Shown here: piece by piece, positions 1-64,000 of the stretch
Numbering within the stretch: the stretch's first letter is position 1
Layout of the letters: the number at the start of each line of letters is the position of its first letter
Assembly (NCBI RefSeq): GCF_000069785.1
Contig: NC_010528.1
Coordinates: 3,202,001 to 3,266,000, forward strand
Origin: Cupriavidus taiwanensis LMG 19424
GTDB lineage: Bacteria > Pseudomonadota > Gammaproteobacteria > Burkholderiales > Burkholderiaceae
Length of the DNA: 64,000 nucleotides
Direction of reading: 5' to 3'
Notes under the pieces: model-generated
Databases searched by the model: none
What the model was told of the DNA's origin: nothing
What the model saw: only the letters and a program-made list of their open reading frames with translations
Program-made: the position numbers and the translations under genes

Positions 1-6
1 TCAAGC

Positions 7-912
7 ATGAGTGACTGGATCTCCCTGGCGGCAAGCCAGTCGTACCCGGCCGGCACGCTGTATGTCGTGGCCACGCCCATCGGCAATGTCGCCGACCTGT
101 CGCTGCGCGCGCTGCATGTGCTGGGGCTGGCCGACGCGGTGGCCTGCGAAGACACCCGCATTACCGGCCAGCTGTTGTCGCGCGTCGGCCTGCAGCGGCC
201 GCTGATGGCGGTGCACGAGCATAACGAGCGCGAGGCCGCGGTGCGCATCGCCGAGCGCCTGGCGGCGGGCGAGCGCATCGCCTATGTTTCGGACGCCGGC
301 ACGCCGGGCATCTCCGACCCCGGCGCGCGGCTGGTCGAGGCGGTGCGCGCCGCCGGCCATCCGGTGGTGCCCCTGCCCGGTCCCAGTGCCGCGGTGGCGG
401 CGTTGTCGGTGGCGGGCGACCTGCTCGAGGCCGGCGCGGGCCGCTTCACCTTTGCCGGCTTCCTGCCTCCCAAGCCCAAGGCGCGCGCCGAGGTCATCGC
501 CCGGCTGGCGGCGCTGGACCATGCCTGGGTCTGCTACGAGGCGCCGCACCGCATCGCCGACACGCTCGCGGCGCTGGCAGCGGGCCTGCCGGCCGAGCGC
601 CGGCTGCTGGTCGGACGCGAACTGACCAAGCTGTTCGAGGAGATCGCGGTGCTGCCGGTAGCGCAGGCGCCGGCCTGGCTGGCGGCCGACCCGAACCGTG
701 GCAAGGGGGAATTCGTGCTGGTGGTGGAAGGGGCCGGCAGCGCCATCGTCGATGGCCTGCCGGATGCCGAAGCGCAGCGTGTGCTGTCGCTGCTGCTGGC
801 CGAGTTGCCGGCCAAGCGCGCCGCCAAGCTGGCGGCGGCGATCACGGGCGCCGACACCGGCGCGCTGTATCGGCTGGCGCTGGCGCAGCGAGCCGGCGAC
901 GCCGACGATTGA
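7..912 (+). CDS. rsmI: 16S rRNA (cytidine-1402-2'-O)-methyltransferase RsmI
   Basis: RsmI adds a 2'-O-methyl group to C1402 of 16S rRNA in the decoding centre, using S-adenosylmethionine. The 301-residue product carries the family N-terminal block VVATPIGNVADLS, the CEDTR segment and the SAM-pocket motif PLPGPSAA, all in the usual order and spacing of the tetrapyrrole-methylase fold. Its length is slightly above the roughly 286 residues of the E. coli protein. The ATG lies almost at the window edge, so upstream context is not visible; in many proteobacteria the gene lies beside yraN and the lpoA/gmhA group. It converges on the rlpA-like gene. Seen: motifs and length. Known: RsmI reaction. Assignment is secure. 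Confidence 0.95.
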   Translation: MSDWISLAASQSYPAGTLYVVATPIGNVADLSLRALHVLGLADAVACEDTRITGQLLSRVGLQRPLMAVHEHNEREAAVRIAERLAAGERIAYVSDAGTPGISDPGARLVEAVRAAGHPVVPLPGPSAAVAALSVAGDLLEAGAGRFTFAGFLPPKPKARAEVIARLAALDHAWVCYEAPHRIADTLAALAAGLPAERRLLVGRELTKLFEEIAVLPVAQAPAWLAADPNRGKGEFVLVVEGAGSAIVDGLPDAEAQRVLSLLLAELPAKRAAKLAAAITGADTGALYRLALAQRAGDADD

Positions 913-918
913 TGCCGC

Positions 919-940
919 GGCCCGCGCGCACGCGCGGGCC
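919..940. terminator. GC-rich hairpin between rsmI and rlpA-like gene
   Basis: A 9-bp perfect stem (GGCCCGCGC with GCGCGGGCC) closes a GCAC loop just after the rsmI stop and before the convergent rlpA-like gene ends. No T-run follows on either strand, so it may only help Rho-dependent ending or protect the 3' end. Confidence 0.35.
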
Positions 941-1002
941 TGCAGGAAAGAATGTAAGCAGCAAGTGTCAGCGCGCGGCGGCATCCGGCGGCGCTGGCGC
1001 GG

Positions 1003-1749
1003 TCAGCGGCGCTTGCGCTTGACGGTCTTGCCGCTGGCCTTGGCCGCCTTGCCAGACTTGGCAGGTGCCAGCGAATTGGCCAGTTCGGGCACGGACACGT
1101 CGTCGTCGCCGCTGCCGTCGCCGGCCTCGGTGCCGCCGGCATCCACCTGCGGGCCCAGCGCGGCGACTTCGGTGCGGGTCAGGCGGCGGATCTCGACGTT
1201 GGTGGCGCCACGCTCGACAAAGCCCAGGCGGCGCGCGGCGCCGTAGGACACATCGAGCACGCGGTTGCCGTGGTACGGCCCGCGGTCATTGATGCGCAGC
1301 ACCGCCACCTTGTTGTTGCGCAGGTTGCGTACCAGCACCCAGCTGTCCAGCGGCAGCGACGGATGCGCCGCGGTCATGGCGCGCATGTCGAAGCGCTCGC
1401 CGTTGGCGGTCTTGCGGCCATGGAAGCCCTTGCCGTACCACGAGGCCACGCCGCGCTGCTCGTACGTGCCGATGTCGGCGCGCAGGCCTTCGAGCGAGTT
1501 GCCGCTGCGGCCTTCGTCCGGGTCATAGCCGAACAGGTTCCAGCTGCCGGTGTCGGGCGTGCGCGCGGCGCGCTCGGTCTTGGCGGGCTTGCTGTTTTTT
1601 GCCGCGCGCGTGGGCACGGCATCGCCGGCGTCGGCGATATCGCTTTCGGGCGGCGTGGCACAAGCGGCCAGCACCACGGCGCATGCGGTGCAGGCGCCGA
1701 GCTTGGCCAGCCGTTGCCAGCGCTTGGTGAGAGCGGAGATCCGTAACAT
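1003..1749 (-). CDS. rlpA: RlpA-family septal ring lytic transglycosylase lipoprotein
   Basis: RlpA proteins are outer-membrane lipoproteins that cut naked peptidoglycan glycan strands at the division site. The 248-residue product begins with a lipoprotein signal ending in VLAAC (lipid-bearing Cys about residue 30). The double-psi beta-barrel runs from about residue 97 to 190 and shows the hallmark GVASWYG, the KTANGERFD block and RINDRGPY, which holds the catalytic Asp region. The usual C-terminal SPOR domain is absent; the protein ends in a Lys/Arg-rich tail (KTVKRKRR), so septal targeting, if it occurs, must use another route. It is convergent with rsmI and divergent from the metallo-hydrolase gene. 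Family is clear; cellular role is inferred from relatives. Confidence 0.85.
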   Translation of the reverse strand: MLRISALTKRWQRLAKLGACTACAVVLAACATPPESDIADAGDAVPTRAAKNSKPAKTERAARTPDTGSWNLFGYDPDEGRSGNSLEGLRADIGTYEQRGVASWYGKGFHGRKTANGERFDMRAMTAAHPSLPLDSWVLVRNLRNNKVAVLRINDRGPYHGNRVLDVSYGAARRLGFVERGATNVEIRRLTRTEVAALGPQVDAGGTEAGDGSGDDDVSVPELANSLAPAKSGKAAKASGKTVKRKRR

Positions 1750-2019
1750 GGGCGGCAGTCTAACATTGACTGTTCCGGACTATCTCTTTCAATTTGTTAC
1801 GAAATCTGTGCGATTTCGCACGATCGGGGCCTAATTAGCCTGAATCCCGCTCGCAGCAAGGGATTCGGGCCGATGCCGCGGGGCTCGCGTTGGTTGCCCC
1901 ATTGATCACTCCAAAGCCGGCGGGCGTGCCCGATCGTCCCGGCGCTACAATGCTGGGCACTGCCGCCGAGCGCGCCGCCAAGCGGCCGCGTCCGGTATCC
2001 GCGGCCACATAAGACCTCC

Positions 2020-2670
2020 ATGAAAGCCCTGCTCATTCCCGTCACGCCCTTCCAGCAGAACTGTTCCTTGCTGATCGATGAAAGCACCGGCGCCGCCGCG
2101 GTCTGCGATCCCGGCGGCGACCTCGACCGCATTCGCGCTGCGGTGAAAGAGCAAGGCGTCACGCTGGAAAAGATCTTCCTGACGCACGGCCACGTCGACC
2201 ATTGCGCCGGCGCCGCCGCGCTGTCGCGCGAACTCGGCATCCCGATCGAGGGCCCTCAGCAGGACGAGCGCTTCTGGATCGAGCAGTTGCCCGAGCAAAC
2301 GCGCCGCTTTGGCTTCGGCCACGCCGAGAGCTTCGAGCCCGACCGCTGGCTCGAGAACGGCGACACCGTGCAGTTCGGCAACGAAACCCTGGAGGTGTAC
2401 CACTGCCCCGGCCACACGCCGGGCCACGTGGTGTTCTTCTCGCGTCCCAACCGGCTGGCGGTGGTCGGCGACGTGCTGTTCGCGGGGTCGATCGGCCGGA
2501 CCGACTTTCCGCGCGGCAATCACGCCGACCTGATCCGCTCGATCCGCACGCGGCTGTGGCCGCTGGGCGAGGACGTGACCTTTATCCCCGGCCACGGCCC
2601 CGTCTCGACCTTCGGCGAAGAGCGCCGCACCAACCCCTTCGTCGCCGATCACCTGGTTGAAGCGGGCTGA
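2020..2670 (+). CDS. MBL-fold metallo-hydrolase, glyoxalase II-like (YcbL type)
   Basis: A 216-residue metallo-beta-lactamase-fold hydrolase. The binuclear zinc motif reads [10 protein letters not shown], followed by the second His block [14 protein letters not shown], the bridging Asp region [19 protein letters not shown] and the last ligand FIPGHGP. The short length and the layout match YcbL-type class II glyoxalases, which hydrolyse S-D-lactoylglutathione or related thioesters in the cytoplasm. It lacks the separate C-terminal glutathione-binding helical domain of classical GloB, so the natural substrate is uncertain. The exonuclease gene starts four bases after its stop, indicating a two-gene operon. 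Confidence 0.85.
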
Positions 2671-2674
2671 GGCT

Positions 2675-3331
2675 ATGGCCAAGCGACAGGCGCCCGACAC
2701 CCGCCCCGAGATCTACGTCAGCACCGACGTCGAGGCCGACGGCCCGATCCCGGGCCCGCACTCCATGCTGTCGTTCGCGTCGGTGGCGATGCTGGCGGAC
2801 AAGACCGTGCTGGGCACCTTCTCGGCCAATCTCGACACCCTGCCCGGTGCCGCCGGCCACCCGGTGCAGATGCAGTGGTGGCAAACCCAGCCCGAAGCCT
2901 GGAGCGCGTGCCGGCGCGACCTGCAGCGCCCCGAGGACGCCATGGTGCGCTACGTCGAATGGGTCGAGGCCCTGCCGGGCAAGCCGGTCTTCGTCGCCTT
3001 CCCCGCGGGCTTCGATTTCACCTGGATGTTCTGGTACATGATGCGCTTTGCCGGGCGCTCGCCGTTCGGCTGGGCCGCGCTGGACGTCAAGACGCTGGGA
3101 TTTGCGCTGACCGGGCGGCCCTATCGCAAGACGGTCAAGGCGGCCTTCCCGGCGGCGTGGATGGATCCGCTGCCGCACACCCACGTGGCGCTCGACGATG
3201 CGATGGAACAGGGTGCGCTGTTCTGCAACATGCTGGCGACGCTGCGCGAACGCGAGGCGGCGCTGGCAACGCTCACGCCCGACGAAGGAAGCGGCGCGAG
3301 CGAGCCCTCACCTCCCCCGACACAGGCTTGA
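2675..3331 (+). CDS. DnaQ-like 3'-5' exonuclease (DEDDh type)
   Basis: Probable 3'-5' exonuclease of the RNase H-like DEDDh superfamily. The first acidic motif is [12 protein letters not shown] near residue 20, a second motif lies around [10 protein letters not shown], and the third, [11 protein letters not shown], has the His-x-x-x-Asp arrangement of the DEDDh subgroup. The product is 218 residues from the ATG at 2675; an upstream TTG at 2657 would add six residues inside the preceding gene. The ATG sits four bases after the upstream stop, so it is translated as part of the same operon. Whether the substrate is RNA or DNA cannot be told from sequence. It is not one of the well-known named nucleases (DnaQ, RNase T, Orn) as far as I can recognise. 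Confidence 0.65.
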
Positions 3332-3536
3332 TCGGCTTTTGCGCCGCGTCAAGCGCGGCGGCATGTCCTTTGCAGAGCGCGGCTCGCATCTGGCGCCAGC
3401 CCGCCTATAGTAGAAGAGGATATGGCGTTACCGGGCGAAACGAGCCATGACTAACCGGCGCCCTTGCGCAGCCACGCCATATGCCGTTTGAGCCATCTTG
3501 CCCGGACCGCGCGGCGCCGCCGAGGAGGTGTCGATC

Positions 3537-3764
3537 ATGCGTTTCCCTACCGACCTGCACTTGAGGGACCTGGCCGGCCGGATCCATTGGCCGCATGCCA
3601 CCCGGGACGCCACGCCCATTACCCATCGCCATTCCTCGGATGAGGACGCCGAAGTCGCCAAGGCCACGCTCTACGTCAGCACCGTGACGCTGGTGGTGCT
3701 GCTGGTGGTGCTGGCGGCCATCGCTTTCGGTCAGGAGGCCATGCACTGGCTGGGTGTTCATTAG
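3537..3764 (+). CDS. Small single-pass membrane protein, unknown function
   Basis: A 75-residue protein with a hydrophilic N-terminal half and one clear transmembrane segment near the C-terminus (about residues 46-66, TLVVLLVVLAAIAFG). The start is set by a strong GAGGAGGTG ribosome-binding site at 3522-3530, nine bases or so before the ATG; a longer frame opens upstream but has no comparable site. Codon third positions are mostly G/C as in neighbours. A TATAGT hexamer at 3406-3411 could be its -10 element but no good -35 is visible. It is closed by a perfect hairpin at 3801-3827. I do not recognise the family. Confidence 0.6.
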   Translation: MRFPTDLHLRDLAGRIHWPHATRDATPITHRHSSDEDAEVAKATLYVSTVTLVVLLVVLAAIAFGQEAMHWLGVH

Positions 3765-3800
3765 ACGACCCAGCCTGAAGCAGACTGCCTCGCAGACCGG

Positions 3801-3827
3801 CCGGCCCCCACTCACCGTGGGGGCCGG
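3801..3827. terminator. Intrinsic bidirectional terminator
   Basis: An 11-bp perfect stem (CCGGCCCCCAC with GTGGGGGCCGG) around a TCACC loop, followed on the plus strand by TTCTATT. It lies between the small membrane protein and the convergent arsC-like gene and can serve both. Confidence 0.7.
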
Positions 3828-3851
3828 TTCTATTGAGGCGACCCGCCCGGG

Positions 3852-4211
3852 TCAGGCCAGCAGCGGCGCCACGTTCTCTGGCGGGCGGCCGATCGCGGCG
3901 CGGCGGTTGCGTACCACCACCGGGCGCTGCAGCAGGATCGGGTTGTCGGCCACTGCCGCCAGCAGCTCGGCATCGGTCAGGCCGGGATCGGCCAGGCCCA
4001 GTTCGGCATAGGGTGCCTCGTTGTCGCGCAGCATCTCGCGCACCGGCACGCCCAGCATGGTGTGCAACTGGCGCAGCGTCGACAGCGACGGCGGGTCTTT
4101 CAAATACTCCACGATCTCCACCGGCTCTGCCAGCCGCTCGGCGGCGGCCTGGACCAGGGCGAGGGTCTCGCGCGACTTGGAGCAGCGGGGGTTGTGGTAG
4201 ATGGTGATCAT
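3852..4211 (-). CDS. arsC: ArsC-family arsenate reductase (glutaredoxin-dependent type)
   Basis: Cytoplasmic ArsC-type reductases turn arsenate into arsenite using glutathione and glutaredoxin; many homologues have no proven arsenic role. The 119-residue product opens with ITIYHNPRCSKSRETL, giving the active-site Cys at residue 10 in the CSKS loop. It ends with the family block NPILLQRPVVVRNRRAAIGRPPE, holding the arginines that bind the oxyanion. Length is typical for the short ArsC/YffB group. There is no arsB, acr3 or arsR beside it, so it is an isolated copy, and a general thiol-transfer role is equally possible. It converges on the terminator at 3801-3827. Confidence 0.85.
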   Translation of the reverse strand: MITIYHNPRCSKSRETLALVQAAAERLAEPVEIVEYLKDPPSLSTLRQLHTMLGVPVREMLRDNEAPYAELGLADPGLTDAELLAAVADNPILLQRPVVVRNRRAAIGRPPENVAPLLA

Positions 4212-4384
4212 GGCAGGTCCTTTCTTGTCATGGCCGCGCCCCGCAGCGGGGCATCGGCACTAATGCGGTGCAAATCCATCGCACTATATACAAGACCGCG
4301 GCCGGCGCGCAGCAGCATGCGGTGCATCGTCATCGGCACGCATCCTGCGTTGCACCGGTTCTTGCCCCAGGCGCCTCATTTCCG

Positions 4385-4978
4385 ATGACCTCCATTCCCG
4401 CTTCCACCACCACCGCCACCGGGCCGCGCGGCCATGGCACGCGCCACGCCTTTACGCTGCGTGACGCCACCCCCGCCGACATTCCCGCCATCCACGCCAT
4501 CTATGCCCACCACGTGCAGCACGGCCGCGCCTCGTTCGAGGAAGTGCCGCCGAGCGCCGACGAGATGCAGCTGCGCCTGGCCGAAGTGCGCCGCAAGGGC
4601 CTGCCCTACCTCGTCGCCGAGCGCGACGGCGAGGTACTGGGCTACGCCTATGCCTCGGCCTATCGCGCGCGCAGCGCCTATCGCTTCGCCATCGAAGACT
4701 CGATCTACATCGACCACCGCCGCGTCGGCGAAGGCCTGGGCCAGGCGCTGCTGGCCGCGCTGATCGCGCGCTGCGAAACCGGCCCGTGGCGGCAGATGGT
4801 CGCCGTGATCGCCTGCACCGCGGCCGGCGAAGGCGCGGGCTCGCTGGCCGTGCACGAACGGCTGGGCTTCCGCACCGTCGGCCGGCTGGAGGCGGTGGGG
4901 TTCAAGCACGGGCAGTGGATCGATACGGTGCTGATGCAGCGGATGCTGGGTGCGGGAGCGACCACGCTGCCGGGGTAG
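4385..4978 (+). CDS. GNAT N-acetyltransferase, phosphinothricin acetyltransferase-like
   Basis: Acetyl-CoA-dependent N-acetyltransferase of 197 residues. The core runs from about residue 20 (FTLRDATPADIPAIHAIYAHHV), and YIDHRRVGEGLGQALLAALI forms the pyrophosphate-binding loop of motif A. The C-terminal block with HERLGFRTVGRLEAVGFKHGQW is characteristic of the PAT/Bar and YncA group, which acetylate phosphinothricin, methionine sulfoximine or related amines. I chose ATG 4385 because the sequence before it in the same frame (from 4268) is unlike any GNAT and precedes a low-complexity Thr/Ala stretch. It is monocistronic and starts about 170 bases from the divergent arsC-like gene. The exact substrate is unknown. 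Confidence 0.75.
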   Translation: MTSIPASTTTATGPRGHGTRHAFTLRDATPADIPAIHAIYAHHVQHGRASFEEVPPSADEMQLRLAEVRRKGLPYLVAERDGEVLGYAYASAYRARSAYRFAIEDSIYIDHRRVGEGLGQALLAALIARCETGPWRQMVAVIACTAAGEGAGSLAVHERLGFRTVGRLEAVGFKHGQWIDTVLMQRMLGAGATTLPG

Positions 4979-5025
4979 GCGGAATCGGCTGCGGCAAGTT
5001 CAGACGGGTCTTATCGCCGTGCAGG

Positions 5026-5070
5026 TGTCCTGATGTCGACAATGCCTATACTTTGTCATCACAAGGACAC
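5026..5070 (+). promoter_or_regulatory. Promoter and flanking inverted repeat of the toxin-antitoxin pair
   Basis: A TATACT hexamer at 5047-5052 fits a -10 element 23 bases before the antitoxin ATG. It is flanked by the imperfect inverted arms TGTCCTGATG (5026-5035) and CATCACAAGGACA (5057-5069). Ribbon-helix-helix antitoxins commonly bind such arms to repress their own operon; that use here is inference. No good -35 is visible. Confidence 0.4.
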
Positions 5071-5075
5071 CGGAC

Positions 5076-5360
5076 ATGCTTGTGTCGGAAGAAATCCAGT
5101 TCACTTTCACACTGAAGCGTCAATTGCGTGACGCCTTCATCGCCGCGGCTGAGGCCGAGGGTCATACCATCTCGCAGGTAGCTGAAGAATTGATACGTCA
5201 GTACCTCGAGCAGTGCCAGAAGTCGCGCGACGACGACGCCCTTTTTCAGCAGATGGTCGAGCAGGGCAGGACTTTCGTGCGCGCCGGCATTGGCATTCCA
5301 AATGAACAAGTGGAAGCCGACTCCGCCGACTGGTGTGCCGCGATGTTACGGCAGGCTTGA
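5076..5360 (+). CDS. Ribbon-helix-helix antitoxin, ParD-like
   Basis: A 94-residue protein that likely neutralises the toxin encoded directly downstream and represses the operon. The N-terminal 45 residues look like a ribbon-helix-helix unit: a beta strand (EIQFTFTLKRQLRDAF), then two helices with the GHTISQVAEELIRQYLEQ block typical of ParD/RelB-like antitoxins. The C-terminal part is acidic and Trp-containing (EADSADWCAAMLRQA), as expected for the toxin-wrapping tail. Its TGA overlaps the likely TTG start of the toxin gene. The antitoxin subfamily is not certain from sequence alone. Confidence 0.65.
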   Translation: MLVSEEIQFTFTLKRQLRDAFIAAAEAEGHTISQVAEELIRQYLEQCQKSRDDDALFQQMVEQGRTFVRAGIGIPNEQVEADSADWCAAMLRQA

Positions 5361-5629
5361 AACTGCTATGGACGCCACAGGCACTGAAACAGCGTATAGC
5401 GATCCGGAGCTTCATCGCACAGCATGATCCCATTGCCGCTGTCCGAATGGAAAGGCGGTTAAATGAGGCGGCTGCGCGGCTGCTGCATTTTCCTGAACTT
5501 GGAACGGCGAGCCGCTGTACCGGAGCTCGTGAGTACGTGGCGCACGAGCACTACCGACTGATTTACGAATTCAATGAAGGAGTGATCTGGATCATAGGGA
5601 TCGCGCACACATCGCGTCGTTCTCTATAG
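5357..5629 (+). CDS. ParE/RelE-family toxin
   Basis: Toxin of the ParE/RelE superfamily, which either blocks DNA gyrase (ParE) or cuts mRNA on the ribosome (RelE). The protein is about 90 residues and shows the family pattern: WTPQALKQRIAIRSFIAQHDPIAA at the N-terminus, RLLHFPELGTASR in the middle, then EYVAHEHYRLIYEFNEGVIWIIGIAHTSR with the conserved Tyr-Arg-Leu-Ile-Tyr strand and a terminal His. That layout is closest to ParE. A TTG at 5357 overlaps the antitoxin stop (TTGA) and is the most economical start; a GTG at 5333 in the same frame is possible. The pair is closed by the strong terminator at 5676-5713. There are no nearby mobile-element genes. Confidence 0.75.
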   Translation: MKLLWTPQALKQRIAIRSFIAQHDPIAAVRMERRLNEAAARLLHFPELGTASRCTGAREYVAHEHYRLIYEFNEGVIWIIGIAHTSRRSL

Positions 5630-5675
5630 CCGGCCAGGACAACAATAGCAATCATCCCGGCCATAGCCGCAACAC

Positions 5676-5713
5676 AATGCAAAACGCCACGGATACCCGT
5701 GGCGTTTTGCATT
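5676..5713. terminator. Strong bidirectional intrinsic terminator
   Basis: A 17-bp perfect stem (arms 5676-5692 and 5697-5713, core AAAACGCCACGG) around an ATAC loop. The A-run on one arm and T-run on the other make it active on both strands, ending the toxin gene and the convergent peptidase gene. Confidence 0.85.
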
Positions 5714-5752
5714 AGCCAGTCGCCTATTGGCGCTCTGGCAAATCGACTCGTC

Positions 5753-7021
5753 TTACTGCATCAGGTCCGACAGCGCCAGCGCCACCACCTTGGTGGCACG
5801 GTTCAGGTCGTTCAGGCGCAGGTTCTCGTCCGAGTTGTGGCCGCGCGCTTCCATCAGCGTGCGCGGGCCGGCGCCGTACAGCACGGTGGGGATGCCACGC
5901 TTGGTGTAGTGGCGGGCATCGGTGTACAGCGGCACGCCCTGCACCGGAATCTCGACGCCGAACACCGACTCGGCACGGCTCTTCAGCGCGCCGATCAGCT
6001 TTTCCACGCCCGGCAGTTCCGACAGCGGCTCGGCCAGGATGATGCGCTCGACCTTCACTTCAATGCCCGGGCGGTCCTTGGCGGCCTTCTCGACCACGGC
6101 GCGGATCTCGCCTTCGGCGTCGAAACCGATTTCTTCAGGGATCATGCGGCGGTCGACGCGGAAGGTGACCAGGTCCGGCACCACGTTGGTATTGATGCCG
6201 CCCTTGATCAGGCCGACGTTCAGCGTGGCGGTGTCGATGCCGGGCACCTTGGACTTGCGCGTGGCCAGTTCGGCGCGCAGGCCGTAGATGGCCTGCAGGA
6301 TATGAGTGGCGGCCTCGATGGCGTCGACGCCGGTGTGCGGCATGGCGGCGTGGCCCTGCTTGCCCTTGACCGTCACCTCGACGTGCAGGCAGCCGTTGTG
6401 CGACGAGGTGATGCCGTACGAGAACCCGGCCGAGATGGCGTAGTCGGCCTTGCTCAGGTTGTTGTCGAGCAGGAACTTGGGACCGATGTCGCCGCCGGTT
6501 TCCTCGTCATAGGTGAACTGCAGCTCGACCGCGCCGTTGAGCTTCGCGCCCTGCTTCTCCGCTTCCATCAGCGCCAGCACCGCATAGGTGTAGGTGGCGA
6601 AGTCAGACTTGGACACCGCCACGCCGCGGCCGTACATGACCGGGCCGTGCTCGCTGTCGGCGACTTCGCCGCCGTACGGATCCTTGGTCCAGCCCAGTCC
6701 TGGGGGCACCACGTCGCCGTGGGCGTTCATGGCGATGGTCGGGCCGCCCGTGCCGAACTGCTTTCGCACGATCAGGTTGGTGGCGCTGATCATGCCGGCC
6801 GCCTTGACCAGCTCATCCGGCACCTTGTGCGCCTCCACCGTGAAGCCCAGCCCCTCCAGCAGTTCCTTGGCGCGCTTGCCATGGGCGTCGCAGTCGCCTG
6901 CGGGGTTGTCCGAGGGCACCTTGACCAGTTCGGCCAGGAAGGCTTCCTGCTGCGGACGGTGCTGGTCGATGAACTGCGTCAGCGTGGTTTCAGTGGGGTT
7001 CATATTGTCTCGTGCGGTCAT
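5753..7021 (-). CDS. M20-family metallopeptidase (ArgE/DapE-like)
   Basis: A 422-residue cytoplasmic zinc hydrolase of the M20 family, which cleaves amide bonds in N-acyl amino acids or dipeptides. The first metal motif is AMNAHGDVVPPG (His101, Asp103), the catalytic Glu pair is in TYDEETGG (about 172-174), the dimerisation/lid domain spans about 200-310, and the last ligand is in MEARGHNSDE. One feature is odd: the usual GRGxxDxKG loop reads GRGVAVSKSD (131-140), so the metal-bridging Asp position holds Val136 and an Asp appears four residues later. The carbamoylase-type gene lies just upstream on the same strand with a 57-base gap, suggesting co-expression in amino-acid or ureide catabolism. 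Substrate unknown. Confidence 0.8.
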   Translation of the reverse strand: MTARDNMNPTETTLTQFIDQHRPQQEAFLAELVKVPSDNPAGDCDAHGKRAKELLEGLGFTVEAHKVPDELVKAAGMISATNLIVRKQFGTGGPTIAMNAHGDVVPPGLGWTKDPYGGEVADSEHGPVMYGRGVAVSKSDFATYTYAVLALMEAEKQGAKLNGAVELQFTYDEETGGDIGPKFLLDNNLSKADYAISAGFSYGITSSHNGCLHVEVTVKGKQGHAAMPHTGVDAIEAATHILQAIYGLRAELATRKSKVPGIDTATLNVGLIKGGINTNVVPDLVTFRVDRRMIPEEIGFDAEGEIRAVVEKAAKDRPGIEVKVERIILAEPLSELPGVEKLIGALKSRAESVFGVEIPVQGVPLYTDARHYTKRGIPTVLYGAGPRTLMEARGHNSDENLRLNDLNRATKVVALALSDLMQ

Positions 7022-7078
7022 GACTTGTTCTCTTAACTACGGAGGGGTTCGGGTGGGTTCCGGGGAATCTGCGCTGGC

Positions 7079-8335
7079 TTACTGCGGCAGCCGGAAGTGC
7101 TCGACGAAATCGCTGAACACGCGCGCGGACAGTGCGGCATCCTCGGCGGTCATGGTTTCGGTGGGATGGTGGCTGATGCCACCGTTGCCGCAGCGCACGA
7201 ACAGCATGGCGACGTCGGCGATGGCGGCAATGGCCATGGCGTCGTGGCCGGCGCCCGACGGCAGGTGGCGCACCGGCACGCCCTGGCGGGCGATGGCGGC
7301 GGCCCATTGCTCTTGCAGCCACGGGGCGCAGGGAACGCTCTTCGCCTCGTGGGTCTTGCGGATCTGCGCGCGCACGTTGCGGCGCGCGCAGACGCGCTCG
7401 ATCTCGGCCAGCACGTCGTTGACGGCGGCCTCGCGCTCGGCGTCCTCGCCGGCGCGGATGTCGATGGAGAACACCGCGCGGCCGGGCACCACGTTGGTCG
7501 CGCCGTTGGGCACGTTGAACTGGCCCACGGTGCCGACCAGGCCCGGCTTGCCGCCGCAGCGCTTCTCGATATACAGGCCGATTTCCGCACCGGCCATGGC
7601 GGCGTCGCGGCGCATGTCCATCGGTACGGTGCCGGCATGGCCGGCCAGGCCTTCCAGCTCGACGATAAAGCGGGTCGCGCCCGAGATCGCGGTCACCACG
7701 CCCACCGGCAGGCCTTCGTTCAGCAGCACCGGACCCTGCTCGATATGCACTTCGACAAAGGCCGCCACCTTGCTGCGGTCATGCCTGGCCGCGGGCAGCG
7801 CGGCAGCGTCGAAGCCGGCCTCGCGCATCACCTCGCGCATGGTCTTGCCGCTGTCGTCGACGTTGTCCAGCACGTTGTTGTCGAAGGTGCCGGCGATGGC
7901 GCGGCTGCCCAGCAGCGTGGCCTTGAAGCGCACACCTTCTTCCTCGGCGAAGCCCACCACCTCGAGCGCGAACGGAAAGCGCTTGCCCTGGCGGTTCCAT
8001 TCCGCCACGCAGGCGATCGGCAGGATCACGCCCAGGTTGCCGTCATAGCGGCCGGCGTCGCGCACGGTGTCGAAATGCGAGCCGGTGAGCAGCGCCGGCG
8101 CATCGGGCGTGGTGCCCTCGTAGCGACCGATCACGTTGCCGGCGGCATCGCGCCGCACCGTCATGCCGGCCTGCTGCATCCACTCGGTCAGCTGCGCGGC
8201 GGCGCCGTGGTGGGCGTCGGTCAGGTAGGTGCGGGTGAGCATGCCGGGCTGCTCGGTGTGGACGGCCAAGGCGTCGGCCCAGGCCATGATGCGCGTGCCA
8301 GTCTCTGCGGCGGACGGCGACGGATTTGCTGCCAT
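7079..8335 (-). CDS. Zn-dependent N-carbamoyl amino acid hydrolase / allantoate amidohydrolase family
   Basis: A 418-residue hydrolase of the hydantoinase/carbamoylase group within the M20 superfamily. It shows the family signature TGSHFDTVRDAGRYDGNLGV (His and Asp metal ligands), the EEGVRFKATLLGSRAIAG block with the catalytic Glu pair, HIEQGPVL, and the C-terminal SGAGHDAMAIA. Relatives split N-carbamoyl-L-amino acids or allantoate, releasing ammonia. ATG 8335 is the only start that leaves a family-like N-terminus; the same frame stays open far upstream without homology. The divergent DctA-type symporter and GntR regulator suggest uptake and use of a carboxylated nitrogen compound, which is inference. 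Substrate choice between allantoate and carbamoyl amino acids cannot be made here. Confidence 0.8.
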   Translation of the reverse strand: MAANPSPSAAETGTRIMAWADALAVHTEQPGMLTRTYLTDAHHGAAAQLTEWMQQAGMTVRRDAAGNVIGRYEGTTPDAPALLTGSHFDTVRDAGRYDGNLGVILPIACVAEWNRQGKRFPFALEVVGFAEEEGVRFKATLLGSRAIAGTFDNNVLDNVDDSGKTMREVMREAGFDAAALPAARHDRSKVAAFVEVHIEQGPVLLNEGLPVGVVTAISGATRFIVELEGLAGHAGTVPMDMRRDAAMAGAEIGLYIEKRCGGKPGLVGTVGQFNVPNGATNVVPGRAVFSIDIRAGEDAEREAAVNDVLAEIERVCARRNVRAQIRKTHEAKSVPCAPWLQEQWAAAIARQGVPVRHLPSGAGHDAMAIAAIADVAMLFVRCGNGGISHHPTETMTAEDAALSARVFSDFVEHFRLPQ

Positions 8336-8461
8336 GCGTGTCTCCTGCTGGAAGTGCGTGAAAGCCGCGGCGGCGTGGCTGGCGGGGCGCCAGTGCGGGC
8401 GGGACGCCCATGGCCGAAGCTCTATTCTGTGCGATTCATGGTAGCACAGTGAATTCAAAAA

Positions 8462-8490
8462 TTGCATACAAAAATGATATGCACTATATT
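8462..8490 (+). promoter_or_regulatory. Promoter overlapped by an inverted repeat, likely GntR operator
   Basis: TTGCAT (8462-8467), a 17-base spacer and TATATT (8485-8490) make a good sigma-70 promoter toward the symporter gene. Arms TGCATA (8463-8468) and TATGCA (8478-8483) form an inverted repeat inside it. The GntR regulator encoded after the symporter is the natural candidate to bind here; that link is inference. The patch is AT-rich against a GC-rich background. Confidence 0.55.
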
Positions 8491-8731
8491 CGCTTCCACG
8501 TTCAGACAATCCGCTGCGGACAATCCGGTCCAGACAACGGATGGCGTGGAGTCCGCCCCAACAGGGGGGCTGTCCGCGCGGTGGCGTGCTCCCGACCCGG
8601 GAGACCAGCCCGGAACGTAAGGCCGGCAGTCCAACCCAGCCGTCAGAGCAGCACGGGGCCGCCGGTGATTCCTGGATCGAAATGGGCCAGCCAGCGCACT
8701 TGCGCCGGACCGGCCCCGCACGGAGACAACC
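8491..8731 (+). other. Long untranslated leader with short direct repeats
   Basis: About 235 bases separate the promoter at 8462-8490 from the symporter ATG. The first part holds near repeats of GACAATCCG (at about 8513, 8528 and, in changed form, 8543). The rest is GC-rich with possible hairpins such as GCTCCCGACCCGGGAG. I see no gene and no riboswitch I recognise. Confidence 0.4.
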
Positions 8732-10129
8732 ATGCAGCACGCAGTTCCCTCGCAGCAGCGCCCGGGCACACCCCGCCTGCACACCCGCTTTACCCGCTCG
8801 CTGTTTGGCCAGGTGCTGATCGCCCTGGTGATCGGCACCGCACTCGGCCTGGCGTTTCCCGAATTCGCCGCCAAGCTCAAGCCGCTCGGCGACGCCTTTA
8901 TCAAGCTGATCAAGATGCTGATCGGCCCGATCGTGTTCTGCGTGGTGGTGGCCGGCATCTGCGGCGCCGGCGAGCTGAAGAAGGTGGGCCGCGTCGGCAT
9001 CAAGGCGGTGGTGTACTTCGAGGTGGTCACCACCATCGCGCTGGCGCTGGGCATCGTGCTGGCCTACGTGTTCCAGCCGGGCGTGGGCATGAACGTCGAT
9101 CCCCGTTCGCTCGACGCCTCGGCCATCGCAGGCTTTATCGACAATGCAACCAAGGTGAAGGACCAGGGCACGGTCGACTTCCTGCTCAAGCTGATTCCCA
9201 ATACCGTGTTCGGCGCCTTCGCCAACGGCGACGTGCTGCAGGTGCTGGTGGTATCGATCCTGTTCGGCTGCGCGCTGTCGCTGGTGGGCGAGCCCGGCCG
9301 GCCGCTGGTCAGCCTGATCGATACCTTCTCGCACACTCTGTTCAAGATGATGGGCTTCATCATCAAGCTGGCGCCGCTGGGCGTGCTGGGCGCGGTGGCG
9401 TTCACGGTCGGCAAGTACGGCATCGGCTCGCTCAAGCAGCTCGGCTTCCTGGTGCTGCTGTTCTACGGCGCGGTGAGCGTATTCGTGCTCGTGGTGCTGG
9501 GCGGCATCATGCGCGCGTGCGGCTTCTCGGTGATCAAGCTGATCCGCTACCTGCGCGCCGAGCTGCTGGTGGTGCTGGGCACCGCCTCGTCCGACAGCGT
9601 GCTGCCGCAGGTGATGAAGAAGCTCGAGTTCATGGGCGTGAAGAAGTCGGTGGTGGGCCTGGTGATTCCGACCGGCTACTCATTCAACCTCGACGCGTTC
9701 TCGATCTACCTGACGCTGGCCGCGGTCTTTATCGCGCAGGCGACCAACACGCCGCTGGCGATGGCCGATCTGCTCGGCATCCTGGCGGTGGCGCTGATTA
9801 CCTCCAAGGGCGCGCACGGCATTCCCGGCTCGGCCATCGTGATCCTGGCCGCGACGCTGTCGGCACATCCGGCGATCCCGGCGATCGGCCTGGTGCTGGT
9901 GTTGTCGGTGGACTGGTTCATCGGCATCGCGCGCGCGCTGGGCAACCTGATCGGCAACTGCGTCGCCACCGTGGTAGTGGCCGCGTGGGAGAAAGATATC
10001 GACCGCGCCCGGGCCCATGGCGTGCTGAACGGCACCATCGAGTCAGCCGACCTGGACGCCGGCCTGGCCGCGATGGCGCAAGACGCCGCGGCCCCGGCCA
10101 TCGTGCCGGGCCCGGTCGCGGGGCGCTAG
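8732..10129 (+). CDS. Dicarboxylate/amino acid:cation symporter, DctA-like
   Basis: A 465-residue inner-membrane secondary transporter of the DAACS family (DctA, GltP, GltT), importing C4-dicarboxylates or acidic amino acids with Na+ or H+. The N-terminus (SLFGQVLIALVIGTALGLAFPE) starts the first of eight membrane helices. The conserved cores are visible: the serine-rich GTASSDSVLPQVMKKLE hairpin loop, the TM7 block PTGYSFNLDAFSIYLTLAAVFIAQ, and the second re-entrant loop SKGAHGIPGSAIVILA. A GGAGAC site precedes the ATG. It is divergent from the carbamoylase-type gene and followed 47 bases later by a GntR regulator. Many DctA proteins are about 430-450 residues; the extra length is at the termini. 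Substrate is inferred only by family. Confidence 0.88.
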   Translation: MQHAVPSQQRPGTPRLHTRFTRSLFGQVLIALVIGTALGLAFPEFAAKLKPLGDAFIKLIKMLIGPIVFCVVVAGICGAGELKKVGRVGIKAVVYFEVVTTIALALGIVLAYVFQPGVGMNVDPRSLDASAIAGFIDNATKVKDQGTVDFLLKLIPNTVFGAFANGDVLQVLVVSILFGCALSLVGEPGRPLVSLIDTFSHTLFKMMGFIIKLAPLGVLGAVAFTVGKYGIGSLKQLGFLVLLFYGAVSVFVLVVLGGIMRACGFSVIKLIRYLRAELLVVLGTASSDSVLPQVMKKLEFMGVKKSVVGLVIPTGYSFNLDAFSIYLTLAAVFIAQATNTPLAMADLLGILAVALITSKGAHGIPGSAIVILAATLSAHPAIPAIGLVLVLSVDWFIGIARALGNLIGNCVATVVVAAWEKDIDRARAHGVLNGTIESADLDAGLAAMAQDAAAPAIVPGPVAGR

Positions 10130-10176
10130 AATCACGCATCTCCCCAACCGCGCAGCCTCTGCGCAAGTGCGCTGCC

Positions 10177-10869
10177 ATGCCCGAGCATATCGATCCTGAC
10201 ATGACCGCCGAAGCGATCGCCGACGACATCGTCGCGGCCATCGTTTCGCATCGCCTGCCGCCCGGCACCAAGCTGCGCGAGGAGGCGCTGGCCAGTGTCT
10301 ACCGCGTCAGCCGCACCAAGGTGCGCGCGGCGCTGCTGATGCTGTCCAAGGACAAGGTCATCCAGATCGTGCCGGACAAAGGGGCGTTCGTGGCCAAGCC
10401 CAGCGCCGAGGAGGCGCGCGAGGTGTTCGCCGTGCGCCGCATCCTGGAAGCCGCGCTGGCGCGCGAGTTTGTCGCCAAGGCCACCGCCGCCGACTACAAG
10501 CGCATCGACCGCCACCTGGCGGCCGAGCGCAAGTCGCTGGCGGGCAACGATGCCCAGGTGCGCACCCGGCTGCTGGGCGACTTCCATATCGTGCTGGCCG
10601 AGGTGGTCGGCAACGGCGTGCTGACCGAGATGATGCGCGAGCTGTCGGCGCGCAGCGCGGTCATCACCATGCTGTACCAGTCGCGCCGCGACGCGGCCTG
10701 CTCGTCGGACGAGCACCGCGAGTTTATCGAGGCGGCGCGTGCCGGCGATGTCGAGCGCGCCGTCACGCTGATGGTGGACCACCTGGGCCACGTGGAAGGC
10801 GCGCTGCATTTCGAGGAAACGGCGCCGGTGGCGCGCGGCAAGGACCTGGTTGCCGCACTGCTGGCCTAG
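10177..10869 (+). CDS. GntR-family transcriptional regulator (FadR/FCD type)
   Basis: A 230-residue DNA-binding regulator. The winged helix covers about residues 8-75 (IADDIVAAIVSHRLPPGTKLREEALASVYRVSRTKVRAALLML), with the usual GntR sequence PGTKLREE. An all-helical FCD effector-binding domain follows (FAVRRILEAALAREFV, then DFHIVLAEVVGNGVL with a metal-ligand-like His, and DEHREFIEAARAGD with a second His). Such domains sense small carboxylates. The start at 10177 follows the symporter stop by 47 bases; ATG 10201 is a possible alternative. It likely controls the symporter and the divergent hydrolase through the inverted repeat at 8463-8483. Confidence 0.85.
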   Translation: MPEHIDPDMTAEAIADDIVAAIVSHRLPPGTKLREEALASVYRVSRTKVRAALLMLSKDKVIQIVPDKGAFVAKPSAEEAREVFAVRRILEAALAREFVAKATAADYKRIDRHLAAERKSLAGNDAQVRTRLLGDFHIVLAEVVGNGVLTEMMRELSARSAVITMLYQSRRDAACSSDEHREFIEAARAGDVERAVTLMVDHLGHVEGALHFEETAPVARGKDLVAALLA

Positions 10870-10928
10870 CCGCGACACGCTCTTCTGCTGCCGCATTGGC
10901 ATCCCCTTCCGGTCCTGGTGCAGGCCGC

Positions 10929-10942
10929 TTGATGTGAGTCAA
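10929..10942 (+). promoter_or_regulatory. FNR/Anr/Dnr-type box
   Basis: TTGAT-GTGA-GTCAA, a 5-4-5 arrangement matching the FNR-family consensus TTGATNNNNATCAA at all but one base. Its centre lies 32 bases before the centre of a weak -10 hexamer (CAAACT, 10965-10970), the spacing expected for a class II FNR-activated promoter and the same as at the hemN box (36832-36845). It drives no protein gene; the downstream segment ends at the terminator 11042-11080. Confidence 0.6.
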
Positions 10943-10976
10943 AGCACCCCGGGCCGCCCGCGCGCAAACTTCATCT

Positions 10977-11080
10977 CGCCATGAAGACGCGGGGGCGCAC
11001 TTCATGAGCACTCGCCTGCCGGCACCTCATCGTCGGCAGGCAGCCCGCACGCTGCAACGGTGTGCGGGCTTTCTTTTTTC
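10977..11080 (+). ncRNA. Candidate FNR-controlled small RNA (about 104 nt)
   Basis: Between the GntR gene and the SDR gene lies a compact unit: an FNR-type box, an expected start near 10977 and three successive hairpins ending in an intrinsic terminator. Hairpin 1 pairs ATGAAG (10981-10986) with CTTCAT (11000-11005). Hairpin 2 pairs GCCTGCCG (11014-11021) with CGGCAGGC (11034-11041) and exposes a loop containing CACCTCAT, complementary to a Shine-Dalgarno plus ATG. Hairpin 3 is the terminator with a T-rich tail. Such an organisation resembles FNR-activated regulatory RNAs known in other bacteria (FnrS in E. coli, PhrS in Pseudomonas, AniS in Neisseria), though I see no sequence match to them. 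No convincing protein frame fits. Confidence 0.5.
11042..11080 (+). terminator. Intrinsic terminator of the candidate small RNA
   Basis: AGCCCGCAC (11042-11050) pairs with GTGCGGGCT (11062-11070), followed by TTCTTTTTTC. It is not adjacent to any plus-strand protein gene end (the GntR stop is 170 bases upstream). Confidence 0.8.
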
Positions 11081-11464
11081 TGAGGACGGGGTTCCGCGGC
11101 GCCGAATGGCGCGCTGCCCCGCGGCCTCGAACCGGTGCCGTCCCGCACCGGATTTTCCCTTTTCCGACAGCGGGTTGCGGTGCGCCGCGCCCACGCTCGG
11201 GATTGCCGCCCGGTCGGGTCGTGCGCATCCCGCGCGGGCTTGCGCGCCGGCCACGCTCGAAAAGCGAATCGCGCCTTCGGGTTAGCATGCCGCAGGCCCC
11301 GCCAAGAGGCCCGCGCTGTCCCGCCACGCTGCGGTGGCAGCCGCACACGATAACGATCACAGGGAGACCGCCATGCGCCATCGCGCGATACCTGCCGTGC
11401 CGCCGCACTGCCGGCGCTAGCTCTCGCCTGAATCCCCTGCTTCCCGATCGAAAAAGGACTTCCC
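11081..11464. other. Spacer upstream of the SDR gene
   Basis: No gene is supported in this 384-base stretch. The only item of note is a 15-codon frame (11373-11420) with an AGGGAGA site just before its ATG, ending 44 bases before the SDR gene; it could be a leader peptide but has no recognisable content. No clear promoter was found. Confidence 0.4.
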
Positions 11465-12268
11465 ATGCCCAGCGCCTTCCGCCCCGACGCCTTTGCCGGC
11501 AAGACCGTATTCGTCGCCGGCGCCTCATCCGGCATCAACCTTGGCATCGCGCACGGCTTTGCGCGCGCCGGCGCCAGGTTGGCGCTGATCAGCCGCACCG
11601 CCGAGCGCATCCAGGCCGCTGCCGACACCATCACCGCGGCCGGCGGCACCGCCATCGGCATGGCTGCCGACGTGCGCGACTACGCCGCGGTCGAAGCGGC
11701 CTTTGTACGCGTGCAGGACGAACTGGGCCCGATCGACGTGGTCATCTCCGGCGCCGCCGGCAATTTCCTGGCGCCCGTGGTCGGCATGTCGGCCAACGCC
11801 TTCAAGACCGTGGTCGATATCGACCTGCTCGGCACCTTCAACGTGTTCCGCGCCAGCTTCGACCACCTCAACAAGCCGGGCGCGTCGCTGATCGCGATCA
11901 CCGCGCCGCAGGCGGTCAACGCCATGATGTTCCAGGCCCATGCCTGCGCCGCCAAGGCCGGCATCAACATGCTGATCAAGTGCCTGGCGATGGAATGGGG
12001 CCCGGCCGGCGTGCGCGTGAACGGCATCTCCCCCGGCCCGATCGCCGACACCGAGGGCATGGCGCGGCTGGCCCCCACGCCCGAGATCGAGGCCCGCTAC
12101 AAGGCGCGCCTGGCACTGCGCGACTACGGCACCAAGGACGACATCGCCGACGCCGCGATGTACCTGAGCAGCGACAACGCCCGCTACGTCACCGGCACCA
12201 TCCTCGACTGCGACGGCGGCAGCAAGCTGGGCGACGCCTCGGCCGACGCGCTGAAGAAGCCGCAATAG
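11465..12268 (+). CDS. SDR-family oxidoreductase, 2,4-dienoyl-CoA reductase-like
   Basis: A 267-residue Rossmann-fold enzyme of the short-chain dehydrogenase/reductase family. The cofactor motif is FVAGASSGINLGIAHGFARAG, and ISGAAGNFLAP corresponds to the NAG motif. The catalytic Lys is in HACAAKAGINMLIKCLAMEWGP, but the position four residues before it, normally Tyr, is Ala. The same loss and the MEWGP block occur in peroxisomal and mitochondrial 2,4-dienoyl-CoA reductases, which use a different acid. That, plus the two crotonase genes directly downstream, favours a role in oxidation of unsaturated or unusual acyl-CoAs. AAGGA precedes the ATG. Reaction is inferred from the family, not proven. 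Confidence 0.8.
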   Translation: MPSAFRPDAFAGKTVFVAGASSGINLGIAHGFARAGARLALISRTAERIQAAADTITAAGGTAIGMAADVRDYAAVEAAFVRVQDELGPIDVVISGAAGNFLAPVVGMSANAFKTVVDIDLLGTFNVFRASFDHLNKPGASLIAITAPQAVNAMMFQAHACAAKAGINMLIKCLAMEWGPAGVRVNGISPGPIADTEGMARLAPTPEIEARYKARLALRDYGTKDDIADAAMYLSSDNARYVTGTILDCDGGSKLGDASADALKKPQ

Positions 12269-12320
12269 ACCGACATCGATACCCGCACCCGCAACGACCC
12301 AGAACACCAGGAGAACAACC

Positions 12321-13100
12321 ATGACTTCAACCGTCCTCTACCAAGCCAGCGAAGGCGTGGCCACGCTGACCCTGAACCGCCCGGACGTGCTCAATGCACT
12401 GAACGCCGACATCCTGCGCGAACTGCGCGAGGCCGTGGACCGCGCCGCGGCCGACGCCGAGGTGCGCGCCGTGCTGCTGACCGGTGCCGGCCGCGGCTTC
12501 TGCGCCGGCGCCGACCTGGCCGCGCGCCAGGGTGGCGGCGTGTCCGATTCCGGCACGCTGCTGCGCGAGCGCTACCACCCCATCATCATGGCGCTGCGCG
12601 AGATGCCCAAGCCGGTCATCACCGCGGTCAACGGCGTGGCGGCCGGCGCCGGCATGAGTTTGGCGCTGGCGGGCGACGTGGTGCTGGCGGCGCGCTCGGC
12701 CAGTTTCCTGCAGGCGTTCTCCAAGATCGGCCTGATCCCGGATGCCGGCAGCACCTACTTCCTGCCGCGCTATGCGGGCGAGATGCGCGCCCGCGCGCTG
12801 GCCATCCTGGCCGAGAAGATCGACGCCGAAGAAGCCCACCGCATCGGCCTGGTGTGGAAGGTCCATGAGGACGCCGCGTTGCAGGACGAGGCCGGCAAGC
12901 TGGCCCGCCACCTGGCGAGCATGCCGACCATGGCCTACGCCATGATCAAGGAAGCGCTCAACCAGAGCTTCAGCAATGACCTTGCCGCGCAGCTCGAGGT
13001 GGAAGCCACGCTGCAGTCGCGCGCCAGCCGCACTGAAGACTGCAAGGAAGGCGTGGCGGCCTTCGTCGAGAAGCGCAAGCCGCAGTTCAAGGGCCGCTGA
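12321..13100 (+). CDS. Enoyl-CoA hydratase/isomerase, PaaG-like
   Basis: A 259-residue crotonase-fold protein. Oxyanion-hole segments are visible at GFCAGADLAAR and at VNGVAAGAGMSLALAGDVVLAA. The active-site loop FSKIGLIPDAGSTYFLPRYAG keeps an Asp at the position used by PaaG-type isomerases, in contrast to the Glu of ordinary hydratases. PaaG converts the phenylacetyl-CoA epoxide to an oxepin and also shifts double bonds in enoyl-CoAs. No other paa genes are present, so a general enoyl-CoA isomerase acting with the upstream SDR is as likely. An AGGAG site lies before the ATG, 52 bases after the SDR stop. Same operon as the next crotonase. Confidence 0.85.
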   Translation: MTSTVLYQASEGVATLTLNRPDVLNALNADILRELREAVDRAAADAEVRAVLLTGAGRGFCAGADLAARQGGGVSDSGTLLRERYHPIIMALREMPKPVITAVNGVAAGAGMSLALAGDVVLAARSASFLQAFSKIGLIPDAGSTYFLPRYAGEMRARALAILAEKIDAEEAHRIGLVWKVHEDAALQDEAGKLARHLASMPTMAYAMIKEALNQSFSNDLAAQLEVEATLQSRASRTEDCKEGVAAFVEKRKPQFKGR

Positions 13101-13134
13101 GCGCGGCGCCGCCCACTTTCCAAGGAGCCCTCGC

Positions 13135-13968
13135 ATGAGCGCCAGCAACGAACGTATCCTCGTGACGATCGAAGGCGGCGTCGCCGACGTCCGCCTGAAC
13201 CGCCCCGACAAAATGAACGCGCTCGACCAGGCCATGTTCGATGCCCTGATCGAGACCGGCGAACGGCTCGCGCGCCTGCCGGACCTGCGCGCGGTGGTGC
13301 TGTCCGGCGAAGGCCGCGCCTTCTGCGCCGGGCTGGACATGGGCCGCATGGCCGGCATGCTGGCGGACGATGCGGGTGCGTCGCAGCACGACAGCATCGG
13401 CGCGGGCCGGCTCGGCCAGCGCACCCACGGCATCTCCAATCGCCCGCAATACGCCTGCATGGTCTGGCGCGAGCTGCCGGTGCCGGTCTTTGCCGCCGTG
13501 CACGGCGTGGCCTTCGGCGGCGGCCTGCAGGTGGCGCTGGGCGCGGACGTGCGCTACGTCGCGCCAGACGCCAGGCTGTCGGTGATGGAGCTGAAGTGGG
13601 GACTGGTGCCGGACATGGCGGGCATGGTGCTGACGCGCGGGCTGGTGCGCCCCGATGTGCTGCGCGAGCTGATCTACAGTGCGCGCGTGCTCAGCGGCAG
13701 CGAGGCATGCGAGCTGGGGCTCGGCACCTGCCTGGCCGACGACCCGCACGCCGCGGCGCTGGCCGCCGCGCGCGAGGTCGCGCAGAAAAACCCGCACGCG
13801 ATCCGCGCCGCCAAGCGGCTGATGGCGGTGGCCGAACGCGGCGACCACGCCGCCATCCTGCAGGCCGAGTCCGACGAGCAGGACCGGCTGGTGGGCTCGC
13901 CCAACCAGCGCGAGGCGGTGCTGGCCAACCTGGAGAAGCGCGTGCCGCGCTTCGTGCCGGCAGGCTGA
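13135..13968 (+). CDS. Crotonase-family enoyl-CoA hydratase
   Basis: A 277-residue crotonase-fold protein. The acyl-CoA-binding segments are DVRLNRPDKMNALDQAMFDAL and SGEGRAFCAGLDMGRMAG; the second oxyanion-hole segment is VHGVAFGGGLQVALGADVRYVAP, followed by MELKWGLVPDMAGM. A roughly 25-residue insert (about 80-105, LADDAGASQHDSIGAG) separates the first oxyanion loop from the core, as in several uncharacterised bacterial crotonases. The start at 13135 is set by AAGGAG at 13121-13126, 34 bases after the preceding gene. The active-site Glu pattern of classical hydratases is not obvious, so hydratase activity is uncertain. Third gene of the SDR-crotonase-crotonase operon. Confidence 0.8.
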   Translation: MSASNERILVTIEGGVADVRLNRPDKMNALDQAMFDALIETGERLARLPDLRAVVLSGEGRAFCAGLDMGRMAGMLADDAGASQHDSIGAGRLGQRTHGISNRPQYACMVWRELPVPVFAAVHGVAFGGGLQVALGADVRYVAPDARLSVMELKWGLVPDMAGMVLTRGLVRPDVLRELIYSARVLSGSEACELGLGTCLADDPHAAALAAAREVAQKNPHAIRAAKRLMAVAERGDHAAILQAESDEQDRLVGSPNQREAVLANLEKRVPRFVPAG

Positions 13969-13978
13969 AGCCAGCCGG

Positions 13979-14350
13979 TCAGTGGTGGCGCCGCCGCCGG
14001 TGCCACCACAGCGCATAGATGGCGACGTTCACCACCAGCACCACCAGGCCCAGCCACAGCTGCACCGTGGGCGTGAGCCCCGCCGGATAAATCAGCGGCA
14101 ACAGGTAGCGCTCGACAAAGCCGCCGCTGTAGCCGGCCTGCCCGGCAGCCTGGCGCAGCGAGTTTTCCAGCGGCGTCAGCGGACAGATCCAGCCGGCCCA
14201 TTCGATCAGCACGCCCCACACTGCCGCGGGCAGGTGCACCCATGCCGCACGCGGCCAGCGCAGTACCAGCAGGCCGCCCGCCACCACGAACACGATGAAC
14301 AGCGCGTGCGCGACGACCACCAGGTCGGCCAGCCAGGCGGCGATGGGCAT
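13979..14350 (-). CDS. DUF2784-family membrane protein
   Basis: A 123-residue inner-membrane protein with about three or four hydrophobic helices (AWLADLVVVAHALFIVFVVAGGLLVL; VHLPAAVWGVLIEWAGWICPLTPLE; VQLWLGLVVLVVNVAIYALWW). The segment HALFIVFVVAGG and the WICPLTPLEN block are typical of DUF2784, a family of unknown function. It converges on the third acyl-CoA gene with only 10 bases between stops and lies 17 bases downstream of the LysR regulator on the same strand, so the two are probably co-transcribed. Confidence 0.75.
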   Translation of the reverse strand: MPIAAWLADLVVVAHALFIVFVVAGGLLVLRWPRAAWVHLPAAVWGVLIEWAGWICPLTPLENSLRQAAGQAGYSGGFVERYLLPLIYPAGLTPTVQLWLGLVVLVVNVAIYALWWHRRRRHH

Positions 14351-14367
14351 GGCGTCGCGCGGCGGCC

Positions 14368-15288
14368 TCAGTTGCCGCCCGCGGTGTCCATCCAGTAACC
14401 CGGGCGCGCGAACTGCGCCTTCAGGTGCTCGATGAAGAAGCGGATCTTGGCCGGCACCGGACGCTGCTGCGGGTACACCGCAAGGATGTCGTAGGCGGGC
14501 AGCGCGTATTCGTCCAGCACCGTGATCAGCTCGCCGCTCTCGAGCTGCGGCAGGATCTCCCAGGTGGAGCGCCAGCCCAGCCCCAGTCCCTCACCGGTCC
14601 AGCGGTGCAGCAGCTCGCCGTCGTTGCAGTCCAGGTTGCCGTTGACGCGCACGGTCACGGTCTTGCCGTTCTGGCTGAAGTACCAGCCGCGCTGCTGCCC
14701 GCCCTGCAGGTTGAACGCCAGGCAGTTGTGCTGGGCCAGGTCGTCCAGGGTCTGCGGCACGCCGTATTTGGCAAAGTACGCCGGCGTGCCGCACACCACG
14801 CGCTTGTTCGACGCCAGCTTGATCGCGACAAAGTTCGGGTCGATCGCACCGCCAATGCGGATGCCGACGTCATAGCCCTCGCGCACCAGGTCGACCACGC
14901 GGTCGGTCAGGTTGAACGAGATCTGCACCTCGGGATTGCTGGCCAGGAATGCCGGCGCGTGCGGCGCCACGTGCTTGCGCCCGAATGCCGCCGGCGCCGA
15001 CACGATCAGGTGGCCGGTCGCCTTGTGCTTGCCTTCGGCAATCAGCATCTCGGCGCGGTCGAGGTCGGCCAGCGCCTTCTTGCACTGCTCCATGAACACC
15101 GCGCCCTGCTCGGTCACGGCGATGCGGCGCGTGGACCGGTGCAGCAGCTTGACGCCGATGCGGGCTTCGAGTGCGTTGATGCGGCGGCCGATCATCACCG
15201 GCGTGACGTTCTGCGTCAGTGCCGCGGCCGCCATGCTGCCGTGCTCCACCACGGCGATAAAGGCTTCGATTTGCTTGAGTTTGTCCAT
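14368..15288 (-). CDS. LysR-family transcriptional regulator
   Basis: A 306-residue LysR-type regulator. The winged helix-turn-helix occupies residues 1-60 (QIEAFIAVVEHGSMAAAALTQNVTPVMIGRRINALEARIGVKLLHRSTRRIAVTEQG, read in parts), and the effector-binding domain covers about 90-295. The sequence pattern, including LIVSAPAAFGRKHVAPHAPAFL and VDLVREGYDVGIRIG, is that of the CrgA/AaeR-like cluster of LysR proteins. I chose ATG 15288 since the frame upstream of it has no LysR homology. It usually acts on a divergent gene, but the divergent neighbour here is more than 1 kb away. Target and effector are unknown. Confidence 0.85.
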   Translation of the reverse strand: MDKLKQIEAFIAVVEHGSMAAAALTQNVTPVMIGRRINALEARIGVKLLHRSTRRIAVTEQGAVFMEQCKKALADLDRAEMLIAEGKHKATGHLIVSAPAAFGRKHVAPHAPAFLASNPEVQISFNLTDRVVDLVREGYDVGIRIGGAIDPNFVAIKLASNKRVVCGTPAYFAKYGVPQTLDDLAQHNCLAFNLQGGQQRGWYFSQNGKTVTVRVNGNLDCNDGELLHRWTGEGLGLGWRSTWEILPQLESGELITVLDEYALPAYDILAVYPQQRPVPAKIRFFIEHLKAQFARPGYWMDTAGGN

Positions 15289-15430
15289 CGGATATTCGTC
15301 TCCCGGGCGCCATTGTGCGGCATCGCCGGGGTTGTGGCATCCCTGCGCGGCTGATGGACCGGATCGAGGCCGCCGCATAAGGGCAGCCGCCAGGCCCGGC
15401 CACGGGCATGCGGCGGCACCCGGTGCGCGG

Positions 15431-16129
15431 CTACGTTGAACCCGCGCCAGCCGTGCGCTTGCCTAGCTGCGCGTTCAGTTCGGCCGCCTCGCCCAGCACA
15501 TGGGCCAGGCGCCGCAGCGGCCGGCTGCATTGCAGATGCAGGTACAGGTAGCCGGCGGCGCCGGTCACCAACATCACGCCGTAGAGCCACAGCAGCGTGC
15601 CGGCCAAGGCCTGCTGGCGCGGCAGCGCGGCCAGCACCGCGGCGGCCGGCGCCAGCGCCAGCAACACCGCCAGCGTGCGCGCGGCCCCCTCCCACAGCCG
15701 CAGCTGCAGCGCCACGCGCCGCTGGCGCGCCTGCAACTGCTGCGGCGGGATGCGCGCCAGCCGGCGCAGCAGCGCGTCTTCGGCGGCACTGTCGCGATCC
15801 AGCTCCGCGGCCTGCCATCGCAGCGGATGGCGCAGCCGCGCCAGCACCGTGCCGGCACGGGCCAGGACCGCACCGACATAGCACGCCGCCGCCAGGGCCA
15901 GCAGGGCCTCGAAGCCGCGCAGCGACCACACCGGCACGGCCTGCTTCAGCCCGAGACGCCAGGCTGCCAGGCCGGCCCCGCACAGCATCGTCGCGGCCAG
16001 CGCCGCGATAAAGCCCAGCCACAACGCGCGTCCGAGCCGGCTGTCCGGCCCGGGCGTGGGCGCCGGTGAGGCCGACGTGGAGGCCAGCGCTTCTAGCAGT
16101 TCGTAGGTGGACGGCAGCCTGGAATACAT
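15431..16129 (-). CDS. Four-helix membrane protein of unknown function
   Basis: A 232-residue protein with four likely membrane segments arranged as two pairs: about 35-57 (LGFIAALAATMLCGAGLAAW), 73-95 (FEALLALAAACYVGAVLA), 150-170 (LAVLLALAPAAAVLAAL) and 180-200 (LLWLYGVMLVTGAAGYLYLHL). A charged, Gln/Arg-rich loop of about 50 residues between pairs is predicted helical (LARIPPQQLQARQRRVALQLRLWE). Codon third positions are strongly G/C as in neighbours, supporting that it is real. I do not recognise the family. It stands alone between the LysR gene and gcl. Confidence 0.6.
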   Translation of the reverse strand: MYSRLPSTYELLEALASTSASPAPTPGPDSRLGRALWLGFIAALAATMLCGAGLAAWRLGLKQAVPVWSLRGFEALLALAAACYVGAVLARAGTVLARLRHPLRWQAAELDRDSAAEDALLRRLARIPPQQLQARQRRVALQLRLWEGAARTLAVLLALAPAAAVLAALPRQQALAGTLLWLYGVMLVTGAAGYLYLHLQCSRPLRRLAHVLGEAAELNAQLGKRTAGAGST

Positions 16130-16411
16130 GGTCGGCCCGGATCGCTTGGAATCCCGCCATTTTGCCGCAGCGCGCCGCGGCCGCCCCGCCTCGTGCTGGC
16201 GTACCCGGTGCTGCGCGGCGTGGCCGTACCGTCACACCGCATACGGAATGACCGGCGTCCGTGTACCCGTGCAGACCATCCAACCGGGCTTTCCGGCCCT
16301 ATTGCGTACCTCAGGTATCGAATCAACTGATCGCTCTTCTGTTTATCCCAACCGGGTTGCGGGAATAGGATCGACTCCAACGAAATTCCCACCATTACCG
16401 GAGACAAGATC

Positions 16412-18196
<1,785 letters not shown>

Positions 18197-18226
18197 GACC
18201 CTTCCCGCCCCCTGCAGGACCAGACC

Positions 18227-18298
18227 GTCATCCCCGCGCAGGCGGGGATCCAGCGTCTTTGAAAGTCACTGGGTTCCCGCCTTCGCGGGAACGACAAG
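18227..18298. repeat. Composite inverted repeat, copy 1 (gcl-hyi spacer)
   Basis: Two hairpins: GTCATCCCCGC-GCAG-GCGGGGAT and TTCCCGC-CTT-CGCGGGAA-CGAC. Facing edges (GATCCAG and CACTGGG) can also pair, so the whole unit folds into one branched structure. The same design recurs at 42735-42819, and single hairpins at 20108-20132 and 21507-21535. Confidence 0.8.
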
Positions 18299-18324
18299 AA
18301 AAACCAAGTCACAGGAGATGACAA

Positions 18325-19107
18325 ATGACCAAACTTGCGGCCAACCTCACCATGCTGTTCAACGAAGCCGGTTTTCTCGACCGCTTCGAAGCCGCTGCGC
18401 GCGCGGGCTTCCGCGGCGTGGAATTCCTGTTCCCCTATGCGTTCCATGCGGACCAGATCGCTGACCGCCTGAACCGTTTCCAGCTCGACCTGGTGCTGCA
18501 CAACCTCCCGGCCGGCAAGTGGGACGCGGGCGAGCGCGGCATTGCCTGCCACCCGGACCGCGTCGGCGAGTTCCAGGACGGCGTGGGCGAGGCCATCAAG
18601 TACGCCAAGGTGCTGGGCGTACGCCAGCTGAACTGCCTGGTCGGCATCCTGCCGCAGAACGTCAAGCGCGAGCAGGCCCAGGAAACGCTGGTGGAGAACC
18701 TGCGCTTCGCCGCCGGCGCGCTGGCTGCCGAGCATATCGACCTGCTCATCGAGCCGATCAACACCTTCGACATCCCGGGCTTCTTCCTGTCGCGCACGCA
18801 GCAGGCGCTGGACCTGATCAACCAGGTCAACGCGCCCAACCTGTACGTGCAGTACGACATCTATCACATGCAGCGGATGGAGGGCGAGATCGCCAACACC
18901 ATCAAGTCCAACCTGCCGAAGATCAAGCACATCCAGCTGGCCGACAACCCGGGCCGCAACGAGCCGGGCACGGGCGAGCTGAACTACCAGTACCTGTTCA
19001 AGTTCCTGGACGAGATCGGCTACACCGGCTGGATCGGCTGCGAATACAAGCCGAAGACCACCACCGAAGCCGGCCTGGGCTGGCGCGCCGCGCACGGCGT
19101 GCAGTAA
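18325..19107 (+). CDS. hyi: Hydroxypyruvate isomerase
   Basis: Hyi interconverts hydroxypyruvate and tartronate semialdehyde. The 260-residue product is a TIM-barrel protein of the xylose-isomerase-like group. It starts with the characteristic LAANLTMLFNEAGFLDRFEAAARAGFRGVEFLFPYAF, and carries the conserved barrel glutamates in LLIEPINTFDIPGFFL and WIGCEYKP, with YVQYDIYHMQRMEG and HIQLADNPGRNEPGTGE between them. Length equals that of E. coli Hyi (258). AGGAGA lies before the ATG. It follows gcl after the composite repeat and precedes glxR, the same order as in several proteobacteria. Confidence 0.95.
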   Translation: MTKLAANLTMLFNEAGFLDRFEAAARAGFRGVEFLFPYAFHADQIADRLNRFQLDLVLHNLPAGKWDAGERGIACHPDRVGEFQDGVGEAIKYAKVLGVRQLNCLVGILPQNVKREQAQETLVENLRFAAGALAAEHIDLLIEPINTFDIPGFFLSRTQQALDLINQVNAPNLYVQYDIYHMQRMEGEIANTIKSNLPKIKHIQLADNPGRNEPGTGELNYQYLFKFLDEIGYTGWIGCEYKPKTTTEAGLGWRAAHGVQ

Positions 19108-19175
19108 GCCTGCGGTAACCCGCTAACACCTACGCGAACCCACACAGACTTAATCTCATTCAAGGAGACATCAAC

Positions 19176-20096
19176 ATGGCAAACCAACGCAACGTCGGCT
19201 TCATCGGCCTGGGCATCATGGGCGCACCGATGGCGGGCCACCTGCGCGCCGCCGGCCACACGCTGTTCGTGCATGACGTCAACCCGGCCCCGCAAGCGCT
19301 GGTCGATGCAGGCGTGACCGTCTGCACCAGCGCCGAGGAAGTCGCCAAGCGTGCCGACATCATCATCATCATGGTGCCGGACACGCCGCACGTGGAAGCG
19401 GTGCTGTTCAGCGAGAAGGGCGTGGCCGCCGCGTTCAAGGCGGCCGGCAAGGAAGCCAGCTACAGCAAGATCGTGGTCGACATGAGCTCGATCTCGCCGA
19501 TCGCCACCAAGGACTTCGCCGCGCGCATCAACAAGCTGGGCGCTTCGTACCTGGACGCGCCGGTGTCGGGCGGTGAAGTGGGCGCCAAGGCCGCGTCGCT
19601 GACGATCATGGTTGGCGGCCCGCAGGAAGCCTTCGACCAGGTCAAGCCGCTGTTCGAGCTGATGGGCAAGAACATCACGCTGGTGGGCGGCAACGGCGAC
19701 GGCCAGACCACCAAGGTGGCCAACCAGATCATCGTCGCGCTGAACATCCAGGCCGTGTCCGAAGCGCTGCTGTTCGCCTCCAAGGCCGGCGCCGATCCGG
19801 CCAAGGTGCGCGAGGCGCTGATGGGCGGCTTTGCCGCTTCCCGCATCCTCGAAGTGCACGGCGATCGCATGGTCAAGCGCACCTTCGATCCGGGCTTCCG
19901 CATCGAGCTGCACCAGAAGGACCTGAACCTGGCGCTGCAGGGTGCCAAGGCGCTGGGCGTGGCGCTGCCCAACACCGCGACCGCGCAGGAGCTGTTCAAC
20001 ACCTGCTCGGCCAATGGCCTGGGCAAGCAGGACCACTCGGCCCTGTGCCGCGCGATCGAGATCATGTCTAACCACCAGATCGCCAACGCCAAGTAA
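19176..20096 (+). CDS. glxR: 2-Hydroxy-3-oxopropionate (tartronate semialdehyde) reductase
   Basis: Reduces tartronate semialdehyde to D-glycerate with NAD(P)H. The 306-residue protein belongs to the beta-hydroxyacid dehydrogenase family: N-terminal dinucleotide motif GFIGLGIMGAPMAGHL, substrate motif YLDAPVSGGEVGA, and the catalytic Lys in GNGDGQTTKVANQIIV. The C-terminal RTFDPGFRIELHQKDLNLAL is typical of the GarR/GlxR branch and not of 3-hydroxyisobutyrate dehydrogenase. AAGGAGA precedes the ATG. It takes the product of gcl and hyi and passes glycerate to the next gene's kinase. garR is an equivalent name. Confidence 0.94.
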   Translation: MANQRNVGFIGLGIMGAPMAGHLRAAGHTLFVHDVNPAPQALVDAGVTVCTSAEEVAKRADIIIIMVPDTPHVEAVLFSEKGVAAAFKAAGKEASYSKIVVDMSSISPIATKDFAARINKLGASYLDAPVSGGEVGAKAASLTIMVGGPQEAFDQVKPLFELMGKNITLVGGNGDGQTTKVANQIIVALNIQAVSEALLFASKAGADPAKVREALMGGFAASRILEVHGDRMVKRTFDPGFRIELHQKDLNLALQGAKALGVALPNTATAQELFNTCSANGLGKQDHSALCRAIEIMSNHQIANAK

Positions 20097-20107
20097 GCAG
20101 CAACCCC

Positions 20108-20132
20108 GTCGTCCCCGCCCTGCGGGGACGAC
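20108..20132. repeat. Short inverted repeat (glxR-glycerate kinase spacer)
   Basis: Perfect 11-bp stem (GTCGTCCCCGC with GCGGGGACGAC) around CCT. It belongs to the same repeat family as 18227-18298 and 42735-42819 but holds only one hairpin. No T-run follows, so it is not a classic terminator. Confidence 0.7.
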
Positions 20133-20177
20133 TAGCTTTCGCAGTCAGCCAGTACCCCGTCAGCACCAGGATTCTTC

Positions 20178-21500
20178 ATGCTCGCCACCGAACCCCAAGC
20201 CGCCCTGCTGTCGCCCCAGCGCACGGCAGCCCATCCCGGACAGCTCAATCCGCGCGCGCTGCTGCGCGACCTGTTCGATACCGCGGTCGCTTCCGTCAGC
20301 GCCAGCCATTGCCTGCCGCCGCACCTGCCCGCGCCGCCCAAGGGGCGCACCGTGGTGATCGGTGCCGGCAAGGCCGCCGCGGCGATGGCGCAGGCGGTGG
20401 AAGCGAACTGGCAAGGCGAGCTGTCGGGTCTGGTGGTGACGCGCTACGGCCACGGCGCCGACTGCAAGCGGATCGAAGTGGTCGAAGCCGCCCATCCCGT
20501 CCCCGATGAAGCCGGCGCGCGTGCCGCGCAGCGCATGGTCGAACTGGTGCAGGGGCTGACCGCCGACGACCTGGTGCTGTGCCTGATTTCCGGCGGCGGC
20601 TCCGCGCTGCTGGCCGCGCCCGCGCCGGGCCTGACGCTGGCCGACAAGCAAGCCGTGAACAAGGCGCTGCTCAAGAGCGGCGCCAGCATCGGCGAGATGA
20701 ACTGCGTGCGCAAGCACCTGTCCGCGCTCAAGGGGGGACGCCTGGCGCTGCACTGCGCGCCGGCGCGCGTGGAAACGCTGCTGATTTCCGATATTCCCGG
20801 CGATGACCCGACCCTGATCGCCAGCGGCCCGACGCTGCCCGACGCGACCACCTGCGCCGATGCGCTGGCCGTGATCGCCAAGTACGGCATCGACGTGCCC
20901 GCCAACGTGCGCGCGCACCTGGAAAGCGGTGCCGGCGAAACGCCCAAGCCCGGCGACGCGCGCTTCAACGGCCACCGCAGCGTGACGCTGGCGACCGCGC
21001 AGCAGTCGCTGGAAGCGGCCGCGGCGCGCGCGCGAGAACTGGGCTTCGAGGCCCACATCCTGTCCGACTGCATCGAAGGCGAAGCGCGCGAAGTGGCCGA
21101 AGTGCATGCGGCCATCGCGCGCCAGGTCGCCCAGCGCGGCCAGCCTTTCAGCAAGCCGTGCGTGATCCTGTCCGGCGGCGAGACCACCGTGACCGTGCGC
21201 GGCAAGGGCCGTGGCGGGCGCAATGCGGAGTTCCTGCTGGCGCTGGCGGTGGGGCTCGATGGCCTGGCCGGCGTGCATGCGATTGCCGGCGATACCGATG
21301 GCATCGACGGTTCCGAAGACAACGCCGGTGCGCTGCTCTCGCCCGACACGCTGACCCGCGCCGCCGCGCGTGGGCTGAACGCGCGCGCGCATCTGGAAAA
21401 CAACGATGGCTACGGCTTCTTTGCCGGCGTGGACGACCTGATCGTCACCGGCCCGACCCGTACCAACGTGAACGACTTCCGCGCCATTTTGATTACCTGA
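20178..21500 (+). CDS. Glycerate 2-kinase (MOFRL family, TtuD/GckA type)
   Basis: Phosphorylates D-glycerate with ATP to 2-phosphoglycerate. The 440-residue product has the N-terminal kinase domain with VVIGAGKAAAAMAQAVE, CLISGGGSALLAAP and NCVRKHLSALKGGRLA. The C-terminal MOFRL domain follows (VILSGGETTVTVRGKGRGGRNAEF, then AGDTDGIDGSEDNAGA). This is the glycerate kinase class of the serine cycle and tartrate pathways, unrelated to GarK/GlxK. The gene lies between glxR and pyk; enolase, encoded elsewhere, would link its product to the pyruvate kinase encoded next door. The symbols ttuD and gck are both in use, so none is assigned. Confidence 0.93.
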   Translation: MLATEPQAALLSPQRTAAHPGQLNPRALLRDLFDTAVASVSASHCLPPHLPAPPKGRTVVIGAGKAAAAMAQAVEANWQGELSGLVVTRYGHGADCKRIEVVEAAHPVPDEAGARAAQRMVELVQGLTADDLVLCLISGGGSALLAAPAPGLTLADKQAVNKALLKSGASIGEMNCVRKHLSALKGGRLALHCAPARVETLLISDIPGDDPTLIASGPTLPDATTCADALAVIAKYGIDVPANVRAHLESGAGETPKPGDARFNGHRSVTLATAQQSLEAAAARARELGFEAHILSDCIEGEAREVAEVHAAIARQVAQRGQPFSKPCVILSGGETTVTVRGKGRGGRNAEFLLALAVGLDGLAGVHAIAGDTDGIDGSEDNAGALLSPDTLTRAAARGLNARAHLENNDGYGFFAGVDDLIVTGPTRTNVNDFRAILIT

Positions 21501-21506
21501 TTTTTT

Positions 21507-21535
21507 GTCGTTCCCGCCTGCGCGGGAATGACAAG
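21507..21535. repeat. Short inverted repeat (glycerate kinase-pyk spacer)
   Basis: GTCGTTCCCGC-CTGC-GCGGGAATGAC hairpin directly after the glycerate kinase stop, preceded by a run of six T on the plus strand. It is the right-hand half of the composite element seen at 42735-42819. Confidence 0.7.
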
Positions 21536-21607
21536 CAGCTGAGTACAGCAGTACCAATTGACTCGCGGCGCCGACGCGCCGCTACCGAGAATCGAAGAGG
21601 AGACATC

Positions 21608-23071
21608 ATGAGACGCCAGCGCAAAGCGAAGATCGTGGCCACGCTCGGCCCCGCCAGCACCGACATCGCGGTGATCCGCGCGCTGTTCGAGGCCGGCGCG
21701 GACGTGTTCCGCCTGAACTTCAGCCACGGCACGCACGAGGACCACCGCGCGCGCTACGACGCGGTGCGCCAGGTCGAGGCCGAGACCGGTCGCCCCATCG
21801 CCGTGCTGGCCGACCTGCAGGGCCCCAAGCTGCGCATTGGCACCTTCGCCGCCGGCAAGGTCGCGGTGCGCACCGGCGATGTGTTCGTGCTCGACAGCGA
21901 CCCGACCCCGGGCGACGGCACCCGCGTCTACCTGCCGCACCCGGAGCTGTTCCAGGCCGCGCAGCCCGGCCAGTCGCTGCTGATCGACGACGGCAAGGTG
22001 CGCCTGGCGATCGAGTCGGTGACCACCGGCACCATTACCACGCGCGTCGCCAACAACGGCTCGCTGTCCGACCGCAAGGGCGTGAACGTGCCCGACGCGG
22101 TGATCCCCATCCCCGCGCTGACCGAGAAGGACCGCAAGGACCTGGACTTCGCGCTGTCGCTTGGCGCCGACTGGATCGGCCTGTCGTTCGTGCAGCGCCC
22201 GTCCGACATCGTCGAGGCGCGCGAGATCGTCGGCACCCGTGCCGGCATCCTGTCCAAGATCGAGAAGCCGGCAGCGCTGCAGCAGCTGGAAGAGATCGTG
22301 CGGGTGTCCGATTCGGTGATGGTGGCGCGCGGCGACCTCGGCGTGGAACTGCCGCCCGAGCGCGTGCCCGGCGTGCAGAAGCGCATCCTGCGCGTGTGCC
22401 GCCAGCTGGGCAAGCCGGTGGTGATCGCCACGCAGATGCTCGAATCGATGATCGACTCGCCGGTGCCGACGCGTGCCGAAGCCTCGGACGTGGCCAGCGC
22501 GATCTATGAAGGTGCCGATGCCGTGATGCTGTCGGCCGAGTCGGCCAACGGCCGCTACCCGGTGCAGGCGGTCTCGATGATGAACCGCATCGTCACCGAG
22601 GTCGAGCGCGACCCGCTGTACCGCAACCTGCTCGACGCCCAGCACGAGACCCCGCTGAACACGCGCCAGGATGCCATTTGCGCCGCGCTGCGCGAAGTCA
22701 CACACATCATCGGCGCCGCGGCGACGGTGACCTATACCTCGTCGGGCTCGACCGCGCTGCGCGCCGCGCGCGAGCGGCCGTGCGCGCCGATCGTCAGCAT
22801 CACGCCCAACCTGGACATTGCGCGCCGGCTGGCGATCGCCTGGGGCATCCACTCCACCGTGAGCCCGGACGTGCAGAGCGTCGACGAAATGGTCGAAGCC
22901 GCCACGCGCGCCGCGGTCGCCGAAGGCTATGCCGCGCCGGGTGACCAGATCACCATCGCCGCCGGCATGCCGTTCGGCCAGGGCGGCACCACCAACCTGC
23001 TGCGCGTGGCCGAAGTCAGCGCCAGCGTGGTGGCTGCCGCGCCTGCCGCACGCGAGGCCGCACTGGCCTGA
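21608..23071 (+). CDS. pyk: Pyruvate kinase
   Basis: Converts phosphoenolpyruvate and ADP to pyruvate and ATP. The 487-residue protein shows the start KIVATLGPASTD, the FRLNFSHGTHEDH segment, the ADLQGPKLRIG substrate block, the SKIEKP lysine motif, MVARGDLGVELPPERVPGVQK with metal-binding residues, and IATQMLESMI. The B domain (about 70-170) and the C-terminal regulatory domain are complete. The start is fixed by GAGGAGA just before ATG 21608; the frame runs upstream through the repeat without homology. As the last gene of the glyoxylate cluster it completes the path to pyruvate. It may be a second isozyme besides a glycolytic copy elsewhere, which is inference. Confidence 0.96.
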   Translation: MRRQRKAKIVATLGPASTDIAVIRALFEAGADVFRLNFSHGTHEDHRARYDAVRQVEAETGRPIAVLADLQGPKLRIGTFAAGKVAVRTGDVFVLDSDPTPGDGTRVYLPHPELFQAAQPGQSLLIDDGKVRLAIESVTTGTITTRVANNGSLSDRKGVNVPDAVIPIPALTEKDRKDLDFALSLGADWIGLSFVQRPSDIVEAREIVGTRAGILSKIEKPAALQQLEEIVRVSDSVMVARGDLGVELPPERVPGVQKRILRVCRQLGKPVVIATQMLESMIDSPVPTRAEASDVASAIYEGADAVMLSAESANGRYPVQAVSMMNRIVTEVERDPLYRNLLDAQHETPLNTRQDAICAALREVTHIIGAAATVTYTSSGSTALRAARERPCAPIVSITPNLDIARRLAIAWGIHSTVSPDVQSVDEMVEAATRAAVAEGYAAPGDQITIAAGMPFGQGGTTNLLRVAEVSASVVAAAPAAREAALA

Positions 23072-23153
23072 GCGCGCGCCCGCGCGTTCCCGCTGCGGAA
23101 CGACCACGCCATGACGGAACCGGGTGCAAACCCGGTTTCTTCGCTTTGCCGCA

Positions 23154-23201
23154 CACCGCCCGCATTGCCCGTCTCCAGGGCGAGTGGGCGGTGTTTTTTT
23201 T
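23154..23201 (+). terminator. Intrinsic terminator after pyk
   Basis: CACCGCCC (23154-23161) pairs with GGGCGGTG (23186-23193); an inner GCCC/GGGC pair extends the structure, and eight T follow (23194-23201). A smaller hairpin (AACCGGG with CCCGGTT, 23118-23137) lies just upstream. Together they end the glyoxylate-pyruvate operon. Confidence 0.88.
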
Positions 23202-23317
23202 GGCGTGCCGGCGCGTGCGTCCGCCGGCCCGGCGCGGCGCCACGACCAGCACCGAAGCGGGGATTGCTATACTGGATTCCACTTCCCCTGCCCTCTTTGC
23301 CAAGCCCCGGAGCCCCC

Positions 23318-24187
23318 ATGCGCCTAGACGACGAAGCCGAAAGCCAGCACGTTGAAGACCGCCGCGGCGGATTCGGCGGTCTTGGCGGCAAGTCGATCGG
23401 CATCGGTACGGTCATCATCGCGCTGGCGGCGTCGTATTTCTTCGGCATCGATCCGATGCTGATCATGCAGGGCGCGTCGGTGCTGCAGGGCTCCGGCCCG
23501 CCGCAGCAACAGCAGCAGGCCAACCGGCCGCCGGCAACGGACCAGATGACGGTCTTTACGCGCAGGGTGCTGGGCAATACCGAGCGCACCTGGCAACACA
23601 TCTTCGAGACGCAGCTCAACCGCCGCTATGCGCCGCCGACGCTGGTGCTGTTCTCCGGCGCCACGCCGACGGCGTGCGGCACCGGCCAGTCGGCGATGGG
23701 TCCGTTCTACTGCCCCGGCGACCAGAAGGTCTATATCGACCTCGCCTTCTATGACGAATTGCGCCAGCGCTTCGGCGCCGGCGGCGACTTTGCCCAGGCC
23801 TATGTGATCGCGCACGAGATCGGCCACCATGTGCAGAACCTGCTCGGCGTTTCGGACAAGGTCGACAACGCGCGCCGGCGCATGGGCCAGGCGCAGGCCA
23901 ACCAGCTGTCCGTGCGCATGGAGCTGCAGGCCGACTGCCTCGCCGGGGTGTGGGCCGCTACCGCGCAGCGCGCCAACCAGCAGCTGCTGGAACCCGGCGA
24001 TATCGAAGAAGGCTTGAAGGCCGCCGCCGCGATCGGCGACGACCGGCTGCAGCGGCAGTCCCAGGGCTATGTCGTACCGGAAGCGTTCACCCACGGCTCC
24101 AGCGAGCAGCGCGTGCGCTGGCTGCGCCGCGGCATCGAGTCCGGCGACATCCGCAAGTGCGACGCCTTCGCCGCGCGCGACCTGTAG
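23318..24187 (+). CDS. Neutral zinc metallopeptidase, YpfJ family
   Basis: A 289-residue membrane-anchored protein of the YpfJ/zinc_peptidase family of unknown substrate. After a charged, Gly-rich N-terminus (MRLDDEAESQHVEDRRGG) comes one membrane segment (about 36-58), and a Gln-rich linker (QQQQQANRPPATDQ). The metallopeptidase domain has the zinc motif VIAHEIGHHVQNLLG at about residue 165 and the downstream MELQADCLAGVWA, which supplies the third ligand. ATG 23318 is the start that gives the family N-terminus; the frame extends upstream without similarity. It lies beyond the pyk terminator and upstream of the RND pump gene but on its own transcript. Family secure, function unknown. Confidence 0.85.
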   Translation: MRLDDEAESQHVEDRRGGFGGLGGKSIGIGTVIIALAASYFFGIDPMLIMQGASVLQGSGPPQQQQQANRPPATDQMTVFTRRVLGNTERTWQHIFETQLNRRYAPPTLVLFSGATPTACGTGQSAMGPFYCPGDQKVYIDLAFYDELRQRFGAGGDFAQAYVIAHEIGHHVQNLLGVSDKVDNARRRMGQAQANQLSVRMELQADCLAGVWAATAQRANQQLLEPGDIEEGLKAAAAIGDDRLQRQSQGYVVPEAFTHGSSEQRVRWLRRGIESGDIRKCDAFAARDL

Positions 24188-24237
24188 TTCCCGGCCTCAT
24201 CCCAACCTTGGTGGGGGCCGACAATGTGACGTTTGCG

Positions 24238-24266
24238 TTGTCCCGGCCGGCTTCCCTGTCTATAAT
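24238..24266 (+). promoter_or_regulatory. Promoter upstream of the RND pump gene
   Basis: TTGTCC (24238-24243), a 17-base spacer and a perfect TATAAT (24261-24266). Transcription would start near 24273, leaving about 215 bases of leader before the pump ATG at 24488. The remainder of the 24188-24487 spacer is GC-rich, and I see no supported gene in it. Confidence 0.65.
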
Positions 24267-24487
24267 CGCCGGCAAGGCCGCAGTATGACGGCCGGTCGCC
24301 GGCGTCGATCCTCACCGGTCTTCCCCGCCGCAGCGCCGGGTCCCTTCCCCGCCGGACCCCCGTACCACCGGTACGCGCCATTGCCGCAGTCGTTGCGGCG
24401 TCTCCGCACCCAAGCCGTTCCGTTCCAACCGCACCGGAGCCACGGCGATCTTCACTTGCCGTGCGCCCGTGCCAGCCCTGACCTGAC

Positions 24488-27400
24488 ATGGCGTCGTTTT
24501 TCCTGAAGCGCCCGGCGTTTGCCTGGGTGCTGGCCATCCTGACCGTGGTGGCGGGCCTGCTGGCCCTGAACCGCATCCCCATCGCCCAGTATCCGGCGGT
24601 GGCGCCACCCACGGTGATCATCTATGCCGATTACCCCGGCGCGTCCGCGCGCACGGTCGAGGATCGCGTCACCGCGGTGCTGGAGCAGCAGATGCACGGC
24701 ATTCCGGGCCTGCTCTACCTGGATTCCAGCAGCGAGGGCGGCACCGCCACGGTGACGCTGGGCTTCCGCCAGGGCACCGACCCGCAGCTGGCGCAGGTCA
24801 ACGTGCGCAACCGCGTGGCCCAGGCCGAACCGCTGCTGCCCGAGGCGGTGCGCCGCGGCGGGGTCTATGTCGACCAGGCCAGCAGCAGCGCCTTCATGTA
24901 TGTGTCGCTGGTGTCGGACAGCGGCCAGCTCGACGAGACCGCGCTAGGCGACTTTGCCGCGGGCTCGGTGCTGCCGCTGCTGCGCCGCCTGCCCGGCATC
25001 GGCAAGGCCGAGCCCTACGGCGCCGAGTACGCGCTGAGGATCTGGTTCGACCCGGACAAGCTGAACGCCTTCAACCTGACTACGGCCGAGGTCGAGGCCG
25101 CGATCCGCGCGCGCAATGGCAACGTCACGCCGGGCCAGCTGGGCGGCGCGCCGGCCGTGCCGGGCCAGCCGTTCCAGGCGATCGTGCGTCCGCCGGCGCC
25201 GATGAGCGACGCGCAGGCGTTCGGGCGCATCGTGGTGCGCGCCGCCACCGACGGCTCGGCGGTGCTGTTGCGCGATGTGGCGCGGGTGGAGCTTGCCGCC
25301 AGCGACTACCGCTACGGCTCCACGCTGAACACGCGCAACGCCGCCTCGATCGGCCTGAAGCTGGCCGACGGCGCCAACGTGCTGCAGACCTCGCGTACCG
25401 TGCGCGCGGCGCTGGATGCCGCCAGCAAGGGCTTCCCGGGCGACGTGCGCTATGAGATCTCGTATGACGGCGCCACCTTCGTGCAGGCGTCGATCTCGCG
25501 CGTGGTGCTGACGCTGATCGAGGCCACGGTACTGGTGTTCCTGATCCTTTACCTGTTCCTCGGCAACCTGCGCGCCACGCTGATCCCCTGCATCGTGGTG
25601 CCGGTGTCGCTGCTCGGCACGGTCGCGTGCCTGTATGCGCTGGGCCTGTCGCTGAACGTGATCACGCTGTTCGGCGTGGTGCTGGCGATCGGCATCCTGG
25701 TCGACGACGCCATCGTGGTGGTGGAAAACGTCGAGCGCATCATGCGCACCGATGGCGTCGGCGCGATGGAGGCCGCGGCGCGCTCGATGCGCGAAGTCTC
25801 GGGCGCGCTGGTCGCGGTGACGCTGGTGCTGTGCGCGGTGTTCGTGCCGATGGCGTTCTTCGGCAGCGCCGTGGGCGTGATCTACCGGCATTTCGCCGTG
25901 ACGCTGGCGGTGTCGATCGCGTTCTCGCTGTTCTTTGCGCTGACGCTGGCGCCGGCGATGTGCGCCAGCCTGCTGCGCCACAGCGCGGCGCCGGCGCGCG
26001 GACCGCTGGCGTGGTTCGACGCGCGCTTTGCCGCGTTCACCGCGCGCTATGCCGGCTGGGTACAGGCGCTGCAGCGGCGGCGGCTGCGCTGGCTGGCGGT
26101 GTACCTGGCGCTGACGCTGGCGTGCGGCTATGCCCTGTGGAAAATGCCCAGCGGTTTCCTGCCCGAAGAGGACACCGGCGAGATCGTGGTCGATGTGGAA
26201 TTGCCCGCCGGCAGCACGCAGGCCGACACGCGACGCCTGGTCGCCAGCCTCGAGCAGTGGATGCGCGACCAGCACTACCCGGTGCGTTCCAGCTTTGCCG
26301 TGCTGGGCTGGAGCAGCGGCGGCAGCGGCGAGCAGCGCGCCAGCCTGTTCATCGGCCTGACCGACTGGAAGGTGCGCGGGCGCGGGCAGTCGGCGCAGGC
26401 GGTACTGGAACGGCTCTCGGCCGGCCTGGAAAGCTGGCCCGGCCGCGGCGCCGCGCAGCTGTTCGCCTACAACAGCTCGGCGCTGCCGGAACTGGGCAGC
26501 ATCGGCGGCCTGGACATGCGCCTGGTGGCGCGCCAGCCGGTGGGGCGCGAGGCGCTGTTCGCCGCGCGCGACAAGCTGATCGAGCGCGCCAGGCAAGACC
26601 CGGTGCTGGGCGAGGTGCGCGCCACCACCGGCCAGCCGGTACCGGCGCTGGACCTGAAGTTCGACTACCCCAAGGCCGAGGCCTTCGGCGTCGATGCCGA
26701 GCTCGTGCACCACACGCTGTCGGCGACGCTGGGCTCGCGCTATATCGACGAGGTGGCGCGCGAAGGCCGGGTACGGCGCGTGATCCTGCAGGCCGACGCC
26801 CCGTTCCGCATGCACCCGGATCAGCTTGCCCGCGTACACGTGCGCAACGCCCAGGGCGCGATGGTGTCGCTTGCCGCGTTTGCTTCGCTGGAATGGGGGC
26901 AAGGCGAGGTCACGCTGGAGCGCTTCGACGGCTTCAGCTCGGTGCGCATCAATGCCGAAGTGGCGCCGGGCTACACCACCGGCGCGGCGATGACGCGGCT
27001 GGCGGAACTCGTGCGTGAGCTGGGTCCCGAATTCGACGTGCGCTGGACCGGGCGCGCCTACGAGCAGGAGCAGACCGGCACGCAGGCGCCGTGGCTGTTC
27101 GCGCTGTCGCTGCTGTTTATCTTCCTGTGCCTGGTGGCGCTGTATGAAAGCTGGACCTTGCCGCTGGCGGTGATTGCGATCGTGCCCACCGGCCTGATGG
27201 GCGCGGCCGCCGCGATCTGGCTGCGCGCCATGCCCAACGACGTCTACTTCAAGGTCGGCGTGGTGGTGATCATGGGCCTGGCGGCCAAGAACGCCATCCT
27301 GATCGTCGAATATGCCGAGCAGCTGCGGCGCGGCGCCGCGGGCGCCATGGATGTGGTCGAGGCCGCCACGCGCGCGGCGCGCCAGCGGCTGCGTCCGGTG

Positions 27401-27628
27401 GTGATGACCTCGCTGGCGTTCGTGCTGGGCGTGGTGCCGCTGGCGATCAGCACCGGCCCAGGCGCGGGCGCGCAACAGGCGGTCGGCACCGGCGTGCTGG
27501 GCGGCATGCTGGGCGCGACGGTGCTGGGCACGCTGGCGGTGCCGCTGCTGTACGCGGCCATCGCGCGCCGCTTGCCGCGTGCGCGGCCGGCGCCGGAACC
27601 TGCGGCAGCAGCAAGCCCTGCGGAATAG
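24488..27628 (+). CDS. RND efflux transporter permease (HAE-1/AcrB-like)
   Basis: A 1046-residue inner-membrane drug/proton antiporter subunit of the resistance-nodulation-division superfamily. It starts with FFLKRPAFAWVLAILTVVAGL, has the typical two halves of six helices each, and keeps the proton-relay pair Asp-Asp in TM4 (GILVDDAIVVVENVERIMR) and the TM10 Lys block (VVIMGLAAKNAILIVEYAEQLR). The two large periplasmic loops are complete. AcrB-type pumps work as trimers with a periplasmic adaptor and a TolC-like channel; neither gene is adjacent, since the next gene is on the other strand. It must share partners encoded elsewhere or act differently. Substrates cannot be read from sequence. 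Confidence 0.92.
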   Translation: MASFFLKRPAFAWVLAILTVVAGLLALNRIPIAQYPAVAPPTVIIYADYPGASARTVEDRVTAVLEQQMHGIPGLLYLDSSSEGGTATVTLGFRQGTDPQLAQVNVRNRVAQAEPLLPEAVRRGGVYVDQASSSAFMYVSLVSDSGQLDETALGDFAAGSVLPLLRRLPGIGKAEPYGAEYALRIWFDPDKLNAFNLTTAEVEAAIRARNGNVTPGQLGGAPAVPGQPFQAIVRPPAPMSDAQAFGRIVVRAATDGSAVLLRDVARVELAASDYRYGSTLNTRNAASIGLKLADGANVLQTSRTVRAALDAASKGFPGDVRYEISYDGATFVQASISRVVLTLIEATVLVFLILYLFLGNLRATLIPCIVVPVSLLGTVACLYALGLSLNVITLFGVVLAIGILVDDAIVVVENVERIMRTDGVGAMEAAARSMREVSGALVAVTLVLCAVFVPMAFFGSAVGVIYRHFAVTLAVSIAFSLFFALTLAPAMCASLLRHSAAPARGPLAWFDARFAAFTARYAGWVQALQRRRLRWLAVYLALTLACGYALWKMPSGFLPEEDTGEIVVDVELPAGSTQADTRRLVASLEQWMRDQHYPVRSSFAVLGWSSGGSGEQRASLFIGLTDWKVRGRGQSAQAVLERLSAGLESWPGRGAAQLFAYNSSALPELGSIGGLDMRLVARQPVGREALFAARDKLIERARQDPVLGEVRATTGQPVPALDLKFDYPKAEAFGVDAELVHHTLSATLGSRYIDEVAREGRVRRVILQADAPFRMHPDQLARVHVRNAQGAMVSLAAFASLEWGQGEVTLERFDGFSSVRINAEVAPGYTTGAAMTRLAELVRELGPEFDVRWTGRAYEQEQTGTQAPWLFALSLLFIFLCLVALYESWTLPLAVIAIVPTGLMGAAAAIWLRAMPNDVYFKVGVVVIMGLAAKNAILIVEYAEQLRRGAAGAMDVVEAATRAARQRLRPVVMTSLAFVLGVVPLAISTGPGAGAQQAVGTGVLGGMLGATVLGTLAVPLLYAAIARRLPRARPAPEPAAAASPAE

Positions 27629-27684
27629 AAAAACGCCTGCCAGGCGAATAGAGAAGGAGGAGGAGGTCGGCCGGGCAGGCGGGA

Positions 27685-27715
27685 GAGAAAATTTGCGGCC
27701 ACCCGCGGTGGCCGC
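27685..27715 (-). terminator. Intrinsic terminator of the repeat-protein gene
   Basis: GCGGCCACC (27695-27703) pairs with GGTGGCCGC (27707-27715). On the minus strand it is followed by AAATTTTCTC, a modest T-run. It lies 27 bases after the stop of the repeat protein. Confidence 0.6.
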
Positions 27716-27741
27716 GTCGGGTCATGAGCAGACCCGGGGTA

Positions 27742-28155
27742 TCAGACGCGATAGCCGTACAGCGAACCGTCGCCGGAGCGCGAGTTGTCGAGCGCGCGTT
27801 CGGCCACGTCACCGGTGAAGGTGTGCGTGCCTTCGCTGAAGGTATCGAACTTGCCGCGCTTCGAGATCTCGCCGCTGAAGCTGTGCGCCCCTTCGCTGAA
27901 GGTGTCGAACTTGCCGTCGCGGCGCGAGCCTTCCGAGTACGGATCGAAGCGGCCGGTGCGGGCGCCGTCGGTGTAGGTGTCGAACTTGCCTTGCTTGGCG
28001 CCGTCCGTATACACATCGTACTTGCCGACCCGCAGCGCGTCGGCATACACATCGAACTTGCCAACCTTGCTGGCAGCGGGGGCAGCCATCGCCGTAGCGG
28101 ACGCGGCCACTGCCGCGAACACGAGCGCGCCGCCAAGGATACGTCTGGCGATCAT
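27742..28155 (-). CDS. Secreted protein built of about 12-residue GKFDxYTDGAR repeats
   Basis: A 137-residue protein with a signal peptide (MIARRILGGALVFAAVAASA, cut after TAMA) followed almost entirely by tandem repeats. Six units of the form G-[KR]-[FY]-D-x-[YF]-[TSA]-[DE]-G-[AS] are visible: GKFDVYADAL, GKYDVYTDGA, GKFDTYTDGA, GRFDPYSEGS, GKFDTFSEGA and GKFDTFSEGT. The last two are spaced by longer inserts that themselves repeat (HSFSGEISKR, HTFTGDVAER). AAGGAG at 28161-28166 sets ATG 28155. The pattern suggests a periplasmic beta-solenoid or surface binding strip with regularly spaced Asp, Glu and aromatic residues. I do not recognise a named family. It is alone on its transcript, with its own terminator. 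Confidence 0.8.
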   Translation of the reverse strand: MIARRILGGALVFAAVAASATAMAAPAASKVGKFDVYADALRVGKYDVYTDGAKQGKFDTYTDGARTGRFDPYSEGSRRDGKFDTFSEGAHSFSGEISKRGKFDTFSEGTHTFTGDVAERALDNSRSGDGSLYGYRV

Positions 28156-28414
28156 TTGGGACTCCTTCAACTGATTTCGTCGTTCTTTCTTGTAGGTCCG
28201 GGATAAGACTCCGGCCGCTCTGCAATCTATGTTGCGATGCGAGCACGGACTGAAGATTAGTCACAGCCCGCGCCAGCAGAAATACCGCTGCGACGAATGG
28301 TGCGTTGCGAGTCGTGAAACGACTCGCTTGCCGATGAATGGTGTCCGCGGATCGCCCGCGACACGCCGCCACGGAGCCAGCCGCGTGGCGGCGGCCGCAC
28401 CCCCGAGGGCGGGT

Positions 28415-28834
28415 TCAGAGCGTGTACTGGCCGGCGGCTTCCGGCTGGAATGCGATCTCGGCGATCTGCACCTGCTGTTCGCGGCCATCGGGCAGGCGGT
28501 AGCTGACGGTCTCGCCGGCGCGCGCGCCCAGCAGCGCCTGGCCGACCGGAGACAGCACCGAAAGCCGGCCGGCGTCGAAGTCGGCGGCGTCGGGATACAC
28601 CAGCGTCCAGTTGCGGGGCGCCTGCTCGCCCGGCAGCGTGCACACCACACGGGTGTTCATGGTGACCACATCGGTCGGAATCTCCTCGGGCGCGACGATG
28701 GTGGCGCGTGCCAGCAGGCTGTCGAGCATGTCCTCGAGCTGGGCCGAGCCGGCGCGGCTGGCGATGCGCTCCAGGCGGGTGACGTCGAGTTCGGTCAGGT
28801 ACAGGGTGGCGGTCTGGGTCTTGGTGGCCGTCAT
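28415..28834 (-). CDS. rnk: Nucleoside diphosphate kinase regulator Rnk (GreA/GreB family)
   Basis: Rnk-type proteins share the C-terminal domain of the Gre factors and bind RNA polymerase near the secondary channel. The 139-residue product has a short N-terminal helical part (LTELDVTRLERIASRAGSAQLEDMLDSLLARATIV) and the Gre C-terminal domain from about residue 50 (VTMNTRVVCTLPGE, LVYPDAADFDAGRLSVLSPVGQALLGARAGETVSYRLPDG read in parts). It lacks the long coiled coil with acidic tip of GreA, as expected for Rnk. ATG 28834 leaves the family N-terminus; the frame upstream is not conserved-looking. Alone on its transcript. Confidence 0.82.
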   Translation of the reverse strand: MTATKTQTATLYLTELDVTRLERIASRAGSAQLEDMLDSLLARATIVAPEEIPTDVVTMNTRVVCTLPGEQAPRNWTLVYPDAADFDAGRLSVLSPVGQALLGARAGETVSYRLPDGREQQVQIAEIAFQPEAAGQYTL

Positions 28835-29351
28835 GGCGGGTCCTCCGGCAGTCGTGGGTGGGCGCGGCCGGCCTGCATGGCAGACGGCGGCGGTCAGGTC
28901 TTGCGGGTTGGCGTGCCGCGCAGCGGCGCGCGCATCAACGAATCGGAAAAGCGTTGCGGCGATCGCCGGCAACAACGGAAAAGCTGGCTCGGGCCCGGTT
29001 CGGCCCGGGCCCCGCTATGGGAGACGAATCAGGCTGGGAACCGGGCGGAATCAGGCGGTGCGCTGATCCGGCGGGGCGACATCGCGCGCTTGGGGCGCTG
29101 GGGCAGGCTGGGGGCCAGGGCGATCGCGAACGCGGGCGCGCGGCCGGTCCGCAGCGGGCGGACAGGCGCATCGGGCATCGGCGTCAGGCGATCGGTCATG
29201 GTCAGGGCGGAAATGGATAAGCGGCAGCGGATGGCGTGCTGTAACGGCGAGCCTGGAAGTGGTGGCTCACCTGCCTTGCTGCCCCGGTCCGTGCACCGTG
29301 CTGGTGCGAAGCCGGAGCAACCATCGTAGCACAGCGCCGGGTTCGGGGTGC
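28835..29351. other. Spacer between rnk and the cadR-like gene
   Basis: A 517-base GC-rich stretch. It holds one possible small frame (29029-29199, minus strand), a hairpin near 28991-29015 built from GGGCC and GGCCC arms, and otherwise no feature I can support. No clear promoter for rnk is visible. Confidence 0.35.
29029..29199 (-). CDS. Possible small Pro/Arg-rich protein
   Basis: A 56-residue frame beginning MTDRLTPMPDAPVRPL and ending RFPA, rich in Pro, Ala and Arg. Third codon positions are mostly G/C. There is no recognisable ribosome-binding site or domain, and in DNA of this base composition such frames arise by chance. Listed as doubtful. Confidence 0.25.
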   Translation of the reverse strand: MTDRLTPMPDAPVRPLRTGRAPAFAIALAPSLPQRPKRAMSPRRISAPPDSARFPA

Positions 29352-29783
29352 TCACCCATTGGTGGCATGGCACTCGCAGCCCGCCCCGGCCGCGGCCTGC
29401 TGCAGGTTTTGCAGGATGCCGCAGGCGCTGGCGGGCTGGTGATGGCGGCAGGTTTCGCGCAGCGCGCGCAGCTGGCCCTCGAGGGACTCCAGCGCCACGC
29501 GCTGGGCATGGATCTGGGCGATCTGGCGATCCAGCAGCGTGTTGATGTCGTCGCAGTCCTGCGACGGGTTGCGCTCGAACTCGCGCAGCCGCCTGACGTC
29601 GGCCAGGCTCATCCCGAGCGAACGGCAATGGCGCACGAAGTTCAGTTGCACGACATGGGCCTCGTCATAGCGGCGGTAGCCATTGGCCTCGCGCCGGGGG
29701 GCGTCCAGCAGCCCTTCGCGCTCGTAGTAACGGATGGTCTCGACATCGCAGCCGCTGGACCGTGACAGTTCGCCGATACGCAT
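29352..29783 (-). CDS. cadR: Cd(II)/Pb(II)-responsive MerR-family regulator, CadR-like
   Basis: A 143-residue metal sensor of the MerR family that bends promoter DNA to switch on export genes when Cd(II), Pb(II) or Zn(II) binds. The winged helix is MRIGELSRSSGCDVETIRYYEREGLL plus RREANGYRRYDEAHV. The dimer helix follows, and the metal-binding cysteines are Cys77 (SQDCDD) and Cys112, with a second loop Cys at 121 (CRHHQPASAC) and a Cys-rich tail (AGCECHATNG). Cys77 and Cys112 match CadR of Pseudomonas; the loop spacing and extra His pair are closer to the PbrR-like branch. A GAGGAA site precedes the ATG, and a perfect operator lies at 29802-29822. No cadA or czc pump gene is adjacent. Confidence 0.88.
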   Translation of the reverse strand: MRIGELSRSSGCDVETIRYYEREGLLDAPRREANGYRRYDEAHVVQLNFVRHCRSLGMSLADVRRLREFERNPSQDCDDINTLLDRQIAQIHAQRVALESLEGQLRALRETCRHHQPASACGILQNLQQAAAGAGCECHATNG

Positions 29784-29801
29784 TAGCCTGTTCCTCGTCG
29801 T

Positions 29802-29822
29802 ACCCTGTAACGACTACAGGGT
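29802..29822. promoter_or_regulatory. CadR/PbrR-type operator
   Basis: Perfect inverted repeat ACCCTGTA-N5-TACAGGGT, closely matching the 21-base operator of CadR and PbrR (ACCCT...CTACAGGGT). It starts 18 bases before the cadR-like ATG and 168 bases before the small exported-protein gene on the other strand. -35 and -10 elements with the usual 19-20 base spacing are poor on both strands; GATAGT (29827-29832) is the best -10 candidate toward the plus strand. Confidence 0.75.
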
Positions 29823-29989
29823 TGACGATAGTGTAGGCCAGCCTGCGGCATCCTGCAGACGGTGGCGAAGCCGCCGCAACCGTCCGTGTCGTCCGAGTCG
29901 TCGGTGTGATACCGCCGCCACGGCGGCGCCAGCGCCTTGCGGCATCCTGTAGAATTCCTTCCACTTCCACCGATAAGCCGTCCCCTTTC

Positions 29990-30379
29990 GTGCGCGCCCT
30001 GCGGCTGCTCCTGCTGGTCATGATGCTGGCCTTCCTGCCCCTGCCGGGCTGGGCGGCCGCGCTCGCGCACGCCGTGGTATCCACCACCGCAGCCGCGGGC
30101 GTACCTGGCGCTGCGATCGTCGATGCCGACGTCGATGTCGCCGGCGCCGACGGTGCGCACCAGGCCGCCGTAACCGGCGAGCCGGCGAACGATCCCCTGC
30201 CGCTTCCCGAAGCCGCCGAGCCGCAGTGGCAGCCCGGCGCCGACCTGGCCGAGCAACTGCTGCCGGCCGCCCCGCTGCGCCTGGCTCCCTGGTCCGGCCG
30301 CGCGGGGCCGCCGCGCTATGCCGGCGCCCTGCTGCCCGAACCCGACCTGCCGCGGCTGCCGCGACCGCCGCGCGCCTGA
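29990..30379 (+). CDS. Small exported protein, possibly CzcI-like
   Basis: A 129-residue product read from a GTG, with a clear signal peptide ([27 protein letters not shown]). The mature part is Ala/Pro/Asp-rich and low in complexity, ending [16 protein letters not shown]. The short exported form, the Pro-rich end and its position opposite a CadR-like regulator recall the CzcI-type small periplasmic proteins of cation-efflux loci, but no diagnostic motif supports this and I rate it a guess. No good ribosome-binding site is visible at the GTG. The following htpX gene begins 124 bases later. An extended frame from 29906 lacks a signal at its own start. Confidence 0.45.
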
Positions 30380-30503
30380 TTCCCCACGGCGCGGCCAGGC
30401 CGCGCCCGCCGAACCCGCGTGCCGCGCACGAGTGCGGCGCGCGCCTGCGGTCCGACCGCGTCCCTGCGCCACACGGCGCGACCTACCACTGCTCCACACA
30501 CAC

Positions 30504-31382
30504 ATGAAACGCGTACTGCTTTTCCTGGCGACCAACCTCGCCGTCATGCTTGTCCTCAGCATCACCGCCAGCGTGCTCGGGGTGAACCGCTTCCTGACCG
30601 CCAACGGTCTGAACCTCGGCACGCTGCTGGCATTTGCCGCGCTGATGGGCTTCGGCGGCGCCTTTATCTCGCTGCTGATGTCCAAGACCATCGCCAAGTG
30701 GTCGACCGGCGCGCAGGTCATCACCCACCCCAGCACCAGCACCGAGCTGTGGCTGGTGCAGACCGTCGAGAAGCTGGCGCAGCGTGCCGGCCTGCCGATG
30801 CCGGAAGTGGCCATTTACGAGGGGGAGCCCAATGCCTTCGCCACCGGCGCGACCAAGAACAGCTCGCTGGTAGCGGTGTCCACCGGCCTGCTGCAATCGA
30901 TGTCGCATGAAGAGGTCGAGGCCGTGCTCGCACACGAGGTCGCCCACGTCGCCAACGGCGACATGGTCACGCTGACGCTGATCCAGGGCGTGGTCAACAC
31001 CTTCGTGATCTTCCTGGCGCGCGTGGTGGGCTACTTCGTCGATTCCATGCTGCGCAAGAACGACGAAGAGTCGAGCGGCCCCGGCATCGGCTACATGGTC
31101 ACGGTGATCGTGTGCGAAATCGTGTTCGGCATCCTGGCCAGCATCATCGTGGCCTGGTTCTCGCGCCGCCGCGAGTTCCGCGCCGACGCCGGCGCCGCCA
31201 GCATGATGGGCACCCCCACGCCGATGGTCGCGGCCCTGCGCCGCCTCGGCGGGCTGGACCCGGACGGGCTGCCGCAGAACATGCAGGCGATGGGTATCGC
31301 CGGCGGCAAGTCGTGGATGGCGCTGTTCTCGAGCCACCCGCCGATCGAGCAGCGCATCGCCGCGCTGCAGTCGGCGCGCTGA
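30504..31382 (+). CDS. htpX: Membrane zinc protease HtpX
   Basis: HtpX is an inner-membrane M48 metalloprotease that degrades damaged membrane proteins, overlapping FtsH. The 292-residue protein has two N-terminal membrane helices ([17 protein letters not shown] and [21 protein letters not shown]). The zinc motif [10 protein letters not shown] covers residues 144-153, two more helices follow ([17 protein letters not shown] and [19 protein letters not shown]), and the third ligand region is [13 protein letters not shown]. Length equals that of E. coli HtpX (293). It is often heat- or envelope-stress-induced; no sigma-32 promoter could be picked out with confidence. It converges on arfB with 9 bases between stops. 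Confidence 0.94.
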
Positions 31383-31391
31383 CGCCAGGGC

Positions 31392-31796
31392 TCAGTCGAA
31401 CACGCGGCCGCGCAGCGCCTTGACCTGGCTGCGCTGGCTCTTGCTCTCCAGCCGGCGCTGGCGGGATGCCAGCGTCGGCCGCGTCGGCCGGCGCACGCGC
31501 GGCGGCGTGGCCACGCTGCGCACCAGCTCGTGCAGGCGGCGCACCGCCTCGTCCCGGTTCTGGTCCAGGCTGCGGAACTGCTGCGCCTTGATCACCACCA
31601 CGCCGTCGCGCGTGATGCGGTGGTCATGCAGGGCCAGAAGGCGTTCCTTGTGGTCAGGCGGCAGCGAAGATGCCCGCACGTCGTAGCGCAGGTGCACGGC
31701 ATTGGATACCTTGTTGATGTTTTGCCCGCCCGCGCCCTGCGCGCGGATCGCGGTAACCAGGTATTCGTGGTGGGGAATAACCAGCTCGTCGACCAT
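31392..31796 (-). CDS. arfB: Alternative ribosome-rescue factor ArfB
   Basis: ArfB (YaeJ) enters stalled ribosomes without a stop codon and hydrolyses the peptidyl-tRNA. The 134-residue protein has the release-factor GGQ motif in RAQGAGGQNINKVSNAVHLRYD, near residues 21-25, and the basic C-terminal tail (RVRRPTRPTLASRQRRLESKSQ and onward, read in parts) that inserts into the empty mRNA channel. The absence of the codon-recognition domain separates it from RF1/RF2. Start ATG 31796 gives the family N-terminus MVDELVIP. It lies downstream of the mipA-like gene on the same strand (38-base gap). Confidence 0.92.
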   Translation of the reverse strand: MVDELVIPHHEYLVTAIRAQGAGGQNINKVSNAVHLRYDVRASSLPPDHKERLLALHDHRITRDGVVVIKAQQFRSLDQNRDEAVRRLHELVRSVATPPRVRRPTRPTLASRQRRLESKSQRSQVKALRGRVFD

Positions 31797-31834
31797 GGCT
31801 GCATCATAGCAAGCACGGTTCGCGCCGGACCGCG

Positions 31835-32650
31835 CTAGCGCCACGAATAAGCCAGGCCGATGCCATAGGTGATCTGGTTGCGCGTGCCGCGCTGCGTCAC
31901 GATGGGGCTTTCGGCCGCGTCGCCGGCCAGGCGCTGCGCGTAGACCATCGCGCCGCCATACCAGTGTTTGTCGAACTGGTAGATCATCGCCAGCCAGCCC
32001 GTAAACTGCTCCAGCCCGCCGCCCGGGCTGTAGACGGGCAGGCCGCTGGCGGCCGAGTCCGTCGGGGTGACGCCGAAGTAGGTACGGTTGAAGCTGCCGC
32101 TGACCCAGGTTGCGCCCAGGCCCATGCCCGCGTAGATGCGCTGGTGCAGCGGCATCCAGAAGGTGCCGGTGGCGGTAACGCGGCTGCCGCCGTAGACGAT
32201 GCCGGCATTGGTCATCACGTTGATGCCGCCGCGGAGCCGCCACGGGACACGCCCGGGGCTCAGGTATTCATAGCCGATGTACCCGCCCGCCTCCACCGTG
32301 GTGTCGATCTCATGCACCTGCGCCACGACCGGATCGTCGACGTTGTTGCGGCCCAGTCGCAGCCCAACCGCGGGCCCCCACTGGAAACCCGTCAGTCCGC
32401 CGAAATTGAACTGCGCATAAGGCCCGTACCATTCCAGCAGCCGCCCGCCCGCGGTCACATAGCGCACGCCGGGCACCACGCCGAGCATGCGATCCTTGCC
32501 GCCGGCGAATTCGGTGGTCGAGCCCACGCCGAGGCCGGCCATGTTGGGCAGGGAGCCTGGTAGGCTCAGTGGCGTGGCAACGGCTGCGGCGCTAGCGCCG
32601 GCGAGCACCAGTGCTGCCATCCTACGCAGGAGGTTCGTCGGAATCGCCAT
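31835..32650 (-). CDS. MipA/OmpV-family outer-membrane protein
   Basis: A 271-residue outer-membrane beta-barrel. A signal peptide (NLLRRMAALVLAGASAAAVATP) precedes a mature part of alternating strands rich in Gly and aromatic residues (GVRYVTAGGRLLEWYGPYAQFNF; GGYIGYEYLSPGRVPWRLRGGINV). The C-terminal block YAQRLAGDAAESPIVTQRGTRNQITYGIGLAYSWR (read in parts) is the MipA/OmpV signature, ending on an aromatic/Arg strand. MipA in E. coli links murein synthases and hydrolases; OmpV homologues have other roles, so function stays open. The gene is upstream of arfB on the same strand. Confidence 0.85.
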   Translation of the reverse strand: MAIPTNLLRRMAALVLAGASAAAVATPLSLPGSLPNMAGLGVGSTTEFAGGKDRMLGVVPGVRYVTAGGRLLEWYGPYAQFNFGGLTGFQWGPAVGLRLGRNNVDDPVVAQVHEIDTTVEAGGYIGYEYLSPGRVPWRLRGGINVMTNAGIVYGGSRVTATGTFWMPLHQRIYAGMGLGATWVSGSFNRTYFGVTPTDSAASGLPVYSPGGGLEQFTGWLAMIYQFDKHWYGGAMVYAQRLAGDAAESPIVTQRGTRNQITYGIGLAYSWR

Positions 32651-32854
32651 GGCTGTCTGCGGAGCGGCACCATCGGCGCGCGCGGTTCGGTGGAGTGTGT
32701 GAATCTATCAGCACCGGCGCGCGCCGCCGACACACGCGTGCTGAAAGTTTTCGTCGCGCGAGTTAAAGCCTGCCGCGAGGGAGCAGACCGCAGCGGCGCT
32801 CCAGGCGCCGCTGTTGGAAGTGCGCGGGGTGCGCCAGCGTCCCGTGACAGGAAA

Positions 32855-33202
32855 TCAGCGTGGCAGCATGTTGTGGGACTTGGCGTAGTCGCGCAGCGCT
32901 TCGTTGATGCGCGTCTGCCATCCATCGCCGGTGGCCTTGAACGCGTCGATCACGTCCCGGTCGTAGCGCACATTGACAGAGACTTTGCGCTCTCCCTCGG
33001 GCAACGCCGGCCGGCCGCGCCGCTTCATCAATGCTTCCGCCCTTTCCTTGCCCAGAATCTTGGGGAGAACCTCCCGGGCGGGCCGCATACGTGCCAATTC
33101 GGCGTCGGTCAGCTCGCGCGCATCCGGATCCGAGGCAGCCGCGCGGCGGATCGCGGCGTCTTCCGCGTCGGTGACGCGGACAATTTTACGTTTGGTCGGC
33201 AT
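32855..33202 (-). CDS. brnA: BrnA antitoxin
   Basis: BrnA binds the BrnT toxin and represses the brnTA promoter through its ribbon-helix-helix domain. The 115-residue protein starts MPTKRKIVRVTDAEDAAIRRAAASDPDARELTDAE (read in parts), has the basic centre MKRRGRPALPEGERKVSVNVRYDRDVIDAFKATG, and ends with the helix WQTRINEALRDYAKSH typical of the BrnA family. ATG 33202 lies inside the end of the toxin gene (17-base overlap), as usual for brnT-brnA order. A start further upstream (33259) would be deep within the toxin gene and is less likely. Confidence 0.86.
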   Translation of the reverse strand: MPTKRKIVRVTDAEDAAIRRAAASDPDARELTDAELARMRPAREVLPKILGKERAEALMKRRGRPALPEGERKVSVNVRYDRDVIDAFKATGDGWQTRINEALRDYAKSHNMLPR

Positions 33203-33455
33203 AGCGTTTTTCCTCTCGCTTGTTGGCTTTGCGCAAGCTAATGATGCGGATGCTGTCACCGCGCACCGTGAAGACGACCATGTGGACTCGGTTGCCGATC
33301 AAGCCAAGGCCTTGAAAACGCTCCTCGGCATATTCGAAGCGGGTATCCGGGTCGATCACGGCGCAGTCCCATTCGAACGATTCAGCGGCCGCCAGAGAAA
33401 TGCCATGTTTGGCTTGGTTGACACGGTCTTTTGCTGGGTCGAAATCGATCAGCAT
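33186..33455 (-). CDS. brnT: BrnT ribonuclease toxin
   Basis: BrnT is a RelE-like ribonuclease that slows growth under stress. The 89-residue product shows the family start IDFDPAKDRVNQAKHGISLAAAESFEWD, the middle strand ERFQGLGLIGNRVHMVVFTVRGD, and the end IRIISLRKANKREEKRYAD with the conserved Arg/Lys/Glu residues of the catalytic surface. Gene order and overlap with brnA match the Brucella operon. The 3' side of tRNA-Arg lies 322 bases upstream; the flanking DNA is more AT-rich than the rest of the window, suggesting arrival by transfer. Confidence 0.88.
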   Translation of the reverse strand: MLIDFDPAKDRVNQAKHGISLAAAESFEWDCAVIDPDTRFEYAEERFQGLGLIGNRVHMVVFTVRGDSIRIISLRKANKREEKRYADQT

Positions 33456-33776
33456 GAAATTATTGTGGCTACATTAATTTGAGCGTACAAGTATTATTTG
33501 TTGCCCCATGCAAACTCAGCTATCCAGCGAGCCTTGGGCAGCGCCCGACATCCTCCTGCTTCTGTGCGACGGTGGAAATCGGCGTGATTGCCGTTCTTGT
33601 AGAAAACTTGGGTGGGAAACGTTGGGAGGGGCAGCTCTACGCCCGCCTTTCCGTTCACATGGCGCGGCGATGACGGCGGCGGCTAACGGTCGTGCCGGCG
33701 CCAAAGACGGGTGCTAATTTCGACGCAAGCGCCGTTCGCAGTGGTGGTGGGAAAAGTTGACGATGCTTGTGGGGAT
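33456..33776. other. AT-richer spacer between brnT and tRNA-Arg
   Basis: A 321-base stretch with lower GC than the window average (for example AAATAATACTTGTACG on the minus strand, 33487-33502). TTGTAC on the minus strand (33488-33493 reversed) may belong to the brnT promoter. Short open frames here lack ribosome-binding sites or domains. I found no copy of the tRNA 3' end that would mark an attachment site. Confidence 0.35.
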
Positions 33777-33852
33777 TGGCGCGCCCGGCTGGGATCGAAC
33801 CAGCAACCCCTGCCTTCGGAGGGCAGTACTCTATCCATTGAGCTACGGGCGC
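33777..33852 (-). tRNA. tRNA-Arg(CCG)
   Basis: A complete cloverleaf on the minus strand: acceptor arms GCGCCCG and CGGGCGC, D-arm with AGCTCAATGGATAGAGT, anticodon stem CTGCC/GGCAG with loop CTCCGAA giving anticodon CCG (reads CGG), T-arm GCTGG-TTCGATC-CCAGC, discriminator G and an encoded CCA at 33777-33779. It is isolated. CGG is a frequent Arg codon at this GC content. Confidence 0.95.
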
Positions 33853-34002
33853 ACAGGACGGTTTTGCAACCGGTTTTGCGGGTACAGCGGTTGCGGCGGG
33901 CGAATGCCGCCGCAGGAAAGTCGCATAGGATACCGCGTTTACCGGGCGCCGTCCATGCGGAACGGACAGGGGCGCCGGGGAACGTCTCGCAACCGCCGCT
34001 TT

Positions 34003-34035
34003 TTGGCACTGGCAGGGGGGCTTTGGCGCTATAAT
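34003..34035 (+). promoter_or_regulatory. Possible promoter of the cytochrome gene
   Basis: A perfect TATAAT at 34030-34035 with TTGGCA at 34003-34008, but the 21-base spacer is longer than optimal. It is 282 bases before the cytochrome ATG. The -10 is convincing, the -35 is not. The rest of the 33853-34316 spacer is covered by this element and the doubtful small frame at 34164-34307. Confidence 0.4.
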
Positions 34036-34163
34036 CGCCAGCTATTTGCGTCAAATCGTGCCCGTCGCGCCGTCGGCGCAGCGAGTCGACCAGGGTCAAA
34101 TCCGGGCGGCTGCTTGTCGGCGACAATCGGGCCCCGGTCCGGGAGACAGTCCGAGGTACGCAA

Positions 34164-34307
34164 ATGGCAACAGACCCAAGTCAGGCAAGGGCCGCAGGGG
34201 AGCGCGGGCGGTCCGGATGGGGCCGGATAGTGGTCAGCGAAGGGCCACTCCAGGGCCAGAAAAAGCAAGCCGAGCGTAAGCGGCCAGAAGGTTTCCTGCA
34301 AAACTGA
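34164..34307 (+). CDS. Possible 47-residue upstream reading frame
   Basis: Begins MATDPSQARAAGERG and ends EGFLQN, stopping 9 bases before the cytochrome ATG. A weak CGAGG lies about 8 bases upstream. About 60% of third codon positions are G/C, clearly below neighbouring genes, so it is either a young gene, a regulatory leader or chance. Its place directly before the cytochrome would allow translational coupling. Confidence 0.3.
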   Translation: MATDPSQARAAGERGRSGWGRIVVSEGPLQGQKKQAERKRPEGFLQN

Positions 34308-34316
34308 GAGTTCTGT

Positions 34317-35216
34317 ATGAGCGACGTCCACAACGAACACCCCGAGCACGAGTCTCCCATCAAAACCCCGAAGCAGTTGATCGCAGTCGTGATCGCGGCG
34401 TTCCTGGTGCCGATCATCGTGATCATCCTGCTGGTCAACTTCGTCGGACACGGCTCGACCGAAAGCGCTGGCGCCAGCACCGCCGCCGAAGCCGTCAACG
34501 ATCGCATCAAGCCGGTCGCCTCGCTCGAAATCAAGGATCCGAACGCGCCGCGCGTGTTCAAGACCGGCGAACAGGTCTACAAGGAAATCTGCGCCGCCTG
34601 CCACGCCACCGGCGCGGCGGGCGCGCCCAAGCACGGCGCCGCCGGAGACTGGGCCGCGCGCATCGGCCAGGGCTTCGACGGCCTGATGAAGTCGGTGCTC
34701 GGCGGCAAGGGCGCGATGCCGCCGCGCGCCGGCAGCACGCCTGACGACTACACCGATTACGAACTGGCCCGCGCCGTGGTCTACCTGGCCGACGCCGGCG
34801 GCGCCAAGTTCCCCGAGCCGCCTGCCCCGGCCGCTGCCGCGCCGGCCACCGCCGCAGCGCCTGACGCCGCCGCTCCGGCTGCCGCGGCGGCGCCGGCCCC
34901 CGCTGCGCCGGCGGCTCCGGCTGCCGCTGCCGCCCCCGCCCCGGCCGCCGCTGCCGCGGCGCCGGCAGCTGCTTCGGCCGAAGTGGGCAAGAAGGTCTAC
35001 GAACAGGTCTGCGCCGCCTGCCACGCCGCCGGCGTGGCCGGTGCGCCCAAGTTCGGCGACAAGGCCGCCTGGGCGCCGCGCCTGAAGGAAGGCATGGATG
35101 CCGTCCACAACTTCGCGCTCAAGGGCAAGGGCGTGATGCCGCCCAAGGGCGGCTATGCCGGCCCGGACGCCGACGTGATCGCCGCGTCGGACTACATGGC
35201 CAACGCCGCCAAGTAA
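34317..35216 (+). CDS. Diheme c-type cytochrome with Ala/Pro linker
   Basis: A 299-residue membrane-anchored electron carrier. An N-terminal helix (about 20-43, LIAVVIAAFLVPIIVIILLV) holds it in the inner membrane without a cut signal. Two cytochrome c5-like domains follow, each with one CAACH heme site (Cys92-His96 and Cys232-His236) and a MPP-type Met ligand (GAMPPRAG and GVMPPKGG). Between them lies a roughly 60-residue stretch of almost only Ala and Pro (about 163-222), a flexible spacer letting one domain reach across the periplasm. The two domains are similar, consistent with duplication. It probably passes electrons to a terminal oxidase. It is closed by the terminator at 35234-35268. 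Confidence 0.9.
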   Translation: MSDVHNEHPEHESPIKTPKQLIAVVIAAFLVPIIVIILLVNFVGHGSTESAGASTAAEAVNDRIKPVASLEIKDPNAPRVFKTGEQVYKEICAACHATGAAGAPKHGAAGDWAARIGQGFDGLMKSVLGGKGAMPPRAGSTPDDYTDYELARAVVYLADAGGAKFPEPPAPAAAAPATAAAPDAAAPAAAAAPAPAAPAAPAAAAAPAPAAAAAAPAAASAEVGKKVYEQVCAACHAAGVAGAPKFGDKAAWAPRLKEGMDAVHNFALKGKGVMPPKGGYAGPDADVIAASDYMANAAK

Positions 35217-35233
35217 GCCGGTCTGACCGCAAC

Positions 35234-35268
35234 AAAAAAAACCCGCGCATCTCGCGCGGGTTTTTTTT
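35234..35268. terminator. Bidirectional terminator between cytochrome and hemN
   Basis: CCCGCGC (35242-35248) pairs with GCGCGGG (35254-35260); eight A before and eight T after extend the stem and give a T-run on either strand. It ends both convergent genes. Confidence 0.92.
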
Positions 35269-35297
35269 CGTCCAGCCGCAAGGATCGGTGTTTAGGG

Positions 35298-36770
35298 TTA
35301 CACCACGCGCGAGTAGCGCGGCACGATGCGGATCGGCCGGGTGCCGTCGTTGGCGGCGCGCACGCCGTTGTCGGCAGGCTGGGCGGCGTCGTCGCGCAGG
35401 TAGCGGTCGAACACCATCGCCACGCGGCGCACCAGCAGCCGGCCCAGCGGCGTGACGGTCAGGCGGCCGGGCTCGCGGCACACCAGCCCGTCGGCAGCCA
35501 GGCGCTCCAACTCGGCCAGTTCCGCGGCGAATGCCTCGTTGAAATCGATGCCATGGCGCGCCTCGATGGCGGGGAGATCGAGCACGCCATGGCACATCAG
35601 GTCGCCGATGATCTCGCGCCGCAGGTGGTCGTCGCCCGTCATCGCCACGCCCCGCGCCAGCGGCAGGCGGCCCTGGTCGAGCGCGCCGTAGTAGTCGTCG
35701 AGCGTGCGCGCGTTCTGCACGTAGCGCCCCGCGATCGCACCGATGGCCGAGATGCCGAGCCCGACCTGGTCGTAGCCGGCGTGCGTCGAATAGCCCTGGA
35801 AATTGCGCTGCAGCCGGCCCTCGCGCTGGGCCACCGCGAGGTCGTCATCGGGCAGCGCGAAGTGGTCCATGCCGATATAGACGTAGCCCTCGGCGGTCAG
35901 CCGCTCGATGGTCGAGACCAGGATGTCGAGCTTCTCGCCGGCCGGCGGCAACGCCTGTTCGTCGATGCGGCGCTGCGGCTTGAACACGTGCGGCAGGTGC
36001 GCATAGCTGTAGACCGAAAGCCGGTCCGGGCGCAGCGCCAGCACCTGGTCGATGGTGCGGCCGAAGCGCGCCGCGGTCTGGTGCGGCAGCCCGTAGATCA
36101 GGTCCAGGCTGACCGAGCGGAAGCCCAGCGCGCGCGCGGCGTCGACCACGGCGCGGGTCTCCTGGAACGGCTGGATGCGGTGGATGGCCTGCTGTACCTC
36201 GGCATCGAAATCCTGCACACCCAGGCTGACGCGATTGAAGCCCAGTTCGGCCAGCAGCGCCATGCGGTCCCGGTCGACCCGGCGCGGGTCGATCTCGATC
36301 GAATGTTCGCCCTCGCCAGCCAGGTCGAAATGCGTGTTCAGCAATGCCATCACGCGGCGCATTTCGTCCGGGTTCAGGAAGGTCGGCGTGCCGCCGCCCC
36401 AGTGCGACTGGATAACCTGGCGGCGCGCGCCCAGGCGCCCGGCCACCAGCGCCATCTCGCGCCCCAGGTAGCTGACGTAGCGCGCACTGCGGCCGTGGTC
36501 GCGGGTGATGATCTTGTTGCAGCCGCAGTAGTAGCAGATGTTCTCGCAGAACGGGATATGCAGGTATAGCGACAGCGGCGCCGGCGCGTCGGCGCGGCAG
36601 GCGTCCAGCGCATCGTGATACAGCGACAGGTCGGGACCGTTATGGAACCGGTCGGCCGTCGGGTACGAGGTATAGCGCGGACCGTTGCCGTCGATGCGCC
36701 CGGCCAGCGCGCGGAAGTCGGAGAGCGCGCGGCGGTCGAGCGCGGGGGAAGTCATGGCAGACGGGTTCAT
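35298..36770 (-). CDS. hemN: Oxygen-independent coproporphyrinogen III oxidase HemN
   Basis: Radical-SAM enzyme that oxidatively decarboxylates coproporphyrinogen III to protoporphyrinogen IX without oxygen, for heme made under low oxygen. The 490-residue protein has the true HemN N-terminus [14 protein letters not shown], the iron-sulfur motif [15 protein letters not shown] (CxxxCxxC), the SAM-binding GGGTPTFL, and the later blocks SLGVQDFD and [11 protein letters not shown]. These separate it from the HemW-like proteins. ATG 36770 was taken; ATG 36755 is five codons further in and equally possible since neither has a strong ribosome-binding site. An FNR-type box sits 68 bases upstream of the ATG. 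Confidence 0.94.
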
Positions 36771-36831
36771 GGGGGGCGCGGGGGAATGGGTATGCGACAC
36801 GTCATCGTAGGACCGGGCCGGCGCCCGCAGC

Positions 36832-36845
36832 TTGACCGCCGTCAA
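36832..36845 (-). promoter_or_regulatory. FNR/Anr/Dnr-type box of hemN
   Basis: TTGAC-CGCC-GTCAA, a symmetrical variant of the FNR consensus. On the minus strand TACGAT (36804-36809) lies with its centre 32 bases from the box centre, as in class II activated promoters; transcription would start near 36797. Oxygen-controlled hemN is common in proteobacteria, which supports the call. Confidence 0.65.
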
Positions 36846-36963
36846 GCCCGGCACGGACCGGCAACAACGCTGCCTGCCGGGATGCGCGCGGACGTCACAT
36901 TGGCGTCATGTGTAGCGGATACGCTGCGCGCCACCACGCCCGCGCGATCCGTCCTTGCCAACC

Positions 36964-38100
36964 ATGTCACGTCCCTCTCGATCCACCACGCCCGCGCCGT
37001 ACCCACCGCTGCGCGCACACCCGCCGGCAGATGCGGGTCGACGCCGGCTGCTGGCCGCGAGCGGCATGGCGCTGGCGCTGCCGGCGGTGCCGGTGGGTTC
37101 CGCCCTGGCACAGGCGCCGCGCACGGTGGTAGTCGGCCATCTGGTCGACCGCAGCGGCGCGCAGGCTGACCTGGCGCGCGATTACCTGGCCGGGGCCAAG
37201 GTCCTGTTCGACGCCGTCAATGCCGCCGGCGGCGCGATGCGCATCCGCCATGTGGTGCGCGATGCCGACCCGGATCCGCGCCGCGCGCTGGCGCAGGCGG
37301 TGTCGCTGGCCGATAGCGAACAGGCCGGGTTGCTGTTCGGTCCCGGCGACCGGCTGCTGCCCGTGCTGGCGTCTTCGGCCGAACTGGTCCGGCGCGGCAT
37401 CCAGATCGTGGCACCGCTGTCAGGGCTGGCGCTGTCCGCGGACAATGTCTGGTTCACGCGCGCCGACTACCAGGCCGAACTGGACGCCGCCGCGCAGCAG
37501 TTGCGCGGCTACGGGCTGACGCACATCGCGCTGGCCGTGGCACCGGATTTTGCCGTGTCGTCGCTGGCCCGGCTGGAGGCGCAGACCGGCACCCGGGCGG
37601 TGGTGCTCGAAGGCACCGGCGAAGCGGCGGCGCGACGCATTGCCGCCGCGCGCCCGGGCGCGGTGATCGTCGCCGGCGACACCCTGGCCTATGCCGGTCT
37701 GGGCCGGGCACTGGCCGCGCAGGGTTGGTACGGGTTCCTGGTCGGCCTGTCCTCGGTCAGCGCCAATGCCGCGCGCGAGATCCTCGGCCGCGGCTACGCC
37801 GGCGGCCTGGTGCTGACCCAGGTAGCGCCGGGCCCGCAGCAGGCCACGTTGCGGGTGGTGAAGGAACACGTGGCGCGCATGAAGCAATACCTGGACGAGC
37901 CGCCGTCGCCGGCGACCCTGGCGGGCTATATCGGCGCCGCCTGGCTGGCGCGGTCGCTGCAGGGCGCGCGCCCGGGCGGCACGGCGGAGCTGCGGCGGGC
38001 GCTGCAGGGGCGCGTCGACGTGGGCGACTTCACGCTGGATTTCACGCACGGGCAGCGCGGCTCGCAGTACGTGACACTGGCGGTGACAGGCGCGCGCTAG
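36964..38100 (+). CDS. Periplasmic substrate-binding protein, Leu/Ile/Val type
   Basis: A 378-residue type I periplasmic binding protein. A long N-terminus contains GRRRLLAASGMALALPAVPVG, a signal with consecutive arginines that looks like a Tat signal, cut near ALAQA. The mature domain has VVVGHLVDRSGAQADLARDYLAGAKVLFDAVNAAGG (read in parts) and other family blocks, but the ligand-binding loop differs from classical LivJ/LivK. No ABC permease or ATPase genes are nearby, so it is an orphan receptor. ATG 36964 follows a TTG nine bases upstream in the same frame. The shared spacer with hemN is about 190 bases. Ligand unknown. Confidence 0.78.
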   Translation: MSRPSRSTTPAPYPPLRAHPPADAGRRRLLAASGMALALPAVPVGSALAQAPRTVVVGHLVDRSGAQADLARDYLAGAKVLFDAVNAAGGAMRIRHVVRDADPDPRRALAQAVSLADSEQAGLLFGPGDRLLPVLASSAELVRRGIQIVAPLSGLALSADNVWFTRADYQAELDAAAQQLRGYGLTHIALAVAPDFAVSSLARLEAQTGTRAVVLEGTGEAAARRIAAARPGAVIVAGDTLAYAGLGRALAAQGWYGFLVGLSSVSANAAREILGRGYAGGLVLTQVAPGPQQATLRVVKEHVARMKQYLDEPPSPATLAGYIGAAWLARSLQGARPGGTAELRRALQGRVDVGDFTLDFTHGQRGSQYVTLAVTGAR

Positions 38101-38124
38101 ACGTTGCTAGGGCGCCGGGCACGC

Positions 38125-40221
38125 TCAGCCGGCGACCGCCTTGCCACCATTGCCCAGCAGCGCCTTGAGCGCGCCGAGGCGGTCCTTCGGGCTCATTGCC
38201 GGGGTTGCGTCGACCGGCGCGGGCGCCTCTTCCAGCTTCATCTCGCCGATGAAGCGCGACGGCTGGCACGAGTAGGTCTCCCGCGCGCGCTTGCGCTTCT
38301 TGCACCAGCTGATCTGCAGGCTGCGCTGCGCGCGCGTGATGCCGACGTACATCAGCCGGCGCTCTTCCTCGATCTTCTCGTCGGTCATGTCGTCGTCTTC
38401 GCGGCAGTGGGGCAGGATCCCCTCTTCCACGCCGACCAGGAACACGTGCGGATATTCCAGTCCCTTGGAGGCGTGCAGCGTGGACAGCCGCACGGCGTCG
38501 GGATCTTCCTCGCGCCCTTCGAGCATGCTCATCAGCGCCACGGTCTGCGTCAGCTCGAGCAGGTTCTTGCCTTCGCTGCCGAAGCCGTCGGCGTTGTCGT
38601 AGCCGGTGGCTTCCTCGCCCTCGGCCGCTTCCGGCTTGGTGCCCTTGCGCTTGAGCCATTCGAGGAACTCGAGCGTATTGGTCCAGCGCGACTGCGCCTG
38701 CCGTTCGTCGAAGCTGTCGTACAGGTAGGCCTCGTAATGGATGCCGGCCATCAGGTCGTCGAGCACCTCGGTGGCCGGGTCCTTCGCCGCGCGGTCGGCC
38801 AGCCGCACCATCGATTCACAGAACACGCGCAGCGGCTCCAGCTGGCGCGGCTGCAGCTTGCCCTCGATGCCCCCCATCATCGCCGCCTCGAACAGCGACA
38901 CCTTGGCCTGCCCGGCGAACGTGCCCAGCACTTCGAGCGTGGTGTTGCCGACGCCGCGGCGCGGCGTGGTGATCGCGCGGATAAAGGCGGGATCGTCGTC
39001 GGGATTGGCGATCAGGCGCAGGTAGGCGCAGATGTCCTTGATCTCGGCCTTGTCGAAGAAGCTCTGGCCGCCCGACAGCACGTAGGGGATGCGCTCGCGC
39101 CGCAGGATCTGCTCGAACAGCCGCGCCTGGTGGTTGCCGCGGTACAGGATGGCGTAGTCGCGGAACTGCGCGCGGCGCTCGAACTTGTGCGCCGACAGGC
39201 GGAACACCACCGACTCGGCCTCGTGCTCCTCGTCGTTCATCGGGTGGATGGCAATGGGATCGCCCATGCCGTGCTCGCTCCACAGCTTCTTGTCGAACAG
39301 CTTGGGATTGTTGGCGATGACCGCGTTGGCCGCTTCCAGGATGCGCACGGTGGAGCGGTAGTTCTGCTCCAGCTTGATGACCTTGAGGTTGGGGAAGTCG
39401 GTCTGCAGCCCGCGCAGGTTGTCCAGCGTGGCGCCGCGCCAGCCATAGATGGCCTGGTCGTCGTCGCCCACCGCGGTGAAGGCCGGCGCGCGCAGGTGCG
39501 AGCCGCCCGCCAGCAGCTTGAGCAGCTGGTACTGGCAGGCGTTGGTGTCCTGGTACTCGTCGACCAGGAAGTAGCGCAGGCGGTTCTGCCACTTGAGCCG
39601 GACCGCTTCATCGCGCGCGAACAGCTCCGCCGGCAGGCGGATCAGGTCGTCGAAATCCACCGCCTGGTAGGCGTTCAGCGTGGCGACGTAGTTGCGGTAG
39701 ACCAGCGCGGCCTGGTGCTCGTCGGCATTGGCGGCCTGCGCGATCGCGGCCTCGGGATCGACCATGCCGTTCTTCCACAGCGAGATCGTGCTCTGCACGC
39801 CGCGGATCAGCTTCTTGTCGGTGGTACCCAGCTGCTCCTGGATCAGGCCGAAGCAGTCGTCCGAATCCATGATCGAGAACTGCGGCTTGAGGCCGACGTG
39901 CTCCGCCTCCATGCGCAGGATCTGAACGCCCAGCGAGTGGAAAGTACAGACCGTCAGCTGCTTGAGCGGGATGCGCTTGCCCTCGCGCGTGGTCTTGCCC
40001 TCCATCAGCTTGGCGATGCGCTCCTGCATCTCCTTGGCCGCCTTGTTGGTAAACGTGACGGCGGCGATATGGCGCGGCTCGAAACCCTTGTCCTCGATCA
40101 GATGCGCGATCTTCTGCGTGATCACCCGGGTCTTGCCGGAGCCCGCGCCGGCCAGCACCAGGCAAGGTCCGTCCAGGTAGCGGACGGCTTCGGATTGGGC
40201 GGGGTTCAGGCCATGGGTCAT
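38125..40221 (-). CDS. rep: ATP-dependent DNA helicase Rep
   Basis: Superfamily 1A 3'-5' helicase that clears proteins ahead of the replication fork. The 698-residue product carries all motifs: Walker A LAGAGSGKT (residues 23-31), AAVTFTNKAAKEMQERI, DEYQDTN for motif II, GDDDQAIYGWRGA for motif III, LEQNYRST, STLHASKGLEYPHVFLVGVEEG for motif V, and EEERRLMYVGITRA for motif VI. Length and the C-terminal end ETYSCQPSRFIGEM are closer to Rep than to UvrD or PcrA. The start ATG 40221 is at the natural N-terminus. It converges on the binding-protein gene with 24 bases between stops. Confidence 0.9.
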   Translation of the reverse strand: MTHGLNPAQSEAVRYLDGPCLVLAGAGSGKTRVITQKIAHLIEDKGFEPRHIAAVTFTNKAAKEMQERIAKLMEGKTTREGKRIPLKQLTVCTFHSLGVQILRMEAEHVGLKPQFSIMDSDDCFGLIQEQLGTTDKKLIRGVQSTISLWKNGMVDPEAAIAQAANADEHQAALVYRNYVATLNAYQAVDFDDLIRLPAELFARDEAVRLKWQNRLRYFLVDEYQDTNACQYQLLKLLAGGSHLRAPAFTAVGDDDQAIYGWRGATLDNLRGLQTDFPNLKVIKLEQNYRSTVRILEAANAVIANNPKLFDKKLWSEHGMGDPIAIHPMNDEEHEAESVVFRLSAHKFERRAQFRDYAILYRGNHQARLFEQILRRERIPYVLSGGQSFFDKAEIKDICAYLRLIANPDDDPAFIRAITTPRRGVGNTTLEVLGTFAGQAKVSLFEAAMMGGIEGKLQPRQLEPLRVFCESMVRLADRAAKDPATEVLDDLMAGIHYEAYLYDSFDERQAQSRWTNTLEFLEWLKRKGTKPEAAEGEEATGYDNADGFGSEGKNLLELTQTVALMSMLEGREEDPDAVRLSTLHASKGLEYPHVFLVGVEEGILPHCREDDDMTDEKIEEERRLMYVGITRAQRSLQISWCKKRKRARETYSCQPSRFIGEMKLEEAPAPVDATPAMSPKDRLGALKALLGNGGKAVAG

Positions 40222-40490
40222 GCGGGCAGATGTCGGGGCGGCAGCGGAATCGAGGAAAAGAAGGGATTTGCCGGCATCCCGTCACCCGGGGCTGCGGCAA
40301 AGCCGTCGATGTTAACACGCGCGCCGCGGCGGGTCAGTCAGCGCAAGCCGCGCGCGCGGGCCCGGCTGTGTCACTGGCGTAACACTTCGTAAAGACCGGA
40401 GCCAATGACATAACGCGACACTCTAACCAGTGTGTCCCCCGGTCCGCCGGATCGCTCGGGCATGCACAAATCATCACATCGGAGCCAACA

Positions 40491-40718
40491 ATGAAAACCC
40501 TGCAAACTTTGACCAAGGTGACCCTGATCGGCATGACGGTCGCGGCCTTTGCCGGTTGCGCGGACATGACCCCGAAACAACGTAATACCGCCATCGGCGC
40601 AGGTGCCGGCGCGGTGGGCGGCGCCGTGCTGACGGACGGCAGCGCCCTGGGTACGCTGGGCGGGGCGGCAGTGGGCGGTGTTATCGGTAACGTCGTCACC
40701 GACGACAAGAAGAAGTAA
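40491..40718 (+). CDS. Small glycine-zipper lipoprotein (OsmB-like)
   Basis: A 75-residue outer-membrane lipoprotein. The signal peptide ends in the lipobox AAFAGC (Cys about residue 23), and the mature part is one glycine-zipper hairpin (NTAIGAGAGAVGGAVLTDGSALGTLGGAAVGGVIGNVV, read in parts) followed by a charged end DDKKK. Such proteins are stress-linked in enteric bacteria; the role here is unknown. A CGGAG site precedes the ATG. It stands between rep (other strand) and the glycine riboswitch. Confidence 0.8.
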   Translation: MKTLQTLTKVTLIGMTVAAFAGCADMTPKQRNTAIGAGAGAVGGAVLTDGSALGTLGGAAVGGVIGNVVTDDKKK

Positions 40719-40761
40719 GCACTGTCGCGCAGCGGCGGGTACGGCAGCCTCTGCCTTGGTT

Positions 40762-40790
40762 TGACAAAGGCGGGGGCCTCCCGTACATTG
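40762..40790 (+). promoter_or_regulatory. Promoter of the gcv riboswitch transcript
   Basis: Perfect TTGACA (40762-40767), 17-base spacer, TACATT (40785-40790). The expected start, about 40797, coincides with the first base of the riboswitch P1 stem. This is among the strongest promoters in the window. Confidence 0.85.
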
Positions 40791-40796
40791 CGCGCA

Positions 40797-41087
40797 TCCG
40801 ACCGGGAGAGCGCGCATCGCCTGCGCCGCCGAAGGGGTATCACCCGAAAACTCTCAGGCACCACGGACCGGTCGGATCGGCATGCAACATGCACACGATG
40901 CATGCCGCACTCTGGAGAGCGGCACCCGCCATTCGTGGCGAGCGTGCCCACCGAAGGGGCGCGCGAGGACTGGAATCCGCAGGATCCGCCTCGTAATCTC
41001 TCAGGTATCGAGGACAGAGGGGTCATCCGCCGCAGCGGATTGCTGGCCATATCGGCTGGCGATCGTTGCGGCGGATGACCCTTTTTT
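40797..41087 (+). promoter_or_regulatory. Tandem glycine riboswitch
   Basis: Two glycine-binding aptamers followed by an expression platform. Aptamer I is bounded by a perfect 10-bp P1 (ATCCGACCGG at 40797-40806 with CCGGTCGGAT at 40869-40878) and contains GGAGAG, GCCGAAGGGG and ACTCTCAGGCACC. Aptamer II repeats the pattern: CTGGAGAGC, CACCGAAGGGGC and AATCTCTCAGGTATCGAGGACAG ending at about 41019 (motifs read in parts). The terminator hairpin at 41020-41087 comes next. Glycine binding is known to turn on gcv operons in this class; here the layout supports control by transcription ending before gcvT. Confidence 0.95.
41020..41087 (+). terminator. Riboswitch-controlled intrinsic terminator
   Basis: GGTCATCCGCCGCA (41021-41034) pairs with TGCGGCGGATGACC (41067-41080); one more G-C pair brings the stem to 15 bp, with CTTTTTT after it. 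The loop can form a smaller hairpin. Its 5' arm abuts aptamer II, so ligand binding could block it through competition. Confidence 0.9.
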
Positions 41088-41121
41088 GTTTTCGCCAACC
41101 GAGACTGCCCCCGAGGATTCC

Positions 41122-42249
41122 ATGACGCTCCAGGCCACGCCCCTCAACGCTATCCACCGCGCCCTCGGCGCCCGCATGGTCGACTTCGGCGGCTGGGACA
41201 TGCCGGTCAACTATGGCTCCCAGATCGAGGAGCACCATGCCGTGCGCAACGATGCCGGCATGTTCGACGTCTCGCACATGTGCGTGGTCGACCTCGCCGG
41301 CCCCAATACCCGCGCCTTCCTGCGCGGCCTGCTGGCCAACAACGTCGACAAGCTGCAGACCCCGGGCAAGGCACTCTATTCCTGCATGCTTGACGAGCAC
41401 GGCGGCGTCATCGACGACCTGATCGTCTATTTCTTTGCGGAAGACCGTTTCCGCCTGGTCGTCAACGCCGGCACCGCGGTCGGCGATATCGACTGGATCC
41501 GCGCCCGCAACGAGGCCACCGGCAGCGGCGTGACCATCACGCCGCGCCGCGAGGACGTTGCGCCCGCGGGCGTGCCGCCGCTGGCGATCGTCGCGGTGCA
41601 GGGGCCCAATGCCCGCGCCAAGGTCTGGAGCACCTTCCCGTCGACCCAGCCTTCCGACGCGCTCAAGCCGTTCAACGCGGTGGTGGTGCAGGATCCGGCC
41701 CTCGGCGAAGTGATGGTGGCACGCACCGGTTACACCGGCGAAGACGGCTTCGAACTGGTGGTACCGGCCGCCAGCGTCGCCGGCCTGTGGGAAAAGCTGC
41801 AAGCCGCCGGCGTGCGCCCGGCCGGCCTGGGTGCGCGCGACACGCTGCGCCTGGAAGCCGGCATGAACCTGTACGGCCAGGACATGGATATCAAGGTCTC
41901 GCCGCTGGATGCGGGCCTGGCGTGGACGGTCGACCTGCAGAGCGAGCGCGACTTCACCGGCAAGGCGGCGCTGGCCGCGGCCGGTTCGCGCCAGCAGTTT
42001 CTCGGCCTGATCCTGCGCGACAAAGGTGGCGTCCTGCGTGCCCACCAGAAAGTCATCACCCCCGCCGGTGACGGCGAAATCACCAGCGGCACGTTCAGCC
42101 CCTCGCTGTCGCAATCGATCGCGTTCGCGCGCCTGCCGCAAGGCGTGAACGTGGGCGACACCGTGCAGGTGGAGATCCGCGACCGCAAACTCAACGCGAC
42201 TGTGGTTAAACTGCCGTTTGTGCGTCATGGCAAGGCACTCGTGAGCTAA
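41122..42249 (+). CDS. gcvT: Glycine cleavage system T protein (aminomethyltransferase)
   Basis: GcvT takes the aminomethyl group from lipoyl-GcvH, releases ammonia and loads 5,10-methylene-tetrahydrofolate. The 375-residue protein has the N-terminal block [28 protein letters not shown] (read in parts), the folate-binding Asp in [13 protein letters not shown], the [13 protein letters not shown] motif, and [17 protein letters not shown] 41122 follows a CCGAGGA site; the frame upstream runs through the riboswitch. First gene of gcvTHP, controlled by the glycine riboswitch. Assignment is secure. Confidence 0.97.
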
Positions 42250-42348
42250 GGGAACGCCCCGCTCACCCAACGGTCGCCCTCGCCTGCCGGCAACGTTGCC
42301 GGGCAGGCATCACCCAACAAGAAACAGATCTGAATCCGGAGAACCTTC

Positions 42349-42729
42349 ATGAATTTCCCCGCTGACCTGAAGTACACCGAGTCGCATGAGTGGGTGCGCG
42401 TCGAAGCCGACGGCACGCTCACCATCGGCATCACCGACCACGCCCAGGACGCGCTGGGCGACATCGTCTTCCTGGAGCTGCCCGAAGTGGGCAAGGCGGT
42501 CGGTGCCGGCGACGCGCTGGCCGTGGTCGAGTCGGTGAAGGCCGCTTCCGACATCTACGCGCCCGTGGCCGGCGAAGTGATCGCCGTCAACGAGGCCGCC
42601 ACCGCGGCGCCGGAAAGCGTCAACGCCAACGCCTTCGACGCGTGGCTGTTCAAGCTCAAGCCGGCCAACGGCGACGACGTCAACGGCCTGATGTCGGCCG
42701 ACGCCTACAAGGCCAGCGTCGGCGCCTGA
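42349..42729 (+). CDS. gcvH: Glycine cleavage system H protein
   Basis: GcvH is the lipoyl carrier that shuttles between GcvP, GcvT and the L protein. The 126-residue product has the lipoylated Lys64 in [14 protein letters not shown], preceded by [13 protein letters not shown], and the end of the hybrid barrel at LFKLKPAN. Length matches the family. A GGAGAA site precedes the ATG, 99 bases after gcvT. The composite repeat at 42735-42819 lies between it and gcvP and may tune relative expression. Confidence 0.97.
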
Positions 42730-42734
42730 TTTTC

Positions 42735-42819
42735 GTCATTCCCGCGCAGGCGGGAATCCAGTGGCTTGCTTGCGCCGCTGAAAAAGTCACTGGGTTCCCG
42801 CCTTCGCGGGAACGACAAG
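42735..42819. repeat. Composite inverted repeat, copy 2 (gcvH-gcvP spacer)
   Basis: GTCATTCCCGC-GCAG-GCGGGAAT hairpin, then CCAGTG, a 25-base middle, CACTGG and the hairpin TTCCCGC-CTT-CGCGGGAA with CGAC. The right half (AAAGTCACTGGG...CGACAAG) is nearly identical to that at 18262-18298. CCAGTG/CACTGG lets the two hairpins fold into one structure. Confidence 0.85.
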
Positions 42820-42880
42820 CAAATTGACAGCGCGCCGGCGGGCTGACCACCTGCCGACGCGCCCCACGAGGTTCTTGCCA

Positions 42881-45811
<2,931 letters not shown>

Positions 45812-45903
45812 GCCGGCATCCCGGCCACAAGCTAAGCTGTACTCAGGGCGCCGCGCAACGCGGCGCCCGCCGGCCTGGTCCGGCGTCAATCTGGAGGCCG
45901 TCC

Positions 45904-47280
45904 GTGGCAGTCAGCGTATTCGATCTGTTCAAGGTGGGCATCGGCCCGTCGAGCTCGCACACCGTGGGCCCGATGCGCGCGGCGCTGATGTTCGCGCAGG
46001 GGCTGGAGCGCGACGGGCTGCTGCCGCAAGTCGCCAGCGTGCGGGTGGAGCTGTACGGCTCGCTCGGCGCCACCGGCAAGGGCCACGGCACCGACAAGGG
46101 CGTGATCCTGGGCCTGATGGGCGAGGCGCCCGACACCATCGACCCCGATTCCATCGACACGCGCCTGGCGGCCCTGCGCAAGACGCGCGAGCTGTCGCTG
46201 CTGGGCCGCCACATCGTGCCCTTCGTCGAGAAGGAGCACATCGCCTTCTACCGGCGCGAGGCCATGGCCGAGCATCCCAACGGCATGAAGTTCCATGCCT
46301 TCGACGGCAGCGGCGCGAGCCTGCGCGAAGCGCGCTACCTGTCGGTGGGCGGTGGCTTCGTGGTCACGGCGGGTGCGCCCAACACCCAGGTGCTCAACGC
46401 CGCGCAGCAGCTGCCGCATCCGTTCCGCAGCGGCAAGGACATGCTGCAGATGGCACAGGACAGCGGCAAGAGCATTGCGCGCCTGATGCTGGAGAACGAA
46501 CTGACGTGGCGCAGCGAGCAGGAAGTCGTCGACGGCCTGCTGCATATCTGGGACGTGATGCAGGCCTGCGTGGCGCGGGGCTGCCGTACCGATGGCGAAC
46601 TGCCGGGGCCGTTCAGGGTCAAGCGGCGCGCGCCCGAGTTGTACCGCAGCCTGACCGAGCGTGCCGAGCGCACGCTGTCGGACCCGCTTTCGGTGATGGA
46701 CTGGGTCAACCTGTACGCCATCGCCGTCAATGAAGAAAACGCCGCCGGCGGACGCGTGGTCACGGCGCCGACCAACGGCGCGGCCGGCATCATCCCCGCG
46801 GTGCTGCACTACTATGACCGCTTCGTGCCTGGCGCCAATCGCGAGGGCGTGGTCGACTTCCTGCTCACCGCGGGCGCGATCGGCCTGCTGTACAAGCTCA
46901 ACGCATCGATCTCCGGCGCCGAGGTCGGCTGCCAGGGCGAAGTCGGCGTGGCGTGCTCGATGGCGGCCGGCGCACTCGCCGCGGTCACCGGCGGCAGCCC
47001 GGCTCAGGTGGAAAACGCTGCCGAGATCGGCATGGAGCACAACCTGGGCCTGACCTGCGACCCGGTCGGCGGGCTGGTGCAGATCCCGTGCATCGAGCGC
47101 AACGCGATGGCGTCGGTCAAGGCAGTCAACGCGGCGCGCATGGCGCTGCGCGGCGACGGCACGCATTACGTGTCGCTCGACTCGGTGATCAAGACCATGC
47201 GGGAGACCGGGGCCGACATGAAGACCAAGTACAAGGAAACGGCGCGCGGCGGCCTGGCGGTGAATATCGTGGAGTGCTAG
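45904..47280 (+). CDS. sdaA: L-serine ammonia-lyase
   Basis: Turns L-serine into pyruvate and ammonia with a [4Fe-4S] cluster. The 458-residue one-chain protein has the N-terminal beta domain start [23 protein letters not shown] and the C-terminal catalytic domain with [38 protein letters not shown] and [25 protein letters not shown], which supply the cluster cysteines (motifs read in parts). A GGAGG site lies 8 bases before the GTG start. Directly behind gcvTHP, it would use serine made from glycine by the cleavage system plus GlyA, completing glycine breakdown to pyruvate. It may be read through from the riboswitch transcript. Confidence 0.95.
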
Positions 47281-47335
47281 CGCTGGCGCGGCGTATCATG
47301 GCGGCGTTCCCCGGCCAAACAACAAGAGGACGGCC

Positions 47336-48073
47336 ATGCAGACCTTCCACCAGCTGTTCGACGAGACCTCGTCCACCTTCACTTACCTGCTGATCGACGC
47401 CGCCACCGGGGACGCGCTGCTGATCGATCCGGTCGACCATCAGCTCGAGCGCGACCTCCAGCTGCTGCACGAGACCGGCGCGCGCCTGGCGTGGGTGATC
47501 GAGACCCATGCCCATGCCGACCACATCACCTCGGCCGGCCACCTCGCCTTGCAGACCGGCGCGCATACCGCGGCGCCGTCCGGCTGCGACATCAAGCCCG
47601 CGCACAAGCAGCTGATCGACGGCGATACCGTCGCCTTCGGCAAGCAGCTGCTGCGCGCGATCCAGACGCCCGGGCACACCGCCGGCAGCATGAGCTACCT
47701 GTGGGAAGAGCCCACCGCCGACGGCATCGTGCGCCGCGTCTTCACCGGCGATGCGCTGCTGATCGATGGCTGCGGCCGCACCGATTTCCAGTCCGGCGAC
47801 GCCGGCACGCTGTACGACAGCCTGACCCGCAAGCTGTTCGCGCTGCCCGACGACACGCTGGTCTATCCGGCCCATGACTACAAGGGCCGCACCGTGTCCA
47901 CCATCGGCCATGAACGCGCGCACAACAGCCGCGTCGCCGGCCGCACGCGCGAGCAGTTCGTCGAGATGATGCGCAACCTGAACCTGCCGCGCCCCAGGCT
48001 GATCGATGTCGCCGTGCCGGCCAACCAGCGCCTGGGCCTGCGCGATGGCGAGAGCGTGCCGCACGGCGCCTGA
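47336..48073 (+). CDS. MBL-fold persulfide dioxygenase-like protein (ETHE1 group)
   Basis: A 245-residue metallo-beta-lactamase-fold enzyme. The first metal motif is [15 protein letters not shown], the second region is [12 protein letters not shown], and the Asp region is [27 protein letters not shown]. The block [20 protein letters not shown] is characteristic of ETHE1-like persulfide dioxygenases, which use one iron to oxidise glutathione persulfide to sulfite. There is no fused or adjacent rhodanese. AGAGGA precedes the ATG. It is followed closely (29 bases) by an OsmC-family gene, which suggests a thiol or peroxide defence pair. Confidence 0.86.
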
Positions 48074-48102
48074 AATCTTTCCCCAACCCCAGGAGTCCCT
48101 GC

Positions 48103-48576
48103 ATGTCCACCTACACCGCTGAAGTCCTGTGGCAACGCGACGGACAGGATTTCGCCGGCAACCGCTACAGCCGCCGGCATCTGCTGCGCTTCGACGGCGG
48201 CGCCGAAGTACCGGGCTCGTCATCACCCCATGTGGTGCCGGTGCCGATGTCCGACGCCAGCGCGGTCGATCCGGAGGAGATGTTCATCGCCTCGCTGTCG
48301 AGCTGCCACATGCTGTGGTTCCTGTCGCTCGCCGCCAAGCAGCGCCTGGTGGTCGACCGCTACCTGGACGCGGCCACCGGTGTGATGGAAAAGAACGCCG
48401 ACGGGCGCATGGCGATGACGGTGGTGACGCTGCGTCCGCAAGTCACGTTTGGCGGCGAGGCCGAACCGACGCGCGAACAGCTCGACGCCCTGCACCACGC
48501 CGCGCACGAGGCCTGCTTTATCGCCAACTCGGTCAGGACCGAGGTGCGCTGCGAACCTGTGTACGCCGGCGTCTAG
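48103..48576 (+). CDS. OsmC-family peroxiredoxin-like protein
   Basis: OsmC/Ohr proteins reduce organic hydroperoxides with a pair of cysteines. The 157-residue product has the first Cys in MFIASLSSCHMLWFLSLAAKQ and the second in HHAAHEACFIANSVRTEVRCEPV, at the positions of the family. The N-terminal strand TAEVLWQRDGQDFAGNRYSRRH is of the YhfA/OsmC-like branch, not of Ohr. AGGAG precedes the ATG. It lies within 30 bases of the persulfide-dioxygenase-like gene, pointing to co-expression. Confidence 0.85.
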   Translation: MSTYTAEVLWQRDGQDFAGNRYSRRHLLRFDGGAEVPGSSSPHVVPVPMSDASAVDPEEMFIASLSSCHMLWFLSLAAKQRLVVDRYLDAATGVMEKNADGRMAMTVVTLRPQVTFGGEAEPTREQLDALHHAAHEACFIANSVRTEVRCEPVYAGV

Positions 48577-48595
48577 CCGCGTCACGCACACGGCC

Positions 48596-49453
48596 ATGCC
48601 TGCCAGCGCGCTGCCTGGCGCAACGAAACCCGTGGCGCAGCCACGGCCGGCGCGGGCGCGCCCTTGGCGCTGGCTGGCCGCGGCGCTGGCGGGGCTGGCG
48701 GCGATCGCCATGCTGCAGGACCACTTCCTCTATTTCCCCGAACGCGCTTCGGTCGACGACATGGTCTCGCCCGGGCTGCGCGCGTGGCCGGGTCCGGACG
48801 ACTTCCGCGGACTGGTGGCCGAGCCGCGCGGGCCGGTGCGCGCCACCGCCATGGTGTTCCACGGCAACGCCGGGCATGCCGGGCATCGCGACTACTACGC
48901 CAGTGCGCTGGCGCCGCTGGGCGTGCGCGTGATCCTGGCCGAGTATCCGGGATACGGGCCGCGCCCGGGCACGCTGGGCGAGCGAAGCTTTGTCGCAGAC
49001 GCGGAACAGTCGATCGTGCTGGCGCGGCGCCAGTTCGACGGGCCGCTGCTGCTGATCGGCGAATCGCTGGGCGCTGGCGTGGTGGCGGCCGCGGCGGCGC
49101 GCCAGCGCGACAGCATTGACGGCGTGCTGCTGATCACGCCGTGGGACAAGCTGGCGCACCTGGCCTCGCACCACTATCCCTGGCTGCCGGCCGGCTGGGT
49201 GCTGCGCGACCGCTACGACAGCGTGGCCAATCTGGCCGGCTTCGGCCGCCCGGTGATGGTGGCGGTGGCCGAACGCGACACCATCGTGCCGGCGCGCTTC
49301 GGCAAGGCGCTCTATGCGTCGCTGGGCGAACCGCGACGGCTGGCGGTGATCGACGGCGCCGGCCACAACGACTGGACCGGGCATGTCGACCTGGCCTGGT
49401 GGCAGCAGGCCACCGCGTTCCTGCTGGCGCCGCCACCCACCACAAACAAATAA
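48596..49453 (+). CDS. Membrane-anchored alpha/beta hydrolase (BEM46-like)
   Basis: A 285-residue hydrolase with an N-terminal anchor (about 25-42, WRWLAAALAGLAAIAML) followed by the family sequence LQDHFLYFPERASVDDM. The oxyanion region is MVFHGNAGHAGHRDYYASAL, the nucleophile Ser is in LIGESLGAGVVAAAAARQ, the acid in VAVAERDTIVPARFGKAL, and the catalytic His in GAGHNDWTGH. The layout is that of the BEM46/YfhR-like serine hydrolases of unknown substrate. It starts 19 bases after the OsmC gene stop, so it is likely the third gene of that operon. Confidence 0.82.
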   Translation: MPASALPGATKPVAQPRPARARPWRWLAAALAGLAAIAMLQDHFLYFPERASVDDMVSPGLRAWPGPDDFRGLVAEPRGPVRATAMVFHGNAGHAGHRDYYASALAPLGVRVILAEYPGYGPRPGTLGERSFVADAEQSIVLARRQFDGPLLLIGESLGAGVVAAAAARQRDSIDGVLLITPWDKLAHLASHHYPWLPAGWVLRDRYDSVANLAGFGRPVMVAVAERDTIVPARFGKALYASLGEPRRLAVIDGAGHNDWTGHVDLAWWQQATAFLLAPPPTTNK

Positions 49454-49476
49454 CATCACGCCGCCAAAACACTGAT

Positions 49477-49505
49477 TTGACTTAGCCCTGCGGGCCGCAA
49501 ATACT
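49477..49505 (+). promoter_or_regulatory. Promoter of the glycine-zipper gene
   Basis: TTGACT (49477-49482), exactly 17 bases, AATACT (49500-49505). The predicted start is near 49512, giving a leader of about 86 bases to ATG 49598. Confidence 0.6.
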
Positions 49506-49597
49506 GGCCTTCACAGAACACGGAACGGCGCTTGCCGCTCGCGCACCGGGCGGCGCGTCCGGCATTGCGTAGCCGACCACTGCGGGGGAACACGATC

Positions 49598-50089
49598 ATG
49601 AAGCAACGCCAGCATCCCAAGCCCTATCTCGCCCTCGGCGCGCTGGCCGCGGCCCTCGCGCTGGCGCCGTTCCAGGCCACGGCGCAGAACAAGCCCATCG
49701 CCTATCCGGCCAAGGGCCAGAGCCAGCAGCAGCAGGCCAGCGACGACGGCGCGTGCTACAGCTGGGCCAAGCAGCAGACCGGCATTGATCCTGCCCAGGC
49801 CGCCAACGCGCCGCCGCCGGCCCAGGCGCAAAGCGGCCAGCGCGTGCGGGGTGCGGCAGGCGGCGCTGCCGCCGGGGCCGTGGCAGGCGCGATTGCGGGC
49901 GACGCCGGCAAGGGCGCGGCAATCGGCGCTGCAACGGGTACGGTCGCCGGCGGCATGGCGCACCGCCAGTCACGCCGCCAGGCGAACGCGGCCAACCAGC
50001 AGGCGGCGGCCAATACCAGCCAGGCGATGGGCTCGTACTACCAGGCCTGGGGCGCCTGCATGCAGGGGCGCGGCTACAGCGTCCAGTAA
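49598..50089 (+). CDS. Exported glycine-zipper protein
   Basis: A 163-residue exported protein. The signal peptide (LALGALAAALALAPFQATAQ) is followed by a Gln-rich segment, one Cys in DDGACYSWAKQQTGIDP, a glycine-zipper membrane hairpin (RGAAGGAAAGAVAGAIAGDAG and AAIGAATGTVAGGMA), and a C-terminal region with AMGSYYQAWGACMQGRGYSVQ. The paired cysteines may form a disulfide. The family (YMGG-like glycine zipper) is widespread in proteobacteria, function unknown. ATG 49598 follows GGGGGAA and the signal fits; the frame upstream is not signal-like. Confidence 0.75.
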   Translation: MKQRQHPKPYLALGALAAALALAPFQATAQNKPIAYPAKGQSQQQQASDDGACYSWAKQQTGIDPAQAANAPPPAQAQSGQRVRGAAGGAAAGAVAGAIAGDAGKGAAIGAATGTVAGGMAHRQSRRQANAANQQAAANTSQAMGSYYQAWGACMQGRGYSVQ

Positions 50090-50149
50090 GGCCACGGCGC
50101 GTTCAACGCGCGCTCGGGTTGCCCCCTCGGGCCCTCTCAGGCAGCCCTC

Positions 50150-51265
50150 TCATGCAGCCCACTGGTCACACGCCTTGCGCACCGTCTCGCGCTGGCTGCG
50201 CGCCTCCGCGTCGACCTGGCGCAGCCAATGCGCGTCGCCGTCGCGGCGCTCGGCCAGGGCGCGGATATTGGCCAGCGCCGGCAGCGAGCCGAGCGCCTCG
50301 GCATGCGGCACCAGCGCGTCGCAGATCGACAGGATATGGTCCGCGATCGGCATGCGGGTCAGTTCGTTGGGGTGCACGTATTCGCCCTCCAGCCCGAAGC
50401 GGCACGCCTGGAAGCGGTTGAAGGTGTACACCAGGTAATCGTCTTCCTGCGGCATGAACGGGCGCGACAGCAACAGGTAGCGCGCCAGCATCTGGATATA
50501 CGCGGCGATATCGCAGGCACGCTGCACCGTCAGCGGCGTGTCCATCACGCGGACCTCGATGGTGCCGAATTCGGGCTTCGGGCGGATATCCCAGTAGAAG
50601 TCCTTCATGCTTTCGATCACGCCGGTGTTGCGCATCTTCTCGAAGTACGCGGTGAAGGCATCCCACGTCAGCAGGAACGGCGCACGCCCGCTCATCGGAA
50701 AGGCCGCGACCGAATTCAGCCGTGCCGAGGCAAAGCCGGTATCGACACCCTGCACATAGGGCGACGACGCCGCCAGCGCCACGAAGTGCGGCACATAGCG
50801 GCCGATGGCATGCAGCAGGAACAGCGATTCGTCGGCGCTGGGGCAGCCGATGTGCACGTGCTGGCCGAACACGGTGAACTGCTTGGCCAGGTAGCCGTAC
50901 AGCTCGGAGATGTACTGGTAGCGCGGCGAATCGGAGATGGTGCGGTCGGACCATTGCTGGAACGGATGCGTGCCGCCGCCGGCAATGCCCAGGTTCAGCG
51001 AACGCGAGGCCGCCACCATGAGGTCGCGCATGACCGTCAGTTCTTCAAGCGCCTGCTGGTAGCTGTGGCAGATGCCGGTGCTGATCTCGATCATCGACGG
51101 GCTGATCTCGGGCTTGATGTCGCCCGCATGCTCGGCGCCCTTGAGCGCGCGCAGCAGGTCGGGTGCGAACGGCGCCAGGTCATAGTCATGCCGGTTGACC
51201 AGCTGCAGCTCCAGCTCGACGCCGAAGGTCAGCGCCTCGGATTGCTTGAACGGTTCGAGCGACAT
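50150..51265 (-). CDS. YbdK-family carboxylate-amine ligase
   Basis: A 371-residue ATP-grasp-like ligase related to glutamate-cysteine ligase type 2 (YbdK). The N-terminal block is [77 protein letters not shown] and [22 protein letters not shown] hold the metal and substrate residues. YbdK has weak glutamate-cysteine ligase activity in vitro; the real substrates are unknown. ATG 51265 shares its A with the TGA of the upstream antiporter gene (TGATG), a strong sign of coupled translation and joint function. Confidence 0.87.
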
Positions 51266-52491
51266 CAGCGCCCTCCTCCATTGGCCCGGATATCGACGCG
51301 GACTTCGCCTGCGTAGCGCAGCGCCCAGGCCGCGATCACCGGGCCGAAAAGTTGTTCGATGGCCAGCGCGCACAAGATGATGGCCGCCAGCGGCTGCCCG
51401 GTGCCCGGATAGAGGCGCGCGACGTCATGCATCAGCAGGTAGGCCAGGCCCGACATCGGCGCCAGCGCCAGCCCCAGCGCCATGCACTGGCGCAGGCTCA
51501 GTCCCGAGAACGAACCCAGCGACACCACGCCGGCGAGCTTGGCGACGTGGCGCAGCACCACCAGCGCGATGGCGTAGACGCCGCCCACGGCCCAGTCCTG
51601 CGCCGTCAGCGGCAGGCCCAGCGACACCACCATCACGATAATCAGCAGGCTGCCGGCGCTGCCGAAATGCGGGGGCCACACGTGCGGCTGGTTGTCCTGG
51701 TGCTTGAACACCACGCCGGCCAGCATCAGCGTCAGCGGCATCGACAATTTTAGTACCCGGGTCAGCGCGAGCGTGAACAGCACCAGGCCGACCAGCACCA
51801 GGAAGCTGTAGTGGTCGTCGGCCGACATGCGGTCGTAGATGGCATGGCCGAGCTTGCCCACCAGCCAGGCCAGCAGGCATGAGCCCACCAGCAGGTACAA
51901 CGGATGCAGCAGCGCCGCGCCCAGGTTGCCATATTCCGAATGCAGCCAGCCCGTGGCGACCTGCACGATCGCGGCGGCATAGATGCTGTTGAGCGCCGCC
52001 ATGGCCAGCAGCCGTTCGGTGACCTGCCCCTCGGCGCGCAGTTCGTTCTTGAGCTGCAGCACGATGGTGGGCGAAGTGCTGACCGCAATGCCGCCGGCCA
52101 GGATGGCCACGCCGGGTGAGGCGCCGATCCACTGCAGCACCGCCGCCACCAACCCCCAGGTCAGCAGGCTTTCAAAGGCACTGGTCAGCAGCAGCCAGCG
52201 GTTGGCGCGCAGCCAGGTCAGCGAAAGCCGGTGGCCGAGTTCGAACAAGGCCAGCGCCAGCGCCATATCGATCAGGATACGGGTCTGGTTGATCATGTTC
52301 TCGTCGACGATGCCGCGGCCCAGCATGCCGGCGCACAACCCCGCCGCGGCGTACCCGACAATGCGCGGGCAACGCAGCCAGCGGCGGCTCAGCTCGCCCG
52401 CCAGGCCGGCGCCGACCAGGGCCAGCCCGACCCAGAAGAGGCCGCCGGGCGCGAGCGGGAGGCTTGGAAAAAGTTGGCTCAGTCCGTTCAT
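51265..52491 (-). CDS. CPA2-family cation:proton antiporter (KefB/C-like)
   Basis: A 408-residue inner-membrane transporter. About 12 hydrophobic helices cover the entire length; the core includes the [15 protein letters not shown] block ([17 protein letters not shown]), the [20 protein letters not shown] region around the ion site, and [33 protein letters not shown]. No cytoplasmic RCK/TrkA-N nucleotide-binding domain is present, unlike full-length KefB/C, so it would lack that form of gating. The stop overlaps the ybdK-like start. ATG 52491 is taken over an upstream GTG (52518). In KefC systems glutathione controls the channel, and the neighbour resembles a glutathione-making enzyme, which makes a thiol link tempting but unproven. 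Confidence 0.84.
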
Positions 52492-52580
52492 GGCGACATG
52501 GTAATGTAAGCACTTCACAATCCATGTCAGTGATTGTCCGACACCGCACCAAACGCGCGTCTTATTTCAGCCATCTTCTC

Positions 52581-52614
52581 GTAAAAAACGCCATCTTCGG
52601 ATGGCGTTTTTTAC
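52581..52614. terminator. Bidirectional terminator with TTCG tetraloop
   Basis: Near-perfect 15-bp stem (GTAAAAAACGCCATC with its complement) closed by the stable C(TTCG)G tetraloop, with A- and T-runs at its ends. It lies between the TPR-protein stop and the antiporter start on the same strand, so it ends the TPR gene. Confidence 0.9.
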
Positions 52615-52658
52615 ATTCCTTACATCCGCGGCCGAGGGCGCGGGTCCCGGGAGGCGCT

Positions 52659-54632
52659 TCAGACACCCCACATCTTCCACACCGGGCGCGTGGCCTTCAA
52701 CGCCGCCTCGACCTGCCCATACAGCGTACGCGTGGCACCCTGCGCCGCACCGCGGGCGCGGGCCTTGTCGAAGTAGCCGAGCGCGGCCTCGCGCAGCCCC
52801 TGCCCGAGTGCGGATTGCACCGCGCGCAGGTACACCTCGGCATCCCAGTCCTCCCGCGCGGCGAAGGCGGCGACGAAATCCGCCAGCGCGGCGTCATGGC
52901 GGCGCGCGGCGTTGTGCACCAGTCCACGCTGCACGCGCGGGCCGGCCTGGTCGTGCGGATCGCCTTCGGTCAGCGCCACCGCCTGCTCGAACAGCGGCAG
53001 TGCGCGCTCGGGCTCGCCCAGGTCGCGCCAGACCTGGCCGAAACGGTTGTACAGCCAGGCATCCTCCACCAGCAGTGCGCGGCGCTGCTGGGTCTCGATC
53101 TCGGCCAGCGCATCGGTGCGGTCGTGCTCGTCCATGCCGGCCATCCGGCGCTGCAGCAGCGCGGCATAGTGCGCGCGCGCATGCGCCATCGGGTGCGCGG
53201 CCTCGCTGCGCGCCTCGATCGGCAGCGCATCAAGGCGCGCATCCATGTGCGCCATCGCGGCCCGCGCGGCCTCGGTCGGCTCGGCGCCGCCGATGGCCTT
53301 CCAGGCGGCGATCATGCGGCTGAAGACCCAGGTCACATCGGCCGGATTGCGCTCGAGCGGATAGCGGTTGAGCACCTCGCCCGCCAGCTCCGCCACCTTC
53401 TGGTGCTGGCCCGCGTCGGCATGGCAATCGAGCAGGTCGATCCAGTGCTCGATGAACTCGCTCGCCGCCATGCCCTGGCGGTGCAGCGCGATGCGCTCAT
53501 CCGCGTGCGCGGCGTCGGCCGGCAGGCTGCGCGCCAGCAGCCGGCACAGCAGCGAATAGACATGGGTGTCGGCATTGCCGCCATGGCCGGCGGCATCGCC
53601 CTGGCCCGTGGCAAAGTACTGGTCGAAGCGTGCCACGCCGGCGCGCCCGGCCTGGACCAGCAGCGGTCGCAGCGCGGCTTCGGCGGCGGGCACGTCGTCG
53701 ATGAATTCGCCCAGCGCCATGGCGGCGCGGTAGTAGCCGGCGCCGTCGTCGCACTGGTCGGTCAGCGTGAAGCGCAGCCACGGCTCGCGCTCGGCCGGCG
53801 CGGTGCCGACATTGCCGTCCCCGCGCTGCGCCAGCTGGTAGCGCCAGGCCAGTTCGCGCACCTGGCTCTGCGGGTCGGGCACCTGGCGCAGGTAGACGCC
53901 GAGGTCGTCGAGCGCGCCTTGCAGGTCGCCGGCGCCATGGCGCAGCGGCGCGCGCAGCCGGCGCGCCTCGGGGTGGTCGGGGTGCTCGGCCAGCACGCGC
54001 GCGGCCTGGTCGGCGGCGACGGCATCGCCGGCGGCGGCATCGAGCTCCAGCAGATGCGGGTTGTCCAGCGCGACCCGGCCCAGGCAGACCCGCATCAGCG
54101 GCTCCGCCGGCGCGCCGGCGGCGTCGGTGCGGGCGATGTAGTCCGACACCAGCGGCGCGATATCGTCGGCGCCCAGGTCGGGGTTGCGCACCATCAGGTC
54201 GTACCAGTAGCGCGCCGCGCCGGCGATGTCGCCCAGACGCAGCGCCGCCAGGCCGGCGTGGAAATGCGCGGCCCATTCGCCCGTCAGCAGTCCGCTGCGC
54301 TGCGCGGCCTCGTGCAGCCACGGGCGGGCCTCGGCGTCGCGGCCCAGGCTCATCAGCATGGCGCCGTAGCGGTGCGCGATCACGCCGCGCGAGACCCAGC
54401 GGTGCGGCGGCTGCAGCGGCAGCGTGTCGAGCCGCGCCAGCGCCTCGTCCAGCACTGCCAGCGCGGCGCCGGCATCGCCGTTGTCAAAGTGCAGCCGCGC
54501 GCGCAGCGTGACGAAGTCCACCACCTCGGGGCGCGCCTGCGACAACTGGTCGGCAATCTGCAGCGCTTCGGCGAAGCGCCCCTGGTTGGCTAGCTCGATG
54601 GCGTGGTCGTAGCTGGCTTCGTGCTCGGACAC
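52659..54632 (-). CDS. Tetratricopeptide-repeat protein of unknown function
   Basis: A 657-residue soluble helical protein without signal peptide. TPR-like helix pairs are visible at the N-terminus (DHAIELANQGRFAEALQIADQLSQARP, then LRARLHFDNGDAGAALAVLDEALARL), near 110-130 (FHAGLAALRLGDIAGAARYW) and at the C-terminus (YNRFGQVWRDLGEPERALPLFEQAVAL and YLRAVQSALGQGLREAALGYFDKARAR). The middle 250 residues are helical but less regular. Probably a cytoplasmic scaffold or adaptor. I recognise no catalytic motif. Monocistronic; it ends at the TTCG terminator. Confidence 0.72.
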   Translation of the reverse strand: MSEHEASYDHAIELANQGRFAEALQIADQLSQARPEVVDFVTLRARLHFDNGDAGAALAVLDEALARLDTLPLQPPHRWVSRGVIAHRYGAMLMSLGRDAEARPWLHEAAQRSGLLTGEWAAHFHAGLAALRLGDIAGAARYWYDLMVRNPDLGADDIAPLVSDYIARTDAAGAPAEPLMRVCLGRVALDNPHLLELDAAAGDAVAADQAARVLAEHPDHPEARRLRAPLRHGAGDLQGALDDLGVYLRQVPDPQSQVRELAWRYQLAQRGDGNVGTAPAEREPWLRFTLTDQCDDGAGYYRAAMALGEFIDDVPAAEAALRPLLVQAGRAGVARFDQYFATGQGDAAGHGGNADTHVYSLLCRLLARSLPADAAHADERIALHRQGMAASEFIEHWIDLLDCHADAGQHQKVAELAGEVLNRYPLERNPADVTWVFSRMIAAWKAIGGAEPTEAARAAMAHMDARLDALPIEARSEAAHPMAHARAHYAALLQRRMAGMDEHDRTDALAEIETQQRRALLVEDAWLYNRFGQVWRDLGEPERALPLFEQAVALTEGDPHDQAGPRVQRGLVHNAARRHDAALADFVAAFAAREDWDAEVYLRAVQSALGQGLREAALGYFDKARARGAAQGATRTLYGQVEAALKATRPVWKMWGV

Positions 54633-54728
54633 GTACTGCTCCTATGGATGAAAAAATGTGCGAGTGCGGGATTATGCGCCAATGGCGGCGATTGGGACCT
54701 TGTCTGGCCCGGCGCCGGCACCCGGAAA

Positions 54729-54758
54729 AGAAAAACGCCGCCCGCAGGCAGCGTTCTT
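54729..54758 (-). terminator. Terminator of the binding-protein gene
   Basis: An imperfect stem (minus strand AGAACGCTGCC with GGCGGCGTTTTT) around TGCG, running into a T-run on the minus strand, 27 bases after the binding-protein stop. Confidence 0.65.
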
Positions 54759-54784
54759 CCCATGCGCCAGACGCGGCCGGCAGC

Positions 54785-55936
54785 TTACTTGCCGCCCACC
54801 GTCTCCAGCACCGTCCACTTGCCGCCCACGACCTTGTAGACCGTGATGCCGCCATCCTTCAGGTCGCCGCGCGCGTCATACGCCAGCGTCTTGGTGGTCA
54901 CGCCCTGCATATTGGTCGCCGCCAGCACCGGCAGGTAGCGCGCCGGGTCGGTCGAGCCGGCCTTGACCATGGCCGTCATCATCGCGGTGGCGCCGTCGTA
55001 GGCGTAGGGCGAATAGGTCTGGACCTTGGAGCCGAAGCGCTTCTCGTACTTCTTCTCGTACGCGGCGCCGCCGGGCATCTGGTCCAGCGGCAGGCCGGCC
55101 AGCGACACCACGGTGCCTTCGGCCGCGGGGCCGGCGAGCTTGAGGAAGTTGTCGGTCTTGGACATTTCGCCCGACACCAGCGGGGCCTTGATGCCCAGCT
55201 CCTTGACCTGCTTGGCCATCGGCGCGGACTGGGTCTCGGCACCGCCGTAGAAGATGATGTCCGGGTTGCTGCGCTTGATGTTGGTCAGCACGGCCTTGAA
55301 GTCCACCGCCTTGTCGTTGGTGAACTCGCGGCGCACGATCTTGCCGCCGGCGGCCTTGGCGGCCTTCTCGAACTCGTCGGCCAGGCCCTGGCCGTAGGCG
55401 GTGCGGTCATCGACGATGGCGATGTTCTTCGCGCCCAGCTTCTTCACCACGAAGGCGCCGATCACCGAACCCTGCTGGGTGTCGGAGGTCATCATGCGGA
55501 AGGTGGTCTTGAAGCCCTGCTTGGTGTATTCCGGCGCGGTCGCCATGGCGATCTGCGGAATGCCGGCGCGGTTGTAGACCATCGACGCCGGGATCGTGGT
55601 GCCCGAGTTGAAGTGGCCCAGCATGCCCTGGATGCCGTTATCGACCAGCTTCTGCGCGACCACCGAACCGGTCTTGGGATCGGCCTGGTCGTCTTCCGAA
55701 ACCAGCACGAACTTGACTTCCTTGCCGCCGATCTTGGGCTTGGTGGCGTTCATGTCCTCGATCGCGAGGACAATGCCGTTCTGCATGTCCTTGCCGTACT
55801 GGGCCTGGCCGCCGGTCATCGGGCCGGCGTAGCCCAGCTTGATTTCCTGCGCCTGCGCGAAGGCGGCGGAGGCGGCGGTCAGGCCGGCCAGGGTCAGGGC
55901 AACGGTCAGTGCCGTCTTGTGGAAGGTCGAGCTCAT
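54785..55936 (-). CDS. Branched-chain amino acid ABC transporter substrate-binding protein (LivK-like)
   Basis: A 383-residue periplasmic receptor of the Leu/Ile/Val type. A Sec signal (KTALTVALTLAGLTAASAAFAQA) precedes the mature start QEIKLGYAGPMTGGQAQYGKDMQNG, the canonical LivJ/LivK opening. Later marks are GMLGHFNSGTTIPASMVYN, which holds the ligand-carboxylate Ser/Thr residues, and IAIVDDRTAYGQGLADEFEKAA. The closeness to LivK is much higher than for the other binding protein at 36964. No livHMGF genes adjoin, so it must work with a transporter encoded elsewhere. AGGAGA precedes the ATG. Confidence 0.92.
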   Translation of the reverse strand: MSSTFHKTALTVALTLAGLTAASAAFAQAQEIKLGYAGPMTGGQAQYGKDMQNGIVLAIEDMNATKPKIGGKEVKFVLVSEDDQADPKTGSVVAQKLVDNGIQGMLGHFNSGTTIPASMVYNRAGIPQIAMATAPEYTKQGFKTTFRMMTSDTQQGSVIGAFVVKKLGAKNIAIVDDRTAYGQGLADEFEKAAKAAGGKIVRREFTNDKAVDFKAVLTNIKRSNPDIIFYGGAETQSAPMAKQVKELGIKAPLVSGEMSKTDNFLKLAGPAAEGTVVSLAGLPLDQMPGGAAYEKKYEKRFGSKVQTYSPYAYDGATAMMTAMVKAGSTDPARYLPVLAATNMQGVTTKTLAYDARGDLKDGGITVYKVVGGKWTVLETVGGK

Positions 55937-56106
55937 CAGATCTCCTTGGGTCCCAAATGGTGCCGATGTGGTGCCGATGTGGTGTCGTTACCGGCAGTTG
56001 TATTGCGGCGCAGCCTGGCAGTGCCGCGCCGTGCTTTTCTCTGCGCGGCGGGGCGGGATCACCGCCATCGCCGCGCGCTTCGACATGACGCCGTCCGAGG
56101 GTTGCC

Positions 56107-59100
56107 TCAGCCGATCGTCATCAAACTGGCATTGCCGCCCGCGGCCGCGGTGTTGACCGAGAGCGAGCGCTCGATCAGCAGGCGGTCGAGCGCAATGTTC
56201 CGTTCTCCCTGCGCCAGGCCCTGCACGCCGATGATCGCCCCCGGCCGCGCTGCCACCTGCTCGCAGACGGTGCGCAGCTGATCCGAGTCGCCGTGGTGCA
56301 GCACCGCATCGATTGCCGTGTCCGCCGCGGTCCAGTCGGCCACCATGCGGACGCGCGATTGTACGCCCTTAGGCAGGCGCGCAAACAGCCCCCGGCCGAC
56401 CGGGCTTTCCGGCCATACCGCCTCGGCGCCGACCGTCAGCACGGCGCCCAGCTGCAGGGCCAGGTCGGCTTCCTGGGCGGCCAGGCACAGCACCCGCTCG
56501 CGCGCCAGCAGGGTGTAGGTATTGCGCTCGCCGGTGGGACCCGCCAGCGTCACCGCCAGGCCCGAGGCCGAGGCCTCGGCGAAGCGCTCGCAGGCGGCCG
56601 CCACCTCGGGCAGTTCGCGCCGCGCCCACTCGCGGAAGGCCTCCGCGGCACGCACGGCGTCGTCGTCCGGTCCTACCGTCTGCGCGCCGCCCGCGCCGGC
56701 ATTGACATCGGCCGCGCGCACGCTGCGCGCCACCGCGTCCTGCGGACAGACCGACAGCAGCCGGTGCAGGTAGAGCGGGCCGCCCGCCTTGGGGCCGGTG
56801 CCCGACAGCGCCTCGCCGCCGAACGGCTGCACCCCCACCACCGCGCCGACGATATTGCGGTTCACATACAGGTTGCCCACCCGGGCCCGGCTGACGATGA
56901 ACGAGATGGTCTCGTCGATACGGGTGTGGATACCCAGCGTCAGCCCGTAGCCCGTACCGTTGATCTGGCTGACCATGGTGTCGAGCCCCGCGCGCGGGAA
57001 ACGCACCACGTGCAGCACCGGGCCGAACACCTCGCGCTTCAGTTCCTCGATGCTGTCCAGTTCGATCAGCGTCGGCGGCACGAAGGTGCCATGGCGGCAG
57101 CTGGCGCCCTGCGCGGCGTTGGGATCGGCCTGGTGGACCCGTCGGCCCTTGGCGCGCATCGCATCGATATGGCGCACGATGCCGGCGCGCGCGTCTTCGT
57201 CGATCACCGGGCCGACGTCGGTCGACAGCCGGTCCGGGTTGGCCATGTTCAGTTCCTGCATCGCGCCCTTGAGCATTTCGAGCACGCGATCGGCCACGTC
57301 ATCCTGCAGGCACAGCACGCGCAGCGCCGAGCAGCGCTGGCCGGCGGAGTCGAACGCGGAATTGACCACATCGCCGACCACCTGCTCGGCCAGCGCCGAG
57401 GAGTCGACGATCATCGCGTTCTGGCCGCCGGTTTCGGCAATCAGCGGAATCGGACGGCCGGCGGCGTCCAGGCGCCCGGCGACATTGCGCTGCAGGATGC
57501 GCGCGACCTCGGTCGAGCCGGTGAACATCACGCCCTTGACGCGGGCGTCGCCCACCAGCGCGGCGCCGACGGTCTCGCCGCGGCCCGGCAGCAATTGCAC
57601 CGCGCCGGCCGGCACGCCGGCCTCGCGCAGCAGCTTCACCGCAGCGGCGGCGATCAGCGGGGTCTGCTCGGCGGGCTTGGCCAGCACCGGATTGCCGGCG
57701 GCCAGCGCGGCCGCCACCTGGCCGGTGAAGATCGCCAGCGGGAAATTCCACGGGCTGATGCAGACCACCGGGCCGAGCGGGCGGTGGGTCTCGTTGTCGA
57801 AGCCGCGGCGCACCTCGGCCGCGTAATAGCGCAGGAAGTCCACCGCCTCGCGCACTTCGGCGATGGCGTTGGAAAAGGTCTTGCCGGCTTCGCGCATGAT
57901 GATGCCCATCAGCGACTGCATCTGGGCTTCCATCAGGTCGGCGGCGCGTTCCAGCGCGGCGGCGCGCACGTCCGGCGGCGTCGCCTGCCAGATCGGCGCG
58001 GCCTGGACCGCGGCCTGCAGCGCGGCGTCGACATCGGCCTGGCTGGCCTCGGTGACATGGCCGACCACGTCGCGGTGATCGGCCGGGTTCAGGACCGGGG
58101 TGGTGATGGCATCGGCGGCGCGCGCCACCTCCGCGCCCAGCATCGGCTCGGCGGCGAGGCGCTCGCCGGTGCCGGCCAGCAGCGCCGACGACAGCGATGC
58201 CAGGCGATGCTCGTTGGCCAGATCGATGCCGGCCGAATTGGGCCGGCTCTTGCCATACAGCGCGCGCGGCGACGGGATGCGCGGGTGCGGCAGGCCCAGC
58301 ACGCCTTCGTCGCGATGCATGGCCTCGACCACGGCCACCGGATCGGCAACCAGCGCGTCGAGCGAGATGGTGTCGTCGGCGATGCGGTTGACGAAGGAGG
58401 TGTTGGCGCCGTTCTCCAGCAGCCGGCGCACCAGGTAGGCCAGCAGCGTTTCATGCGTGCCAACCGGCGCGTAGATGCGGCAGGGCCGGTTGAACTTGCC
58501 GTCGGCGGTGGGGCCTACCACCTGGTCGTACAGCGGCTCGCCCATGCCGTGCAGGCACTGGAATTCATACTGGCCCGGGTAGTAGCTGTGGCCGGCAATC
58601 TGGTAGATGGCCGACAGCGTGTGCGCGTTGTGCGTGGCGAACTGCGGATAGATCGCGTCCGGCACCGACAGCAGCTTGCGCGCGCAGGCGATATACGACA
58701 CATCCGTGTAGACCTTGCGCGTATAGACCGGATAGCCCTCCAGCCCTTCCACCTGGGCGCGCTTGATCTCGCTGTCCCAGTAGGCGCCCTTGACCAGGCG
58801 GATCATCAGGCGGTGGCGGCTGCGGCGGGCCAGGTCGATCAGGTAGTCGATCACGAACGGGCAGCGCTTCTGGTAGCCCTGCACCACGAAGCCGATGCCG
58901 TTCCAGCCCGCCAGTTCGGGCTCGAAGCACAGGCGCTCGAGCAGGTCCAGCGAGATCTCGAGGCGGTCGGCCTCCTCGGCGTCGATATTGATGCCGATGT
59001 CGTACTGGCGCGCCAGCAGCGTCAGCGACTTCAGGCGCCCGTACAGTTCGCCGATCACGCGCTCGTGCTGCGCGCGGCTGTAGCGCGGATGCAGCGCCGA

Positions 59101-60090
59101 CAGCTTGATCGAGATGCCAGGGCCCTCGTAGATGCCGCGGCCGCGCGAGGCCTGGCCGATGGCGTGAATGGCCTGCTCGTACGAAGCCAGGTAGCGGGCG
59201 GCATCGGCCTCGGTCATGGCCGCTTCGCCGAGCATGTCGTAGGAGTAGCGGAAGCCCTGCGCCTCGTACTTGCGCGCGTTGGCGAGCGCCTCGGAAATGG
59301 TCTCGCCGGTGACGAACTGCTCGCCCATCAGGCGCATCGCCATGTCCACGCCCTTGCGGATCAGCGGCTCGCCGCCCTTGCCGATGATGCGCGTGAGCGC
59401 CTTGGTCAGGCCCGACTCGGTATGCGTGGCGACCAGCTTGCCGGTCAGCAGCAGCCCCCAGGTGGCGGCGTTGACGAACAGCGACGGGCTCTGCCCCAGG
59501 TGCGACTGCCAGTTGGCGCCGCTGATCTTGTCGCGGATCAGCGCGTCGCGCGTGGCCTTGTCGGGAATGCGCAGCAGCGCCTCGGCCAGGCACATCAGCG
59601 CCACGCCTTCCTGCGACGACAGCGAGAACTCCTGGATCAGTCCCTGCACCAGGCCTTCGCGCCCCGTGCCGACCTTTTGCTCGCGCAAGCGCGTGGCCAG
59701 TGCCTTGGCCATCTTGATCGCGGCGTCCGCCTGCTGCTGCGGCAGGCGCGCCTGCTCCAGCAGCACCGGCACGCAATCGGTTTCCGGACGGCGATAGGCC
59801 GAGGTGATGGCGGCACGCAGCACCGATTGCGGCTGGATGCTCTGCGCGAATTCCAGGAAGGGCTGGGGCGCGGCGTCGCCATGGACCATCTCGGTGCCGT
59901 CACTGCCCTCGCCCTCCGTGCCGGCGGCGCCCGCGTCGAACGGCAGGTGGCCGCGCTCGATCTGCTCGAGATAGCTGAAGATCGCCTGCTTGATCAGCCA
60001 GTGCGGGGTGCGGTCGATGGATTGAGCAACGCGCTTGAGGCGGTCGCGCGAGGCATCGTCGAGCTTGACGCCAAGGGTGGTGGTGGCCAT
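56107..60090 (-). CDS. putA: Trifunctional PutA: proline dehydrogenase, P5C dehydrogenase and repressor
   Basis: PutA oxidises proline to glutamate in two steps, with FAD and then NAD+, and in long forms also represses its own gene. The 1327-residue protein starts with a ribbon-helix-helix domain (ATTTLGVKLDDASRDRLKRVAQS, HWLIKQAIFSYLEQIERG), as in the 1320-residue E. coli PutA. The FAD barrel spans about 230-570 (GISIKLSALHPRYS, LMIRLVKGAYWDSEIK). The aldehyde dehydrogenase domain spans about 650-1130, with CISPWNFPLAIFTGQVAAAL, FTGSTEVARIL and catalytic Cys920 in GQRCSALRVL. A C-terminal domain follows. ATG 60090 has a GGAGAA site; GTTGCA motifs stand upstream. Confidence 0.96.
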   Translation of the reverse strand: MATTTLGVKLDDASRDRLKRVAQSIDRTPHWLIKQAIFSYLEQIERGHLPFDAGAAGTEGEGSDGTEMVHGDAAPQPFLEFAQSIQPQSVLRAAITSAYRRPETDCVPVLLEQARLPQQQADAAIKMAKALATRLREQKVGTGREGLVQGLIQEFSLSSQEGVALMCLAEALLRIPDKATRDALIRDKISGANWQSHLGQSPSLFVNAATWGLLLTGKLVATHTESGLTKALTRIIGKGGEPLIRKGVDMAMRLMGEQFVTGETISEALANARKYEAQGFRYSYDMLGEAAMTEADAARYLASYEQAIHAIGQASRGRGIYEGPGISIKLSALHPRYSRAQHERVIGELYGRLKSLTLLARQYDIGINIDAEEADRLEISLDLLERLCFEPELAGWNGIGFVVQGYQKRCPFVIDYLIDLARRSRHRLMIRLVKGAYWDSEIKRAQVEGLEGYPVYTRKVYTDVSYIACARKLLSVPDAIYPQFATHNAHTLSAIYQIAGHSYYPGQYEFQCLHGMGEPLYDQVVGPTADGKFNRPCRIYAPVGTHETLLAYLVRRLLENGANTSFVNRIADDTISLDALVADPVAVVEAMHRDEGVLGLPHPRIPSPRALYGKSRPNSAGIDLANEHRLASLSSALLAGTGERLAAEPMLGAEVARAADAITTPVLNPADHRDVVGHVTEASQADVDAALQAAVQAAPIWQATPPDVRAAALERAADLMEAQMQSLMGIIMREAGKTFSNAIAEVREAVDFLRYYAAEVRRGFDNETHRPLGPVVCISPWNFPLAIFTGQVAAALAAGNPVLAKPAEQTPLIAAAAVKLLREAGVPAGAVQLLPGRGETVGAALVGDARVKGVMFTGSTEVARILQRNVAGRLDAAGRPIPLIAETGGQNAMIVDSSALAEQVVGDVVNSAFDSAGQRCSALRVLCLQDDVADRVLEMLKGAMQELNMANPDRLSTDVGPVIDEDARAGIVRHIDAMRAKGRRVHQADPNAAQGASCRHGTFVPPTLIELDSIEELKREVFGPVLHVVRFPRAGLDTMVSQINGTGYGLTLGIHTRIDETISFIVSRARVGNLYVNRNIVGAVVGVQPFGGEALSGTGPKAGGPLYLHRLLSVCPQDAVARSVRAADVNAGAGGAQTVGPDDDAVRAAEAFREWARRELPEVAAACERFAEASASGLAVTLAGPTGERNTYTLLARERVLCLAAQEADLALQLGAVLTVGAEAVWPESPVGRGLFARLPKGVQSRVRMVADWTAADTAIDAVLHHGDSDQLRTVCEQVAARPGAIIGVQGLAQGERNIALDRLLIERSLSVNTAAAGGNASLMTIG

Positions 60091-60190
60091 TGCGGGCAAT
60101 TCTCCGAAAGACTGGAGCTGCCGCCGGTGCTACCTCGTCCGTGCCGACAGGCAGGGGCGCGCGACCGGCCGCAGCCTGTGAGCTGGCGCG

Positions 60191-60261
60191 ATCTTACTCC
60201 CGAAAATCTCCAAGGTGCAACCTTGTGCAACCCTATCGAAAACCCTAATCAAACGGTTGCA
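60191..60261 (-). promoter_or_regulatory. putA promoter with PutA-operator motifs
   Basis: On the minus strand TTGCAC (60215-60220), 18 bases, TAAGAT (60191-60196) form a promoter toward putA. Three copies of GTTGCA, the E. coli PutA recognition sequence, surround it: minus strand at 60216-60221 and 60226-60231, plus strand at 60256-60261. The first overlaps the -35. With the RHH domain of PutA this supports repression by PutA when proline is absent. Confidence 0.7.
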
Positions 60262-60284
60262 CCATCGCTGCGCTGGCTGCCGCG

Positions 60285-62663
60285 CTAGATCCGCAACGGG
60301 TCGATTTCCAGCTGCCAGCGCACCCCCTTCACCTCCGTGCCAACCTCTGCGAAAGTCTGTACCCACTCGGCCACAAACCGTTGCAGTATGGGGCGTGCCG
60401 TCGCCTCCACCAGCATCTGGGCACGCTCGCGGTTGAACACGCGCACCATCGACATCGGCACCGGATCATGCAGTTGCACCTCTTGCGCCAGGGTGCAGTG
60501 TCCGGCATGCCGACGCGCGGCTTCCAGGAACTGCAGCGCCCGCTCCAGCTGCCCGTGTTCCGCCGTGACCAGCACCTGGAAACAGAACGGGGGCAACCCG
60601 GCCTGGCGCCGCTCGCGCAACTGGCTGGCCGCGAATCCATCATAGTCATGGCGCATCAGGGCCTGCAATGCCGGGGTATCGGGATAGCGGGTCTGGATCA
60701 GCACCTCGCCCGGCAACCCGGCCCGCCCTGCCCGCCCGGCCACCTGCATCAGCGACGCAAACAGGTGCTCGGCGGCACGGAAGTCGTGGCTGAACATGGC
60801 CGCGTCGGGATGGACGATGCCGACCAGGGTCACGCGCTGGAAGTCATGCCCCTTGGCCACCATCTGCGTGCCCACCAGGATATCGACCTCGCCCGCGTGG
60901 ACTTCGTCGAACATGGCCTGCGCGCTGCCCTTGCGCCGCGTCGAATCCGCGTCGATGCGGGCGATGCGGGCCTGCGGGAAGCGTGCCGCCAGCGCTTCCT
61001 CGATGCGCTGGGTGCCGCGCCCGAGCGGGGCGATGTCGACATTGCCGCAGTCCGGGCAGTGGTGCGGCACCGGCGCCTCGAGGCCGCAATGGTGGCAGCG
61101 CAGGCGCCGTTCGGGCCGGTGCAGCACCAGGTACGCCGAGCAGCGCGGACAGCCCGACAGCCAGCCGCAGCTGTCGCAGGCGATCACCGGCGCGTAGCCG
61201 CGCCGGTTCAGGAACAGCAGGCTCTGCTCGCCGCGCGCCAGGCGTGCGTCGATGGCCTCCAGCAGCGGCACGGACAGGCCTTCGAACAACGCGCGCTGGC
61301 GCTGGCGCTCGTGGTTCAGGTCCACCAGCCGCACCGTCGGCAGCGCCGCATCGGCCTGGGCACGCTCGCGCAGCACCAGCTTGCGGTAGGTGCCTTGCCC
61401 GGCTCGCCACCACGTCTCCATCGACGGCGTCGCCGAACCCAGCACCACCGCGATGCCGCGCTGCTTGGCGCGCCACACCGCCAGGTCGCGGGCGGAGTAG
61501 CGCAGGCCTTCCTGCTGCTTGTAGGAGGTGTCGTGCTCCTCGTCGACCACGATCAGGGCCAGCGCCGGCAGCGAGGCCATCACCGCCATGCGCGTGCCCA
61601 GCACGATGCGGGCCTCGCCGCGATGCGCCGCCAGCCACTGCAGACTGCGCTCCTGGTCGGCCAGTCCGCTGTGCAGCACCGCCAGCGGCAACTGCGGGAA
61701 GCGCGCGGCAATGCGGGCCTGCAGCTGCGGGGTCAGGTTGATTTCCGGCACCAGCATCAGCACCTGTGCGTGCGGATCGCGCGCCAGCACCGCCTGCATG
61801 GCATGCAGGTAGACCTCGGTCTTGCCGCTGCCGGTCACGCCGTGCAGCAGGAACGGGGCAAAGCCTTCGGCCTCGGCGATGGCCTGCACCGCGGCGCGCT
61901 GCTCGTCATGCAGCGGCGGCGCGACCGATGGCGGCTGGGCGGGATCGGTCGGCAACAGGCTGCGCTCGGTGCGCCGGGTGTCGATCCAGCCCGCGGCCTG
62001 CCATTCGGCCAGCCGCGACGGCGCTGCGGCACAGAGCGCGCGGGCCTGCGCCAGGGACAGCGGCTCCCTCGTGGCAGCGCGCTCGGCCAGCGCCTGGGCC
62101 AGGGCACGCACACTGCGGGCACGGGGCGGCACGGCGGCCAGCAGGGTCTGCGCATGGTCCGGCAGCACGCGGTATTCATCGGTGCGGGCACGCTGCGCAA
62201 GGTTCGGCCAGCTTTCCGCCTCGCGCAAGGCAGGCGGCAAGGCCGGCAACATCACTTCACCAAGGCGGCGCTGGTAGTAGCGCGCGGCAAACGCCGCCAG
62301 CGCGATCCAGTCTGGCTGCAGCGGCGGCAGCCAGTCCAGCCGCTGGGCAACCGGCCGCAGCTTCTCCACAGGCACGTCCGAGGCTTGCGCGGATTCGACC
62401 GCCACGCCAACCATGCTGCGGCGGCCGAACGGCACGACCACCAGGTCGCCGGGGGCGACGCCGGCGATGGCGAGGTAATCGAAACAGTCGTCGGCAGGGG
62501 TGTCGAGCGCAACCCGGATCACGGGCGGCGCAGGTGAGGCCGTCCCGGCGCTGGAGGATGGCGCCGCGGGTTCGCGAGGGAGCGCGCCGCTATCGGGCAG
62601 CATGTCCAGCCTGGTGCATCGCCGTGGGGCATGCGCCGGGCCAGTGGCGGTGTGCCGGGCCAT
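60285..62663 (-). CDS. priA: Primosomal replication protein N' (PriA helicase)
   Basis: PriA recognises stalled forks and reloads the replicative helicase. Domains in order: 3'-DNA-binding region (VIRVALDTPADDCFDYLAIAG, read in parts), winged helix, helicase lobe 1 with Walker A GVTGSGKTEVYLHAM and DEEHDTSYKQQEG, the zinc-binding Cys cluster (CDSCGWLSGCPRC, CHHCGLEAPVPHHCPDCGN), lobe 2 with GTQMVAKGHDF and QVAGRAGRAG, and the C-terminal domain. All eight zinc cysteines are present. The first ATG gives 792 residues; a second ATG at 62603 gives 772, nearer the usual 730-760, and is equally likely. It lies upstream of putA on the same strand. Confidence 0.94.
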   Translation of the reverse strand: MARHTATGPAHAPRRCTRLDMLPDSGALPREPAAPSSSAGTASPAPPVIRVALDTPADDCFDYLAIAGVAPGDLVVVPFGRRSMVGVAVESAQASDVPVEKLRPVAQRLDWLPPLQPDWIALAAFAARYYQRRLGEVMLPALPPALREAESWPNLAQRARTDEYRVLPDHAQTLLAAVPPRARSVRALAQALAERAATREPLSLAQARALCAAAPSRLAEWQAAGWIDTRRTERSLLPTDPAQPPSVAPPLHDEQRAAVQAIAEAEGFAPFLLHGVTGSGKTEVYLHAMQAVLARDPHAQVLMLVPEINLTPQLQARIAARFPQLPLAVLHSGLADQERSLQWLAAHRGEARIVLGTRMAVMASLPALALIVVDEEHDTSYKQQEGLRYSARDLAVWRAKQRGIAVVLGSATPSMETWWRAGQGTYRKLVLRERAQADAALPTVRLVDLNHERQRQRALFEGLSVPLLEAIDARLARGEQSLLFLNRRGYAPVIACDSCGWLSGCPRCSAYLVLHRPERRLRCHHCGLEAPVPHHCPDCGNVDIAPLGRGTQRIEEALAARFPQARIARIDADSTRRKGSAQAMFDEVHAGEVDILVGTQMVAKGHDFQRVTLVGIVHPDAAMFSHDFRAAEHLFASLMQVAGRAGRAGLPGEVLIQTRYPDTPALQALMRHDYDGFAASQLRERRQAGLPPFCFQVLVTAEHGQLERALQFLEAARRHAGHCTLAQEVQLHDPVPMSMVRVFNRERAQMLVEATARPILQRFVAEWVQTFAEVGTEVKGVRWQLEIDPLRI

Positions 62664-63123
62664 GCCGGAAGGTCTGTGTGCGGCGCAACATCAACTTAAA
62701 GTAAAACTTCAAATGTGGCCCTAAGTCGATGATAGATGACTGGTTTTCCACTAATTCACGCGCCCCTGTGGATAACTTTGTTGAAAAGTCGCTCTGCATG
62801 GCTGGGAAGCCCCGAAAAACAAGGGTTCCACTGGCATCGCCCCCTACTTTGCAAATCTTCCAAAGCCTTAAAAATCAAGGGCTTGCAAACATCCCCCAGA
62901 TAGGTTAGGGAATAACCCTGTCATGCACTGCGGCAAACCTATCGGTGTGCATAAGTCAAGTCCCGTCAGTCAAGTGCGCACACCTTTTTGGCGGTTCGTG
63001 GCGAAAAAGTTAACTTGACATGGTACGGCCGCGCGGTCTGCGCAGCACTGGGTACGGGCGCCGCCGTAACGTTGCAGCGCGGGGCCCTGCCGAAGCGGCC
63101 CGCTTGCCGGCATACCGCGACCG
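62664..63123. other. AT-rich intergenic region with a consensus DnaA box
   Basis: This 460-base spacer between hemE and priA is much richer in A/T than the rest of the window. It holds a perfect DnaA box (TTATCCACA on the minus strand, 62767-62775), a TTGCAA palindrome pair flanking an AGCCTT...AAGGGCT hairpin (about 62849-62888), and two TCAAGT repeats (62956, 62970). I see no supported gene. It likely carries the priA promoter and perhaps replication-linked control. Confidence 0.5.
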
Positions 63124-64000
63124 TCACTTCCCCGCCGCGCGCAGCTGGCGGCTGTACCCGTGGACCTCGTCGACCAGCACGGAAACGGCCTCGGGCGGCG
63201 TGAACTGAGAGATGCCGTGGCCGAGGTTGAAGACATGGCCGTCGCTGCCGCCGCCGGCGGCATAGCTGTCCAGTACGCCACGTACTTGCGCGCGGATGGC
63301 GGCCTCGGGTGCGAACAGGACGGTGGGGTCGATATTGCCCTGCAATGCCACGCGGCCGCCGGTACGCCGGCGCGCCTCGGCCAGGTTGACGGTCCAGTCC
63401 AGCCCGATGGCATCGGCGCCGGTGTCGGCCAGCGCTTCGAGCCACAGGCCACCGCCCTTGGTGAAGACGATCGCTGGCACTTGCTGCCCGGCGTGCTCGC
63501 GCTTCAGGCCGGCCAGCACGCGGCGCATGTATGCCAGCGAGAACGCCTGGTACATGCCGTCAGCGAGCGCCCCGCCCCAGGTGTCGAAAATCATCACCGC
63601 CTGCGCCCCCGCCTCGATCTGCGCATTCAGGTACGCCGTGACCGCCTGCGCATTGATCTCGAGAATGCGGTGCATCAGGTCGGGGCGGCCGTACATCATC
63701 GCCTTGACCGTGCGGAAGTCGTCCGAGCCGCCGCCCTCCACCATGTAGCAAGCCAGCGTCCAGGGGCTGCCCGAGAAGCCGATCAGCGGCACGCGCTGGC
63801 GGCCGTCCTGCACCAGCGCGCGGCGGATCTCGCTCACGGCGTCAAATACGTACTGCAGCGACGCCATGTCGGGTACGGCCAGCTTGTGCACGTCGGCCTC
63901 GGTGCGCAGCGGATGCGCGAAACGCGGGCCTTCGCCCTGCGCGAACGACAGGCCCAGCCCCATCGCATCCGGCACGGTCAGGATGTCGGAGAAGAGGATG
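63124..64000 (-). CDS. hemE: Uroporphyrinogen decarboxylase (5' end outside the window)
   Basis: HemE removes four carboxyl groups from uroporphyrinogen III to give coproporphyrinogen III, the substrate of HemN and HemF. The visible 292 residues are the C-terminal four fifths of a roughly 360-residue protein. They include [19 protein letters not shown] with the conserved active-site Asp, [30 protein letters not shown], and [15 protein letters not shown] and [14 protein letters not shown]. The gene continues past the window edge at 64000. hemN at 35.3-36.8 kb serves a later step of the same pathway but is not linked here. Confidence 0.95.

What the first reader, a model, noticed from the sequence alone, without database searches (positions are those of the whole stretch)
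10929..11080. FNR-box-driven candidate small RNA in a protein-free gap
An FNR-type box (TTGAT-GTGA-GTCAA) is followed at class II spacing by a weak -10, then about 104 bases with three hairpins and a strong intrinsic terminator. No convincing protein frame is present. The hairpin 2 loop contains CACCTCAT, complementary to a Shine-Dalgarno plus start codon, as in regulatory RNAs that block translation. FNR-activated RNAs are known (FnrS, PhrS, AniS), but I do not recognise this sequence as one of them. The box-to--10 distance (32 bases, centre to centre) is identical to that at the independent hemN box in this window.
Basis: partly seen in the sequence, partly recalled or inferred. Interest (0 to 1): 0.75.

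Follow-up and report, generated by a model that had tools for sequence, protein, structure and literature searches.

The report
Oxygen-controlled small RNA family in Cupriavidus
The stretch very probably encodes a roughly 100-base regulatory RNA switched on at low oxygen, and it belongs to a family of sibling RNAs found across the soil-bacterium genus Cupriavidus, but what each sibling regulates is still unproven.

Summary
The box TTGATGTGAGTCAA (10929-10942), a weak -10 (10965-10970) and a three-hairpin RNA with terminator (about 10977-11079) are real. In 52 of 52 orthologous rows all eight box bases are kept while the spacer drifts, at one spacing. The same genome has two more copies with a box-like site in the same register; one has a TTAA variant box. 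The family looks genus-specific: 66 of 67 hits in an 84,980-species scan are Cupriavidus, four under other labels. The FNR protein model is over cut-off in 57 of 60 genus genomes.

The CACCTCAT loop occurs in 13 of 52 rows. What is conserved is hairpin 1, with apical GCG-GGGG-CGC in all three siblings.

For one sibling (not the window copy) the single-stranded linker UUGUCUACCC matches two sites at translation starts of a transporter mRNA; the first is found in 28 of 60 genomes. A further copy lies near phaP2, hmpA and nap genes on C. necator H16 pHG1.

Best reading: FNR-activated sibling sRNAs acting in trans by base pairing. No transcript was seen; targets of the window copy are unknown.

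The parts
10929..10942 (+). FNR-type box TTGATGTGAGTCAA
   Evidence: Sequence; 0.06 strict sites expected per window; all 8 box bases kept in 52 of 52 P1 rows.
10965..10970 (+). -10-like hexamer CAAACT
   Evidence: The same offset (+36 from box start) has the best mean TATAAT match in all three sibling classes; TAGAAT in 14 of 14 rows of class P3.
10977..10977 (+). predicted transcription start (inferred, +/- 1-2 bases)
   Evidence: Class II geometry, box centre at -41.5 (inference); hairpin 1 starts at 10978.
10978..11009 (+). hairpin 1, the conserved family module; apical GCGGGGGCGC at 10989-10998
   Evidence: Core in 90 of 92 rows; hairpin in 92 of 92 folds; some compensatory changes.
11010..11013 (+). 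short single-stranded linker (longer and seed-like in sibling class P2, only 4 bases here)
   Evidence: Fold; compare P2.
11014..11041 (+). hairpin 2, loop with CACCTCAT (11023-11030)
   Evidence: Fold; three hairpins in 52 of 52 P1 folds but the loop motif in 13 of 52.
11042..11079 (+). intrinsic terminator: stem 11042-11070, T tract 11071-11079
   Evidence: conserved in alignment A1, with compensatory pairs.

Best explanation
10977-11079 encodes a roughly 100-nt small RNA, one of three siblings in this genome, each started from a class II promoter activated by FNR (or a close CRP/FNR relative) when oxygen falls. The RNA folds into a nearly invariant 5' hairpin with a G-rich tip, a variable second hairpin and an intrinsic terminator. 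It most likely acts in trans by pairing with mRNAs through sibling-specific unpaired stretches near or in hairpin 2, lowering translation of functions not wanted at low oxygen; hairpin 1 is a shared stability or recognition module. Shown here by sequence: anatomy, conservation, siblings, co-occurrence with FNR. Inferred: transcription, oxygen response, pairing. The targets of the window copy are unknown.
For: Genus search: 54 of 60 genomes hit, 53 of them with the RNA; five of the six without a hit gave one to the covariance model later (the sixth, G048, 54% complete, was not in that sample). Box bases 100% in 52 of 52 P1 rows while the 22 spacer columns have a median of 50% and a range of 37-98% (ungapped, so one-base insertions lower these figures somewhat). 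Box-to-core distance 59-61 in 51 of 52 P1 rows; the odd value is a second GCGGGG inside one spacer (compare). Box plus core in register in 58 of 59 genus genomes; 7 of 337 other genomes match, none in register; reversed control in 2 of 396. Paralogues with the same layout. Order sample: 3 of 399 genomes match, all of this genus. FNR model over cut-off in 57 of 60. Seven distinct P1 loci keep the RNA and the GntR gene upstream but show no SDR gene downstream. A copy near phaP2, hmpA and nap genes on pHG1. For sibling P2: linker complementary to GGGUAGACAA before a short ORF and to GGUAGACAA at the start of an MFS transporter gene; first site in 28 of 60 genomes, second exact in 24 of 27 parsed rows.
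Against: No transcript or oxygen response was seen. Covariation in hairpin 1, counted on 59 of the 92 rows, is modest: the score is above all 500 shuffles, but further pair types are no better than shuffles (375 of 500 reach them) and the number of pairs with two-sided change is reached by 51 of 500. The window copy's unpaired stretches differ between clades, so no single seed is supported for it. Sites complementary to the P2 linker are not enriched genome-wide: 20 against 19 for the reversed control. The 28 transporter leaders were found by the motif, so its presence in them is ascertained, and P2 carries the full linker UUGUCUACCC in 19 of 26 rows only. The P3 sibling has TTAA in place of TTGA in 14 of 14 rows, so not all siblings have a consensus FNR box.
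Confidence: 0.75

Rival explanations
1. The promoter answers mainly to another CRP/FNR-family activator (for example an NO-responsive Dnr/NNR type) and the RNA is a denitrification or NO RNA rather than a general low-oxygen RNA.
For: Several matches to the FNR model per genome (3 in the window's own); P3 has a consistent TTAA variant box; the pHG1 copy is near nap genes and hmpA. Such regulators share the FNR-type motif (recalled).
Against: The window copy has a strict FNR-type box in 52 of 52 P1 rows; hemN, a classic FNR target (recalled), has the same layout in this window; a protein over the FNR model's cut-off is in 57 of 60 genomes.
Confidence: 0.2
2. The element is an untranslated leader or attenuator for the downstream SDR and enoyl-CoA hydratase genes, not a free RNA.
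For: Same strand, terminator about 386 bases before the SDR start; an SDR match beside it in L001-L028, 28 of 28.
Against: Seven distinct P1 loci keep GntR and the RNA without a detectable SDR in the roughly 1.5 kb held downstream (L029, L030 = L068, L064-L067, L075), and L080 shows neither gene; the P2 and P3 loci of this genome match neither and have other neighbours.
Confidence: 0.05
3. A leaderless eight-codon ORF in hairpin 1 (M-K/E-x-R-G-R-T/A/S-S-stop) is the product, alone or in a dual-function RNA.
For: The octapeptide frame is intact in 38 of 52 P1 and 22 of 26 P2 rows.
Against: It is broken in 14 of 52 P1 and 4 of 26 P2 rows and absent in 14 of 14 P3 rows, which read the core in another frame; in the six rows L023-L028 ATG has become GTG and the stop is gone. 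The tip is invariant also at third codon positions.
Confidence: 0.06
4. The RNAs act as decoys: the G-rich hairpin tip binds a protein or a C-rich RNA, and base pairing with mRNAs is secondary.
For: The tip GCGGGGGCGC is the one element shared by all siblings (51 of 52, 25 of 26, 14 of 14 rows), and 49 of 59 genus genomes have two or more box-plus-core copies in register.
Against: No binding partner known; I saw no repeated GGA-type loops as in CsrB/RsmZ (features recalled); P2 has a second conserved unpaired stretch (19 of 26 rows).
Confidence: 0.2

Closest known systems
FnrS (Escherichia coli), FNR-activated small RNA
   Same: Stand-alone small RNA under an FNR box, with an intrinsic terminator (FnrS features recalled).
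   Different: No Rfam family reaches its gathering score at this locus or at four sibling loci; 5' hairpin flush with the predicted start; sibling copies; found only in Cupriavidus in my scans.
PhrS (Pseudomonas, Anr) and AniS (Neisseria, FNR)
   Same: An anaerobic activator of the same family drives a small RNA (recalled).
   Different: No Rfam match at gathering level; the two RNAs themselves were not aligned to this one.
Rfam RF02278, Betaproteobacteria toxic small RNA
   Same: C-rich loop in a hairpin directly before a similar terminator; best sub-threshold match.
   Different: 21.6 bits against a gathering score of 50; the matching loop is in 13 of 52 P1 rows.
Sibling sRNA sets such as the Neisseria sibling sRNAs (PMC5362039, seen in a search listing only)
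   Same: Several related RNAs in one genome.
   Different: Here each sibling has an FNR-type or near-FNR box and shares hairpin 1 (Neisseria details recalled).

Membership tests
FNR-activated small RNA (functional class) | FNR box at class II distance from the start | tested here: met
   Box, -10 register and spacing in 52 of 52 P1 rows; the start itself is inferred.
FNR-activated small RNA (functional class) | Discrete RNA ending in an intrinsic terminator, not a messenger | tested here: met
   Terminator, conserved; no coding signal. By sequence only; the RNA itself was not seen.
FNR-activated small RNA (functional class) | FNR-dependent rise at low oxygen | not testable with these tools
   Needs RNA measurement.
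FnrS, PhrS, AniS as sequence families | Match to the family's covariance model | tested here: inconclusive
   No gathering-level Rfam match at this locus or in L085, L086, L131, L154, but I did not check which of the three names Rfam 15 holds.
RF02278 Betaproteobacteria toxic small RNA | Gathering score 50 bits | tested here: not met
   21.6 bits, E 0.027.
Hfq-dependent base-pairing sRNA | Hfq binding | not testable with these tools
   T tract at the terminator is compatible; not tested.

The most novel reading that the evidence does not exclude
A genus-wide set of FNR-controlled sibling sRNAs shares one nearly invariant 5' recognition hairpin (GCG-GGGG-CGC tip) that is docked by a common partner, while each sibling carries its own fast-evolving seed; one sibling shuts a transporter by pairing at two places at once, over an upstream short ORF and over the main start codon.
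Probability: 0.25. Interest if true: 0.75.

Novelty: new member of a known kind. Interest (0 to 1): 0.6.

Why it matters
Cupriavidus includes C. necator H16, a work-horse for bioplastic and hydrogen-oxidation research and a denitrifier, and C. taiwanensis, a legume symbiont that lives in low-oxygen nodules (recalled). In the titles and abstract starts that my paper searches listed I saw no FNR-driven small RNA named for this genus (several of these listings were capped far below the number of papers found). Alignments, two covariance models and a testable site in a transporter leader make oxygen control at the RNA level directly testable there.

Tried and rejected
Rfam: nothing at gathering level at the locus or in four sibling loci; RF02278 and sX12 only sub-threshold. 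Covariance model R1 at family level listed 177 of 398 genomes at E <= 0.01. In the (capped) list of places the best other-genus match has 34.5 bits; I read the 8 other-genus places in it and none has the core; they look like terminators, some with a tRNA. Model R2 in 38 other-genus genomes: best 24.3 bits, E 0.016; the six I read are not the RNA. Rows: 95 loci were considered with the rule core plus at least 7 of 8 box bases in register; 92 passed, and the three that failed (L147, L148, L150) have no core, so no row with the core was lost for want of a box. Also left out: L054 (another FNR-type box, not the RNA) and L130 (a filler stretch of no use).

Target of the tip: GCGCCCCCGC followed by ATG within 22 bases gave 49 matches in the own genome against 7 for the reversed control, which has other dinucleotides and is no fair control; several matches count one site twice or lie opposite the siblings themselves. 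Eight sites in the loci held had an open frame starting nearby; not pursued. In the transporter leaders the longest match to the tip varies from none to 10 bases and the long ones are clade-limited. L329, a 12-base match to the P2 linker over the ribosome site of an 89-aa protein without a family, binds at -23.9 kcal/mol, better than all 7526 background windows, but the same string was seen in 4 of 60 genomes: a lead only. TGCGGGGGCGC is not enriched in the genome (15 against 16 reversed).

Papers: only PMC7563307 was opened (outline with abstract, passages, section 3.2.6). It orphan starts of C. metallidurans noncoding; I could not read its supplements, so the RNA may be listed there unnamed. 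All other papers were seen in listings only.

Full report
WHAT IS THERE. TTGATGTGAGTCAA lies at 10929-10942; only two strict sites occur in the window and 0.06 are expected. The -10-like CAAACT is at 10965-10970, and 10967-11078 folds into three hairpins with z -6.7, the last a strong terminator. The comparison with the other box also holds: 36832-36845 lies at a gene with radical-SAM and HemN_C domains on the minus strand, with TACGAT at the same 32-base distance; the listed open frame runs past the box to 36854, so I assume a start downstream of it. By replicon sizes the genome (6,476,522 bases in 3 contigs) is probably Cupriavidus taiwanensis LMG 19424 (recalled).

CONSERVATION. A search of 60 genomes of the genus gave hits in 54. 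53 of these are the RNA; one (L054) is a different FNR-type box. After adding places found with a covariance model I had 92 rows in three classes: P1, the window copy, 52 rows (50 of the 53 plus L152 and L154); P2, 26 rows; P3, 14 rows. P1 rows keep all eight box bases in 52 of 52, while the spacer columns have a median identity of 50% (range 37-98%, ungapped). The -10 sits at offset +36 in all three classes. The core GCGGGGGCGC is in 51 of 52, 25 of 26 and 14 of 14 rows. All 92 folds contain hairpin 1; 87 of 92 have exactly three hairpins (P1 52 of 52, P3 14 of 14, P2 21 of 26; at least some of the five exceptions come from my end rule cutting the RNA early or from a contig end). Base-pair changes support hairpin 1 and the terminator, but for hairpin 1, counted on 59 of the 92 rows, only moderately: the covariation score beats all 500 shuffles, the count of further pair types does not.

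SIBLINGS. In the window's own genome the model finds P1 (101.8 bits), P2 at C1:1884080-1884180 (69.6 bits) and P3 at C3:1209088-1209181 (45.7 bits). P2 has TTGATATGGGTCAA 60 bases and P3 TTAATCCAGGTCAA 58 bases before the core; hairpin 1 of P3 is two pairs shorter. Over all rows, strict TTGA-N6-TCAA is present in 52 of 52 P1, 24 of 26 P2 and 0 of 14 P3; P3 has TTAA in 14 of 14 together with TAGAAT as -10 in 14 of 14. Box plus core occur in register in 58 of 59 genus genomes, twice or more in 49; 7 of 337 other family genomes match, none in register; the reversed control gives 2 of 396. Plasmid copies exist: C. taiwanensis STM 8555 plasmid I and C. necator H16 pHG1, where a full copy with TTGACTTTGGTCAA lies between phaP2 and a hypothetical gene followed by hmpA, about 4.8 kb from napE, napD and napA.

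RANGE. An exact scan of the 84,980-species collection with a hairpin 1 pattern that does not include the box gave 67 stretches: 62 labelled Cupriavidus, 2 'Ralstonia sp. 25mfcol4.1' and 2 'Burkholderiaceae bacterium 16' (contig lengths equal those of genus members G054 and G041), and one Lentisphaerae MAG with no TTGA-N6-TCAA in the 65 bases before it. That pattern fits P1 and P2, not P3, and would miss strongly diverged relatives. In a sample of 399 genomes of the order, 3 match model R2, all of this genus. The model NF008365 (FNR by my recollection of the name) is over cut-off in 57 of 60 genus genomes. The one genome with no match to it, G052 (91% complete), also has one box base changed and a mismatched hairpin 1 in its P2 copy (L159): a single suggestive case that may be an assembly gap.

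NOT A LEADER, NOT A PROTEIN. I tested 38 P1 loci, which are 36 distinct places (L068 repeats L030, L084 repeats L024). The GntR gene upstream is found in 35 of the 36 (not L080). The SDR gene downstream is not found, within the DNA held, in seven that keep GntR (L029, L030, L064-L067, L075) nor in L080; the P2 and P3 loci of this genome match neither. An octapeptide frame in hairpin 1 is intact in 38 of 52 P1 and 22 of 26 P2 rows but in 0 of 14 P3 rows, and six P1 rows have lost both ATG and stop, while the tip is kept at third positions too. So selection acts on the RNA.

HOW IT MAY WORK. The window copy therefore has no single conserved seed, and I name no target for it. For P2 the unpaired linker between hairpins 1 and 2 reads UUGUCUACCC in 19 of 26 rows. 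Its complement GGGUAGACAA lies directly before the ribosome site of a 15-21-codon ORF upstream of an MFS transporter gene (Pfam), and GGUAGACAA lies again at the transporter's own start codon. The first site occurs in 28 of 60 genus genomes by my count of the rows; the second, not used for finding them, is exact in 24 of 27 parsed rows and GGUAGAC in 26 (28 rows fetched; L370 not parsed). In the own genome the second site has one mismatch. Energies: -17.3 for site 1 (7 of 7526 background windows as good), -11.8 for the own-genome site 2 (549 of 7526), -14.5 for the commoner form of site 2 (102 of 7526). Genome-wide the 9-mer is not enriched (20 against 19). This is a lead for one sibling, not proof.

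VERDICT. An FNR-type promoter driving a stand-alone small RNA is strongly supported by comparison; FNR itself as the activator is likely; action by base pairing is the ordinary expectation for such RNAs and has a concrete lead only for sibling P2. In kind it works like FnrS, PhrS and AniS (recalled) but matches no Rfam family at gathering level. The unusual part is the genus-wide sibling set with one nearly invariant G-rich hairpin whose partner is unknown.

Noticed in passing
40793-41027 +: Two adjacent glycine riboswitch aptamer matches, both above the Rfam gathering score.
   Followed up: no
33780-33852 -: tRNA gene (Rfam RF00005).
   Followed up: no
36832-36845: Second strict FNR-type box of the window, at a hemN-like gene on the minus strand, with TACGAT in the same register.
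   Followed up: partly
L317 (G000:C1 around 893748, minus strand): Conserved short upstream ORF (15-21 codons in the rows read), about 165-250 bases before an MFS transporter start, with a GGTAGACAA motif at both starts.
   Followed up: partly
L086 and P3 rows: Sibling P3 has TTAA-N6-TCAA instead of TTGA-N6-TCAA in 14 of 14 rows and TAGAAT as -10: possibly a different CRP/FNR-family activator.
   Followed up: no
L193 (G007:C1:1864314-1864401): A different hairpin with the same TTGCGGGGGCGC tip and a terminator-like end, without an FNR box.
   Followed up: no
L384 (pHG1 of C. necator H16): Copy of the P2 type near phaP2, hmpA and nap genes; the DNA before it resembles the stretch before the chromosomal P2 copy, as if moved together (by eye).
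   Followed up: partly
G052, L159: Only one of 60 genus genomes without a match to the FNR model; its sRNA copy has one box base changed and a mismatched stem.
   Followed up: no
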